This document shows positions 1 through 64,000 of a stretch of 64,000 nt of DNA, piece after piece (the first letter of the stretch is position 1; each line of letters opens with the position of its first letter). Location of the stretch: the NCBI GenBank assembly GCA_956465555.1, contig OY101115.1:3162001-3226000 (forward strand), written 5' to 3'. The stretch is from Nitzschia sp. pyKryTriq1 (Eukaryota; Bacillariophyta; Bacillariophyceae; Bacillariales; Bacillariaceae). A program made the position numbers and the translations under genes. The notes beneath the pieces were generated by a model that saw only the letters and a list, made by a program, of their open reading frames with translations, made no database searches and was not told the origin of the DNA.

Positions 1-768
1 CACCGACATAAGCGAAGAGACCTCCCTCTCTTTAAGCCGCCTACGATTGATTTACCATTCCGCTCGATGATTATTTGTATCGGTCCTCGATTTTCGAATC
101 ATCTCCTGCTTGTGTTGTGATGGAAGCGAAGGAAGGCGCCAAAGAGTGAAGAACCCTCCAGCATACACCACCAAGCAAGTGATTTCAATGCCAGAACACC
201 AGCAGAACCCTCTTCCGATTTCCTCACAAAATGTGAGAGTCTCGAGCCAAATCGTTCGTTCTTATTGGTGGATCAGGGAGGACGTCAGGCGTACGGTTCC
301 GAAGTCCCGGGCGTCGCGCCCATTGATTCGAGAACCCTTCGAAGTTCTGGATCATTCCATTTTCCTCAGATCTGTAGTATATTATTTATCGTTGTTGGGG
401 ACATGCAATCCCCTTACACATAAATAATAAAAGGCGGATAGAGTTCGCCCAACCAAAAAACCGCGATGATCGATGATGATGCGCCCGCCCGAACGATGAG
501 GGCGTGCGTGTTGCGTGGTGTTGATAGAGATTCTTTGACTAATACGACAGCTGTGCATGGTCTTTCCACCATGCTTTCCACGGTCCGGGGTTGCGTGCGT
601 GATTTTAGTAACTCGGTAACCCGTCGGCGGCACTCGCCGTTCAAGCATGGCCGTGAGAAGTTGCGGACGGGGCGGACGGAGCCTCCACCAAGACGCTCCT
701 CCTCTCATCAACCCTCCTTGTTGTGAAACAGTTGTCTATATTACTGTCGAATATCAAAGGAAGCCACC
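1..768. other. intergenic / 5' region upstream of RPS18
   Basis: I see no gene here. Short open frames on both strands have no recognisable domain. The last ~50 bases before 769 are presumably the 5' UTR of RPS18. Confidence 0.5.
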
Positions 769-1415
769 ATGTGAGTTCCGAGTCTGCGGGATACCATGAT
801 AGTGTAGTCGGGATGCATAGTTAGATTGAAATGTAGATGTGTGGAAGTTTTGGTGTCGACGCGGATTCTTGATGAGATGATAGACTACCCGATGCTATCG
901 CGGCGGGCCCGATAACCCTCGTTTCCGTGCCCTTTTTGAAGATATTTCTCACGCAATTCTTCACTGCTTTCTTCAACAGGTCTACCTCTTTGATGCAAGG
1001 AGCTGAATTTCAGCACATTCTTCGTATTCTCAACACTAACGTTGAAGGAAAGCGAAATGTGGTTTTTGGTCTGACAAAAATTAAGGGTCTTGGACGCCGA
1101 TTTACTGATCTAATTTGCAAAAAGGCTGAAATTGATGTCAACAAGCGAGCTGGAGAGCTTACCGCTGATGAGATCGAAAAGCTTGTCGCCATCATCACTA
1201 ACCCTCGTCAATTCAAGATCCCCCTTTGGTTCTTGAACAGGCAAAAGGACTTCAAGTCTGGAAAGTACAACCAAGTCTTTGCCCAAAACGTTGACGCTAA
1301 GCTTCGTGACGATATCGAACGTCTTAAGAAGATCCGTGCTCACCGTGGTCTTCGTCACTGGTGGGGAATCCGAGTCCGTGGACAACACACTTGCTCCACT
1401 GGACGTCGCAAATAA
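769..1415 (+). CDS. RPS18: 40S ribosomal protein S18 (uS13)
   Basis: Cytosolic small-subunit ribosomal protein of the uS13 family, at the subunit head near the tRNA sites. Exon 2 encodes the family hallmarks [27 protein letters not shown] and [17 protein letters not shown], ending in a basic TGRRK tail. Proposed CDS is join(769..770, 980..1415), 145 aa. Exon 1 supplies only AT of the start codon, after the good context GCCACC. The donor is GTGAGT at 771 and the acceptor CAACAG ends at 979. Joining AT to G gives [15 protein letters not shown], which matches the expected N-terminus and length. Starting at the internal ATG (993) would lose conserved N-terminal residues. Family assignment is very secure; the split start codon is inferred from sequence. 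Confidence 0.93.
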
Positions 1416-2449
1416 ACTAGCAAGTTCATGGCAATACGTATCTGAGCATGTTCATTACTACTCTACTCCTAGGATCTAGTCAAGTGTAGCTGCATGTATC
1501 TAAATCTGAAGGGTCTTTCTTTTTTGATTCTACGATTGCGAGAGCAGTACAAAATTGTCGTTGCCGCCAGCATTTTCTCCTAATTTGCCGGCAGGGTGGT
1601 GAAAGGAATCGAAATGCGGTGCTTGCACCATTTCTATATGCATGATTTCAAAGTCCTCCTGCTCTTTCTAGAGAAAAATGAAAGTTGAATCTCTAGCTAC
1701 GCTCTGTCTCTAGTACTCGCGAGTACTACGATCTCTCAGTCATACTAGTTGTTGTAGAGACCAGCAACCACCCAGGCTGCAGCTTCGCACTCTTTCGGGC
1801 TCCAGGGAAGAAGTACTACTGCTAGTTGTAAGAACAAGAACTCTCTACTTTCGATCGTACGAGCGAACATATCTCTACTCTAGTCCGCTAACACGCTGCG
1901 ATGAAAGACTATAGTACTGTCGAGCAGAGAGGATGGGCGAGAGGAGGAGATAGTCTACTCTACTAGAGCTATGAATACTCTGTACTACTAGAGTACGAAC
2001 AAGTAACATATTACTACCGGTACTCGTACTACAGTAGTACCGGTAGTACGATGGGGTCTCATTCTTGAAGTACTTAGAATTTCCGATCCGTTCGACTTCA
2101 AAGCTTATCCACCGCATCCACCTGCACAAAACAGGCCCACGTGCGCCCCCCCCCCCCGGCCGCGCGCGTGCGCATCGAGGAAAATGTAAGTTTCACAAAT
2201 CCAGTTTCTTCTCTACGTGTCCTGTCGTAGAAGATGTACTGGTACCAGGAAACGGAATGCCAACAGGAGACCAAGCCAACCGACAGCATCAAAACAACGA
2301 ACGCTGGTGGTATGTACCGTTAGTAGAGTACACACTCGTAGAGTGAGTCTCGATGCATGAGAAAGGGTCTGCTTCCTCTGTCCCCCTGTCTTTTGACTCC
2401 TCACTCTCAGTCTAGTCTAGATATTCTTGAATCGACATTGACATCCACA
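1416..2449. other. intergenic region with GTAC/TCTAGA palindromes
   Basis: No gene is recognisable. From about 1690 to 2055 the sequence is dense in short palindromes (AGTACT, TCTAGA, TACCGGTA, GTAC). A C-run and alternating CG tract lies at 2147-2172. It probably holds the RPS18 3' end and the promoter of the next gene. Confidence 0.5.
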
Positions 2450-3321
2450 ATGGCGTTCAATGGTCTATTGTCACACATCGCGAGCCTCGTGACGAGCGAT
2501 GCGGAGGTCGCCGATTCCGTTCCATGCAAGTCTGACGTTTTAACTTTGCGAGACTGCGTGAAAGGTGCATCCAAAGAGGTAAGCCGGTTTAGTTGTTCCA
2601 AACAATACATCATCGCCTTGATAAATTTACTTTACTTTTGTTTGAATATAAATAAAAGTAGAGTATATCACTGCTGCTGTTCCGCTTCTAATGGTATTTT
2701 TTATGATTCCTGTGGATGTTTCAGAAATGCAAAGGGCTCCAGTTGGATTTGATGCAGTGCATGGCTAAATATAACGTGGACACTACAGAAAAGGTTCGCA
2801 TGCAAATTGGAATCGCCAACTACAATGAATACGTCAACGAGTTGGAGCAGAAGTATGGAAAAGAAGGGGCTGCAGCTATTATTGCGGAACCCATGGAGAA
2901 GCTTAAAACCGTTGAGGCTGCTCAGATGATGTACCGAATTGAAAAGAACCAACACCCCAAGGGCGCTCCCAAGTCGAAGGAGGATCTGGCGGACTGGTCT
3001 CACGCGGATCAAGTTCGTCTGAGTATGGGAGAAAAGGCGTACTGGGATGCTGTGCGGGTGGTTGGTGCAGAATTTGGACCGGATAAGACAGACCGATTGT
3101 TTGGTGTGCGGAAAGAGGCAGACCAAGTAGCAAAAGCGATTGAGCGCCTTGCGCCAGGAACCGACGCGAAGGAAATTTCGGCAAAGACTCTAGAAAAGTT
3201 CAGCGAGTTGATGGAGCCCGTTCGACAAAAGGCACCCGAAGCTGCCAGCGTTGACGATCTTGCACAGGCCTTCAAACAGGTGTACCCCAGCAAGGCTGCC
3301 TTCGATGCCAAGCTTGCCTAA
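2450..3321 (+). CDS. twin-CX9C (CHCH) protein with long helical C-terminus
   Basis: CDS join(2450..2578, 2725..3321), 241 aa. The donor is GAG|GTAAGC and the acceptor TTTCAG|AAA, phase 0. Residues C26-x9-C36 and C45-x9-C55 form a twin CX9C motif, the signature of coiled-coil-helix proteins oxidised by Mia40 in the mitochondrial intermembrane space. The intron falls between the two CX9C halves. The remaining ~185 residues are charged, Ala/Lys/Glu-rich and predicted mainly helical, with no domain I recognise. Most CHCH proteins are 70-150 aa, so the extension is notable. There is no classical presequence, as expected for Mia40 substrates. The CHCH call is firm on motif spacing; the specific role is unknown. 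Confidence 0.8.
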
Positions 3322-3519
3322 ATAGTGAAGTTGAAAGTCGTCCCAATTTACATCAGTTGCTTTTTCTACCCTTCGTTAATTGCATTCAACCTAGTCTACT
3401 GATATCTTTTAGCAGTCTGCATAACCCATTACTCATTTGTACAGGTAGGTACCCGTGTAGATGCCCATTTTCACGTGCGGTGGGGCTATGAAACTTCTTG
3501 TCTGTCCTCGTTCTACGTT

Positions 3520-4431
3520 CTATCTGTACTCCTGGACAACTTCGTCCACTTCCCCCGGAAACCCAATCGTCCAAGATTCAGTTTCTTTATACTCATTCTT
3601 GGAGAGTTCAAGTATTTGTAATAACTCGTCGTCATCTCGCGAAGAAATCTTTTGAGATAGCTCCAAAGCCTTTTGGAGTTCCTCGTTTTCATCGGGAGAG
3701 TGCTCAAATTCTTTCTGAGAAAGTTCCAGCGCTCTTTGTAGATCAACGTCAATATTGGATTGACTGTCTAAAAGGGACAGGGAGAGCGCTCGCTGCATTA
3801 TCTCTTGCTCCTCTTTATCTTCTTTTTGCGCTTGAAGTAACGACATGGACACAGCTCGCTTCAAGAGCTTTTCATCTTTCTTCTGATCCTTAAGTACTTC
3901 TTGCTGGTCCTTTCGACTCTCTTCGATCGCCTTGTCGGTAGCAATGACTTCACATGGTGTTGGGGCGTCATCACCGTAGTCTAGTGCAACTTGAGCGAGA
4001 TTTGAAATTTTGGGTGGTTTGGGGAGAGCTGGTATCGTTTCTGGTGCATTTTTGACTATCACTTTCGTATCCCTTGGAGCATCTGGCTCGTAAAAGACTA
4101 TCCCGGAATTTGCCTTGACATTAAAAGATCCCCTTCCTCGATTAGTGATGAATTGCATTTGTCGTTTCTGCAGGAGCGCTTCGACAGAATTGCGGAGAAC
4201 TGGCCCATCCGGACTGTGTGCCCCACTCCCCGTAATGACGAGGACCCAGACATCTTTCATCGCGCAGTCCCTTTGCTTTCGTTGACGGGATACAACCTGG
4301 TCCAGAAAGGAAGTCAGAGCAATGATTGCCTGCGATTTACGGTAGCCATGCAAGTCGATTGTGGCTGTCACAGTAGTGGGACTCGAGGTGGACTTTGCTG
4401 TTGGGCCGGTAGCATTTCTTTTCTTTGCCAT
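3520..4431 (-). CDS. Smr-domain protein with tandem ubiquitin-interacting motifs
   Basis: Single exon, 303 aa. The N-terminal third is an Smr domain: TIDLHGY (D26, H28) opens it, VITGSGAHS follows at ~65-73, then a GSFNVKANSG strand near 101-110. Smr domains are hydrolase or RNA-nuclease modules. In yeast Cue2 and human N4BP2 an Smr domain cleaves mRNA at collided ribosomes and is recruited by ubiquitin-binding CUE domains. Here residues ~187-282 hold four good UIMs (cores RAVSMS, RALSLS, RALELS, KALELS), a weaker fifth (QILELS) and an earlier degenerate one (KAIEES ~167-172). The domain assignments are read from motifs; a ribosome-quality-control role is inference. I see no CUE domain. Confidence 0.85.
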   Translation of the reverse strand: MAKKRNATGPTAKSTSSPTTVTATIDLHGYRKSQAIIALTSFLDQVVSRQRKQRDCAMKDVWVLVITGSGAHSPDGPVLRNSVEALLQKRQMQFITNRGRGSFNVKANSGIVFYEPDAPRDTKVIVKNAPETIPALPKPPKISNLAQVALDYGDDAPTPCEVIATDKAIEESRKDQQEVLKDQKKDEKLLKRAVSMSLLQAQKEDKEEQEIMQRALSLSLLDSQSNIDVDLQRALELSQKEFEHSPDENEELQKALELSQKISSRDDDELLQILELSKNEYKETESWTIGFPGEVDEVVQEYR

Positions 4432-4941
4432 CTTGGATGTTGCAAAGCTAAATCATTGGAATTATCAAGGAAACTGTACTTCAGAGGCTTCCCTTCTATT
4501 CCTTGGATTTATGGCATTTCAAATACGAATTGTGAAAGCGTGAAAGATGGATGATGATCGTACGAGTTCAGTAATTGGTGCTATGGTACTGGTACCGGCG
4601 GTTTTAGCAATGATGATGATGAATGATGATTGATGATGTGGTTGGTTGGTTGGTGCGTGTGGTGTCCTTGTTTATTGTGAATCAAGCAGTCGGATAAGTC
4701 GTCCATACTGTGCTCATTCATTCATGGACTATGCTATATCTCGGTGGAACGATGGTTCACAGTACGAGGCACAATCTTCAGAATCTACAACTCAAAACTT
4801 TCCTTGTGTTCGATGAGTTTATTGGTCTCAAAACAAGTTATAGGTAGCTAAGAAGCAAGCAATAAGAATGTCCTTATGTTGATATGAGCGGCGGTTGGAT
4901 TCTTCAGTAGCGTATTGGCAAGCGTGCTTCTGATAGAATTA
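4432..4941. other. intergenic region (promoter of Smr-UIM gene, 3' end of next gene)
   Basis: No gene seen. A TACTGGTACCGG palindrome lies near 4585-4600, and ATG/GTTG simple repeats lie around 4610-4655. Confidence 0.5.
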
Positions 4942-7900
4942 TTAGGAGAGGAAATATCTTGATCCACTTCCTGTTGTGACTACTTCACCTCCGGCGACGT
5001 TTCCTTTCGTGATGGGGCTCGTGGTGACACGATCCCCGTCAGAGAAGGCCTTTGAACCAGAGATCAAGCCGGTAATAGAACCGTCCCGGTTCTTCTTCCA
5101 ACGCGACATGGTGGGAACGCCACGAGGTGCCTGTTTCTTCGGGATAGGACGCGATGGTCTCGGTGCGGTTGGTTCAGGTAAACCTTCATCAGCTTCTCCG
5201 AAGCCAAGACCGAATAGAGAAAATGTGGCCCGGGGCTTGGCTGACTCCACTGCTTCCCGCGCTGCTGCTGCTTCGCGTTCTTTTCGTTGTCTGGTCAAAG
5301 TGATGGTTGCTCCTGGCTTCGCGCTGGACATATCTTGGATGGCAGCAGCAATATTGGCTATCTTCGTCGCGGGTTCAGCGCTCAAAAAGTAGCGGCTACC
5401 CGATGAGGTGGATACCACTGATCCAGTTTCAAGGAGTCCATTGGTGATTGGAGACGTCTCAACGAACTCTCCGTCGGTGAAATTCGGAGATCCAAAAATG
5501 CGTCCAGATACACCGCCTGCATATGAGAAGGATTCCATTTGTTAGTTTTGATGATACGAACAAAAAGTCAATAGCGCACACAACGTACCATCGCGTCTCT
5601 CTTTCCAAGCTCTAATCTCAGGAACTCCACGTGGGGGTTTCGTGACCTTCGGACTAGCCGAAGCTTTGCTTGGCGCTGTTGGCTTCACGCTAGCGGCCTT
5701 ACGTTTCTGTTCCGCTGCTGCTACTTGCGCCGCCTTCTTTTCCTCGGCAAGTCTCTGTCTCTCCTCTGCGGCAGCAGCTTGGGCGGCTTTCCTTTCTTCG
5801 GCGAGAGCGGCTTGAGCAGCTTTTCTTTCTTCGGCGAGAGCGGCTTGCTCCGCCTTCTTGGATTCGGCTGCCAAACGTCTCTCTTCCGCAGCAGCAGCCT
5901 GTGCAGCCTTCTGCTCTTCGGCTGCTTGGCGTCTTTCTTCCGCTAGAGCTGCCTGCTGCGCTTTTCGCTCTTCGGCTACTCTGCGCCTTTCTCCAGCCGC
6001 AGCAGCCATCGCGGCTTTCTGTTCCTCAGCAGCCCTGCGTTTTTCTTCCATCGCTGCCGCTTGAGCTGCTTTTCTTTCCTCAGCAGCTCGACGTGCCGCC
6101 GCTGCGGTATCCACCTTCGGAGCTACGGATTTGGATGTCGCAGTTGTTGGTGCAGCCACCTTTGGTAAATTGAGCTCAGGTGTAGGAAATGTCGGTGCAG
6201 AGAAGCCAAAGGAAAATCCACCTTGTTGACCCAAGAAATATCTGTAGACATTTTTTAATCGACATGTTAGAGAAACGGCTCAAAAATAAGCGTGACAGAA
6301 GTGAAAGTTTCACATACCTTGAGCCTGAACTTGTTTTGACGACACTCCCGGAAATAGCACCGCTTGGAACGGGGGAGGTGGTAACAGTTTCTCCTTCTTT
6401 GAAGCTCGGCGACCCAGTGATTTTACCGGTGATTGAGCCATCATCGTTTTGCTTCCAGTTTCCGATTGTCGGAACGCCCGGTGGAGCTTGTGCCTTCACC
6501 GGTGCATTCCGAGCTGGTTGGGGCGCTGGTGGTTCGTCCGAATCGCTCTTCCCCAGATTGAAAAGATCTCCCAAGGAAATAGTGCGTCGGGGGGTAGCCG
6601 ACTGTAAAGACTTCTCGGCTGCTTTGGCTTGTTTCTGTTTGATGGCTTCAAGCTTTGCGCGAGATTCTGCCGCAGCAGCTTCTTTCTGGCGCCTTGCTTC
6701 TTCCGCCGCTGCCTCTTGCTCAGCCTTTTTCCTGGCGATCTCTTCTTCTCGCTGCCTCTTTGCCTCCTCAGCTGCAGCCTTCTTCTGTTCCAGCTCCTCG
6801 TCGCGTTGTCGTTTGGCTTCCGCTGCCTTCACAGCAGCTTCCTTCGTCCTTGCAGCCACGGCTCTGGCCTCCTCTCTGGCCTTGTCTTGTTGTGCCGATG
6901 TCGCCGCCTTTCCAGACATTTTCTCCCCTTGGTTTTGTTCGGCTGCCTTCTCCCGTTCCTTGCGAGTCTCTTGTGTTGCCTTGAATACCGCTTGTTGGAT
7001 TTCAAAGATCTCCGATTGCGGGCTCTTTTCCTTTGGTTTCACCTCCTTTGCTGGTTCGGACGGAGGCTCTAACTTGGGTAAATTCATTTTGGGAACCTCC
7101 AACTTCGGTACTTCAATCTTCGGCAAGTCAATTTTCGGGGGTTCAACTTTTGGAACTTCGACCTTTGGTAGCTGGACTTTGGGAACTTCAAGCTTGGGGG
7201 CGGAAATCTTTGGGATCTCCGGAACAGATGGGGGCGCTTTGGGTGTACTAGGCTTGCCATCGATCATTGGAGGTGGAAGTTTTGGTGGTTGTGGCGTAGT
7301 AGGTTTCTTCGGACCTATGATAGAGTTGACTTTCTCCTCAACACTCTCCACAGCTCTCTTTGGAATGGAAACAACTTCGTCTACAGCCTTCTCAACTGCA
7401 TCTAGCGTGTCATCAACAGCATCTTCCACAGCCTTTTTAGAACTTTCGACCACGCGACCAGGCGTTGCCTTGATTTCCTCTACGACTTCTTCCGCCTTTT
7501 CGATAGTCCTCTTCTTCACTCCTTCAGCTGTTTCAATCGCTGCTTCTTTAACCTTGTTCGGAATTCGTTGAATCTCCTCAACAGTGTCTTCAACCTTATC
7601 TTTAGCTGCTTCGGCAACTTTAGAAGGAATTGCTTTGATGTCTTCTGTCGTCTCCTTAATTTTATCCTGTACACCCTTGATTGCGGCATTGATCGCCCCT
7701 TTGATTGCGGAGCCGATGGTACTTCCGATGGCCCTCGTTGTCTTTCCCAATGATCCTCTAATGATCTCCCCAACTTGACCTTCGACCGATCCACCAACGA
7801 AGCCAGATACAGCAAATACAACGGACGTTGCGAGCGTCAAGACAAGAGGTTCCATCACCATATCCAAATTTGGGAACTCGAAGATGAGCAGAGCCCCTAA

Positions 7901-8251
7901 TAGCAAGCCAAGAAAAGCACCTCCAACTCCCGAAGCTGCAACGTTTTTCTGCTCCTCCTGGGACAACTGTACTTTTGGCTTGGTCTCAACTTTCGACTCC
8001 TCGACGGAAACTTTGAGTTGTTCCATCTGGGCCTCCTCGATAGCATCTAAATCAGGTACCTTGGGTGGAGGAACTGGAACTTTGGGGCGCTCGAATTCTT
8101 GATCGGGCTCCTCTTCAGCAAAGAGGGGTCGAACCCTTGGAATGGATGATTTGCTCCAAGTTCCGGAGTACGAAACCTGTTGAGGGACTATGAATCCATC
8201 AACAACACCATGAAGGAGTTGGCTGAATGCCAGCCAAAGAGCGACCTTCAT
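4942..8251 (-). CDS. plastid-directed membrane protein with amphipathic/coiled-coil regions and three copies of a ~60-aa repeat domain
   Basis: CDS complement(join(4942..5516, 5589..6241, 6318..8251)), 1053 aa. Start at MKVALWLAF: a signal peptide ends in VVDG|FIVP, an ASAFAP-like plastid motif with Phe at +1. Two hydrophobic segments follow (~105-124, ~134-154). Next come recurring amphipathic segments (IPSKVAEAAKD, IPNKVKEAA, IPKRAVESV), a Pro-Lys-rich stretch of PK-V/I/L-xx units (~350-440) and an Ala/Glu/Lys coiled coil. A ~60-aa unit occurs three times (roughly GVPxxxxW, DGSITG, GSxxFxDG, TSPI, SGSRYFL), separated by another AEERKAAQ coiled coil. Both introns cut repeat units and restore the repeat exactly, which supports the splicing. 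I do not recognise the repeat domain. A membrane-shaping or scaffold role at the plastid is a guess. Confidence 0.8.
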
Positions 8252-8945
8252 TTTTGTTCTACTGAGGGATGGAACGCTTTCTATCGGCACACAAAATGAG
8301 AACCCGAGCACGTTACGAAGCACGCCTCAAACTATTTGGTATCAATAATCTAAGAGTGCAGTGGATAGATGATGTCGACAAGAGAGAAGTTGCAACTGCT
8401 ATTACTGTAGGTGCAAAATTCGCTTGGCGACGGAAGGGGAACAGATCGAATACTGTAGAGACGATTACTCTATCTCTGCAATCTCAGGCGAACTATGTAC
8501 AAGTTTTCATAGTCTACTGGAGACGATGAAGGTATCCGAAGGAAAGAGGTGCGTGTGGCGTGTCTTTCAACCGTCATCGAGCCAGCAAAAGATCCATTTC
8601 AAGGAAGATCGGGCGACGACGCATGATTGATTTTTTTCACGCGATGATTTGTTGTCGCTGACGTCACTGGTCTCAATCGCGCGTGCGCTTGAATGCAATG
8701 TATGACTCGGTGTGATGGCCAGACACGCTTGTTCATCCTCTTCTTGCTGTTTTTACCCGTTTTTTTTGCCTGTTGCTTTCTTTGCCTATTATTGTTGCTT
8801 GTTGTGGCCTCGCGCCCTGTCTCAACGATGGCCCATCGCATAACAAATACCAACGGACCACGTGACACGACGACTTGAGTGTCTTTGCAAATCAATCTTT
8901 GTCGCCACCTCTATCGTACACATTGAATATATTTCGCTGGAAAGG
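8252..8945. other. intergenic divergent promoter region with a CRE-like site
   Basis: No gene seen. A perfect TGACGTCA (CRE/bZIP-type) palindrome lies at 8659-8666, between the plastid repeat protein and mS33. A pyrimidine-rich tract lies at ~8730-8800. Confidence 0.5.
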
Positions 8946-9354
8946 ATGGCGTCGTCGTCAGCCATCAAAAAGCTAGTCCAAAATTCTGCGATACTAAAAC
9001 GCGGAGCCGAAGCCGCGAGACAGGAGATTTTTGGACATCTTCCCCAGCTCAATATTCAAAGCGGCCACAGGAAGGCGAAAGTGTCATTCACGGGTCCTTA
9101 TCTGGCACGCTACTATCCCGAATCCATCAACACGTTCGCTAGAAAGGTAAGAGAAATATGGGCTTATTGTTTTAGATGTCCTCCTGTATGCGTTGCCTGT
9201 CTTACATATTCTGATGCGCTCTGGCAATTGGTAGGTACACGATGGGTGGGAGACGGACCAAGAAGAATACCGACGAATCAAGTTGGCGCAAAGACGACGA
9301 AAGGGAAAAGGTGCACCAAAAAAGGGGTCTGGATCACGTTCCAAGAGGAAATAA
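8946..9354 (+). CDS. MRPS33: mitochondrial small ribosomal subunit protein mS33
   Basis: CDS join(8946..9146, 9235..9354), 106 aa, the same length as human mS33. The donor is AAG|GTAAGA and the acceptor TTGGTAG|GTA, phase 0. Features matching the family are an N-terminal helix leading to EIFG, the central YYPESINTF segment, and the basic C-terminus RRKGKGAPKKGSGSRSKRK, equivalent to the RGKxKPKKGxGK end of animal proteins. It acts in the mitoribosomal small-subunit head. No distinct cleavable presequence is evident, as in other mS33 proteins. The alternative of a random basic protein is unlikely given the length and end motif. Confidence 0.85.
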
Positions 9355-9550
9355 GATTTGCAGTAGACTATGGGTTTCAATCTGACCGAAAATACTGTAG
9401 CTTGCAATTCAACATTGTTACTAGACTACTGCTAGACATACAGTTTATCGGTCTACTATATAACATCAGTATAGGTCTTATATGACTATTTGCTCCGCTA
9501 ACTTTATTAATGGACATGTTTTATTGTTTGACATCGCTGAACCAGCCGTT

Positions 9551-10910
9551 TTAGATGCCCATGGCAAAGACCAAGGCTCCAACAGTTATGAAGGACAAGG
9601 CCGTGGAGAAGCCGTACGCAGAAGATCCAAGTCCCTTTCCAAAGACGGAAATATCAGCAGTGGTCTTGAAGCACTGGCAGTTGTTGTCATGGTTCGTCTG
9701 GCCACCAAAGGCGTAGATAATACCTTGTCCGTCAGCAGCGGCAGCGAAACGGAACTTGTGTCTGGGGAATCCGCTAACGACCTCCCATGCAGTGCCGCTA
9801 GGGTCGAGGGTTTCGACTTCGTCGGTCCCGACAGTGAGCTCGCTGACATCAAGACCGTCACCAGCACCGTTACAGACTCCTTCGATTTGACGCTCGCCGC
9901 CCATTGCATAAAGTTGATTCTCAACCTCAACCAAGACAACCTCGCCACGTTCGTTAACAAGGTTGGGGAGCATTTCCCATTCATTGCTGGCAAAGCTGTA
10001 CCGTTCCGTTGATCCCAAGGGAGAGCAAAATTTATTTGCATGGGTGAAGCCACCACTAATGAAAGCAGATAGTCCATCGGTGGTAGTTACACCAACGATA
10101 TCACCACGTGCAATACGAAGAGGTGCTTGGGCTTCGATGCCCAAGGTCGCATCATCGAGGGTGGTGGCGTCAATACGAGTCAAAAAGTCCAAGGCAGTGT
10201 AGTTTTGATCGTAGCCTCCAACGATGAAGACGTAGTTGGGCTCCTGGGCGAAACCAGCGTGATCGGAGACAACGTATTCGGCGGGCAGTACGACAGTCGA
10301 CCAAGATTTAGAATCAATGTTGTAAACCTTTGCGTAGGAGAAAATGAGAGAGAAACTACATCAGAATATCGTCACCCAAAACCAGACTAAGCGTCGAAAA
10401 GAAAATAGAAATCGCTTACATCAATTTCAGGAATAAGAGTGTCGTCAAGAGTACGTCCTCCGATGATCCACACTTCATTTCCGACGAAACTGCTGGAGTG
10501 TCGGTAACGAGCACGAGGAAGATCGGCAAGTTCTACAAACTCGAGCGTGTTGGGATCAAAGGAATAGAGAGAACTAGAGAGCGAGCCGCAAGCGAAAAAA
10601 CCCTCGTTTTCATCGATGGCGATGAAGACATTGCCATCGGCGGCGTCTGTATTCATAGGAACACCGGTGAGACGACGAGGCACCGATTTGCTCAGTAACC
10701 AAACATATCCATTCGCAAGGACTCACCACAACCACCGGCAATGTAAATCAAGCCATCGGTGCCAGCAATCGCCGTATGATCGGAAAGAGGCTTGGGAAGG
10801 CTGACGTCGAGGAGCCCCCAACCGAAATCTTCGTGATCACGCTGACCAGAGACTTCAGCCAAGAGTGCAGAAATGAAAAATGCGGAAATGAGTAGCTTCA
10901 TTTTTGCCAT
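9551..10910 (-). CDS. secreted or surface-anchored kelch-repeat beta-propeller protein
   Basis: CDS complement(join(9551..10327, 10420..10646, 10727..10910)), 395 aa. Start chosen at ATG 10910 (MAKMKLLISAFFISALLAE), giving a signal peptide ending near VSG. Kelch-like blades are seen as repeating double-Gly strands (IYIAGGCG, WIIGGRTLD, VFIVGGYD, LYAMGGERQ, IYAFGGQTN) with Tyr/Trp spacing. Splices use TGT G|GTGAGT, GAT|GTAAGC and matching AG acceptors. The last ~20 residues (TALSFITVGALVFAMGI) are hydrophobic with nothing after, as in GPI-anchor signals or a tail anchor. No catalytic residues are evident. Likely a surface or secretory-pathway binding protein; the ligand is unknown. Confidence 0.82.
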
Positions 10911-11639
10911 GGCGATCAGATGAGAGCCCGGGTTCTGAGAGTCCAATAACGTGTTTGAAAGAACCTTGGGTGAAAGGAAACACGTCGACCGATTTATGTT
11001 TTAGATTTCGTGATCATCCCATACCGTTGGACCGAAGACGATGATGCATCGGATGGCGATGGTGATGATTGCACAAAAGCTAGTACAGTAGCAAAACCAT
11101 AAGACTGCGCCATCCTGAACCATTCGATGAGGAAATCAATCATACTCGTATGTACTGACTGCACTGTACATACCGTACGAGAGTATGCGCGTTGCGAAGA
11201 GCGCAGGAAGCAGGCGCAACAGCGACAATGTTACACGTGTAAGTACTGACTGTACGTACTATATACGTATCTGGTAGACTCTCTACTACTAGTTAAGAGC
11301 TACAAATTCCCCAAGAAGCTGTACTGTACCGGTAGGACAGGAGCAGGAGGAGTCGCTCATCACTCTCTACCTCGAGTGGATGAAGTAGTAGACTCTTATA
11401 ATAAGCAGAGCCATTTATCCCAGTTATCCCAGTAATAGTACTGCACTCTAGCTAGTAGGGAGCGATTCTTCGTTTTTGTGCCGTAATGCAACGAGTCCCC
11501 TCGCGCCCTCGAGAAGCCTGAGATAATTCTTCATGGAAGTCGAATGTCTCCGTCCTTAATTTCGCACGCTGAGTACTATGCTCGGTACAAGTATTCTGGG
11601 AAGTAGCGATGTAGCTCTTTGATCTACACGTTCGTTAGC
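10911..11639. other. intergenic region with GTAC palindromes
   Basis: No gene seen. Short GTAC-containing palindromes are frequent from about 11130 to 11340 upstream of the kelch gene. A small direct repeat (TTATCCCAG twice) lies at ~11416-11435. Confidence 0.45.
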
Positions 11640-13052
11640 TTAAAAAACTTTGCTGTATTCTTCCTTCTTGAACGTCAATGTTTCGCCTCCTTCGATGGCT
11701 ACAATGGCCGAGCCATCTTTTCCAATTTCTTGAACAACGCCATTTCCTTTGCTGGTCTTGACGGTGTCTCCAACTCGAGCCCACGCACTGCCTTTTGCTA
11801 CCATGGATTCCGCATCTGCTTCGTCGGCGGCAGACTTGACTTCATAACCGAGCCCCTCAAGGATTCCAAAGGTCACCTTTTCCAGATTCAATGTGTAAAA
11901 GTGGAGAACGTCTACAAGAGGCGTCAAATCCTTGCACATTTGGATACCAAATTCAACTCCAAATGCCTTCACGGCATCGGGATCATCCTTCATGGAGTCC
12001 ATTTTGGCCTGAAGCTCAGGTGTCACCCGGGTCTTACAGAACTTTGTCATTTTGCAGAATCCAGCATAAGCATTGATACACATCAAACCAGGAACCACGG
12101 GGCAGTTGATACCCCACTTTTTGCAATCCTCCACGAAAGTAGCAAAAACCTTGGTATCAAAAAACATTTGAGTAATGATGAAATCTATCGGAAGGGGATA
12201 AAGGAGTCAGTGACCCAGAACAATGGAAATTTGAAATTGACAGGGCGCTGCAGAATATTCCCCGACACCATTCACATCACGTACCTGCTCCAGCATCGAT
12301 TTTCTTCTTTAGATAATCCATTTCCTTTTTGTAATCCTCGTCCTTGCATGTGTAGACCTTTCCGTCAAAAGTGGAGCTTCTTCCCTTCTCACTTTCTGTC
12401 ATGGTCGATGGATCCTCAATTTCAGAGATAGCATTGGGGTGTCCCTCTGGATATCCAGCGACCGAAATTCCAAAATCTTGTCCAAAGTTCTCACGAATAT
12501 ATTCGACAAGATCCAAGGCGCAAGTAAATCCACCCTCGACGGCCTTCCACTCCTCCTCACCAGCTGGCGGATCTCCTCTCAACGCGACAATATTGCGAAT
12601 TCCGTTAGCCTTGGCGGTTGTCAAAGCCTCGTGGACAGCCTTTTTCGGGTCGCCGTCCTTTTCCATGTTTGTACAGGTCAAGTGCATGTTCGACACGTGG
12701 CCGTGCTCATGAGCGTGAGTGGCGAGCTGCATTGTCAACTCGGCGGTGGATCCTCCAGCTCCCCACGTCATATCGGTAAACAAGGGGCTGATGGCATCTT
12801 TCATACGTTCCATGCGAGCATAGAGATTCTGATAAAAAAGAACAATAAATAATGATATGAGAAACCTGACTTTCACTCTCGGCTACAGAACCGAAAAATT
12901 GACACGCACGTATTGTGGTAAGAAGACACGCATACCTTGACTCCCTGGTCGGACCGAGGGGGGAAAAATTCAATGGAAACGAAGGGCTTGGATCCTTCTT
13001 CCCGCTTCTTGAGAAGATCCACAATCTTGGCGTCGGGAGGAGTTGCAGTCAT
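11640..13052 (-). CDS. MTHFR: methylenetetrahydrofolate reductase, catalytic domain plus small SH3-like tail
   Basis: CDS complement(join(11640..12184, 12285..12828, 12936..13052)), 401 aa. It reduces 5,10-methylene-THF to 5-methyl-THF for methionine synthesis, using FAD and NAD(P)H. The barrel motifs are all present in order: VSIEFFPPR (catalytic Glu), MTWGAGGS, HLTCTNM, NIVALRGDPP, GVAGYPEGHP-like and DFIITQMFFD. No presequence is apparent, so it is probably cytosolic. Eukaryotic MTHFRs are usually ~600-650 aa with a SAM-binding regulatory domain. Here the barrel is followed by only ~95 residues, ending in a small beta segment (VGDTVKTSKGNGVVQEIG, GGETLTF). An in-frame ATG at 13067 would add five residues but has weaker context. 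Confidence 0.93.
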
Positions 13053-13555
13053 GGTTTCTTTGCACATCTGGGACGTTCTTGAACTGAACTGAACTGAATT
13101 GAATTGGAGGTAGATGCCGATGTTTGTCGGTTTGTGGTCGTTAGTTGTTAAGTCGGCAAAACAATGATGATTCCAAAACGTCCGATCTCGCGATCCAAAA
13201 TCGCGAGATCGAAAGCTTCTCGCTCGCACCTCTACCTCTGTCACGTGCTTCGCTCGTTCGACGTGTTTCCCGCGCAGGAGACGATTTATGATCATATACG
13301 TGTATGAATATTGCATAAGGAACGTTCTCGTCCGTCCAATGTACGTGTCTTTATCCGGGTATCTCATGAAAGAAATATGCCCTTTCGGAAGCAAAACTTC
13401 CACCACAATTCTCGGCATCAGAGGAAAAAATCTGATGTCTTTTGGATCTTTTTCTCTCGACGCGTCTACCCGGTACATGAAAGCACGTTGTTACTGCTTC
13501 AATAACAATCGAAACGAACACCCGGGTTCATTTTAAACAACAGTCGACGCCTATC
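13053..13555. other. intergenic divergent promoter (MTHFR / Rh transporter)
   Basis: No gene seen. An inverted repeat TCTCGCGATCC...GATCGAAAGC surrounds 13188-13215 (TCGCGA palindromes), and a direct AACTGAACTGAACTGAA tract lies near 13080-13100. Confidence 0.45.
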
Positions 13556-15006
13556 ATGGTATCCGAAACTACAAAGCTCCTCCCAATGGGGGAAGCGACG
13601 AATGATCACTCAAATGACAGTCCGGCCTTGGCGAGTCAAAAGCTCGTTACAAGCATTTTCCTTGCGGCCCAAGTCATTCTTATTCCGTTCTTTGTTTTTG
13701 GGACGGAATATGGTCATGATGACTATTCTGTTAAAGAATACATTGCTTTTCGGGACATTATGGCAATGCTTCTTCTGGGATTTGGCTACCTCATGACCTT
13801 TCTGAAGAATTACGGTCTTGGAGCAGTCGGATTCACAATGATGTTGTCAATTCTAAGCATGGAGACAAATATTCTTATCGAGTACTTGCTTCGTGTCGTC
13901 AAAGGCGAAGAAGGAAGTGACTCAAGCTTTCCACTACCAATTTCCATGGTTACATTGATCGACGCTGAATTCAGTGCAGCCACTCTCATGATCTCGTTTG
14001 GTGCTCTCATTGGATTTGCATCGCCTCTCCAAATGATTCTCATTTGTTTCAGTCAAGCATTCTTTTATGCATTTAACAAAGTATTCTTGGTGTTGGGTTA
14101 CATTGGTGCAGAAGATGTAGGGGGTTCTATGACCATTGTAAGTCTCACCAGGAGTGCATTCTCCTCCTCTTTCTGTGGTGATGGGGGATTGTTGTGTTCT
14201 TGGTTGTTTTTGTTGTTGTTGTTTCTTCTTCTTGTTCGTACTCTCAATTGTTGCTGTTTCTTCTTCCTTCGCGTCCGCTTCTTGATTTGAAGCACATGTT
14301 TGGCGCCTATTTCGGACTAGCCGTCTCCAAAGCATTGGGTGGACCGAAGGATCCTGAGGCTTTAGCCGAGCCCGACAAGGTATCTGATCTCATGGCTCTA
14401 ATTGGAACTACCATCCTGTGGGTCTACTGGCCAAGTTTCGTTGGTGCTACCGAAACAGAAATCCTTGGCAACGAGCAAAACTGTGTCATCAACACAGTAA
14501 TGGCACTCATCGCCTCTACCACAATGACTTTTTTCTTGTCGAATTACTTGTGTCATGGAAAATTCGACCCTGTTCATGTGGCGAATTCTACACTAGCTGG
14601 CGGTGTTGCCATTGGAAGTGCCGCCCGCTTGCACATTGGACCAGGTGGAGCCTTTATCGTGGGCTCCTTGGCGGGAGCGGCTAGTGTCTACGGATATGTT
14701 TACAGCAGCCCCTATTTGGAATCCAAGTTTGGTATCTTTGATACATGCGGTGTCGGTAATTTACATGGATATCCCTCTCTCGTGGGAGGTCTCCTCAGTG
14801 TCGTGTTGGTCGCCGTAGACTCTGAGGCCGACTTTCTAGTCCACGACAAGATGTCGCAGATGGCTCGTCAATTCGTGGGTGTCCTCGCAACATTGGCGGT
14901 GGCTTCTGTCTCGGGGTACTGCACCGGCTATTTTGTCAAGGGATACAAGGACGAAAAGGTAACAGCCAGCTACTCGGATGCTGTTTGGTGGCACCTGGAA
15001 TATTGA
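13556..15006 (+). CDS. Rh-type ammonium transporter
   Basis: CDS join(13556..14137, 14293..15006), 431 aa. The donor is ATT|GTAAGT and the acceptor TTTGAAG|CAC, phase 0. The intron cuts the signature GGSMTI|HMFGAYFGLAVS, which the splice restores exactly; it contains one of the two pore histidines. The second His is in VGNLHGYPSLVGG. About 11-12 hydrophobic segments are visible, and the N-terminal ~30 residues are hydrophilic. Rh proteins conduct NH3/NH4+ (or CO2 in some algae) across membranes, distinct from the AMT branch. It is encoded divergently from MTHFR and convergently with the ArsJ-like gene. Substrate preference cannot be told from sequence. Confidence 0.92.
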
Positions 15007-15178
15007 AGAAAGCCTCGAATGTTCCGCTACGAGTGCTGTAGGTGTATCTGTATCTGTATCTAATTATTTATATTCAATAAGAAACATGCATGCTGTAATA
15101 AAAAATGCTGGGATGTTGCACTTATAATAAACTTGTATGGTGGCCTATATATCGTCTACCTTCATTGAATTGTTCCTA

Positions 15179-17019
15179 CTATCTGGCTGATGGTTCTTCC
15201 GTCTTCTCCTTCTCTTTACTTGGAACATCCGGTTCTTCCTCGCCTTCCTTGTCGGCTGCTGGCTCTTCTGCAGCTGGAACTATAGTCAGACGACCACACT
15301 TCAAACCAGCCTTGTTGTCATTGATCATGATAGTGATTATGGCGGCCAGAAGACTGCTCAAAGTGCCGGCCAAGAAACAAGCTGCCAAGCCTGCCACAGC
15401 ATCTGTACCTGCATATTCACCAAAATCATCCCCAACATATGTATATAGAACTCCACTTCCAAGAGTTCCAAGCAGACGACCCATCGCATTACTCATGTAG
15501 TAGAACCCGACACTGACAGCGACCTTCTCTTTGCTCGCATAGTTCACAACAAGAAAGGAGTGAATGGAGGAGTTGACGGCGAAAATGATTGCGAATGCAA
15601 CAATGACAACGATAAGCCACGTGGTCATAGCAGTGAGTTCGTAATCCTCGAACGCAGTTGACCAAGTCATAACAATCCACATGACAAGTGTCGGGAGGCA
15701 GTTAACCAATCCCCATAAAATTTCTGTGTACTTGTTTGGAGGGGTCTGGTTCAAAGGACCGGTCACAAGTTGCGGTGTCCAAGATTGCACTTGGCCATAA
15801 AGGATGATATATCCGCCTAGGAATGCACCCACAATAACTCGATCGACGCCGAGACCCCCACAACCACCTCCGGTATTAAGGCTTTCGCAGAATCCTTCGC
15901 TTCCACAAATGGCTCCTGTACCACAGTCATCGTTCACAGTGCACGGAAAATCTACTCCGAGTCCATCGCAAGAAGGACTACGAAGAAAGAACGGTAGGGG
16001 AACCTCAAACCAAAAATCTCTGGAAGCAAAAAGGAATAGTCGAGCCAAACTAAGCCAATTCAAGTTTGAGTTGTCCATGTTGAAGACCTCACGCCAGTTC
16101 GCATTCTTTTTCTTGGCAGTTCCCAGATTTCTATCCAAGCCAAGGATTGCCCATGGCATCGCAAGCAATACCAAGCCCATCATCGAACCGAGAGCACAAA
16201 AGTAACTGACTTGAAGAAGAGCGCTGCCAAGGAAGTATCCAACACCCTTGAGAGAGTTCTTCCAGCCTGTAATCAAAGATACTAGCTTGAACAGTTTCGT
16301 CTCCTGCTCATCGGGCGTCACCAACTTTGTCACCGTCTTTCCTCCGAGTTTCGTCAAGTCCTTTGCGATTCCGGCAAACATCTGAGATATTGTAACGTAT
16401 ATGATTGCTTGATTTTTCGTCCAATCATCTTGCCAACCAAACAGAAGGCCATATGAGAATAGCTGCAAACTCAAACCAATCACCAAGGTAAACTTGATTC
16501 CCCATTTGGCACCCAAGAAGCCAGCGGCCTACGATTGCAAAAATCTGACGTTAGCTCTCTCTAGAGTATAGTACTGGTACTGGTACTGGTACTGGTACTG
16601 GTACTTGGTATAAGTCTTGGACGATCCTCGATGAAAAAACAATCCAACACGATCGATCTTCTTACCAAATTCGTAAAAACGCCCGCCAGCTCGTACAGCG
16701 TGAACATGATGGCAACTTCCAAGGCGGAAAAGGCTTTGTTGTATGCATGCAAGAGAACAATCATTCGAATGGCTCCATCTGTTATCGTAAACAACAGGTA
16801 GCTGGAACTGATAATCACAAAAGGCCGAAGTGCTTTACTCGTGGCTGCCTCCATGAAGGAGTTTTTCTTGCTGGTGTTATTTGTAATAGCAGACGTGGTT
16901 GGCTGCTCCGTCGGCGGCTCTACATCCTGTGTTTCTGGTGGACTAGGTGCTATATGGGAGGAGTCGATATCCGAGGGTTGCGGAGGTAGTCTACCATCTA
17001 CATTGTTGATGTCGGACAT
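15179..17019 (-). CDS. ArsJ-like major facilitator permease with Cys-rich loop
   Basis: CDS complement(join(15179..16528, 16666..17019)), 567 aa; the first ATG in frame gives MSDINN. The donor is TTG|GTAAGA and the acceptor CGTAG|GCC. The N-terminal half closely resembles bacterial ArsJ: LYELAGVFTNL, QMFAGIAKDLTKLG and GWKNSLKGVGYFLGS. ArsJ exports 1-arseno-3-phosphoglycerate made by an associated GAPDH. Unlike bacterial members there is a hydrophilic N-terminus (~55 aa), an acidic/basic C-tail, and a six-Cys loop (PCTVNDDCGTGAIC, GFCESLNTGGGC) encoded at about 15855-15975. About 11-12 hydrophobic segments are visible. The intron carries a GTACTG microsatellite. The family call is moderately firm; the substrate is inference. 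Confidence 0.8.
16571..16604. repeat. (GTACTG)n microsatellite inside the ArsJ-like gene intron
   Basis: Five and two-thirds copies of GTACTG lie within the intron (16529-16665). The unit is the same GTAC-centred motif that fills the intergenic regions. Confidence 0.95.
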
Positions 17020-17567
17020 GCTTGCTTCTTGCTTTCCTTGGGGAGAACACTTGGAAGAAACTATGAGACATGAGGACAACTGAAGAAGAGCGAGAGACGC
17101 CGTACCGGTACCAGGTAGAGTACAAGTACCGGCACACTACGGTCTTTTTTACGTTGTTTCGTTGTGATACGATGAAAGTGCGGGTATTATGACGAGAGAA
17201 AGCTTCGAATTTCGAATCTTGGAGAATCTTCCAGCGCGGACTGTCCGTCACCCGCTCGAGTGCGCGGTGAGTGCGCGTTTTCTGGTGGGGGTTTGACCTT
17301 CAACCGACCGTCCGAGATCCAAAAGGCGACCATCTGCTTTTTTGTGCGGCGGAGGGAGCTTTCGCGAGAAACCGACGAAGGAAGGGACCGATCGTTCATC
17401 TCGACGAGATACTGTACTTGTACGTCAAAAAGAACGATCAACGATGGACAATGATATTATATACGATTGTGCCAACTGCCAACACTCCGTCTAACCTTGC
17501 TTATCACAAAGCAACTAGATATCTGAAGCATTTCTAAAAGTCTTTCATTTGCTACTCTCCCTCCACC
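17020..17567. other. intergenic divergent promoter (ArsJ-like / OLA1)
   Basis: No gene seen. TACCGGTACC and related GTAC palindromes lie at ~17100-17145. The remainder is unremarkable. Confidence 0.45.
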
Positions 17568-19279
17568 ATGCCCCCCAAGAAGAAGAATCAAGGCGACGAT
17601 GATGACGGCGCAATGCGAGCCGCTCGTTTCGGTCGAGTCAAAAACACTTTGACCATGGGATTTGGTGAGTCATTCTTCGCGGCAGGTTGCGTATGTAATG
17701 TTCACTTGATGTACGCTCTTCGCGCTTCTTCTAATCTAATTGTTTACGTGCCTTCTTACTCGTACAGTGGGTCTTCCCAATGTTGGGAAGAGTTCTTTAA
17801 CAAATATGTTGGCGGGTGCCAGCCACGCGGAAGCTGCCAACTATGTAAGCAAGCAATCCTTGAGCTGCCATTCATCTCATCTCATCTCATCGGAACGACT
17901 TTCATTGGATTATCTCAACAATTGTTATCCTTATTTCGCTTCCTTGACGAATTCTACCTGTAGCCTTTCTGCACTATCGATCCGAACGTCGTTCAGTGCA
18001 TTGTACCTGACAAGAATTTCAAGTATCTTGTAGATACTTGGAAGCCCCCATCGGTGGTTCCAGCTGCATTAAAGGTGACAGATATTGCTGGACTGATTCG
18101 CGGAGCTAGTGAGGGTGCTGGTCTTGGTAATGCCTTCTTGAGTCACATTGCGGCAGTCGATGGTATTTACCACTTGATTCGGGCTTTTGATAGTGATGAA
18201 GTCGTTCATGTCGATGATTCCGTAGACCCTATTCGTGATTTGGAAACCATCCAAGGTGAATTGTGCCTCAAGGATGCATCTGTCTTGGCAAGCGTCTTGG
18301 AAAACGAATCCAACCGTGTTCGAAAGGAAAAGGGAATTGGTCGCTCAACCCCCGTTAAGCTTGGGGACGCTTTCACTGAGGCCTATGATAAATGCAAGCA
18401 GTTGCTCGAGTCCAACACGCCCATTCAAACTGGAGAATTTTCGGCGGCGGAAGTAGATTGTATCAAGGATTGGGGAATGATCACCACCAAGCCTCAAATC
18501 TATGTGGTGAATCTGTCGCAAAAGAATTTTATTAGAAAGGGAAGCAAATGGTTACCCAAAATCAATGAATGGGTGAAGAGCCATGGTGGTAAGAACAATA
18601 TCTCATCTAGTTACAGCTAGAGTGCTGCTGGTGGAGTTCTTGGTTGGAACGACCCCTAACTTGTCTATTTTTATTTGTCAGGTGGTCAAATCATTCCTGT
18701 TTCTTGCGAATTTGAGCAAAACTTGTTTGAATTGAAGGACGATAAGGAAGCCCAGAAAGGTGAGTATCTGTACGGTACTGTACCGAAATGTATTGATTGG
18801 GTTCGTTGTTGTTGTGCATCAATTGGCCACGTCACGCGTGTAGACATTGAAGCTTATCAGTGTTTTCAATATTTGTAGCCTTCCTACAGCAATGCAAGGA
18901 AGAAGCCCTGGCTGCGGGTCTAAAGGGGCCCCAGGCGGAAGTTAAAACGATGGTCCCGAGACTGATCAGAGCAGGACGTCAAGCTTTGTGTCTGCAGTCG
19001 TTTTACACGGCAGGACCTAAGGAAGTACGATCATGGACAATCATGAAAGGAACTCTTGCACCGCAGGCCGCTGGTGTCATCCATTCTGATTTCGAACGAG
19101 GTTTCATCAAGGCAGAAGTTTGTGCGTTCGAGGACTTCAAGACTTTTCATCAAGGTGAGGCTAGTATGGCGAAGGTCAAGGAAAACGGAAAGTACCGTCA
19201 AGAAGGAAAGATGTACGCCATGCAAGATGGCGATATTGTGGTCTTTATGCACAATACGACGACGGCCAAGAAGAAATAG
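17568..19279 (+). CDS. OLA1: Obg-like ATPase 1 (YchF/OLA1 family)
   Basis: CDS join(17568..17664, 17768..17844, 17964..18588, 18682..18759, 18879..19279), 425 aa. It is a TRAFAC-class NTPase with ATP preference, ribosome- and stress-associated, in the cytosol. Motifs: P-loop GLPNVGKSS, switch II DIAGLIRGASEGAGLGN, and NLSQKNF in place of the NKxD guanine-specificity motif, the OLA1 hallmark. A coiled-coil region follows, and a C-terminal TGS domain ends with GKMYAMQDGDIVVFMHN. All four introns use GTGAGT/GTAAG donors, and each junction preserves conserved sequence (for example GF|VGLPNVG and NY|PFCTIDPN). Slightly longer than the usual ~395 aa. Very secure. Confidence 0.97.
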
Positions 19280-19397
19280 AAACCTTTTCTCAATTAAAAA
19301 GAAGAGGTTTTTCTATCTATCTAGAACTTTGATGATCGACATAATGCTAATATGCCTATAGTTTCAAACCCTTATGTGGATAGAAGAAACGTCCACT

Positions 19398-19925
19398 TTA
19401 CTCTTGTCCTCGAAGAAGCCTCCAATACCTTCGGTACCATACGTTTCGAGCTTCGCGTTCCTTCCTTCTTCTTGCCAAAACATCCTCTGGACGTTCTATT
19501 CTTTTCGTATTGTCGAAATCCTGAGAGACTACGCGGTTCAGTTTATCCATCATTTCATCGTGCTCTTTCTCCATTAAATGCTGTCGCTCCGATCTAAACA
19601 GCGACATAGATGAACGCGTTGAGTCTCAAGCTTTGAGGGTGACGGGAACTTCTACAGTGGTGGATTTCATGCTCGGCACAACTTACTTGCTAATGCGACC
19701 CTGAAACATGTCTCGTTCCTTATTTTTTCCTTCAATTCCATTGGCAACGACCCAAACGCCCAAACCGCAAAACAAGATGAGTGGCAATCCTGCCTTGACC
19801 AGGTGCATACTTCCTGTATCCTTTGCTTTGGTCGCCATCCAGCGACGCGCAACTTGTCGGTGATTGTTTTGGAAGCTCTGAAAGGATGTGCGTCCAAGTC
19901 CAAGCGCCAGCGAAGAACAGATCAT
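19398..19925 (-). CDS. COX16: COX16-like mitochondrial inner-membrane protein
   Basis: CDS complement(join(19398..19593, 19687..19925)), 144 aa. The donor is AGCAA|GTAAGT and the acceptor TTTAG|A, phase 2. The N-terminal ~35 residues are Arg/Ser/Gln-rich without acids (mitochondrial presequence type). Then comes KAGLPLILFCGLGVWVVANG, a GLP-initiated single membrane helix as in COX16, and a charged helix with KNKERDMF and an EKEHDEMMDKL segment reminiscent of the family's C-terminal part. COX16 assists copper delivery and subunit assembly of cytochrome c oxidase. The gene converges on OLA1. Assignment rests on size, topology and the GLP motif, so it is moderate; another small assembly factor is possible. 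Confidence 0.6.
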
Positions 19926-20738
19926 GGTGTGTTTCGGAAAATCGTAGCTTTCTACCGATATTTTGGAAGCAAGATTTTGCAATAGCGATTCCAATACACT
20001 CTAGTAGGGGCTTTCTTCCTGGAGCAGTGCAAGGAGCTTGATGCTTGTTATTGGGAGACAACAGCCAGTCCAAAGAACAAAAGAGGTACCGGTACGAAGA
20101 TAGAGACAACAAATGAATTTGAAGTTTGAAGAAAGCACCAAGCACCACGAACCCAAACCACGAACAGTTTGTAGGTTGAGGGTTGAGAACGACGCGACTG
20201 ATCTGACTCAGAGTCAGTCCGTATGGTCGGGTACCAGGTACAGTACCTGGCGGTCGTACCTGTACTTTACTTCAGGGGCTAATTATACCGGTACAGCTTT
20301 ACTGGTACCGGTACCCGTACGTATGTCTACCGGTACCTGGGGCCTGCCTGGGCGGGTCGGCTCCCGGTACCAGGTACCTGGTACCAGGTACCGGTATGAT
20401 ACCGGTACAGTGAGTGGGGTCTTGCCGCTTGCCGGGTCTCGAGGAGGAGGAGGAGGAGTCAGTCGTCGAGTTTTTGCTTTGCGCACCGTTGGTGGCTAGC
20501 TGGCTCTGTCCAGAGCGCCAGCCGGTTCAATCTTGAGAGATCGACGAAATTAGTTTTTCACAACACGAAAGGACCACCAGTACGAAGAACTTTCTTTCCT
20601 TCATGGTGCGGGCACGGGCGGAGATGGGAAAAGGAGGGGGATTATCAATGGCAAGAGCTTCAGTACACACCATCTAAACAGTTTGAAACTTAATCCCTTG
20701 CATTTTATCGAGGAAAGAAATTGCCCGTGTGTAGGATT
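19926..20738. other. intergenic region, very rich in GGTACC/ACCGGT palindromes
   Basis: This is the densest GTAC-palindrome block in the window. Between about 20225 and 20412 TACCGGTA, GGTACC and CCAGGTACCTGG-type units follow one another almost without spacing. It lies between two divergent genes. An undetected first exon (signal peptide) of the following gene could also lie here, but I could not identify one. Confidence 0.6.
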
Positions 20739-23141
20739 ATGCAGTCGACTCCATTCAAGCCCTTTGGGCTTCAAACAGGAAACGATGATCCTTCTTCCAA
20801 ATCCTCGTATGCCACTTCAATGGTTTACAATGACCACAACCAAGAAGTCACGATCATTGGTGGGTCATACAGCGACTACTTTCGTCCTGGAGTGGAAAGG
20901 GATGACGAGAAAATTGGTTCTGATTGTTTTATCGCTGTGCAGGACCTGCGACATAACCAAAAGCTATCATGGGTTCGTCGAAGACAATACGGCGATCCCT
21001 CGGTTCAGGAATTTTGCTCAGACATACATCTTAGAGAAGGAGGAAGATACATCGCCCTTGGATATGCTGACGAAGATAGCGTTCTTTCCCGCATGCTTCC
21101 AAATGGTGACATTCGCCGGTCGGTGTACGGTATGGTGATTGACCTTGATGAAAACATCCAACTCGACGGTGGAATTCTCCTACATTCAAACGAAGTACAG
21201 TACCCTATTGCAGTTACGACGGATAGGTCGGGCGATGAGATATTTGTAGCAGAAATATTCTCAGACACAAAACCGGAGGACTTCCAAGTAAATTCGATGC
21301 TATCAGGTTCCTTGGATGGAGTAGGCGAAGATGCATCAGCAACAGCGTATGCGATCCCAGCTTATGGTTTGAGCTTCTCGGTGCGTCTCCAAAAATTGAC
21401 AAGCATAAATAATCTCGTAGGAGCAACTCGACAGAGTGGGGTATCGGAGTCATTTCACTCGGAATGGTCACGTGAGTATGGCACCGTAGACATGGACAAT
21501 GTCCAAGTGTCAACTATTGAGTACATTTCCCCATCAATTTTGCTCATGACCGGCTTCACAAGAGGGCAAGGGGAAGCCTTTGGAGAACCAAGTGATTCTA
21601 GCACGGGTACCCTGGATGGCTTTGTCATGACAGTAGATCCATCGAGTGGTCAAATGTTGAGATCGAAGCGCATCGAGTCGTCAGTTCTGCCTGGAGACGA
21701 TAGAATTCTCGGGACCTGCCTTGGAAATAGCATCAATGAGGTATATATTGTGGGAATGACTGAGGGTCTCTTTGACTCGACATACATTTACAAACAAGAA
21801 GATCGATCCACGGAGCATCATGTCTATGCCTTTATTCAAAAGGTTGAACTGGATGAGATGAGAGTAGTGTGGAGTCGACAAGTTGGGGCCATTTTCAACG
21901 GGGAACGGAGTTCAGATGACAAAACAAGTCCTCAGGTTCATGCTCTAGCATGTGCTGTAACGCCAGATGGTGAAGAGGTATTTATGGCGGGAAATGTCAA
22001 AGATGGAGCTTCCCTGGTAATGCCTACGGGACAAAGCTTCCTTAGTGGTGGGGGGAACGATGTCTTTGTTACCAAATTTGGGACCGAAGAGGGCAATCTG
22101 ATGTTCGCAGCACAAATCGGATCGGAGGGGGATGATTCATTGGCTTCGAAAAAGAGTCTTTCCACTGATAGTGATGGAAATCTGATAATTTTGGGGAATA
22201 CAAATGGTTCCATGTACCGCAAACGATCGCAACCAACTGCAAATACAGACATTTTTACAATGTCTGTGGGTAGAGAACGGGGTGATTTCATTTCTCCCTT
22301 CGACTCTATGACCAAAACGGAGGAATTATCAGGAGGGAGCTTCTTTGGCCATCGATACGAGGATCCCGTGCAGCAAGCAAGATATGAAAACATCATGGCT
22401 GCCTTGCTCACACTACTATGTCTCGTTTTTGTACTCCTCTGCTGCTTTCAGTTTTTGTACTGGAGAAAAGCGGCACATGAGCTAGAGAAGGGGAGCGCCG
22501 TGGAGAAAGCGACCATCGAGACATGCCATTCATCGTCTGAAGACAGCAATTCTACCGACAGTCATCCTCCACTCAGGTCAGACGAAAGTTTTTCAATCGG
22601 CGCATATGGACGGGCGAAAGGTTTTGTACGTCCATCTCTCGAGATCAAACCGTCCCCTCTGATAGTACCAGAGTCCAAAAGGGGTATTTCAAGAGGAGTG
22701 AGCAAGTATTCTGATTCCGAGAATGACTCCACCTTTTCAGAAGATGCCGGATCCATCCGTTCCATCATTGGGAAGCACCCTGAATTCTCAGACGACCTCG
22801 GGTCGATACGATCAATTATTGGGAAACACAGAGCAAACCCGTTCTGTACGTCCATTGAGAGTCTGACAAGATCATTGTCAACAGAAACAGAAAGAAACCA
22901 ATCATCAAAACGAAAAAGTAGCGAATCAAAGCGAAAGGATGATTTATCTGGCACGTATGGGGAAATTTACGATCTACTGTCGCGAGCGTCAGATCGCCTG
23001 GGATTGAACAAGGATGACGATGCAATTGATGATAGTTATTTGGACACTCCGACAACAGCAAAATCACGGAGAAAACCTTGGTGTGGAAAGAAGGAAGAAG
23101 ACATGACTCTGGAGGAAATTTGGAATATGCAAGTCGTCTAG
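20739..23141 (+). CDS. SBBP-type beta-propeller single-pass membrane protein
   Basis: 800 aa from the first in-frame ATG (20739); the frame is closed by a TAA shortly upstream. Residues 1-~530 are beta-strand repeats with an SBBP-like pattern (DVFVTKFGTEEGNLMFAAQIG, then SDGNLIILGNTNGS). A membrane helix at ~551-575 (AALLTLLCLVFVLLCCFQF) is followed by a ~220-aa Ser/acidic cytosolic tail. In the tail GSIRSIIGKH occurs twice, ~20 residues apart. The end DMTLEEIWNMQVV looks like a short linear motif. No signal peptide is present at the chosen start, although topology demands one, so an upstream exon is probably missing; GTGTGTAG|GATTATG at 20725-20740 could be its acceptor. Likely a cell-surface or endomembrane receptor-like protein. 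Confidence 0.75.
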   Translation: MQSTPFKPFGLQTGNDDPSSKSSYATSMVYNDHNQEVTIIGGSYSDYFRPGVERDDEKIGSDCFIAVQDLRHNQKLSWVRRRQYGDPSVQEFCSDIHLREGGRYIALGYADEDSVLSRMLPNGDIRRSVYGMVIDLDENIQLDGGILLHSNEVQYPIAVTTDRSGDEIFVAEIFSDTKPEDFQVNSMLSGSLDGVGEDASATAYAIPAYGLSFSVRLQKLTSINNLVGATRQSGVSESFHSEWSREYGTVDMDNVQVSTIEYISPSILLMTGFTRGQGEAFGEPSDSSTGTLDGFVMTVDPSSGQMLRSKRIESSVLPGDDRILGTCLGNSINEVYIVGMTEGLFDSTYIYKQEDRSTEHHVYAFIQKVELDEMRVVWSRQVGAIFNGERSSDDKTSPQVHALACAVTPDGEEVFMAGNVKDGASLVMPTGQSFLSGGGNDVFVTKFGTEEGNLMFAAQIGSEGDDSLASKKSLSTDSDGNLIILGNTNGSMYRKRSQPTANTDIFTMSVGRERGDFISPFDSMTKTEELSGGSFFGHRYEDPVQQARYENIMAALLTLLCLVFVLLCCFQFLYWRKAAHELEKGSAVEKATIETCHSSSEDSNSTDSHPPLRSDESFSIGAYGRAKGFVRPSLEIKPSPLIVPESKRGISRGVSKYSDSENDSTFSEDAGSIRSIIGKHPEFSDDLGSIRSIIGKHRANPFCTSIESLTRSLSTETERNQSSKRKSSESKRKDDLSGTYGEIYDLLSRASDRLGLNKDDDAIDDSYLDTPTTAKSRRKPWCGKKEEDMTLEEIWNMQVV

Positions 23142-23228
23142 GCAAGGGGCTCATAAACAACCAGTACTGTAGAACAAGTTTCGATATTTTGTTGTAGCGG
23201 TTGTGGCGTATTGTCTCTTTTTATTCTG

Positions 23229-24961
23229 CTATTCGTCCACAACATCGTCCATAAGTGGTAAGTCCGATGCAACCTTAAAATCACAGGCAGTTGCATTCTT
23301 CACGTCGTCCACAGAAATACCTGGTGCGATTTCTATCAACGTCAAGCCTGTTAAGCCCTCAAGGTCAACGTCGAAGACGCACATATCGGTAATGATTCGA
23401 TCCACAACGTTGTGCCCCGTGAGTGGTAATGAGCATTGATCCAAAATCTTTGGAGTACCGTCCTTTGCAGTATGATCCATGGTGACAACAACTCTCGCTC
23501 CGGGTGCGCCGACTAAATCCATCGCGCCTTTATCAACGAATGGCGAAACTCGTTAGAAGAATCAAGGCGTCGATCTGACAAGTTCTGCTTCAACAAAATG
23601 TCTCACTTACCGCCCATTCCTTTCAATAATCGGCCCGGGACGATCCAGTTCGCAAGATCACCAGACTGACTGCATTGCAATCCACCCAGGATAGTCAAGT
23701 CAATATGACTGCCACGGATCATACTGAAACTTTCTGATGAACTAAAACAGCTCGCTCCAGGGAGAGCTGTTATTGTCTCCTTCCCAGCGTTGATGTAATC
23801 TGCATCTGCCAATTCTTCGGTTTCCGGGTATGGTCCAATACCCATTAAGCCATTTTCTGCTTGAAGTTCAATTTTCACACCGGGCGGAATGTAGTTGGAT
23901 GCCATTGTGGGCATACCGATACCCAAGTTGACGTACATGCCATCCCTGAACTCTTTGGCCGCTCGCCTCATAATTCTTCCACGACCACCCTTCACAACTC
24001 CGTTGGATCCCTTTTCCTGCAAACGCAGCCGTTCGATTTTCTTTTCATTGTCAGTCGCTTTGATCAGTTTATGGACGTAAATTCCCGGCAAGTGCACTTC
24101 ATTCGGATCCAGTTCGCCAGCCTCAACAATTTCTTCCGCTTCAGCGATTGTAAGCTTTCCAGCCATGGCAGCATCTGGGTTGGCATTTTGTGCCGTCCCT
24201 CGGAAGACTAGATTTCCTCGCGTGTCAGCTTTCCATGCCTTGACCAGCGAAACATCCCCTCTTAGCGCATATTCCATGACATATTCGTGGCCGTCAAATA
24301 TTTGGGTCGGCCTTGGTTGCGATTCGATTTCTACATCCATCGATCCGTCATTTTTGAACTTGATGGGAATTCCTCCATTGGCGTAGACGGTTCCAGCTCC
24401 TGTCGGGGTAAAAAACGCGGGAATACCTGACCCAGCCATCCGCATCCGCTGCGCAATAGTCCCCTGGGGTGTCAACTCGACCTAGGAACGCGGCAATGGC
24501 AATGACAACGGGGTAAGGATGCAAATGTCATTCAGAATTAATTCCAAGAGTCGAATGGGAGTTGTTCATTCAAGAGCACTCACCTCCAGAGTTCCACCAA
24601 AGAATGATTGTTCGAGATGTTTGTTTTCTCCCACATAGCTACTGATCAGACGTTTGACCATTCCTGCTTCGATCAAGCGACCGATTCCCATACCGTCAGT
24701 GCCCCCAGTCAAACTCGCCAGGGTCAAATTTTTCGCATTGGGATTTCGACTGAGTTCATTGAGAAGCGTTTCTGGATTGCCACCGAGACCAAAACCTCCA
24801 ACACAAATCGTAGCACCATCCAGATCCACCCCTTCCAGTGCTTCTTTCGCAGAACCAACGACCTTGCTCCTAGGCAACACGGTGCTTTGATAGCGAGAAA
24901 CGACGGCCCGAAAGACGGGTAAAATTTTGGGGGAATTCACTGTCAGTCGACAGAGCATCAT
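23229..24961 (-). CDS. OXCT1: succinyl-CoA:3-ketoacid CoA transferase, mitochondrial
   Basis: CDS complement(join(23229..23527, 23611..24481, 24584..24961)), 515 aa. It transfers CoA from succinyl-CoA to acetoacetate and related ketoacids in ketone and branched-chain catabolism. The N-terminus ([21 protein letters not shown]) is a mitochondrial presequence. Alpha subunit domain: [41 protein letters not shown] and [10 protein letters not shown]. Beta domain: [18 protein letters not shown], the catalytic-Glu segment [13 protein letters not shown], and [18 protein letters not shown]. Exon joins restore GTLE|VELTPQG and [11 protein letters not shown]. Length equals the eukaryotic fused enzyme. 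Start chosen at the ATGATG pair (24961). Divergent from a twin-CX9C gene. Very secure. Confidence 0.96.
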
Positions 24962-26212
24962 GTTGATCAAAAATAAAAATGTGCAGAGGAAAAAGAGATT
25001 GACCGGTGTCAAGAAGGCTTCGTCGTTTTTCGGAAAGGATTTCAGAGCGAGTTGTGAACATGAATTTTGATGTCACGAAATGTATTCTGTGATGTGAAAG
25101 TTTCGCTGATGGGGTCGGATGTCACTACTGTACTTGTACTACTCGAGAACTCTCTCGCGGTCCGTGGTACCAGTAGAGAGGAGAGTACAGTACTGGTACC
25201 AGTAGTGAGAGAAGAAAAGACGACTTGAAGCTTCTGTGGTATCTTTGTCGTGGGCCACCACGTTACTCTCGTACCAGTACGTGCACAGTACCAGTACTGT
25301 GTGGTACGATACCGGTACCAGGTACTCTACCTGTATGTATTCGTACACAACGTATCATACATGTAACAGTACTGGTACGTTATGTCACCATTGTAGGCGC
25401 GCGCGGCCGGTGGACCATGAAAGATGGGGGAACAATACTAGTATTAAGCTTTTAGGGGTAAAAAGGGGGGCAACAACAGGATTTCTCTCCATTGCTTTCA
25501 AACAAACTTTACCCAAAGGAGCATTTTGCCAGTTGGAACAAAAAATAATCATCACATCGCGGCGATGATGATGATGATGATGATTCTTTGTAGAAGTACC
25601 AGGTGTATACGTTCGAACGGAATCTTTCTGTTCAACAAAAGATAACTCTCGCTATCGGTTTGTCTGTTGACAGTTCTTTTGGGTATGTACCTGGTACCCG
25701 TCGGGGAGACTCAACTTCATGCTCCTTTGTACCAGGTCTACACAAATCAGCGTAGCCTGTCCTATTTTTGTCCTGTGTGTGATTCAAGGATACATCTAAG
25801 TAATGTTTGTGTTCAAGCCAGGCGCGCCCGGCGCTCTCAATTTACTTTTATACATACGATACCAACCAAGCATCCAGTACCACTATACATACCCAATTTG
25901 CATTATAGTGTCTTACCAACCTCAGTTGCTGGTACTGGTACTGTAGCGCGAGCGTCCCCATTTTTACAGCACGTTGTACTACCGTTAAAGTTCCCTTCGT
26001 TTGCTTTCCTTCGTCCGCCAGCAGCTATCAGCTATCAGGCAGCAGCCAGCCAGCGGAGCGAGCGAGACAAGCGGCGATGGGCGTCCAAACACCGCCGAAC
26101 ATGACGAAACGAGAAAAGACAACAGAAACAAATAATATCTACAGCAAGTCACTTTGATAACTTCGTGCATTCGGTACTCGTACAACACGAATAATAATCT
26201 ACTCTCACCAAG
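24962..26212. other. intergenic divergent region with GTAC palindromes and (ATG)n
   Basis: No gene seen. Dense GTACTGGTAC/TACCAGTA units lie at ~25128-25385 and again at ~25685-25735 and ~25930-25950. A GATGAT microsatellite lies at 25564-25583. It separates two nuclear genes for mitochondrial proteins. Confidence 0.55.
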
Positions 26213-26651
26213 ATGCAGTACAAGGGATCTAAAGCAGAAAAGCACAGCACGATGTGCTCGGCAACGGAAAGTGCTCTGGCTGAGTGCTTGTCAAAAGCGG
26301 TACGTTCGTACGAGTACATGCGTTCCTTGAAAATTCGTTTCGTTGGCATCGTAAAAAATCCTTCTCGTTTCTCATAAATATCCACTTCATCGCTTCTTTT
26401 CTACCGGTATGGATGGACAGGGTGCCACAGATAAAATCCCCGAATCGTGCGCGGACCTTGCGGTGGATCAGTTACAGTGCGCTGTCGCTAAACGAGAGTA
26501 TGCCTACAACACCGCCGTTCAACTCTCTGGAAAGGATGCGGTGGACAAGGTCTTGCCAAAGTACGAGGAAAGCATGAAGAAGGCCACAGAGCTGATTGAT
26601 TTGTACAAGAGTAATGCTGGAAAGGCGAAGAAGGACGTCTTTTGGGGGTAG
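26213..26651 (+). CDS. small twin-CX9C (CHCH) protein
   Basis: CDS join(26213..26299, 26421..26651), 105 aa. The donor is GCG|GTACGT and the acceptor GGACAG|GGT, phase 0. C15-x9-C25 and C39-x9-C49 form a twin CX9C motif with a 13-residue linker, and the intron lies within the linker. The rest is a charged helix ending DVFWG. Size and lack of a presequence fit Mia40-imported intermembrane-space proteins such as COX assembly factors or MICOS-associated CHCH proteins, but I cannot assign an orthologue. Divergent from mitochondrial SCOT. The motif is firm; the role is open. Confidence 0.78.
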
Positions 26652-27885
26652 GCTCAATCACTCTCGCAAGAAGACCAGTACCGTTTCGTTCCGGAAGTTA
26701 CTGTATTTTTCGGGACGAACATGCTGTTGCTATATCGTGATATTTGATAATCCTATCAGATCAACGTATTTGTTTGCCTAATTTCTTCCGTATAATGTGG
26801 TTCGGGCCTATCGCCATGGGCTGTGGAGCCAGCAATTGCTACTCTGATCGTTGTTTTGTTCTATTTCGACTGGAATCTTTCTATTTTTTAGTACCGTCTA
26901 CAACTACTGGCTACTTTGAGTCTGCTTGAGTTGCGTTTTTTCTTTGCAAGAGTGGTTGATAAGCGTGTAGTATGCATATTCAAGTCCAACTACTGGGTTT
27001 CATTGCGGCTACCAATGTAGTGGAATTGCACACCCGTCTTCTTGCTTCTTCGCATGGGATACATGCGGTTGGTGGTTCTGGTGCGAGACAACGATCCACA
27101 CTGCCCTCACTGTACCAAACTGACTTTGATGCGTATCCATTGTCCTAAATCCGGAGTATAAACAACATAGTCTACTCATGTGGTCTTGATCATCATCGTT
27201 ACATTCTTGCTGCTCGACTACTGTCCTACCACCATCGGTTCCGTGGTCGTCAGGGAGTCGAGGAGGAGGCTCCTTTCCACCAGCAGCACAAGACAGCACC
27301 ACCAGTTTCATTTATTGCTATGGCACATTTACGCTGTTGAGCACTATGAAAGTGGTACGGTAGCTACTAGAAGGGAGAGAGAAAGTATGGTACTCGTCGA
27401 CGAGACTCGAATGAAAACCGCCGGTACTACTACGAGTACTAGACTGATTACGAGTACTATACTCCTCTCTAGTAGAGTACCTCTAGTAGAGTGACGTCGC
27501 GTCTTCTCCACCTCGTAGATTTTTCCAAGACTCACTCATCCGTGTTTGGAATTTCGAAGGACACGGTTTGTCCAATCAAGTTCAAGGTTGTCCTGTCGCA
27601 AGAAGAATTCGGACATCATGCAATGCCTGATGATGGATCGTCGCTAGCTGATGAGGCGTTTTGATTTTTTTGAATCTTCCTTCTTCTTTCATGGCGATGA
27701 TGATGCGTCGTGTGTGATGGCGACAAGCTACAAATAATGATCTTGGATCTCGTCTTCTTCTCTATCGCTATCCCATATTAATACCATACGGTACGTACTA
27801 CCGGTACTCGTATGCTTGAAGTCTTCTTCTGTCAACCTGACTACGAATAGATACGAGTTCAACAGTCAGTCCCAGCCCTTCAACA
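26652..27885. other. intergenic region
   Basis: No convincing gene. GTAC-type palindromes lie at ~27415-27485 (TACTAGAGTA, GAGTACTC) and at ~27785-27815, just upstream of the C2 protein gene. One 50-codon open stretch ending at 27663 has no start codon and no recognisable motif. Confidence 0.45.
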
Positions 27886-30800
27886 ATGACCACGAACGAT
27901 ACTCGTAAAATCGGAGCCGCCGCCGCCGCTGCTGCTGCTGCTGCTGCTGCGAGAAAGAATGCGAACAAAATGACTAGGAGTAGTGGCGGTGGGCCTCACT
28001 ACGTTTTGTCATCGGTTCGATATTGGGACGTTCAAGTGTCGCCCACCAAACGCTACATGGTAGCCGGACACTTTGTGCCCAGTGTCCGCGCGGGACTTCC
28101 ATTTCGAAACAAAAAGCGCCGGATTACAATTGAACTGTACAAGCCCAGCACCGCTCACGACGTGGATGACGTCGACAAGCACAATATCGAACAACGGAAG
28201 AGGCTCTTTGGAGAGCTGCTCAAAGGAATTTCCTCGTCGTCGTTGATGCCAGTCAAAGCCATGGATGACAACGACCTCGTTTCATTTCGTATATTGAAGC
28301 CAAAACGAGATAATAGTATCAATTCTAATGATCCAAACGCCCACTCAAATGACGGCGATTGGGACGCTCGTTCCATCGGAAGTCTGAGCATTTCCACCCT
28401 TGGCCTTGGGGGAAGCACAAGCGAAGATGTTGACTTTGAAGCCACGAATATTCGATGGAAGGAAAGGTATCGCTGTCCTCTCGATACCCTGGAAGTTATA
28501 GACCAGAAAGGAAGATCCTGTGATGTGAAGCTAGGAGCCGACGACGGAGTCATTCTGAAAACGATAAACTTCGAAAGCAACCACGAAATGCAAACGTTTG
28601 TGAAGGTGTTGGACCAGATGAACCAACTGAGGGAAGAAAGAGGGAGACGCTTAGCTAGCTCCTACAAGGAGATGAGAATAACTCCTCCACGGAAAGCCAA
28701 TTTTCTGAATCTCTCGCCTATTCCTTCGTCGTCGAAGAAAAGTCCCACCAGTTCGAAGGGATCACCGCAGATATCCCCGTTACTGCTTCCATTTCTTAGT
28801 GGCGGCGATCCTAAGAGTCCCAAAGTCCAAATCATGGAAGGAATTGAGGATGTGGAGGTCTCTATTGATGCAGGAACCCTGGATGAGGTCGGGAATACTT
28901 TGGATGTTGAGGTTTCGGAAACGGATGTAGAGGATCCTTTCGATAACCTGATTCAAATTTTGGTTGAAATCGTATCGGCATCCAATCTCCCTGTGGCTGA
29001 CATCATGTCTTCAGACCCATACGTCAAAGTATACGATGGCAGCAAAGAAATCCATCACACAGATGTGGTTCCAAAGACCCTAAATCCAGTCTGGACAGTT
29101 GCGACCAGATCTCTTTTTCTCATCAATACCACGATCGAAAACTTTTTTGCGTCGAATTTTATCACCTTTGAGGTGAGGGACTACGATGCCTTCAAAAAGA
29201 ACAACTCATTCGGAACTGTGGAAATCAGTAAGGAGACCTTGGCAAATGGTACTGGTGAAAGATTAACATTCGATATTCTACCACCGGGGAAGCATGAGAT
29301 GAAAAGAAAGAAGTCCGATAGTTCGGTAAGTGTATCTTTCCGAGGCTGGGGATGTCGACGACTGATGACGACTCCTCCTCCCCCGTATTTCCTTTTATTC
29401 TCACTTGTTTCTCTAAAGTCTACCCTGTCGCTGCGCTTTCGACCAGCTTCATTTGAGGATATTCTATTCATGGAATCTCTGGTCCAAAACCAGATACGCA
29501 ACAAGACAGCTGTCTTCGCCGCAGAGACATTCGTACCGCCGAGAGATCATAAAGTATCAATGATGAAAAAGACTTTGCGCAAGGGTACGTAGGACTGTAG
29601 ATGGCAGAAATGGGAGTGCTTTGTCCGTTACAACTCCCTCAAGGTGCCTTTCTTTTTGTTGTTCGCTTACTTTAGGGCTTCATAATTCTTACAAAGAGTA
29701 TCGAGTGAAACCCTTTCCTGACCCAGACCGACGACTAGAAACGACGTGGCTGACAGAGAAAGAGATTCATTATGAGGCGACGAAGCCATCGAAGTATTGG
29801 ATCGAATCAGGGACTGGGGACCTAGGAAAAGTTTACGTGGAAGTGCTGTGGTGTGACCATCTCCCGAATCTGGATGTATCTCTCACTGGACGCGACAAAA
29901 CCGACGCCTTCGCTTGTTTGGTCTTTGAAGACTGCATTGTGAATACCGACGTTATCAACGATTCCTTGTCTCCTAGGTGGATGCCATGGTCCCAGCGTGC
30001 TTTCATATTTAACATCTTACATCCTTCTTCCCAGGTCATGGTTGGGGTCTTTGATCACGACTCGGGCTTCACTCAAGGGAGCCACGATCCTGTTGGGCGC
30101 GTGGTTGTCAATCTGACGAATCTGCGACCGGGCACCCTGTACACTAGAACATACAATATTTACGAGTCTGCAAATGAAGGAAGGATCGAACAGGGGACGA
30201 TAACATTAAGAATTCGGGTCGAGTTGCCAAGTCCAAGGCGCACTCTCTTGGCCGCCACGGTACCGTTGTTACAACAGGACGTTTCAGTTGCCGATTTTCA
30301 TGATTTTGAGGTCGTGCATCACACAATCACCCATGGCGAGCATCCAAGTGTCTTGAGTTTGAATGCCATATCTTCGTACGTGCAGGAACTACAGACTTAT
30401 CTGGGAGTTGCCTTCTATCTCCAGCCAGCTGTTGCAACTGTGCTGTTGTGGAGGGGACATTACCCTGTCAGCTTTCGAGTTCCTTGGCCAAATCATCGAA
30501 ATGCCAGAGAAACAGGTGGTTTGTTGGATCGATGGACTCGAATTGTCACCATCAAGCTTCCTATTCATTCGATGGTGTCGTTTGGGTGGGGTATTGCTTT
30601 GGCCCGAGATCTTGAGCTGCTACCAGCGTTCATTGTCTTTGCTGTTGGTTGGTTTCTTCTAGCCACCATGGAGCTCGCTAGAAATAGGCCATCTCCCCTT
30701 TATACACCAAGATCATACCTCGGGCTGATGCGTGTTCTCATCTTCAATAGTTCACCGGTTCCTGAAACCATCGCACCAAACCAAGATCGTAAGGAAATCG

Positions 30801-31905
30801 AAGCCTATGTTGCAAAGAGGGCGGAAATGATACGAGCAAGAGAAGAGATTATAAAGACGATTCAATTGGAACAAAAGAAGTACGAGGCCTACATTGAAGC
30901 TGAAACAAGTAAACTTGAAGAAGACGTCGACATCATGTCGAAGGCCAAAGGTGGCATTTCATCCATAACACTCGCTCCATTCAAAGGTTTATTGTTGCCC
31001 CTCCAACATCTTTTGCATCATATCTGCGTGATCCTTCGAGTAACCAACAGCGTTGTCGTTTGGCGTGACAGTTACCTCTCGTTCTGGATTGTCACTTCAT
31101 GTTTCGCTGCTGCTTTCACTCTGGTTTGGATTCCTTGGGCATTTTTGATCGGATGGAGCTTCAAAATTATGATTTGGGTCTTGCTTGGTCCTTGGATGAA
31201 ACTGCTTGACATCTTCTACTTCCAGCGTATTCAGTCGGAGAAGGAAAAGAAGAAGGAGGATCTGGCGCTAAGGTTCAACGAGAGATATGCAATGCTAGTT
31301 GGGGAATCTCTCTTCCGCAAGATTCGGAAAGAAACCGCTCTGAAGATGAGGGACATGAAGAAGTATATGTTTGGACAGGTAAGTTATCATAGCAGGGAAA
31401 GTCTCAGACGATTGTGTAGCCTGACACCGTCTCCTAATCGTATTCAGTACCTTATGCGAGTCCCAGTCTATAAAGAAGAGCGCTTCTTTGACGATCCCTT
31501 ACCTTGCTCATTTGCCGAGCCATTCGATGTCTCCGAATTCGGAGACATCAAGATTCTCGATCGCAAGTTTGGACAGTTTCTACAGGGTGAAATGATCCCC
31601 CACAGGTATGTGCATGCAACATCTTGCTTGAGGATGGTCAAACCTTTCTTCAAATGAGCGACTGGCTGACAGTTGTTTTACTCTCTACTAGACAAATACG
31701 GCTCGGGACGCCGGAGAATGAGAACGGAGGAGATGTTACGAAAGAAGGACTAAATTCACAAAGTGCTCTTTCTGGCATACGAATTGAAGAAACCGAGCCC
31801 CTTCTAATACCGAAACTCGAGGGAGATTACGGCTCTACCGATCAGAATGGAAAGCGGCAAAGGAAAGGACGCTGGGGTCCTAGACGACTGTTAAACATAA
31901 ATTGA
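27886..31905 (+). CDS. large double-C2-domain, multi-pass membrane protein
   Basis: CDS join(27886..29325, 29419..29584, 29676..31378, 31448..31605, 31692..31905), 1226 aa. The N-terminus has a 12-Ala run encoded by a GCC/GCT microsatellite (27916-27951). C2 domain 1 (~residues 355-500) contains SDPYVKVYDG and VRDYDAF; C2 domain 2 (~565-705) contains the FDHDSG loop with GSHDPVGR. Asp-rich loops suggest Ca2+-dependent lipid binding. C-terminally there are hydrophobic stretches (~30580-30680 and ~31075-31200 in DNA), the first followed by a coiled coil (REEIIKTIQLEQKKYEAYIE) and the second by a charged tail. Architecture recalls MCTP or E-Syt membrane tethers, but no SMP domain is seen. Possibly an ER-contact-site protein (inference). 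Confidence 0.82.
27916..27951 (+). repeat. GCN trinucleotide tract encoding poly-Ala
   Basis: Twelve GCN codons (four GCC, seven GCT, one GCG) near the N-terminus of the C2 protein. The near-pure codon blocks indicate slippage. Confidence 0.95.
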
Positions 31906-32542
31906 TGGTCAAGCGGAAAGATAAGCAGGAGTTTCAAGTTCCGCTCGAGCAATTGTTCTCTCAACACAATAGTCTAGCTAGAGGATAGTTATTTTTGCGA
32001 AGCAAAGCCATTCATTACATATGCTACTCTACTCTAGAGTACTTGTACGGTAGACTAAATGTACCGGTACGGTACGGGTATAGTACCGGGGCCGCTGGAT
32101 CCTGCATCTAATAGTAGTGGGAAACGGGCAGCGGCCAGGCAGATCCTTCTGATCGTGCGTGCGTGGGCATGCGTCAAAAGTACTGAAACAGACGTATTGT
32201 TTCGTTGAAGCATTCAGCCAACCGCAGCCATTTGTGAAGGATGACGTCGTGGTGACGCAAGCGATGACGTCGAGATCCTCTTCCAGCCACAAATCCAAAA
32301 TACTGTAATCACCAAGCACATGCATGGGGGGATCCACGTGGGTGACGATTTTGATGGTTTCTTCGACAAGAAAACTTCCCGACTCCCGACCATCATCCAT
32401 CATCGAAAGGGACAGCTGTTGGCTGTTGTGTGCACATAGAGAACTGATCACTTTCATTCTTCAAGTTTGCTCAAAAGAAGCCTTCTATCAAGGTCCACGT
32501 CGTTTTTATAAACGTTTCTTCCATATAGTTCAAGCATCGAAA
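31906..32542. other. intergenic region upstream of sufD, with TGACGT-type sites
   Basis: No gene seen. GTACCGGTACGG palindromes lie at ~32055-32090. TGACGT/TGACGC elements cluster at 32242-32247, 32253-32258 and 32265-32270, about 275 bp before the sufD start. Confidence 0.5.
32242..32270 (+). promoter_or_regulatory. cluster of three TGACG(T/C) bZIP/CRE-like elements
   Basis: TGACGT, TGACGC and TGACGT occur on the same strand at 11-12-bp spacing, close to one helical turn. In the diatom Phaeodactylum, TGACGT/TGACGC-type CO2-cAMP-responsive elements control carbonic anhydrase genes. The link to this gene is inference. Confidence 0.4.
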
Positions 32543-34630
32543 ATGAAACTCGTAGTTTGCAGCGCCGCTCTTTCTCTCTTGCACTTGAGTGAGCCTACGT
32601 TTGCTTTCTCACAAGGTTGGAGGAGACATGCCGTTGCCGACCTGACATCCACAGCGCTCCATGTCAGTATTGGGCTTGGACCTGACAAGGAAAACGCAGA
32701 AGAAGTCAAAGAGTTAACACCTGGCGTCGACTATGAAGTTCCAGATCACGAATCCTTCCGAACATCGCGAAGATCAAAGCTCGATGAGCAGTGCGACAGT
32801 TGGTTCGAATCCCTGATGGGAGAGGGCCACGGAATTCTGGGGCCAATAGCAGATGAAATGAGAACTATTTTAACAACCCCGGTACCTCTTACCAACGATG
32901 TAAGTAACAGCATGGCCTGCAGAACCTGTTTTTTCCATGCGTAGTGTCTGCTCATTTCTTATCCTTCGTTTTCACCATTGTTAATGCAGGTGCAACTTCC
33001 ACGTGACCACGAAGAGTGGACACCATATGTATCGCCAAAACTTCCATGGACGCCTCTAACGCCTTCGTTTGGTCTTGAGCAATTCGGTCTTCCGATCCCG
33101 AGACGACAGGCCGAGACATGGAGACATTTTGATGTCGCTGGATTGGTGGAACAAGACTACTCTGGTAGTACAGAAAATACCGGGGTTGAAATCGATCTAA
33201 CAGACGAGGAAGTGGCTTCATTCCAAGAGAAATTGGAGGCTGAAGGTGGCTGGCTTGCTGATGACATGTGTCAGGCTCGCTTGGTATACATTAACGGGCG
33301 ATACTCGCCTCAACTTTCCATGGCCAACGACTGGGCCAAGAATTTGGGAGATATTGAATCGGCCTCTGAAGAAGAAAAGACATGGTTGTCGCGTCTGACG
33401 GACGGTTTCACAGATAAGCTAGCGTGCCCTGTTCCGGTCGGAGATAATATGTACTGGGAATCTCACAAGAAATTGAGTGCACCAGATCATTCTGTAGGGG
33501 AGCCCACATCGCAGTTTGCCATCAATACCCAGCAAGGTACTGCATGCTTCGCGGCCTTGAACACAATGCGGACTGGAGCCGTGGCATACGTACGACCACC
33601 GAAGGACCACGATGCAGGAGCAGAAGTCGTGATGCCAGTCTTGGTGGTGAACGCTGTCACAAAGGATGCTGGGGGTGCGTCAGACAGTGAAGGTGTATCA
33701 TTTCACCCAAGAACTCTAGTTGTCGTTGAAGAGAACAGCCGACTCTCCTTTGTTCAATCGAGCGTTGATCTAGATACTGGACTTGAACACAAACCCAAAA
33801 TGTACAACGGTTACACCCAGATTTTTGTAAAGGAGGGCGGTAACCTGACACATTCTCTTCTGGAGGAGTCTGGTGGAGACGTCACATCTGGAGTGGAAAA
33901 GAGTGACGACGACCTCAGAGAAAACGAGATTGCCCCCCGAAAAATCGAATCAGAACGGCCGGCGTTAAAAGATACCCATTTTGAGACAATTGATGTTCAA
34001 CTTATGGGCAAAGATGCCGCATATGAAGGGACGCTGATGAGTGTAGGGGGGAGCGGCCGTATCCGAATCGCACATTCCGTCTCGTTATTGCAACCGGGGG
34101 TTCATGCCAAGATCAATGGTTTTTCGCTTTGTGGAGGAGCTCAGCGATCCGATTGTAAGACCAACATCCATCATATCGCTCAGGGTACTTCGAGTGAACA
34201 AATGCAAAAGAACATGATCGGTGGTCGCGCCACTGGTGCTTTCCGTGGTCGTATCCGTGTCGAGCAGAGTGCTCAGCAAACGGACAGTCAGCAGCTATCC
34301 CGAACAGTTCTTCTGAGCGACAAATGCAGAGCCTGGGCCGTTCCTTCGCTTGAAATCATCGCAGACGATGTCCAGTGTACCCACGGAGCAACCGTTTCCG
34401 ATCTGTCGGAAGAGGAACTTTTCTACCTTCGTTCTCGTGGTCTAGATCGAACATTGTCCCGCAATCTTCTCATGTACGCCTTTGCTGGAGATGTATGCAC
34501 TTGCATTGAACCATCCATGTTGTCTGCGCTGGGAAGCCAGAAGGGGCTACAGAAGCGTCTCATCGAGCGTCTAGAAAATGTTGTGCCGCAAGGCGACCGA
34601 GCGATCAAGGGCGAATTTCAGAGTTCGTAA
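32543..34630 (+). CDS. SUFD: plastid Fe-S cluster assembly scaffold protein SufD
   Basis: CDS join(32543..32899, 32990..34630), 665 aa. The donor is GAT|GTAAGT and the acceptor ATGCAG|GTG, phase 0. The N-terminus MKLVVCSAALSLLHLSEP leads to TFA|FSQGW, a signal peptide plus F-type plastid motif. The mature part has the SufB/SufD beta-helix with the family C-terminus: CKTNIHHIAQGTSSEQ, FRGRIRVEQSAQQTDSQQ, and VQCTHGATVSDLSEEELFYL with RSRG. SufD forms the SufBC2D scaffold for [4Fe-4S] assembly in the plastid stroma. In red-lineage plastids SufB and SufC are typically plastid-encoded while SufD is nuclear, which fits. Length exceeds bacterial SufD because of the presequence and N-terminal domain. 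Very secure. Confidence 0.95.
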
Positions 34631-34729
34631 AAACAAACTTACACATTTGGAACAAACTTTGCTACTGATTATAATGCTTTGTTTTTTATAGACCAAACTA
34701 CTTCTCTAGACTACTGTACGTAGAATTGT

Positions 34730-36641
34730 TTACTCAGGTACGGTTCCGATTGTGAAGTTCGCACTTCGGCCTCCCAGGTGACGGTCGACGTGAACCACTA
34801 CCACCGAATCACCGGGTTGTACGAATCCCATTTTGGTAGCTTCAGCCATAGCTGCCGCTGGCTTGTCCGCTTCTGCTACAGACTGCAGCCCGACGACAGG
34901 GTAGATAGCACGATTCAAAATGAGCTGGCGAGCCATTTTCTTATTGGCGCAGAAGGTGACAATGGGGCAATTCGGTCGATACGCGGCAACCATCTGTGGG
35001 AGAGTGCCCTTTTCGGTAATGACCAAGATGGCCTGGCATAGTCCTTTGAGACTGGCAGTGACGGCCGCCTTGGCAATGGCGACGTCCATCTTGTGTGCAT
35101 TGTCTCCCAAATACAGAGATTTCTCACCGCCGTGCTGGACGTAGAGGGAACCCAAGGCCCCAGACTGACCGTAATCTTCGGCGCATTGAATGATTTCGTT
35201 CATGGTCTTGATGGTTTCTTCTGGATACTTTCCCTTGGCAGTTTCTCCACTGGTCATGACGGCATCGGCTCCATCATACACGGCATTGGTTACATCCGAA
35301 ACCTCTGCCCGTGTTGGCCGGGGATTCTTCGCCATGCTCTCCAACATTTGCGTCGCGACAATTACTGGTTTACCGACGGCATTGCAAGCCGCTACCATTT
35401 CCTTCTGGGCATTGGTTACCTGTTGGATGGGAATTTCCACGCCAAGGTCACCTCTTGCAACCATGATTCCGTCAGATTCCGCCAGGATTGCATCAAAGTT
35501 CTTCAAAGCCGAGGCAGACTCAATCTTTGAAATGATTTTCGGCAAGGGGCGATCGGGTTCCCATCCCAGTTCCTTGGCACACTTCTCCATGTAAGAACGA
35601 ATTTCGCGAACCCCCTCAGCAGTTTGAATGAAAGAAGCAGCTAGATAATCGACATCAATGGTCAAACCATACTTGATATCCTTTTGGTCTTTCTCTGACA
35701 TGGCAGGGAGATCTGTCTCCGCCATTGGGAGGTTGACTCCAGCCCGCGAACGAATTTCTCCTGAATTGTCAATGGAGCAAGTAACGACGCCATACTCTCC
35801 AGCTTCCACATCGGTGACGGTCATGATAACAGCTCCATCATCCAACAACACCTTCATCCCAGGCTTCATGCACTCATTCAACTTGGCGTAACTAATGAAC
35901 AAATCGGTATCGGTACTTCCCTCTTGCTCCCATTTTGGCGACGTTTGAAGTCGCAACAGATTTCCTTTTTGCAGGGAGATTGTTTCATGTCCCGAATCGT
36001 CGTGAGCTAGCTTCCCCGTTCGAATTTCTGGTCCACGAGTATCTAGAAGAGTGGCTCGGACATCTTGGACTTTGTCTAGCACCGCACTGTCATAGTTCAA
36101 AACGTCCTGTCCATCATTCACATAACAAAAATAATAACAGTAACAATAACAATGACAAGAACATTGTGAGACGCCACATCATAGAACCTTGCTACAAGCA
36201 GCACACCAGCAGCATCGCACCTCTACGTACCTGGCTCAGAGCTAGATTTTTCATTCGCAGTTCCACCTCTTCGGTCGTGGCATGCGAAAAGTTCAATCTC
36301 ATAATCTTCATTCCAGCTTTGACAACCTTCTTTAAGGGTCCTTCTTGTTCCGAAGTCGGACCAATAGTGGCAACAATCTTGGTCAGTTGGTGGTAGGAGC
36401 GTCCTGAAGGACAATCGAGAGTGGGATCCGGCAAATTGAAAGACGTCTTGAGCTGCATGGCGGTAGGGTTGGCTTCCACGTAATCCTTGACCGACAAGCT
36501 TCGAATGGTGGTGGTGGTGGTGGTGGTGGTGGTGGAACACGCGGCCAAGCGACTCTGCAAGGAGGCGTGGATGCCAACTGCTCCTCCTCCTCGGGCGGAA
36601 AGGTGGCGGGCTGAGGAACGAGAGACACGAGCGATCATCAT
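34730..36641 (-). CDS. PK: pyruvate kinase, probably mitochondrial
   Basis: CDS complement(join(34730..36106, 36231..36641)), 595 aa. The donor is CAG|GTACGT and the acceptor GGACAG|GAC, phase 0. It makes pyruvate and ATP from PEP and ADP. Motifs: TKIVATIGPTS, MKIMRLNFSHA, DTRGPEIRTG, KIISKIES (K+/Mg2+ site), MVARGDLGVEIP and TRAEVSDVTNAVYDGADAVM. The first ~50 residues are Arg/Ser/Ala-rich, without acidic residues (MMIARVSRSSARHLSARGGG), and include nine consecutive Thr from an ACC tract. This is a mitochondrial-type presequence and agrees with the known mitochondrial lower half of glycolysis in diatoms. Divergent from the GH5 gene. Function very secure; location inferred. Confidence 0.95.
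36506..36535 (-). repeat. (TGG/ACC)10 tract in the PK presequence
   Basis: A pure trinucleotide tract encodes the nine-Thr run in the targeting peptide of pyruvate kinase. Confidence 0.95.
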
Positions 36642-37402
36642 GGTAAAGTGTTGTGATGCGAGGATGATTCTACTAAGAATAACACGGCTGTACAGACAGT
36701 CAATCCACAAGTAAGTGGTGTAGACTAGAGTCTGGTAGTTTGTTGTGGTCGAAAGGAATGACGGCCACAAAAGATAGCTCGTCGATAAAATAATCCTCTC
36801 ATGAAATTCTGTGGTGAAGACGATAGACGATCTTTCGCCTTTTCTCGCTTCTCGCTTCGCCGTTTTCTGCCTGGCCGACTGTCCGTCCGCTTACGTGTAT
36901 GTACACGTACTGTACTAAAAAGAAGGGGGTTGAAGATTTCAGGGGTCCCTCAAATATTTTTCCGAGGTCTGTCCGCGTGATCTGTTTGAGCCGGCGGGGT
37001 GTTAAAATCCGTGAGTTCTAGGCAGTGGCTAGCGGCTCAGGGATTCGGGCTAAAGGCGGGGGAGATCTCTTTCAGCATTTTCAGCCATCATTTTTGACTT
37101 TCTGTTGGGTTGATGATTGATGATGCCTTTTGTTTGCGGTGTCATCAAATACTATTTTTTTTGTCATCCAGTCCTGCCTCAAGCTAATCATTTAAACCTG
37201 TCGGTACTGCAGCTTGCGCACTGACTGTAGACTCTTCCCTTCTATTCCATCACAGCGAAAGCGGGTGCTCGGTTGGTTCTTTCTTGAGTTTATACGAGTT
37301 TGATTACGGCACTGCAGATAGAAACCGAACAAAGAAAGGGCAAAATCTCACTACGAGAGCAGACAGCGTTAACAATATCATACAAATACTGAACATTGCA
37401 AC
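36642..37402. other. intergenic divergent promoter (PK / GH5)
   Basis: No gene seen. A TGTATGTACACGTACTGTAC palindromic stretch lies at ~36897-36915. The rest is unremarkable. Confidence 0.45.
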
Positions 37403-39580
37403 ATGTTTGGACGCCAGGATGATTTCTACCGTAGCCGTGGGGACTTTGATTGGGAAACCGTCAACACTCCCCACCACTCCTCGTCGACATCATCAACTCG
37501 TCGTCGAACAGCTACAGCTACAGCTACAACAACTAGTGCAGCGTCGACCACCAGAAAACCCAAAACCAACTTTTTCCGAGGTGTCAACATTGGAGGCTGG
37601 TTGCTCTTGGAACGTTTTATCACTCCCTACATGTTCGCTTTGACCGATTGTCATATCAAGGGAGATTTTTGTTGGTTTCCAAATCAAATCAGCGCCCCCC
37701 CTGTGGACAGCAAACACCATGAATACTGTGACATGTTTCACTGTGAATTTCTGTTGGATGACGACAAGAAAGATTTTGCGGCCGTCGATGAATACACACT
37801 TGTCTCTCAATTTTCACACAACAGCAACAAGGCTCTGGCACGCGAGTATCTGTCGTACCACTATGACAATTTTGTGACCAAGAAAGATGTCGAAACCCTC
37901 CAAGATGCGGGCGTGACACATGTGCGTGTACCCATTCCACATTGGATCATGGGTGACATCCTGGAGGATGAACCCTGGGTGGATGGTCAGTGGTTGTATT
38001 TCGTACGATTTGTGGGTTGGTGTCGCGAATTCGGTATTGAGGTTTGGCCTGATATACACACGGCACCAGGGTCGCAAAATGGCTTTGACAACTCGGGCCA
38101 GCTTTTGAACGATGCTCCGACGTGTCGTCATTGGAGTTCTTCTCCTGACAATGTGAAACGAAGTCTCCAGGCTGTCAAAGATGTTGCCACTGCTGTGGTA
38201 CGAGACAATCTAGGTGATGTTGTCACCGGCTTTGGGGTGTTGAATGAACCTTTCGCAGACTGCGACGTTTCGGTGGTCAAGCAGTTCTATAATGATGCCT
38301 TGAAAGCGGCTCGCAATACTATGGGAAGGAATACGTCTGTGTACATTGGAGACATGTTCAATGCAACGGAATGGAACAATGGATGGTGGACGGATGAAGA
38401 TGAGTTCACTCATACGTTTTTGGATAGTCACTACTATCACGGTACGTGTGTGTGGGTGGGTGTCTGCTCTTAGAGTGGAGTGTACACCTAGTCTTGAAGC
38501 TTCTTGTCCTGTCCAACTTACTGTCACAATACCATCACTCACATCGTATACGAATGCGTGTTTGGTTTCCTATTGTTTGTATTGACCCGGAAATTACTAG
38601 TTTTTGACGGAAATGATCGATCACTCAGCCCCAAACAACATGTGGCTCTGGTATGTGGCAAGGATACCCGAGCAACCGAATCGTGTTGCTACGAAGATGC
38701 TCCCAAGAATACCATTCCATCCAAAGGTATTTCTCGTTTGGTAGGAGAGTGGAGTGCCGCATACGATACGGAACCAAAGTATATGATGTATGAGATTGTA
38801 GACGAGATTATCAAAAAGAAGGGCGACACTGCAAATTTTCAGCTACCCAATAATCGGACCGAGTCGAAAGACCGACAGTGGTTTTTGAGACATTTCGTGC
38901 AGGCGCAAATGGTCGCTTACGAATCAGCATCCAACACCGGTACGGAAAGTGGAGCTGGAGTTTCACGAGGGTGGTTTTATTGGACTCTCAAGATGGAATT
39001 CGGAGCTCTTGCGGAATGGGATTTCTTGCGCGGTTATAGAGAAGGATGGATCCCCACCCTGCCAAGTCCTAGCGAAAGCGCCGAATCAGTTTATGGAACT
39101 TGTCGAGAGATTGCAGAAAAAACAAAGGATATTGTGAGTATTGTTGAGGAATTTCCAAACCCAGATACTCATCCAGGATTATGGAGTGGTCCAGCCATTG
39201 ACGACGACTTTGTCCTCTCTCACGCCTCAGATAGTTCGACAAAGAATGTCGAAACAAAGAAAGAGGATAGCGAAGATTCCAAGGAAACTGCAAATCAGGC
39301 ACAGGGAGGCTCTTCAAGAACGCCATCAAAAGAAGCTGAGAAAAATACAGCTTCAACTGAAGAGCCCAAAACCACGAAGATCCCGACGAAAGTTGAGGAT
39401 GAACCCGACAAGATGTCCTACAAAGCTCCAGGTAAAAGTGGCCTCCGGGCGTGGTTCCCCATGTTTTGTATCATTTTCTTTGCATGGGCAATCTGGAAAG
39501 TGTTCTTGGAAGAAGGAAACGTGGTCAGAAATCGGCGCCAATACACCAGCCTCGATGCCCCTACGCAGTTGAGCGTATAG
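37403..39580 (+). CDS. membrane-anchored exo-beta-1,3-glucanase (GH5)
   Basis: CDS join(37403..38441, 38601..39580), 672 aa. The donor is CAC G|GTACGT and the acceptor TACTAG|TT. The joined site reads SHYYHVFDGN, matching the HxYxVF region of fungal exo-1,3-glucanases. Other motifs: RGVNIGGWLLLERFI at the barrel start, THVRVPIPHWIMG, DIHTAPGSQNGFDNSG, the acid/base in GVLNEPF (E282) and the nucleophile in LVGEWSAA (E396). After the barrel comes a Ser/Thr/Lys/Glu-rich stalk, a membrane helix (AWFPMFCIIFFAWAIWKVFL) and a 30-residue tail. The N-terminus is Thr/Arg-rich without an obvious signal peptide. Candidate substrates are chrysolaminarin or callose-like wall glucan. Family is very secure; topology is odd. 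Confidence 0.92.
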
Positions 39581-39713
39581 ATGAAACGTCTTCTAAAATT
39601 TAAGCTAGCAGGATCATAGAAAACCGAAAATTTAATCGTTTCAACAAGGAACACGAAAGAATGAGGGAAAGAAAGTTCTATCGCGTTGCAATCATTACTC
39701 TATCTAAAATCCG

Positions 39714-42460
39714 TTACACGCGGGGGTCACGTTCGTTGACACCTTCGAAAGCAGCTTTGCGTGCCGCGTTCACTGCTGCCTCGGTAGCCTTGGGGCTCAG
39801 AGTGCCGCCCTCCGCCGACTGCTTCTCGGTTTTGAGTTTCTCTCTTGCAATCTCGTACGCCAGTGCAGCCTTTTCCCGCGTGTCAAATACTCCAATATAG
39901 CGCGACTTCCCAGCGAAGTAGAGTTGTGCTTGCCATTTCCCCGATGGCCGCATGGTGACTCCCCTTAGGATAGCAGCTGCCAAAGCAGCCGCCTTATCGT
40001 TCTTTCCGCCGCTTGCTTGGTTCACTGCTTGGATGTTTGCAGCTGCCTTCTGTCTTTCCACTTTATCCGTTATTGGCGGTGATCTATTCTTTTTCTTCGT
40101 ACCAGAAGGCGGTGACTTCTTCAGCTTTTTCGCCGATCCTGGCTTAGCTGGTGGTAACTGCTGAGGAAGGGGGCGTTTCGCGCCCTTTGAGGGATTGAGC
40201 TTCGTTGTCTTCGTAGCAGGGTTCGACTTGGCAGGCGGATGTTGTGCGCCATACATCGGCATGTGACGAGGTGGTGGGTGGTGATGCGGCGGAGGATAAT
40301 AGTGGTGCATGTGAGGTGGAGGAACCCCGTGGTGGTGAGGGTAGTGCCCGGGAGGCCCATATTGTGGATGTGGGTAATTTGGGTCTCCGGGGCCCATTGG
40401 GTATCCCCGAGCATGGGGCGAGCGGGGTGGCGAAGATTTCGCCCGCGCAGGAGGTGGCCCCCCAACGACAACTCTCATGCTTCCACTGTGCGGTGGTACG
40501 CCCGGTGGCATATGTGGATAATACGGACCATCAGGGTGGCCGTAATGGTGCGGCATGTACCCAGGGTGGGGAGGGTGCATGCTTGTCGTCTTTTTCGGTG
40601 CCTCAGGCTTACTCAATTCTTTTCTCGTTTCTTCTTGCTTGACACTGGTTGCGGTGGCCTGGCTATTGCTAGTGGGACCAGTCGGAGCCGAAGACCTCAT
40701 ACCCAGAGGTCTGTGGAAGTTGTCGCCATTGTCACCATGGTCCCTCGAATGCGTCTTTCGTGAAAGCCTCGTTGCGTTACTCGAGCCCTCACGACCGCCG
40801 ATGACTGGCAACTGCAAGGAGGGAAGATTTTCGTCCCTTCCTTGTCCATCCTTACTCGGCGGCGGGGAACGGAAAACATGGGTACCATCTGATGTTGATA
40901 CTGCAATTGGGCGCTCCCCGTTGGCCTTCGGCGTATTCGAAGCGAGCTGCAAAAGCACACTCAGGTCTTCATCTTCCATAAGCTCGCGCTCCGCCATATG
41001 AACTGCGTCAATGCTAGGGTCTTTGCTGGCACTGTGTAAGCCATCTGGTTTCGAGCCCTTCAGAGGTGAATCCCCAAGTAGAGGTAGTACGCGTGATTTC
41101 TCCGGAGAGAGGAACATATCTTTGTAGTTGATCGTAGGAGTGAGCGAAGAGCTGGCCGCACCCTTGGTCTTCGACGAAGCAAGCGGTGAAATGCATATAA
41201 TATTTGACACTCCCCGCGATCCACCTCTTTTCGAGTCCCCCCCAGGTTTGGGGGAGGTGTCGCTTCCAGGTAACCCTGCGACGTCCGAGAAGAAAAATGA
41301 TGTACTGACAGTCGGTGTTCTTGGAGTTCTTGGTGCCCCCCTCGGCGTGTTTAACATCGAGCCGAAGCCGCCGGGAGAGAAGAGACCATTTGCCGTTGGT
41401 GATTGCAACCATGCAAGAACTATAAGCACAACACAACTCCGTGAGGAATGGGATCAAAGCAAAACGAGGATCACAACGCAAACGTACCATTTGACGAATC
41501 GAACGAGCCAGAATGAGGATGCTTGCCGTAATCCATAGCAAAATTTGTTGGCGTGGTCATGAATCGATCACGTTCGTCTCGTCTCGGAGTCCTAGGCGAC
41601 CTCGGGGTTTTGGGCGACCGCATCGGCTGGCGGGCTGCTGGCTTTTCGTCGTCCCTGGACATGCCATCAAACGATCCACTTGCTCTCAAAATCCTAGATG
41701 ACGGGGTTGGTGTAGTGGGAGAGAGGAAGAAACTTCCCGGTGACCTCAATGCATCATCGTCCAGCACGGGAAGGCTTTGGAACCGTCCACCAGTCGGTGA
41801 CCTCGTCGGTGTACGAGGAGGGGGCACCGGTGAAAAGGTGACGTTGCTTTTCTTCTCACCTGACTTCTTTTTTGTCGCCCCATCCGTCCTTGAAGAAAGA
41901 GGGCCAGCTTCTTTCTTTTCGGCAGCACTTGAGTCTCCCGCACCATCTTTCGCCATCTCACGAGTAGCTTCCCTGTCCTTCTCGGGACTCGTGTCAGAGC
42001 TCAACGAAGGCACAGAATCAGTCGCCTCCTTCTTCCTAGGAGGACTGCGGTATGCCTTGAATTCTAGAACAGCCTCTTTCTTCGGACTCGGGTTCGCAAT
42101 ACGACCCGGAGACGCACATCTACCACCTCTTCGAGACACAAGGCCTCGTTGACTACCTGTACTTGAAGGGGAGTCTGAGATCGAATCGGCGTTGTCACTT
42201 TTGTCAAACCGGACTTTTCTATCCTCGGGAGTCTCTACGACTTGGTTGGTAGGCACCATCTCCAAGGGCGATTCCCTACCCTCCCTTTTCAGTGCAATTT
42301 GCTCCCGAGTCGTTGACTCAGCTGGTGTCACGGTGACTACCTGCAGAGCCTGCTCTTTTCCATCCATGTCTTGCGACGAGCCGCTCTTATTCTCGTCCGC
42401 ATTTGAATGGTGAGGGCCCCTATCTGGAGTTACGAACTCTTGCTTGACAACTTCAGTCAT
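39714..42460 (-). CDS. AP2/ERF-domain DNA-binding protein with long disordered N-terminus
   Basis: CDS complement(join(39714..41419, 41488..42460)), 892 aa. The donor is AAT G|GTACGT and the acceptor CTTATAG|TT. One AP2-like domain sits at ~811-853 (GVTMRPSGKWQAQLYFAGKS, YIGVFDTREKAALAYEIA), with the strand-forming W and the G-x-F-D-T core of AP2/ERF proteins. The preceding ~790 residues are disordered, with Ser-Pro sites (SPKTPRSPRTPRR) and a His/Pro/Gly/Tyr-rich block (~39.9-40.6 kb) that may act in activation or phase separation. The start at 42460 has strong context (CTTCCACCATGACT). An upstream in-frame ATG (42520) would add a hydrophobic 20-mer that is implausible for a nuclear factor. 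Targets unknown. Confidence 0.88.
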
Positions 42461-43889
42461 GGTGGAAGCAGCAGCTGAGGAGATGATAGTTATTAAAGCA
42501 AAAGGCATAGTGAGAAACATGCTCCATTGATGCGGTCATTCTACAAGGGCACGAACGAGAAAAAATTGCGCCCCAAGACAAATCACCCGGGATTTTGGAT
42601 TGCAACATCTCCATAGCGTGGAAATGGATTGATTTTTCTATCATGTGTTTCGTAAAAAAATCCCTAAAGAAGCCTCCTGGCACCTTCCACGCTTTCATTT
42701 CATCTTTACGAAAAAAGCCGGCATCCAACAACGAGAGGGGCGAGCCTTTCATATGACCACAAGCCACAAAGACTGCCAACTCCGCAGCACCGGTGCAGGT
42801 CCCCTATTCTCAGCATGTTCTTTAATTCTAGAGCTAGTACGGAGTTCCGGATAAAGGCACAACGATTCTTCGCATCTATCTCACCCACAGCCGGTGATAC
42901 GTTTTGACGATCCCCTCCACACACCCACTGCTCTACAGACCTATTTCAATCTGAGCCCGTCGCAGCGGCGTCCAAGACAAACACAGCTACCAATAAGGCA
43001 CCCCGCGCTACTACTGTACGCGTGCGTCGAAGAACCATCACAAAACTTACATCTATACTCTCGACCGCGTCTGAACTATTGTTGGCGATACGACGTTTTC
43101 AAAGCCCACACAACCAAGATCCAAACGATGCGTATCAAAGGCTTCCACTGTCCAACAACAACCAAAGATGATGTCGTCTTGGGACCAAGATAAAACCAAC
43201 AGAGGAAGCAATTCCGGTCCTGCTGCATGCAGGGAAGAAACGACTCCTCCTGACACAACAACAGCAGCAAAGTGTCGTCCTGGCGTGCTTCGCTGTTCTG
43301 CCTCCGGTAAGAAATTGCGCGCCGGAGCCCATCGAATTGAGACACTCTTGTTGAATGTATTGGGCCGCCGAACGGGTGCGACATTCCATTCCACATATTA
43401 ATTCTTCTTTTCCTTAATCAGCGAATAATATATATTTATTGCCACATGTAGATCATCATATCGGAACAGCAGGTTCAAATCCACCAGGCCAAAAATCGCT
43501 GAGGCTGACCTAAATAAAAAATCCAACCGACGCGCGTAAACCGATTTTTAACGTCTTTGCGCGGGAAAGATGTTTCGCGCCATGGTCTGTCAGTCGCTCG
43601 TCTTTGGGTTCTTTTTACTTACGCACGAATTTGGATGGTCCCGCCTTCCGGCCTTTCCCAGTGCTCCGTCCGTGATCCGTGTGGCCGATGTCCGATATCT
43701 TCTTCGCGTCTTTTCAGGATTTTGGATTCTGGATCTCATTCATGCATTCATTCATTTGGATGGAAGAGTAGGCGTCTACGAATACCCTTGCCGTGATCGT
43801 CACTTGTGTTGGGAACTACATTGATTAGAAAAATTCCAACTCAAGGAAAGGACAGGTAGGATTCTTCAGCAGGGCGCTCATCAATTCAG
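42461..43889. other. long intergenic divergent region
   Basis: I find no supportable gene in these 1.4 kb. An 84-codon ATG frame at 43570-43824 has no recognisable domain and is probably spurious. AT-rich TAATATATATTTATT lies at ~43425-43440. GTAC palindromes are scarce here compared with other divergent spacers. Confidence 0.4.
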
Positions 43890-44876
43890 ATGCTGCGGAC
43901 TTTCGTGCTCGGCTTGGCAGTTCTTGTCCTCACGGGCCATGTCACATCATCATTACCAATGAAATGCTGGCCAGGTTCGCCGATTTCTCCTACTAGCTCG
44001 ATACGTGGATGGGATAAGAATGGAGAAATGCGCAAGATGGCAACGAGTATTGGTCGCAATGAGCGTCACTCGCGAATCGTCCGGTGGATGGCCTCGCCGG
44101 ATGGCATCGGCGGATCTTTGACTCGCAGAAATATCTTCAAGATCCTTGGTGGTCTAGTGTTGGGTTTACCGCCCATCCTAGAAATCTATTCTCGGGTCGG
44201 AACCAAAGATGCAGACTTTTTATTCGATCTCTTTGCGGAACCATCCATTGGTGGCTGGGACGACGTGGAGCGCGCTACCTTGGTGTTCCATGGAGCTGGT
44301 GGGCAAGACAAATACACCGAAAAGCTCATGGCGCAACTACAAAAATCACCCGAAAAATCCTCGTATAGTTCGATGATCGAATGGAGCAACTTTTCGAGTA
44401 ATATCCTGCAAGCAAGCTTCAATGGGCAACGGATCGGTCGGATCGCTGCCACACAGTTGCTAGAACGCGCCCGCAATCTTAAATCAGTGCACTTGATCGG
44501 CATTTCCGTTGGAGCATTTGCTGCGGATTCAGCCTGTAATGAAGTGAAAGCCTCGTTAAAGGATTCGGCTTTCGTGCAGTTGACTCTCCTTGACCCCTTC
44601 ACCCAAAGAGGCATCTTCGACGTGGGCTATGGCGCCAGAGAGTACGGAAAGCGTGCCGATTACTTTCAGCAGTACTTGAACACGGATGATCCAGTTCCAT
44701 CAACTAATGCACCACTCGGAAACAGCGTATGCTTTGACATAACAGCCATAAGACCGGAAGAAGTATCTTTCGGGCATGACTGGCCGGTCGCCTACTATGG
44801 GGAGCAAGGCAAAGTGGGCATTGTACCTTCAGCGGAGAGGCTGGAACGAGGGACGATTGTAAAAGTGGAGCTATAG
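43890..44876 (+). CDS. alpha/beta-hydrolase with ER signal and twin-arginine (Tat-like) segment
   Basis: Single exon, 328 aa. The N-terminus MLRTFVLGLAVLVLTGHVTS is a signal peptide. Residues 78-95 read TRRNIFKILGGLVLGLPP, a Tat-like signal (RRxxxK then a hydrophobic core). The hydrolase core follows: VFHGAGG (oxyanion region, ~133-139), GISVG with nucleophile Ser206, a candidate acid in LLDP (Asp235), and GHDWP with candidate His296. This order fits a lipase/esterase-type triad. ER signal plus Tat signal would suit delivery to the thylakoid lumen of a complex plastid; no clear Phe motif follows the first signal, so this is inference. Substrate unknown. Confidence 0.75.
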   Translation: MLRTFVLGLAVLVLTGHVTSSLPMKCWPGSPISPTSSIRGWDKNGEMRKMATSIGRNERHSRIVRWMASPDGIGGSLTRRNIFKILGGLVLGLPPILEIYSRVGTKDADFLFDLFAEPSIGGWDDVERATLVFHGAGGQDKYTEKLMAQLQKSPEKSSYSSMIEWSNFSSNILQASFNGQRIGRIAATQLLERARNLKSVHLIGISVGAFAADSACNEVKASLKDSAFVQLTLLDPFTQRGIFDVGYGAREYGKRADYFQQYLNTDDPVPSTNAPLGNSVCFDITAIRPEEVSFGHDWPVAYYGEQGKVGIVPSAERLERGTIVKVEL

Positions 44877-44974
44877 CACATCATCTTGATCACCAAAGAA
44901 TTATTATCACTGTTGTTACTAGCCACATTTGTCTACAACGATTGATTCCACTGCTTGTTTTGTACCAAACTAGG

Positions 44975-45820
44975 TTATGCCGACTCTTGTCTTCGATTCT
45001 GCTCATCGACGAAGGAAAGCCAGTCCAATGATCTGGCCATCTCCTGTCGCTCCTCTTCTTCCGCTCTTTGAAATTCTTCATGTTCCCAGTACTCAGCATT
45101 GATATCGAACATGCTCAAGGTTGAAACAGATCTCGGTGAAGAAAGCGATAGTCGTGTGTGATTCATGGCTTCCTCTCGTCGAGCAGCCGGAAGAAGAATT
45201 TCATCCTCGTCGTCGGTTGGAGCGTTCCATACAAAGTCTGCGGCTAGCATCTTGTCAAAACTGTTCATATTTCTGCGTTGACGCGGTAAGAAACCCAGCA
45301 TCGCTGCCGTGTAAGCTTCTTCCACCACATCGAAGCAATGAGTATCGGTTCTTGGGAGCTGGTTATCGACAAGAACAGCGTGTCGGAAAGCAGGGGAAGA
45401 CCTAGTGAAAGAAAATTCGCTTAAATTTCGCACGCTGTCCAAGCTCTTGTTGGTCACAAAGGAAGTGATTTCCTTGGCCAAAGTGTGGAGCGTTTTGCAC
45501 GTGCATTCCTTCAGCATCGGCTTGTTTGTGGTCGTTGTGCGAATTGGTTCCAACCGGCCGTCCTTGTGTATGGAAACAATCGACTTGGCATGATAAGTAG
45601 CATTCACAATCATTTGGGTGGAGGGATTAACACTGGTTTCGAATCGGACCACACAGCCACAGTTCGGGGAGCACTGTTGGCCCCAAGATTTGGTCAAGGA
45701 CGCCGTGTCATTTTTGGATGTCACCGTTGACACTTTGACAGATGATTTAGTGGCCGCCTGACGAGAATCTCGTCGAATCACCTTGGAGGCCTTTACAGCT
45801 GGATTCAACAGAAACCTCAT
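44975..45820 (-). CDS. conserved CxxxCxC...CxC protein, possible metal or Fe-S binding
   Basis: Single exon, 281 aa. The N-terminus (MRFLLNPAVKASKVIRRDSR) is basic and mitochondrial-like. A central domain (~45-120) carries CSPNCGC (C50, C54, C56), then NATYHAKSIVSI, then KECTCKTLHTLA (C106, C108). The order Cys pair, alternating strands with an A-x-Y/F-x-A step, then Cys and a helix is reminiscent of the IscU/NifU N-terminal fold, but identity is too low to assert. The second half is acidic, with AADFVWNAP and a C-terminal coiled segment (EEFQRAEEEERQEMARS). I do not recognise an orthologue. A zinc or Fe-S role is inferred from the five cysteines alone. Confidence 0.65.
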   Translation of the reverse strand: MRFLLNPAVKASKVIRRDSRQAATKSSVKVSTVTSKNDTASLTKSWGQQCSPNCGCVVRFETSVNPSTQMIVNATYHAKSIVSIHKDGRLEPIRTTTTNKPMLKECTCKTLHTLAKEITSFVTNKSLDSVRNLSEFSFTRSSPAFRHAVLVDNQLPRTDTHCFDVVEEAYTAAMLGFLPRQRRNMNSFDKMLAADFVWNAPTDDEDEILLPAARREEAMNHTRLSLSSPRSVSTLSMFDINAEYWEHEEFQRAEEEERQEMARSLDWLSFVDEQNRRQESA

Positions 45821-47178
45821 GCTTTGTGAGATAGTTTCGAGGTTTTGTATTATTTTCCAACAAGAGAGGACAATTCTCGTTCAGAATAATGACTTTCCTT
45901 CTGTTTGTTGGAAAAAGAACTTCTGAGGCGTGATCTTGAGTTGAGGAAAAGATGAGCGGCCACATCATCATCGTTCCAGAATTCACCCAGTGCTCCATCA
46001 CCCACCGAAAAATCTCACGTACTTTTATCGGTCGAAGTTTGAATTAAAACGTGTATTCGTACTTCAGACTACAGTACTGTACGGACTTTTGTATTGAAGA
46101 CTGACGACGACGTGTCCGTTTTGGGGACAGCCGAATGACGTCATGTGTGTCATTACTTCGCACGTGTAATCGTGTAGACACAGACAGACGATCGACCTAC
46201 CCTACAGTACGTATCGTACCTACGGGAAACCGGTACGTACGTAGGTACGATAATGTTACGGTACTTGGTCTGTGTACTGTTCTACCGTACCAGGTAGACC
46301 AGGTACGGTACCGGTACAGTAGACCTGGTCCTGGAACATCCAAGGGTGCGGGTCACCGCGCACTAACGTGGAACTCGCTTTACGGGCACGCTTGGACAAT
46401 GCTCTTTCGCGCTAGCCACGCTCCGTGGCAAAGCCCGCTTGGCCTGGGCCAAGAATTCTTGGCCTATTCTTGGCCCAGGCCAAGAATTCTTGGCCTATCT
46501 TGGCCTGGGCCTACCCCCTTTCTGTACCCCCAAAAGAGTAAACAGACTAGTCGTCGAATTTCAAACATCGCATCATCACATCATCGCATCATCAAAGAAT
46601 CATCATCATCGATGAGCTTACATAGGCATTACAGATTCTCCATGGTCTCATAGCTAAACTTGTGGTATCTGTCAAGATGGTGGGTTCAATAAGAGTGCGT
46701 GCAAGCACAACATGATTCCTCCCCGCAACCTTCACGTGACAAGGCGAAGACCTTCGTATAAGATCTCCTTCTCAGTGAATACTCCAATATGGTGGTTTTG
46801 TGGGTCTTTTTGTTCCCCCCAAAGTCACCAAGGTACCTGGTTTAACGAGTTATTATGGTTACTGCTATCGACCAGCGAAGAGTCGGAGTTCTTGCGTGAC
46901 TGACGTAGTGCGGGCCAGATGATACATACTTCGTGAATGTGCTAATATGGGGCATGTCTACTCTAGAGTCTAGAGAGTCTAAAGTAAGATGCAGCACCTA
47001 CTACTAGATTGTCTCCTTTTGTGAGTACTTTCACAACAAGTCTGGTGAATACTACTCTCTATAGAGAATCGATGTGGTGGGCGATCATCGTGGACCGACG
47101 GCAGAGAAGAGTTCACGCGAGGAACTGAGGTGTCCCCCTCAAACTGCAAACACTCCTTGGTCCCGCCGTTTCCCGTGC
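45821..47178. other. intergenic region with GTAC palindromes, CRE and nested palindrome
   Basis: No gene seen. It contains TGACGTCA at 46136-46143, a GTAC-palindrome block at ~46200-46330, the nested palindrome at 46438-46511 (separate entry) and CATCATCA repeats at ~46565-46610. TCTAGAGTCTAGAGAGTCTA lies near 46962-46982. Confidence 0.5.
46438..46511. repeat. nested inverted/direct repeat of GGCCAAGAATTCTTGGCC
   Basis: The 18-bp perfect palindrome GGCCAAGAATTCTTGGCC occurs twice (46447-46464 and 46478-46495). The copies are flanked and separated by CTTGGCCTGGGCC and its complement GGCCCAGGCCAAG, and a third CTTGGCCTGGGCC ends the block, so the whole can form cruciforms. Confidence 0.93.
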
Positions 47179-48157
47179 TTATTTTCCCAACTTCTTCGAC
47201 TCGCGGAACAAGTTCTCTTCCAGTGGGATATCGTCCCGAAGAAGATTTCGAATAATTGCCATGATGGCTGCAGTAGGAAGAGCAAAGTGACAAGCAACAA
47301 AGAGGAATGAGAATTCCCGAATTCTCTGAGTATACGAGTGCACTGCACGCTCAGAGAGCGGGTCAGTCTGGTTCTGGACTTACCATCCAAAGATCTTCCG
47401 TTTTCGATCAATGTTTTTCTGACCCCTTCATTGTCTACATCAATCCCATGAACCTGTTCCAGTTTTTCGATCGCCCCATTGATTTCTTTATCGCTTAATA
47501 CCATATCAGCATCTTCGTCGCAAGCCAAAGCGACGTCAATCAAGTTGTTCAAAATGTCGCCCTGCAAGTTTTGCTGAAGTTTATTGTAAATTTGTTTTGT
47601 TTCGGCTAATTGCCGCTCTAATTCATCCAGGGATGCCCCCTGGACACTCGTGATAGTATCAAGTTTTGATTTTTGTACTTTGAGACTAATGATAAAGTAT
47701 GAGTTGATGAATATGTTGGAAATGGAACAAGATAAGCGACGGTACAGTTCATCGTATGTAGCACTTACTTGTCGACCGTTTTTGTCAAATCTTGGAGTTG
47801 GGCTTTAAGTTTTTCATTTTCGCCCTTGAGTTCTGCCACCTCTTCTTCCACCCGTTGGTTCGTTTCCGCCAGGGCTTGAACGTGTGTAATCTTTTGCTGC
47901 TGGATGGCGACGTAGGGAGCGACGGCACACCCGATGGTTCCACTGACCAAGACTAGTGGATCGGGCGAGATCATCATGCCCGCCACACTCGATGTGAAAC
48001 TCACGACACTGACCCCCGCAACAGCCTTTTCACGACGTGTCCAATCTTCAATTTCTTCGAGCGGCTTCTCGTCGGTGTTGTTGCCCAGCAGGGGAGTTTG
48101 TTCCCCCAATTCGGGATCGAGGGAAGATGGCGTCGTCGCAGTTGCCGTGGCGGACAT
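47179..48157 (-). CDS. membrane-anchored coiled-coil protein with one EF-hand
   Basis: CDS complement(join(47179..47267, 47384..47685, 47769..48157)), 259 aa. Splices: GACAA|GTAAGT to TTAG|T, and GAT G|GTAAGT to TGCAG|CC. All joins keep frame and continue the coiled coil. The order is a Thr/Pro-rich N-terminus with EQTPLLG, which resembles an acidic di-leucine sorting signal. Two hydrophobic stretches follow (VAGVSVVSFTSSVAGMMI; LVLVSGTIGCAVAPYVAI), then a long coiled coil, an EF-hand loop DEDADMVLSDKE with liganding D1, D3, D5, S9 and E12, and a basic/acidic C-terminus. An endomembrane Ca2+-responsive tether is possible, but no orthologue is recognised. Confidence 0.75.
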
Positions 48158-48575
48158 GATGATGTTCTTGGTGATTATACACCTTCTTAAAATCAATAAA
48201 ATAATCAGCTACCCCCCTCCAAAATCACAGGGGCGTCGCTATCTACTCTGCGTAGCCGTGGATGTAATGCGCGAGACTTTTGGTTGAAAATCCCATTATG
48301 GGGGTCTATTTTTCGGATTTCGTGCGTTCTCGATTCTGATTGGCCGAGATCTGTGCGCACTTTTGTCACACTGTTCGTTTACGCTATTTTATCAAATATT
48401 TGATTGGCTCGACGACGTCGGACACGACTCATCGATAGTTTAATAAATTGATGTCGCAAGGACATGCGGGATTGGTTGGATATTATTTTTTGATGCCGAC
48501 GCACGCCGGCCGACAGCAATAAGAGGCCCAGATATCAGGCGAAAATAAGCGTCCAGCGCGCAAATCCCGTCCAGC

Positions 48576-48594
48576 GTCCAGCACTTCGCTGGAC
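48576..48594. repeat. hairpin GTCCAGC-acttc-GCTGGAC in a GC-rich repeat cluster
   Basis: A perfect 7-bp stem with a 5-base loop lies inside a stretch (48550-48640) where GTCCAGCG-type words recur several times. No RNA family is recognised. Confidence 0.6.
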
Positions 48595-48672
48595 ACCCTG
48601 CGCGGGACGCTATCACCATGCGCTCGAAATAGGCGTCCTGTCCAGCGGAATTCCATTGCATGATTACTTCGA

Positions 48673-48879
48673 TTACATGGATCGTGAGGAGTCATCGTCG
48701 TCGTTGTCGTCGTCGCACACAGTCGCGTCGTGAGAAGCGAGAAGAAGATATCTTCTCCTTCTCCGTTTTGAAACGATAAAAGGCATTGCCACGATGGTCA
48801 TTATCAACTTGACAATGTTTAGCAAGGGTGTCATTCCCAGAGGACCCCGCTTGATATTGTTGTCTCCCAGCATTCTCAT
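48673..48879 (-). CDS. possible small single-pass membrane protein
   Basis: 68 codons: a short polar N-terminus, a hydrophobic segment (LLNIVKLIMTIVAMPFIV), a five-Arg cluster directly after it, and an acidic tail (DDDNDDDDSS). The positive-inside arrangement looks like a real N-out or tail-oriented membrane peptide, but the frame is short and the acid tail comes from a simple GAC/GAT repeat. Could be spurious. Confidence 0.3.
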   Translation of the reverse strand: MRMLGDNNIKRGPLGMTPLLNIVKLIMTIVAMPFIVSKRRRRRYLLLASHDATVCDDDNDDDDSSRSM

Positions 48880-49116
48880 CAGAGTATGTTATGGTTGAAT
48901 GCGATGGAGGGAGGGAGCGAGGAGAAAGACAACAAAAGGCGAAGGTTTGCCATGCCATCATTGCCATATGGCATGGCATGTTGTTTTGGCGGATACCGAA
49001 CTGAACTCAGTACCGGTATGAGTACTTACTCTATCTTGTTCTTCGCAAGTTTCATTGGCTATGCCATGTCCTCTGACCTACTACAACTGCGCGCCATGGG
49101 TGTGCATAGAATGACA

Positions 49117-49124
49117 TGACGTCA
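49117..49124. promoter_or_regulatory. TGACGTCA palindrome (CRE/bZIP-like)
   Basis: Perfect CRE octamer, with a second AGACGTCAT seven bases downstream (from 49127). It lies ~560 bp upstream of the NXPE-like gene, so the assignment to a gene is uncertain. Confidence 0.35.
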
Positions 49125-49681
49125 GCAGACGTCATCAGTAACAGACTACGTAGAATTGTACATAATTCCATATTTTTTCCATATTCGTGCGTCTTCGCTT
49201 CCATATTTTCCAGAACACTATTCGTAGGGAGTTACACTTTTATTGCATCCGCTTACACTTTTATTTCATTTATTCTGTCCAGATCGAGATATTTTAGTCG
49301 ATAATGTGCTCTTTTTGTAAAAAGCTTACACTGCGCTACCTGCGTGGCCGGGGATCCCCAAATAATGGATGATGTGATGACGATCTACAGGTACAGAACT
49401 AGCGACTCGATCGACCACAGGTGATGACATTGATTTTTGGACTTTTGACCATGGCGTCGATGATTGAAGGTCGTATTCATACTTTGTACTGTATGAATAC
49501 GAATACTCGTACTCTACAATTACAGTACTGTACCAGTACAGCACTCGCGTACTGCAGATGGTACCAGGTACGGTAGTCTACGAGTTCCGAGTACCAAATT
49601 CGACGGAGTTGTGTGATCACAATCGACCCCAAAGCATTGATCGCAAGCTGCAGCGACAGTACAAGTAGTGTGACCACAACC

Positions 49682-51256
49682 ATGCCATCCTACAGGGGAC
49701 GGATGGCTGCTCTAGCCTTCATACTTGCGATGGTCGTGATTATGCTCACCATGGACATGTCTTTGATTCCTTCGTCTCCAAGCGTAACGATCATACCACG
49801 AAATGCGTCGACGACTGACGCGGTTCAAATGTCCAGTACAACTACTGCCCTGGCCCCCGGGGAATTGCCAGGCTATACAGGATGGGCTCGACCAGAAGAG
49901 ACTCTCGCTGGATTTTTCACTATTGTATCGATATCTACCCAGCAACCACGAGTGGGAGAAGAATTTTCGATACGCCTCTGGTGTCACCGGAATGAGGAGT
50001 GCGCCAAAGGACGGTCGCTGTTCTACCTCAGAGCCTACGGACCTTCGGTAATTCCAGGCGTGGTCAAGAATGAAGGCCGAGGAAAATACGCGGCTGCCTT
50101 CACATTTCCAGATCCTGGAGTCTACACTGTGGAAATCGTCTTGACATTTTCCTCTCCGCCTTCGATGGATGACTTTCCACTTGCCGAGGGGGAAAATGAG
50201 CCAGCATACGAAGGATATTTGCTTCCGGGGTTTCCTTTACAAGTTTCTGTGGAAGATTCAAACAACCAACATGCTAGCAGCGCTGAAGCATTGGCTCTGT
50301 GCACAATAGATCAATTGCTCGAGACGTCGGCGAGCAGCGCTGCCTCCAAAGCCCGTTGGAGGGTCAAACGCAAATCAAACGCTCCAGATCATATTGTTTC
50401 ATCCCGGGATATTACAAAATCGGGCTATCTGCGAAATTTCAATTCTTTGGGAATACAGATGGAATATGAGTACATCTCGGGTTGTTCCTTGCTTCCGCAG
50501 ACTGACTTCGAAGAGCGACTTGGTGTCAAGCATCCATTCTCAAAATGTGGGGGTCGGAACATGCAGGTTATTTTTATTGGAGACTCTGTCATGAGGGTTC
50601 AAAAGGAGATGTTTGATAGTCTTGTCGAGCGTCTACCAAACATCCAAACATCCTATGTGTCGCTTTACGGAGGATATCGTCGCGTTCAGTCCCTCGAGCC
50701 AGCCTTCAAGATCAAACTTGAGGATATACAGCGTCGGGCAAAAGATAAAATCAAGGTGGTTCTCTTCAATACAGGCCTACATGATATCCACAGACTGTGT
50801 GGGGAGGAATGGAGGGATGATCGATATAAATACTTGGACAAAGAGATGCTGGATTCTGGGTCTTTTTCTTGCACAAAAGAATACAAATCTGTCGTAGAGG
50901 ACTTTGCTTTGATGATGCAAAACTTTGAAGCCGACCTAAAAGTTTTCCAATCAACTTCGGCAGCGTGGCCAAAATACGGGAATTTTGGACTGGAGTGGCC
51001 CTTCGGCGGCCAAGTGATGCCGGTGACAACGGATGTAGTTCCTAGTTTCAACGAAATTGCCGTCGACATCTTGCGCATGAAATTTAGTGATTTTATCAAG
51101 ATCATTGATGGTTTCTGGATATCTTACGCTCGTCCTGACAATCGCGAAATCGGTACAATAGGGAACAAGCTCTCCCATCCCGGATTGGAAGTGCAGAGCG
51201 CTATGGTGCGTATCTGGGCTATGGTAATACTGGAAGCAGTCTGTGATTCTTCGTAG
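49682..51256 (+). CDS. NXPE/PC-esterase-like SGNH-fold type II membrane protein
   Basis: Single exon, 524 aa; start ATG 49682 in good context (ACCATGCC). The N-terminus is short and basic, then a membrane anchor (MAALAFILAMVVIMLTMDM), giving a Golgi type II topology. An Ig/filamin-like domain (~75-170) has VGEEFSIRLWCHR and PDPGVYTVEIVLTF. A C-terminal SGNH-like domain begins with IFIGDSVMR (Ser302), contains VVLFNTGLHDIHRLC and ends with LSHPGLEVQ (His499) plus an RIWAMVILEA helix. This Ig plus PC-esterase order is that of animal NXPE proteins, relatives of glycan O-acetyltransferases. A glycan or frustule-polysaccharide acylation role is inference. Family call moderate to good. Confidence 0.75.
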   Translation: MPSYRGRMAALAFILAMVVIMLTMDMSLIPSSPSVTIIPRNASTTDAVQMSSTTTALAPGELPGYTGWARPEETLAGFFTIVSISTQQPRVGEEFSIRLWCHRNEECAKGRSLFYLRAYGPSVIPGVVKNEGRGKYAAAFTFPDPGVYTVEIVLTFSSPPSMDDFPLAEGENEPAYEGYLLPGFPLQVSVEDSNNQHASSAEALALCTIDQLLETSASSAASKARWRVKRKSNAPDHIVSSRDITKSGYLRNFNSLGIQMEYEYISGCSLLPQTDFEERLGVKHPFSKCGGRNMQVIFIGDSVMRVQKEMFDSLVERLPNIQTSYVSLYGGYRRVQSLEPAFKIKLEDIQRRAKDKIKVVLFNTGLHDIHRLCGEEWRDDRYKYLDKEMLDSGSFSCTKEYKSVVEDFALMMQNFEADLKVFQSTSAAWPKYGNFGLEWPFGGQVMPVTTDVVPSFNEIAVDILRMKFSDFIKIIDGFWISYARPDNREIGTIGNKLSHPGLEVQSAMVRIWAMVILEAVCDSS

Positions 51257-51283
51257 TAATGTTACACAAAGTAGGATTGGTAT

Positions 51284-52861
51284 CTATTGAAAGGATTCCT
51301 CGTCACTGTCATTCGAGGCTTCGCTGCTTTCACTTTCGGCGACTACATTGCTTATCGACTCTTTCTGTGTCTTCTTCTTTCGGCCGCGTAGGAAGCCCAG
51401 CCGCTTTTTCTTTCTTTCTGGACACTCATCATCTTTTGCCGACTTGTCAATCATAATGTTGATTGGGTTGTGAGCGCTTGCTCTTAATTCATCGACGAGA
51501 GCATTGACCTTTACTGAGTGTTTAAAGGATGTAGCTATCTGCGACTTTTCATCCTTATCTGGCTGAAATTGCAGAAAGCCCACCTGACTTTCATCCTCTG
51601 GTGGTGGTGACTGCATTGTTTCGTCGAATGAATGGCTACCGGAACTATTTCGAGCCAGTGGGGGGCGTTTCTCGCTATCGCTATGTTGCCGGTGTGGTCG
51701 AATGCCAAGTGAGGATGAACAAGGCACTTTATCAGAATTCGTCCCGTGAAGACTCACTCCAAGCACATGGTTGTTGAAGGTGGCATTCTTGTTCCCCCTG
51801 GGGCGCCTCGCGTGATAGGAACTCGACCCTAGTCCAAGCAAATTTTCTGCTGAGCCAGACTTTGCCCTGGCCATGCGAGGTCCAAGCAAATTATCTGCCG
51901 AGCCAGACTTTGGCCTAGCCATGCGAGGACTGTGCCTCGGAGAATGATGTTTGATGGGAGGCTTGGTTTCGGTTCGAGACTGGTGGCTGGTGCGGGAGGG
52001 GGACAATGAATTCCGTCGTGCCACCCTGGCAGTGCCGGTGGAGGCAACTTTCATCTTATCGAGCTCTTTCCGCTTTGCGAGAATAGATGCCTGACGAGAA
52101 CTTCCTGCATCTCTACTGCGGCGTGACGAGTGCTCAGATCCACTTCCCAGGATTCTTTCGGAGGAAAGGGAGCGGGGGCGGGGCTTCTTACCCCTGCTAC
52201 TAGCCCTACCACTAGCGGACCTTCGTGAGATGTCTAGTGCGTTTGACCTTAATGACTCTTTTTTGTCGAGGCCATCATTCCCGTCGTCAATACGAGCCAG
52301 GCCATCGATCGAGCGTGATCTTCTTCGAGCCGGTGTTGAGGTTTCACCAGCAGATCCGCCTTTGCTAGCATCCGTTGCCTTATTGGAAGACGTCTTGGAT
52401 GAAAGAGACGCACCACCGTCCTCCTCGCTGGTGGTGGATGCTTCCTCGGTAATTAGGGTATCTTGTTCTTTTCCTATCAACCGTTCCTTCAGCGCTTCCG
52501 ATTTGCCTCCCTTCAGAATACTGATCAGAAGACCTCTGATCTCCCAGTTCGCGTATCCGTTCAACAAAGCAATCAGTTTCTCAACATTTTGTTCTGCTTC
52601 TTTATCGTTGCATTGCGCGGTAGCTTTGTTCTCCTCGTCTTCCCGAGCTATTTTGAACAAAGTTGCCTCCGATGATTCCAAAGCCGACGAGGAGCCAAAG
52701 TTTGTTTTACAATGATCGTCTTCATCTTCCTTGTGGTGTTCGACGATCGGTTCTTTGGCTTTTGAATGTCTGGCCACTGCTCTCTCCTTGTTTTGGCCTC
52801 GAGCTCTTTGAAACAAAGCTGCCAGGGATTCGTCAAAGTCCCCTTCGTTTGATCCTGCCAT
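51284..52861 (-). CDS. Ser/Arg/Lys-rich low-complexity protein with short tandem repeat
   Basis: Single exon, 525 aa from MAGSNEGDFDESLAALF (ATG 52861). The predicted structure is mostly disordered. A small helical segment (EIRGLLISILKGGKSEALKE, ~120-140) may be a conserved module. It contains GSADNLLGPRMARAKSGSAE, a tandem 19-aa repeat of the form PRMARxKSGSAxNLLG encoded at about 51832-51945. The C-terminus has KKKRLGFLRGRKKK (nuclear-localisation-like) and an acidic Ser tail. No enzyme or known domain is recognised. It resembles two other basic Ser-rich proteins in the last 8 kb in style, but I see no alignable domain between them. Confidence 0.7.
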   Translation of the reverse strand: MAGSNEGDFDESLAALFQRARGQNKERAVARHSKAKEPIVEHHKEDEDDHCKTNFGSSSALESSEATLFKIAREDEENKATAQCNDKEAEQNVEKLIALLNGYANWEIRGLLISILKGGKSEALKERLIGKEQDTLITEEASTTSEEDGGASLSSKTSSNKATDASKGGSAGETSTPARRRSRSIDGLARIDDGNDGLDKKESLRSNALDISRRSASGRASSRGKKPRPRSLSSERILGSGSEHSSRRSRDAGSSRQASILAKRKELDKMKVASTGTARVARRNSLSPSRTSHQSRTETKPPIKHHSPRHSPRMARPKSGSADNLLGPRMARAKSGSAENLLGLGSSSYHARRPRGNKNATFNNHVLGVSLHGTNSDKVPCSSSLGIRPHRQHSDSEKRPPLARNSSGSHSFDETMQSPPPEDESQVGFLQFQPDKDEKSQIATSFKHSVKVNALVDELRASAHNPINIMIDKSAKDDECPERKKKRLGFLRGRKKKTQKESISNVVAESESSEASNDSDEESFQ

Positions 52862-53867
52862 TATCTTGGATCTCTGCTTCAAAATGACTTTTCGTGTTTG
52901 TGTGATTTGTGAGAGTGGGGAGTGGGACAACGATGACTGTGGTCGGTGGAGGGTGGGATGAAAATACCGGTTCGGTACCGGTACTGTACACGTACTGGTA
53001 CATCTACTCGTACCGGTAGCTTTTCCGGGGAAAGTTTTACACAGTTGTGTCGGCGAATTTCGTCGACAGTGGCAGTGGGTATGTACTGGTACATACAGAG
53101 CTGGTACCACCACCACCGTATTATTTTCCCGTCGTCGTCATTATTAATTCGCTCGGAGCATCAATATTTGTGGAATTCCTTCATTTACGACCCGCTTTTC
53201 ATGAGAAGGCGAATCTCCTTCGTTGAGAATGGGGAATGGCCTATTTGAAAAAAATGTTCGGTACTCTGTAGTCTACTCGTACATGTAGGGACAACAATAC
53301 GACCAAACCGGTTGAACCTTGGTTGAACTTGGTTGAACTGCGAACCCGAAAAAAAATGTTCTTCTACGCTACCAGTAGTACAAGTACCGATTATTCGGTA
53401 CTGTGGGATATTCAACTCTGCAATATGAGAACCACGCGACAGCGATAGTTATAAGAACAAAAAAACCGGTACTGTACCGGTCCGTCAGGCAGGAATTGAA
53501 CCCCAAGCCCCTACCCGTACGTGTCTGTACGTATGTAAATAATGTTCCAAAAATATACACCGAAGTAAAGATATTTTTACTACCTTGTATGCTCGCTCAC
53601 CGCTCACACGGAACGGAACAGGTACCAATTCAATTTTAAAATACAGCAATATCATACCGTAGGCTCATCTACTGCCCTCATCAGTTACCAGTGCCTAGTC
53701 TCTACGGGTACGATGAAGGCACGGGCCTTTCAGAATATGAGAGTGCCCAGTGCCTAGCCTGCGATCTCGGGGGAAGTTGTGGCTCACCCCCTCACATCTC
53801 TGATCACAACGTGCGGTCATTAGGGATTGTTAATGGACGATTCTTCGATGAATCACTAACTCCTTGA
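52862..53867. other. intergenic region with GTAC palindromes
   Basis: No gene seen. TACCGGTACTGTACACGTAC-type sequence lies at ~52965-53015 and 53080-53110, with more at 53250-53290, 53380-53402 and 53465-53535. A tandem GGTTGAACTT repeat lies at ~53310-53340. Confidence 0.5.
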
Positions 53868-55367
53868 TCACCCCGAGTTAACCCCCTGACTGGGCAACTC
53901 GACCTTGCCAGCCATTATGGTCTTTAGAGTAACCTTTCCTTTCCACTCGCCGGGGATGTGCTGATAGGTAGGCGACAAATCTTTCTCGCTAATGTAGGAT
54001 GAGTTTGCCGTGCATTTGAGATCGCGGACACTCTTTTGATAGTACTCGTCCAAAGTTTTCTCCCGATTCGGATCGGCGTACCCCGCTTGAATCCCACCCC
54101 ATACAACGCAGCCTTGTTCGGGGCGCAAAATGTCCCTGGTCACGTGAGAATACGTAAAATCCAAGAATCGATGGATTTGGTAGGATTCCGCAAACGCATA
54201 GACAGTTGTGGAGTGAATCATGAGATCCCCATACCTCTTTCGGTAGATAAAGCCCTGCCTGTCAAGCGTCTTGAGATATCGCTTGACTGGGGCACTTGTG
54301 AAGAATTGCAAGTCCGCGACAAAGAAGTTATTGTAGAAGCCACAAAGATCTCGGTGCATCTCACGCTTCATGGGATTTTTCATTTTCCAATTGTTCAGCC
54401 ATGGGGCAATTCGTCGATTGTATTCGAGCTCATAGGCGCAAAGCCGAAACCCATATACAAATTTATTCGCAAGCATGTAGTCAAAAATGTCATAATGTAT
54501 TGGCGAAAGAATCAGAGAATCCTCGTCGATTCTGAGCAAGTGCCGATAGTTGCAGTCAAGTGCAGCATTCATTTCTTCAAAGAATTGCCATATCTTGACT
54601 CCAAACCAGCGGCACATGTGGCGATAACCTACTGGGAAGATATCCGCGTCAATCCAATGTGACCGGTCGTCCTTGTCGTGCCACGATGGCAGAGTCCAAA
54701 AAGCAGTACCGTTCAAATTGACAAGCTTTAGAATACCAGGGCGTGTGTTCAAGGATGATTCCAGAAAGATAAGATCTTTTTCGTCAAAGTCTCCAGTATG
54801 GAAAAGGAAAATGTCCATATTCTTAGAATGGTTGCCAATCGAAATATAATTCTTCGCCAGCAGATCTAACGCGTTCAGCAGCATACCGTAGCTATCACGA
54901 TGATAGGTTGCGTGCTCTTTCTGGACCAGAATAACCACTGCGTTTTGTTTGCACTGATGAGCGCTACTGGTACCGGTACCGGTACCGATAGGTCTACTTG
55001 TACGAGCAATGGAAATGTTTCCAGACATCGACTCAAACGACTCGTAGGAAACAAGTCGTCTCACGTGCTGGGTGTTTTGGAGAGCAGGGAAACCACTGCT
55101 GTCTGTGCCATTGAAGCTCAAATACGGAGCTGCAAATGACAACGAAGAATCATGATCATGATCACTGCCTGGATTAACGTCATAAAGCCATCCAAACAAC
55201 ACGGCCGCGGTAAGAAATAAAATAGTGATATTTTGAGGCCTGACTTTGCCGTATTTCAGTTGTCTTTTGATTTTACTTTTCCCCGACGAAGATGAGTTAG
55301 TAGCAACTTGAGCAGACCGATGATGATTATCAGAGGATGATCGCTGCCCCCCTCTGAAGTTCAACAT
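53868..55367 (-). CDS. GT15-family alpha-1,2-mannosyltransferase (KTR/MNT1-like)
   Basis: Single exon, 499 aa. Type II Golgi topology: a basic N-terminus, then ITILFLTAAVLFGWLY as anchor, and a Ser/Thr-rich stem. The catalytic domain has the GT15 motifs GYRHMCRWFGVKIWQFF, YRHLLRIDEDS (RxDEDS-type divalent metal segment), YMLANKFVYGFRL, FYNNFFVADLQFF and KRYGDLMIHS. The family transfers mannose from GDP-Man to glycans of secreted proteins. Its stem contains IGTGTGTSS, encoded by three GGTACC-type units at ~54968-54988: the genome's intergenic motif inside a coding region. The upstream neighbour is divergent. Family is secure; the acceptor is unknown. Confidence 0.92.
   Translation of the reverse strand: MLNFRGGQRSSSDNHHRSAQVATNSSSSGKSKIKRQLKYGKVRPQNITILFLTAAVLFGWLYDVNPGSDHDHDSSLSFAAPYLSFNGTDSSGFPALQNTQHVRRLVSYESFESMSGNISIARTSRPIGTGTGTSSAHQCKQNAVVILVQKEHATYHRDSYGMLLNALDLLAKNYISIGNHSKNMDIFLFHTGDFDEKDLIFLESSLNTRPGILKLVNLNGTAFWTLPSWHDKDDRSHWIDADIFPVGYRHMCRWFGVKIWQFFEEMNAALDCNYRHLLRIDEDSLILSPIHYDIFDYMLANKFVYGFRLCAYELEYNRRIAPWLNNWKMKNPMKREMHRDLCGFYNNFFVADLQFFTSAPVKRYLKTLDRQGFIYRKRYGDLMIHSTTVYAFAESYQIHRFLDFTYSHVTRDILRPEQGCVVWGGIQAGYADPNREKTLDEYYQKSVRDLKCTANSSYISEKDLSPTYQHIPGEWKGKVTLKTIMAGKVELPSQGVNSG
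54968..54988. repeat. (GGTACC)n tract within the GT15 coding sequence
   Basis: About three tandem GGTACC units encode the GTGTGT stretch in the stem of the GT15 protein. They keep the frame because the unit is six bases. Confidence 0.9.
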
Positions 55368-56101
55368 TGCAGGTCGAGGTGAGGCACATGCTATTTTAAC
55401 ACTGTCGTCGGTTGTCGGTTGTCGGTTGCTCTCATCTCGAGATCATAAAGTGGAGAAACTTTCGCTTCACCGTTGTCGTACCGGTAGGTTTATACACGTA
55501 TTTTAGGTATTATTTTTTTATGGCTTTTGGCTTGGTCGTGAAAAATGGCGCCTGCCTGCATACGCTAGCATGCTTCCTGGTGAAAAAGATCTGGTGTCGC
55601 GGGTGTTCGGTACCCCTCAGTATGAGTTTCTTGCCTACACTGTAACAAGATTAAATATACATAGTGGTCGAAGGGGTCGAACACTCGGGGTTAACCCAAT
55701 AATGAGAGACATTTTCTCGCTTGACAAATTTCGCCGTTCTCGGCATGCATTACGATTATTACGATTACAGTTGTACAGTACACGTGTTGTTGGGGGCTAT
55801 TCTCTCATTACTACGTATATATTTCAACGACCGACGAGAAAGCAGTTCACCTATTATTTCATGTTGTTTTAGAAGACTGTCCACTTTATCAAACTACTCA
55901 GAACATATCACTGATTCTTTGCTCCTAAAAGCGAGCATCGGCGATCGGCGCAATATTGAAAGACAAGGAAGCCGCAGCCTTGCTTCCGCGCTGCTTATTT
56001 CACATAAACCGAGTTGGCGCCTACTGCGCAGGTGGAAAGGCGATTGATTGGTATTGCAAACAGTGCATCTTTTGCGGATTCACAGGCTTCATCATCGTGT
56101 C
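55368..56101. other. intergenic divergent region
   Basis: No gene seen. A short GTACCGGTA lies near 55477, and GATTATTACGATTA and related AT repeats lie at ~55750-55770. An in-frame extension upstream of 56102 lacks an ATG. Confidence 0.45.
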
Positions 56102-58870
56102 ATGTTTGGAGGTGGTAAAAGAATAAACTCGACGGGCCCCAGCCGGGCACTGAGTTTGCCTGTGGGGAGGAACGCAAGGGGCCAGAATCCAAATCCAAAT
56201 AAACAAAGAAGTGGCAGTGATGCGGGGGATGCCAACCCGTCGGCGGAAATACCACCGAGGCCAGGTTTGGGACGAAGCTCTTCGTATACGAAGTTGACGA
56301 AATTGCGGCCGCAGCAGCAGCAGCAGCGGGGATCTAGATCACCCCCTGAATCACCTACCGGTGTACCAAAACGACCGGCTTCGTTGAGATCCATGAAACG
56401 TTCTGATTCACCCTCCAAACCACGAGCTCCGAGACGGCACACTTCGATGAGATCCTCGTCAAAACGACGATCGAAATCACCCTCCGAATTGTCAGCACCG
56501 AAACGACATACTTCCATGATATCTCCAAAACCACGTTCCAAATCACCCTCTGATGATTCCCCAGCACAGAAACCGAGTTCGATGAGATCGTTGAAATCTC
56601 GCTCTAAATCACCCGCCGATGAAGCACCGAGACGGCCGCATTCGATGAGATCGATGAAACAGCGATCACAATCACCAGTTATGCGTAAAAAAGATTTAGT
56701 AACGCCCGTGGCATCTTCGACAAAGTCGTCAAAACAGTCTCACAGAATGAAGTCGCCGAGGGGGGGCGGAACACACAAGAGTCATAAACCAAGGTCTCCC
56801 AGGACCCCAAAGATAAAGCCTGTTCCGAAACGCACGGACGATGAACAAATCATACCCCCAGACTTGGAAAATACACCTCCGGGCGAATTGTCTAGCGATG
56901 TCAAAGGCGGTGATCTTGATGACATGCCAAGCTTGGTGGACGACTCCGTTGTTCGGGACACACTGGAGGCAGAGCGTGGAGGCAGGCAGTGGAAGATAAC
57001 GGAAGACACTCCAGCTGGGCACGCCGAGGAAAGACTGGTCATGGTGTCAGCTATTGAACACGACGATCAGAGTGGTGACTGGGGAATTGATGATTCAGAA
57101 TTTCTGGAAGAAGATGAAGATATAATCGAGGACGAAGATGAGCATTCGCTTGCCGTCGCAAGATCTCGGGGGCTGAATAGTCTTCCTACTGATCCTAGTT
57201 CTGCGAATGGCTCTTCCAACCAGGTGGATGTGAATGCAGACCGCGATCGATTTGCACCAGCTTTTAATAACCGTGATAGATGGAAACATGGTGAAAAGTT
57301 AGAGGATAAATCACCAGATGTCGAGCGAGCAGTCAGTGCCGATGAGTCACTTCTCAGTGATACAAATGAAGAGGAAGATTTGGAGTCTTCGAGCGAGATA
57401 TCGAAATTAGCTACAGAAAAATGGGAAAAGCCCTCTCTATTTCCAGATGAAGGTGTTCCCGACGATGGCGGCGATGAAGGTAATGACAGGACACCGGCAA
57501 CTGCAAAAAGGAGTGGAGGTACTAGACGACCCGGAAGGATGAAAGCTGCACCAGACCTTGAGGTCGAATCGTTGCGCAAAGACGATGCGACCAGCAATAG
57601 CTCTTTTACAGAATCTACCACAGAGCCCCTGGTGTCGACCCCAAAGCGGAAATCCAGTAGGAGGCAGAAGAAGCCACCCTCTTCTCTTCAATCATCGACA
57701 GGCCGACAAGAAAAGAAAGGTAGCGAAAGCACTGGACGGAATTCCCACCGACAAAGTGCGCATAGGCCACGGAAGGAACGTGATGCTCTGCATGCACAGA
57801 AGCACAGAAAAGTCCCCGACGACATCCCCACAACACTGAGCCCCGATGGAACAGTCCAATCGCCGATGACTTCCTCTTTGAGATCACCTATGAGCTCCTC
57901 TTTGACATCAACTGCAAACTCGCAAATCATGACGTCAAGTCGATCGCAGCAACAGCACCAAAGCCTCAAGGCACTTAGACGGCACCACGCCGCGAATCGA
58001 CACCCAACTTCAAAATCGAAACGGCATCCCAATAGTTCGCTTAATGACCACGTTGGAAGCAGTCGAGATCACTCCGGGACAGTAGAAGTGGACGACGACA
58101 CGCTCGGTGCATCCACAATAAGCACGAATTTCACCACAACGCAACGTACCCGTGGAGACAACACCGTATCAGAACGATCTCTTTTCCAATCCGATAGAAC
58201 TGGTTCCAGCCAGATCCCCAGAATTCCTCAGAGACACATTGAAGAATCTGATTCCGAGGACAGCGACGAAGATGAAAAGAATCACCCTCAGCAGACTACT
58301 CGAACGAAAGACAACCAAATTTCAGCGATTCAAAAAGCGGCTATGACTGCGGAGGATCTATTTAGCCGAAATGCTTCTGTTGACAAACCAGTGGGGGGCA
58401 GAAATGATTTTAGTGCAGTTTTGAGACGTCCCTCTGGCGAAGGCGACGATATACTCGAAATGGGCGACGAAGATTTCTCGCTTGGGAGCGCCGATCAAAC
58501 TGACGGAACACCACAGCCCGCGGCTTTTCTGCAGCTTAATCCTAGCGAACATGGTGTTGTGATCGAGGCAGACATTGTTGATACTAAAACGGGGGAGTTT
58601 CATACAGAAGCTCTCTTACAGGTGGATCCTGGTGCCACACAGAGTGTGTCGATCGAGCCCAAAGACTCCTCAGGAGTCATTTCTTGTGATAAAAGCGAGC
58701 AGCTTGAAAAGGTGAACGAAGAAACTGTCGTAGATTTGAGTAAGCGGATATATGGTGTCGGAGCAGATGGCTCCCCGGGGAAAAACAAGAAAAAGTCAAG
58801 ACTTGGACTTTTCAAGAAGATGGCATCCTGGAAAGGCAAAGTGTCCCTCGACGAAGAAAAAGACAAATAG
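56102..58870 (+). CDS. large disordered protein with tandem RSKSP/RHTSMRS repeats
   Basis: Single exon, 922 aa from MFGGGKR (ATG 56102). After a poly-Gln run (five CAG, 56312-56326) come five and a fraction repeats of ~22 aa, pattern RSKSPSxxxxPKRHTSMRSxK (56327-56675). An acidic middle follows (EDEDIIEDEDEHS), then Ser/Arg/Lys-rich low complexity, and a short ordered-looking C-terminus SRLGLFKKMASWKGKVS. The RSKSP units are typical basophilic and proline-directed kinase sites and could bind RNA, microtubules or membranes; I cannot decide. No orthologue is recognised. An upstream exon cannot be excluded. Confidence 0.7.
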   Translation: MFGGGKRINSTGPSRALSLPVGRNARGQNPNPNKQRSGSDAGDANPSAEIPPRPGLGRSSSYTKLTKLRPQQQQQRGSRSPPESPTGVPKRPASLRSMKRSDSPSKPRAPRRHTSMRSSSKRRSKSPSELSAPKRHTSMISPKPRSKSPSDDSPAQKPSSMRSLKSRSKSPADEAPRRPHSMRSMKQRSQSPVMRKKDLVTPVASSTKSSKQSHRMKSPRGGGTHKSHKPRSPRTPKIKPVPKRTDDEQIIPPDLENTPPGELSSDVKGGDLDDMPSLVDDSVVRDTLEAERGGRQWKITEDTPAGHAEERLVMVSAIEHDDQSGDWGIDDSEFLEEDEDIIEDEDEHSLAVARSRGLNSLPTDPSSANGSSNQVDVNADRDRFAPAFNNRDRWKHGEKLEDKSPDVERAVSADESLLSDTNEEEDLESSSEISKLATEKWEKPSLFPDEGVPDDGGDEGNDRTPATAKRSGGTRRPGRMKAAPDLEVESLRKDDATSNSSFTESTTEPLVSTPKRKSSRRQKKPPSSLQSSTGRQEKKGSESTGRNSHRQSAHRPRKERDALHAQKHRKVPDDIPTTLSPDGTVQSPMTSSLRSPMSSSLTSTANSQIMTSSRSQQQHQSLKALRRHHAANRHPTSKSKRHPNSSLNDHVGSSRDHSGTVEVDDDTLGASTISTNFTTTQRTRGDNTVSERSLFQSDRTGSSQIPRIPQRHIEESDSEDSDEDEKNHPQQTTRTKDNQISAIQKAAMTAEDLFSRNASVDKPVGGRNDFSAVLRRPSGEGDDILEMGDEDFSLGSADQTDGTPQPAAFLQLNPSEHGVVIEADIVDTKTGEFHTEALLQVDPGATQSVSIEPKDSSGVISCDKSEQLEKVNEETVVDLSKRIYGVGADGSPGKNKKKSRLGLFKKMASWKGKVSLDEEKDK
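56327..56675 (+). repeat. tandem ~22-aa coding repeat (RSKSP...RHTSMRS)
   Basis: Five degenerate copies of 21-24 codons plus a partial sixth. Codon choices differ between copies, so the array is old or under selection rather than a recent slippage product. Confidence 0.85.
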
Positions 58871-58935
58871 TTCTAGACGTTTCGTCGAATTTTGGTATCA
58901 AATTGTATAGTTGGTTTAGCGGTTACTTCTATTAC

Positions 58936-61251
58936 CTATTGAAATAAATACGATCGATTTGGACGAGGGTTTACCCAGCGCTTCCGCGTTGGGACAATGT
59001 CATCTTCGATGTTGTAAGGAATATCAACGAGTAAGGATCTTTGAGGTGGCGCGGGTTGCTTCACGGTGGGTGGAGGTTTGGATGTGCGAGGGATGGGTTC
59101 GGGATAATCGCATTGGGTTGTCATCCCTGAAGGTGGGATCGTGATTGGAGGATGAATGGCTTCATCTGCTGTTTCCCGACTAGCGCGGTCAACGTTGTAG
59201 GCTTCATCATAATTTGGAAGTTGCTGGCTCAGTACTTTAATGTCGACAGTAGAGGAGTCAACCTTATGCTCATTTTGTTCCACTTCCACATCGTCAGAAG
59301 CAATGTCGAGGTCGTCATCCCATCCGTCACCAAAATCCTCCTCAGCGGGAGTTTCCTCCGCCTGAGTTTCAGATGCACCAAACGCCATCATTTTCGACGG
59401 CGGTGGCACTTGTTTGCCGCCGGGAGTCACCGTTGTTCTGGCGGGGATTACACTCGCCAAAGGAGGAGCTTCCTTTTGCCTTGGTGGAGGAGCCATCGTC
59501 TTCGGCTGAGGAGGAGTCGCGGCCGACAGTCCCTGGGGTGGTGGGGGTTGTACTGATGATGCAGCATTGGATATAGGTGGCTCGGGCTCGCGATAGAGTT
59601 TAGGTGCTTGCATCACCGGCTCTGGTTTTCGATAGAGCATGGGTTGCTGGGGGGTCGAGATGGTCGTTCCACCATATAACATTTCGGGATCTTCGTCGGG
59701 AATAGTGACACTCTTGGCCAGGGCACTCCATCCTGTACTGACCAGTCCTCCCAAGATGGATTTTGGACGTGAAGCATCGACTGAAGCTGGCGTCAAGCGT
59801 GGCGGCGGTGGACGGGCCTGGGGCGGTGGGTGCGATGGCGGATGGGGTGGGGCGACTGGCCTGCTAGATGATTGTTCTGCTTGTAGTCGCTTTGGTTGTG
59901 CTTCTCGGTGGGCAGCTAGTGCCCGGGCCTCTTCTTCCGCCGCCAGAAGTACATTGGTGTCTGGCAAGAATCTCGAAATACCACCCCGAACAGCTTTGAA
60001 TTTTGACTTGAGACCAATCACAGATTCCATATCCTTCAGGGCCGATTTCATTCCTGCCTTTGACTGGGTGAGTAGTTGCTGAGATTGTTCTAAAAAGGCA
60101 TCTCGGAAAATGTCAGCAGGGGCGTTTTGCAGGTATAAATCTTCGTGACCCGGCAATTCATTGAGGTGTCCTTCCATCATTGTCAAAAAATCTGCTACCT
60201 TTTGCAATTGGGAGTATTGACTTTCTTTGAGAGTGACAATTATTTTGTCCACCTGAAACTTGACCATGGGCGGTTCATGTTGTTTCGGTGAAAAGGCAAC
60301 CGTGGTTCGTATTGTAGCAATATTAAGGCGTGGACCCTCTTCTACTGGCAAGGACAGCTGTAGCATGCAGTTACATTGGAGCATGTCTCTTCCTCCGTCT
60401 CCATAGTGCAATCGAAACTGACACATCTGTGCAACGCAAATCGCCAGAAATTGCTGTCTCACCACGAGATCAGGCCCCGTCAGGACATGGAGCAAGTCAG
60501 CGAGTATAGACTGATTGGCACAGCGAGCAATGAGGGAGTGGTCGGGGAGATGATGATTCGCAATGGTTTGTTTGTCTGTTTCCACGTGACCACCCGGCAG
60601 AATCACTTGATAGTTCATCCGTGGGACTTCTTTCGTTCGGGTGTACTCGGCCAGACCAGGGCGAGCCGAATAATACTCTAACAATTCCTGCGCTTTCTCC
60701 GGCGTATTGTACTCAAACTCTAAGATTGCGTTGATCGATGACAACATACGGCTCAACGATCCAACATAATCTTCTAGTTCTTGCAAAATATTCGTCTTGG
60801 ACGGAGGCGGCGAGGGATCCTCCCCATCGTCGCTATTAGCAAAGAGTTCTTCGTCCTCTTCCCAGCCGCCACCACCACTAGCAGCATTGCTATAAGCACC
60901 AGAGGTTCCTTCATTGTCAGCAGCTGGAATTTGAAACCCCGCACCAAATGTATTGTCCTCGGGCTCGCTGGACCCTTGCGGTGGATGTGGAATAGTGGGT
61001 GCCTGCTTGTTGTTGTTGTTGTTGTTGTCATCCCAGTCATCATCATCCAAATTCAAGTCGTCTTCATCTTCATCCCAGCCTTCTGCTGCTGCATTTCCCT
61101 GATTGGCATCATCATTGTCGCCGTCTTCGTCATCGAAGAGCTCCTCGTCCTTTTCCCAGCCGCCTGCTCCCTGCTGATGTGCTGGCGCGTTGTTGTTGTC
61201 CTCCTCCAGCGTGATATCCAAGTCATCGTCGTCGTCCCACCCGTCGTTCAT
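58936..61251 (-). CDS. acidic protein with repeated GW-acid motifs and an unrecognised central domain
   Basis: Single exon, 771 aa from MNDGWDDDDDLDI (ATG 61251). The N-terminal ~150 residues contain four copies of GW followed by acids and Leu (GWDDDDDLDI, GWEKDEELF, GWDEDEDDLNL, GWEEDEELF), and a fifth (GDGWDDDLDIASDD) lies at ~655. Between them is a folded-looking region (~160-450: ILQELEDYVGSLSRMLSS, LLEYYSARPGLAEY, LPDHSLIARCANQSILADLL) followed by a Pro-rich linker. Acidic Trp motifs in other proteins bind coat adaptor appendages or coatomer delta-COP, so a vesicle-trafficking role is plausible but unproven. The core domain is not recognised. Confidence 0.75.
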   Translation of the reverse strand: MNDGWDDDDDLDITLEEDNNNAPAHQQGAGGWEKDEELFDDEDGDNDDANQGNAAAEGWDEDEDDLNLDDDDWDDNNNNNNKQAPTIPHPPQGSSEPEDNTFGAGFQIPAADNEGTSGAYSNAASGGGGWEEDEELFANSDDGEDPSPPPSKTNILQELEDYVGSLSRMLSSINAILEFEYNTPEKAQELLEYYSARPGLAEYTRTKEVPRMNYQVILPGGHVETDKQTIANHHLPDHSLIARCANQSILADLLHVLTGPDLVVRQQFLAICVAQMCQFRLHYGDGGRDMLQCNCMLQLSLPVEEGPRLNIATIRTTVAFSPKQHEPPMVKFQVDKIIVTLKESQYSQLQKVADFLTMMEGHLNELPGHEDLYLQNAPADIFRDAFLEQSQQLLTQSKAGMKSALKDMESVIGLKSKFKAVRGGISRFLPDTNVLLAAEEEARALAAHREAQPKRLQAEQSSSRPVAPPHPPSHPPPQARPPPPRLTPASVDASRPKSILGGLVSTGWSALAKSVTIPDEDPEMLYGGTTISTPQQPMLYRKPEPVMQAPKLYREPEPPISNAASSVQPPPPQGLSAATPPQPKTMAPPPRQKEAPPLASVIPARTTVTPGGKQVPPPSKMMAFGASETQAEETPAEEDFGDGWDDDLDIASDDVEVEQNEHKVDSSTVDIKVLSQQLPNYDEAYNVDRASRETADEAIHPPITIPPSGMTTQCDYPEPIPRTSKPPPTVKQPAPPQRSLLVDIPYNIEDDIVPTRKRWVNPRPNRSYLFQ

Positions 61252-61893
61252 TATTTTTCTCAATGTATGCCAGCCACTAGACTACGTAATGGAGAAGCAG
61301 ACTAAGTGATGGGTACTGACTGTACATACTCTACGATCCAAAGATCAGTCGCAATACTGGGACTGATCTAATGGAGGTCTCGATCCATCATGGTAGATCA
61401 AGACCAAACACAAAACCGTTTTGTTGCGTGACAAAACGCAATAACGACACAACGAATATGTTGTTGAAAAAATAATGTGAAATCGTGCGCGTGCGCGGAG
61501 GCTGGCTTTTGGCATGACTCGTTCGACTGCCTCAATTCCGGTTTTGGTCGACTTGGTCAAATACATGTCGTCACACCACGCATACCACCGCAAGTCTCGT
61601 GTCTCGTCGCGGCCATCGCCGCGATATCATAAAATGAACCAGAAAAAAAGACCGAAGTCTTTTCCTCGCTCTCCACCATGGTGAAAACATTGAAGTAACT
61701 ATTTTAAGTTGTACATACAGCACGGTACCCCACACCACACCACACATCACATCACACACTACTTTTATGCCATCATCATCATCGCCTCTACAGTTATCAG
61801 TATCGACCTATAGATCGCTCTTGTAATTTTCAGTGAGAAATACTGTACTCGAGTACATGACATTTTAAAATTAATGAGGTAGAAAACACGAAA
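61252..61893. other. intergenic divergent region
   Basis: No gene seen. GTACTGACTGTACATAC lies at ~61313-61330, and CACACCACACCACACATCACATCACACAC simple sequence lies at ~61729-61758. Confidence 0.45.
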
Positions 61894-63732
61894 ATGTCGT
61901 CGTCGTCAAGAAAGCCACAATCCATGTCGTCCTTGGAAGATAGCACTTCGTCTTTGAACGGCACGGGACGAAGAAGGTCCTCCGATCGAGTGAGCAGCAG
62001 GCGAAGTGGCTCTCGCAGCGACTCTTTGCATTCTCGGTCTTCTGGAAGTGTTGGATCGCTCGAGGATATTGATGAATTGGACGAGACGACAAATAATAAG
62101 GGAGGGGGAGAAAGTTCCGGTCTAGCGAGAGCCCGCGATCGATTACGGTCCAGTGCGACAACAACACCCAGCACACCGTCCACAATAAGAAGTGCAGGTG
62201 CACGGCGGACGGTATCCGACGCGTCATCGTCGTCGTCGTCGTCGTTGTTGGCCTTTGAGAATTCTGCTTCTTCATTATTGATGGACGATTCTTCGCGGCG
62301 GTCCTCTACTACTAATAGAAGACGACCTCCTCGACCGTCGAGATCCAATGATTCACTTGGAGGACTAATGTCGTCGTCATCGTCGTCGTCGGCGGCTGCT
62401 AGTGCTATGAGTGCCAGTGTTCGAAGTCAACGGACAAGGCGTGCCCCACCGGCTCGATCGAAATCTGCGGGGGATACCTTGCTGGCACCTTCCAAAGCAG
62501 CAGCTGCTGTAGCTGCAGAGACCGATGAGGAGTCTGGTAATAGTAGTCGAGGGCGAAGTTCCACCAAAACGAAAAGTGGAAGGAGCAGCAGCCGAAGTAG
62601 AAGTAGAAGTCGAAGCAAAAGTAAGGGGGCTCGGAAACGACCAGGGTCCCGCATGGCACATGCAGTTTCCGCGGCAAACACGAGCAAAGATAGTGGCGGT
62701 GGCGGTGGCGGGGATAGTCGAACGGCAGACACATCCACAGTGTCGAGTACTCGTACATCGGTCAGAGCCCGGCGGAAAGCAGCATCCGCAACAGCGGGTA
62801 GTAGTCTATCAGGGCTTTCCATGCTCGATGATTTAAATCCGAGCAGGGCCCGAGGACGAGACTCCAAAAGTGTAGGTCCTGGACTCGTCTCCCCTCCCTC
62901 GCGCTCCAAATTGTCGGCGCTTCCACAACGCAAGGTCACGAGAACCAAATCACAAGAAGGGGGTGGAGGTATAGATTCCTTGGCGGCTTTTCTAAACAAT
63001 ACAAAATCAGCTTCCAAATCCAAAATGTCAAGTTCTCGGAGTGTGGGCGCCGTGCCGACCAATGGATCATCCTCGGCTCCCAGTAAGAAGCCGTTGAGGC
63101 GGAGACTCAAAAAGTCCAGTGGCATATCAGACGAGGAATCCGAAGCCGGGGGTAGCCAGAGTCGAAGACCTGCACGAAGCAATAGTACCAAGAGCAAAAT
63201 GAAAGGGCACAGTAGCCTTGGTTCAGGTTTGGACTTGCACTCCGCATCCAATGCTCCAATGGAGAGCTATGGTGGTGGAACCAAAATGAGAGGCCGTAAG
63301 CAGTCGTCGAAAGGCCAGCAGCGAAGTAGCTCAGGCAGTAGTTCGGAGGGGAGTCTGGAGGATGACAGCCTGCACGTATCTGATCTTCATGGAGGAGGCA
63401 AGCAGAACGGAAGTAGTTCACGGACAAGCGAGAAACCACTCAGCCGAATGAATAAAAGCATGGGCGATATTGCGTTCAAGGCGTCGGATCTTGGATCACT
63501 ACTCGCGCAACAAAAGGAAATCAAGCGCCGGGGAGGAGCTAGTGTGATTTCGGAATTTATGGATGGTAATACGGATGAACCTCAAGACGACATTTTTTCG
63601 AAATATACTTGGACGACTTCTCGACAAGATCGGAGCAAAGTACAAGTGGAGCGTAAGCTGTTGAATGAGACGCTCCGCCAAGGAACATTTCTGAAAGTCT
63701 TTGAATCCTACATCACCAAGTCTAAATCATAG
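61894..63732 (+). CDS. Ser/Arg-rich low-complexity protein
   Basis: Single exon, 612 aa from MSSSSRKPQSMSSLEDS. Dominated by Ser with Arg (RSSSRSRSRSRSK around residue 240), Gly and Ala tracts; largely disordered. The only ordered-looking portion is the C-terminal ~90 residues (KSMGDIAFKASDLGSLLAQQ, ISEFMDG, FSKYTWTTSRQ, LNETLRQGTFLKVFES). Basic SR tracts suggest a nuclear or RNA-associated protein, but no RRM or zinc finger is present. Codon use is repetitive (TCG/TCC blocks). No orthologue recognised. Confidence 0.7.
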   Translation: MSSSSRKPQSMSSLEDSTSSLNGTGRRRSSDRVSSRRSGSRSDSLHSRSSGSVGSLEDIDELDETTNNKGGGESSGLARARDRLRSSATTTPSTPSTIRSAGARRTVSDASSSSSSSLLAFENSASSLLMDDSSRRSSTTNRRRPPRPSRSNDSLGGLMSSSSSSSAAASAMSASVRSQRTRRAPPARSKSAGDTLLAPSKAAAAVAAETDEESGNSSRGRSSTKTKSGRSSSRSRSRSRSKSKGARKRPGSRMAHAVSAANTSKDSGGGGGGDSRTADTSTVSSTRTSVRARRKAASATAGSSLSGLSMLDDLNPSRARGRDSKSVGPGLVSPPSRSKLSALPQRKVTRTKSQEGGGGIDSLAAFLNNTKSASKSKMSSSRSVGAVPTNGSSSAPSKKPLRRRLKKSSGISDEESEAGGSQSRRPARSNSTKSKMKGHSSLGSGLDLHSASNAPMESYGGGTKMRGRKQSSKGQQRSSSGSSSEGSLEDDSLHVSDLHGGGKQNGSSSRTSEKPLSRMNKSMGDIAFKASDLGSLLAQQKEIKRRGGASVISEFMDGNTDEPQDDIFSKYTWTTSRQDRSKVQVERKLLNETLRQGTFLKVFESYITKSKS

Positions 63733-64000
63733 TTTGGGAAGCGTGGTCAGAAGTGGAATGCATCATTCCTCTCTCATAGCTGCTACACATTAGGAGTTAT
63801 TCCAAATGCCTGACGATTATGAGTGTGTTCAAAATGCGCGTTGTTTAATCTTATACGGGTATACAGGCGTAGGCCCAAAACGAAACCATGAAAATCCTAT
63901 GACCCTCCGTTTTGGATCAGCACTTGATTGATCTTGATGAGATGAGCTCGAACCAGAAATTGGCGTTTTGCCAACTTGCGGACCGACTTTAGATGTGTAC

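Follow-up and report, generated by a model that had tools for sequence, protein, structure and literature searches.

A diatom protein joining an N-terminal Smr domain to tandem ubiquitin-interacting motifs: a possible, differently built counterpart of the mRNA-cutting enzymes of collided ribosomes

Yeast Cue2 cleaves the mRNA of collided ribosomes with a C-terminal Smr domain (catalytic residues D348 and H350) that is coupled to CUE/UBA ubiquitin readers (PMC6598757), and K63-linked chains on eS7 have been proposed to be read by its first two CUE domains (PMC9841427). In the worm, deletion of the CUE domains of NONU-1 is reported to give the mutant phenotype (PMC9870110), and a role in no-go decay has been shown for both of these CUE-Smr proteins. 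Bacterial, yeast and worm Smr proteins are described as acting at ribosome collisions, and nuclease activity is described as not universal among Smr domains (PMC10897456). The CUE-Smr arrangement is found in yeast, worm and plant class C1 proteins, and in Plasmodium falciparum one study found no homologue of Cue2/NONU-1 (PMC7295572). The choice and cutting of mRNA at collided ribosomes outside yeast, animals and plants seems little studied, and the open-access literature yielded, by title, no diatom study of no-go decay or ribosome-associated quality control.

Here we analysed a 64-kb stretch of DNA (the window), one gene of which encodes a predicted protein with an Smr domain at the N-terminus and ubiquitin-interacting motifs (UIMs) towards the C-terminus, the reverse of the order in Cue2 and the arrangement that an earlier note on this DNA had described. 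By analogy, the protein looks like a collided-ribosome counterpart of the yeast and animal mRNA-cutting enzymes, differently built, and we tentatively read it, with a chance that we put somewhat short of even, as an Smr endoribonuclease that ubiquitin guides to collided ribosomes and that is convergent with Cue2, NONU-1 and N4BP2. It would be a soluble enzyme whose two to four UIM helices recruit it to ubiquitinated substrates, most likely collided ribosomes in no-go decay. The UIMs would bind ubiquitin on ribosomal proteins and hold the ubiquitinated ribosomes, and by analogy with Cue2 and NONU-1 this hold would bring the mRNA within reach of the N-terminal Smr domain; cleavage would be supported by Asp26 and His28, the fragments would go to exonucleases, and Pelota and an Rqc2-type factor would clear the ribosomes. 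Such a mode would be like that of Cue2, NONU-1 and N4BP2, with the ubiquitin reader swapped and shifted to the opposite end of the nuclease. In support of this explanation, the DxH and TGxG motifs are kept, the two modules share one protein, and no CUE-Smr protein is detectable in the genome; the excess of UIM cores over shuffled sequences and the N4BP2 structure match, both given below, point the same way, as do the ubiquitin-pathway domains found at other UIM loci and the collision-rescue parts of the genome.

Table 1. Features of the Smr-UIM gene (window positions) and the other Smr and UIM loci of the genome (genome positions, where given).
Feature	Position	Strand	Remarks
Whole coding frame	3520..4431	-	ATG at 4431 to TAG at 3520, 303 aa, intron not required
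Smr domain, residues about 25-118	4078..4359	-	Pfam residues 25-91; remainder, including last strand, by eye in alignment
Asp26-Leu27-His28, DxH motif of active Smr nucleases	4348..4356	-	position from frame; role of DxH as given in PMC10897456
Thr67-Gly68-Ser69-Gly70, TGxG motif	4222..4233	-	Ser vs Arg (Cue2) and Thr (PPR-SMR), as compared in PMC12292046
Candidate UIM 1, core Ala193	3820..3879	-	core pattern only; no profile match as lone peptide
Candidate UIM 2, core Ala215	3754..3813	-	weak, UIM_2 only, 13.1 bits
UIM 3, core Ala234	3697..3756	-	23.6 bits as peptide; 21.7 bits in genome search (window 3706-3750); above cut-off
UIM 4, core Ala255	3634..3693	-	peptide 20.7 bits UIM, 20.6 bits UIM_2; 18.6 bits in genome search (window 3652-3693); below cut-off alone
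Degenerate UIM-like repeat 5, Ile273 (QILELS) replacing Ala	3580..3639	-	no profile match
MutS2	C12:940861		Smr locus
PPR-Smr	C8:808262		PPR above cut-off
Second Smr directly behind PPR array	C4:1155392		PPR above cut-off; one stop between frames, perhaps intron
CCCH-Smr	C12:980493-982589 (L021:694-2790); Smr match C12:982332	+	698-aa frame
UIM locus L010			UBX above cut-off
UIM locus L015			UBA above cut-off
UIM locus L016			VWA above cut-off, as in Rpn10
UIM locus L017			UCH above cut-off
UIM locus L019			Josephin and UBX above cut-off
UIM locus L006			MINDY match marginally below cut-off, 25.8 vs 27
UIM locus L009	L009:1216-3051 (G000:C4:3156305 region)		GRF zinc finger above cut-off, one UIM marginally below
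UIM loci L011, L014			UIM alone
UIM locus L018			sub-cut-off RING match, no UIM row

On the whole protein, the UIM (PF02809) and UIM_2 (PF23625) models score 28.8 and 28.6 bits against a cut-off of 21 each and cover two stretches each, the Ala255 repeat contributing to the UIM match above cut-off. The UIM core Ala...Ser is present in four repeats, with core alanines 22, 19 and 21 residues apart, and the fifth has Ile in place of Ala. The tail has four copies of the core pattern [LIVMF]xxA[LIVMF]x[LIVMFA]S, far beyond what shuffling of its 143 residues produced (of 100,000 shuffles, 98,704 held none, 1,291 one, 5 two and 0 three or more), and 0/3 shuffled tails gave a UIM match. Plain coiled coil instead of UIMs, the failure that the earlier note had anticipated, is not borne out, as the two UIM models pass, though not every repeat does. 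Its figure of four to six UIMs survives only in part: the array stands by the whole-protein match, while the repeats, scanned as six separate peptides of which the one at Ala168 gave no UIM match, we read as two firm UIMs (Ala234 and Ala255), a weak one (Ala215), a possible one (Ala193) and a degenerate repeat, with at most four plausible. The only solved relative found by sequence at E<=1 was the tandem UIMs of ataxin-3 (2klz), a weak match at E = 0.022, and no direct DNA repeats of at least 15 bases, as from a recent duplication, were found across the UIM repeats.

A six-frame search of the genome (40.65 Mb in 20 contigs) with the UIM model at E<=10 returned 13 places in 11 loci, including 2 places in the Smr-UIM gene. 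Among the 10 other loci, Pfam placed a further ubiquitin-pathway domain above its cut-off in 5 (Table 1); the L009 product, with its GRF zinc finger, is perhaps a ubiquitin-linked nucleic-acid protein. Counting against the collided-ribosome reading, two of the five repeats have no score, one is weak and one lies marginally below the cut-off by itself, and at the default limit of E<=0.001 the genome-wide UIM search does not list this gene, its sole listing being C5:27645.

UIMs are also generic readers, at work in DNA repair, endocytosis and the proteasome according to PMC2951365, and tandem UIMs guide RAP80, which would suit a ubiquitin-guided Smr protein with another substrate, for example a nuclease at ubiquitinated chromatin whose Smr domain nicks DNA. 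DNA nicking has been described for MutS-family Smr domains, and the N-terminus of the diatom protein is, by eye, short and basic. Its DxH/TGxG type, however, is the one common to the RNA-cleaving Cue2 and PPR-SMR proteins, and bacterial, yeast and worm Smr proteins work at ribosome collisions (PMC10897456); we consider a chromatin or other substrate unlikely.

The Smr model (PF01713) matches residues 25-91 of the protein at 33.3 bits against a cut-off of 25.7, covering 54/77 profile positions, and reaches 35.1 bits at window 4159-4359 in the six-frame genome search, so that profile search places both modules named by the earlier note, Smr and UIM, above their Pfam cut-offs. The motifs it had read as IDLHG and TGSGAHS indeed lie in frame, as I25-D26-L-H28-Gly, T67-G-S-G and H72-S. 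An alignment of the five Smr domains of the genome has seven invariant columns (Asp26, Gly68, Gly70 and four more), and a profile of these five domains searched against the PDB found the Smr chains of N4BP2 best (E 0.00043) and MutS2 next, with unrelated chains from E 0.06.

DxH is described as the motif tied to cleavage, held responsible for it in SmrB, and loss of its His as a repeated theme among inactive Smr domains (PMC10897456, PMC12292046); the DxH/TGxG wording is also applied to dinoflagellate PPR-SMR proteins (PMC12787238). The residue between the glycines of TGxG has been implicated in catalysis, being Arg in Cue2, Thr in PPR-SMR proteins and Lys in bacterial MutS2 (PMC12292046). In Cue2, where by our reading this Arg is R402, R402A is reported to bring a modest weakening and R402K none (PMC6598757). 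As Ser69 stands where Cue2 has Arg402, the activity of the diatom domain may be low; with DxH intact but Ser69 in this place, it is probably, not certainly, active. The same serine, replacing the Arg, Lys or Thr of relatives (PMC12292046), together with the description of some Smr domains as lacking nuclease activity (PMC10897456), would fit a protein that binds ubiquitin at collided ribosomes and does not cut, as an adaptor or a ribosome-splitting helper comparable to Bacillus subtilis MutS2. That role we hold to be fairly improbable, given the intact DxH, whose His is the residue repeatedly lost from inactive Smr domains.

The genome holds five Smr loci by six-frame search, and only the Smr-UIM gene among them has UIMs. 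The same kind of search at E<=10 gave nine CUE candidates, three above cut-off; in the PDB, the best of the nine (C3:2162298) matches the CUE domain of ASCC2 at E 0.00045. None of the nine lies at any of the five Smr loci, and no orthologue of the CUE-Smr type, which the earlier note had named as a possible competitor for the job, was found in this genome; this absence is provisional, because domains interrupted by introns can escape a six-frame search. DUF1771 is absent from the Smr-UIM protein and gave no genome match at E<=1, and neither CUE nor PPR was matched by Pfam within the protein.

The CCCH-Smr protein might do the no-go-decay job in this genome. Its zinc fingers are CCCH-like, matched below cut-off, and its C-terminal Smr domain, with DLH and TGTG, scores 23.5 bits by hmmscan, marginally below the cut-off, and 28.0 in the six-frame search. 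That it could be the no-go nuclease also counts against the favoured reading: the Smr-UIM protein would then be a side branch, acting for instance on other ubiquitinated RNA-protein complexes. A CUE-like stretch was noticed in CCCH-Smr by eye and would add to this case; the 61-aa stretch matched 0 Pfam families and, in the PDB, only three designed or engineered proteins, so the likeness is one for the eye only. CCCH-Smr has no ubiquitin-binding profile match and is not among the nine CUE candidates, whereas NONU-1 is reported to need its CUE domains to function (PMC9870110), and we give CCCH-Smr as the diatom no-go nuclease a low probability.

The Smr-UIM frame has an in-frame stop upstream of its ATG and is uninterrupted to its TAG. 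In codon preference, with seven long frames of the window as reference, it ranks first among the six frames of the stretch by a modest margin (0.09 bits per codon, the remaining frames lying between -0.13 and -0.01). At E<=10, Pfam finds no family in the protein besides Smr, UIM and UIM_2, and NCBIfam adds two sub-cut-off matches, to MutS2 (E 0.014) and to an unrelated model (E 0.043). By eye, neither a signal peptide nor organelle targeting is evident, and the genome holds no second copy, the 1 match at E<=1 being the gene itself. In a chance fusion or gene-model artefact, the tail, rich in Glu, Leu, Lys, Ser and Gln, would be an acidic coiled coil, and the Smr match, confined to part of the profile, would be marginal. 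We hold this to be very improbable, since Smr and UIM both exceed curated cut-offs within one ATG-to-stop frame, shuffled tails fail the UIM tests and the frame ranks first of six in codon preference. At window 4942-8326, on the same strand (-), adjoining frames have a common repeat, by eye PPGVPTIGNWK..DGSITG..VTTSP..GSRY, as well as Ala/Lys/Glu-rich repeats, and probably belong to a single gene as its exons; the three frames scanned there had no Pfam family above its cut-off.

The host, an alga in the earlier note, is a photosynthetic diatom, as judged from 72 chlorophyll-binding matches and from silicon transporters at eight loci, seven of which score above 870 bits. Four of these loci are clustered in about 42 kb of one contig (G000:C1:275839-317295). 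Pelota exceeds its NCBIfam cut-off (263.9 vs 177.65), with a separate eRF1 also present, and NFACT_N passes its cut-off, with matches at two places to different parts of the model (G000:C7:539566 and C9:540070). The frame at C7 resembles RqcH/Rqc2, with the archaeal RqcH model below its cut-off (264.8 vs 400). Judged by these matches, predicted collision-rescue parts are present in this diatom, namely Pelota, an Rqc2-type NFACT protein and an ASCC2-like CUE protein. The ZNF598 zinc-finger family had no match in the genome, and the controls were equally without match, so no conclusion follows.

Beyond its own genome, the protein was searched for in collections of viruses, phages, plasmids and prokaryotes. 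Viral contigs were scanned twice under protein guidance, with 2 and 16 pattern stretches, and genome contigs once, with 57, and no relative was among these; a degenerate DNA pattern for TGSG.HSP.GPVL hit 0 viral and 0 prokaryote genome contigs, and tblastn against phages gave no match. Because the collections comprise viruses and prokaryotes, these results say nothing on eukaryotic orthologues. Among the open-access papers listed we found no description of a UIM array and an N-terminal Smr domain in one protein, and the passages retrieved there with 'small MutS-related' and 'ubiquitin-interacting motif' together were unrelated. A ubiquitin reader with an Smr domain is a known kind of protein, of which the present one is a variant. 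That diatoms, or the wider stramenopile group, lost or never had a CUE-Smr no-go nuclease and replaced it by Smr with tandem UIMs strikes us as doubtful, though worth stating: if it were true, evolution would have arrived at ubiquitin-guided mRNA cleavage on collided ribosomes at least twice, using unrelated readers and opposite domain orders. As a compact nuclease and reader in one chain, the protein would also make it practicable to ask whether a ubiquitin-binding module of any kind is enough to guide Smr, and whether ubiquitin binding is all that the CUE domains contribute to Cue2.

Among described UIM proteins, ataxin-3 and RAP80 likewise carry successive UIM helices, and the core-alanine spacing of the diatom protein is, by eye, near the 20 residues of ataxin-3; RAP80 differs in its longer spacing, with a linker of about 11 vs 6 residues in ataxin-3, and its long helical linker has been credited with K63 selectivity (PMC2951365). 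As the diatom spacing is shorter than that of RAP80, nothing indicates a long K63-selective helix of the RAP80 kind, and no chain preference can be claimed for the array. The catalytic partner also differs, being Smr in the diatom protein.

Among Smr proteins, the PPR-SMR type (SOT1, GUN1 and the two PPR-Smr proteins of this genome) has a similar TGxG-type loop and 'PVL...V' stretch, but the diatom protein has UIMs and no PPR repeats. Plant CID7 and class C1 (PAM2-CUE-DUF1771-SMR, as described in PMC4574140) also join Smr to a ubiquitin-binding domain in a photosynthetic eukaryote; CUE and DUF1771 stand there in place of the UIMs, and the domain order differs. Of the traits given for Smr family 2, the N4BP2 type (PMC3200294), the diatom protein has LDxH, with Ile for Leu, and TGxG; its Smr domain occupies residues 25 to about 118 of 303 rather than the C-terminus, and the adjacent DUF1771, frequent in the family and not defining, is missing. 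The two or more CUE domains that mark the CUE-Smr class are absent as well, and the catalytic Asp and His of that class are present as Asp26 and His28. Compared with Cue2 (S. cerevisiae), NONU-1 (C. elegans) and N4BP2 (human), the diatom protein has UIMs for CUE/UBA, an N-terminal instead of a C-terminal Smr domain, Ser for Arg between the glycines, and neither DUF1771 nor a kinase domain, and it has in common with all three a DxH/TGxG Smr domain and ubiquitin-binding modules united in one protein.
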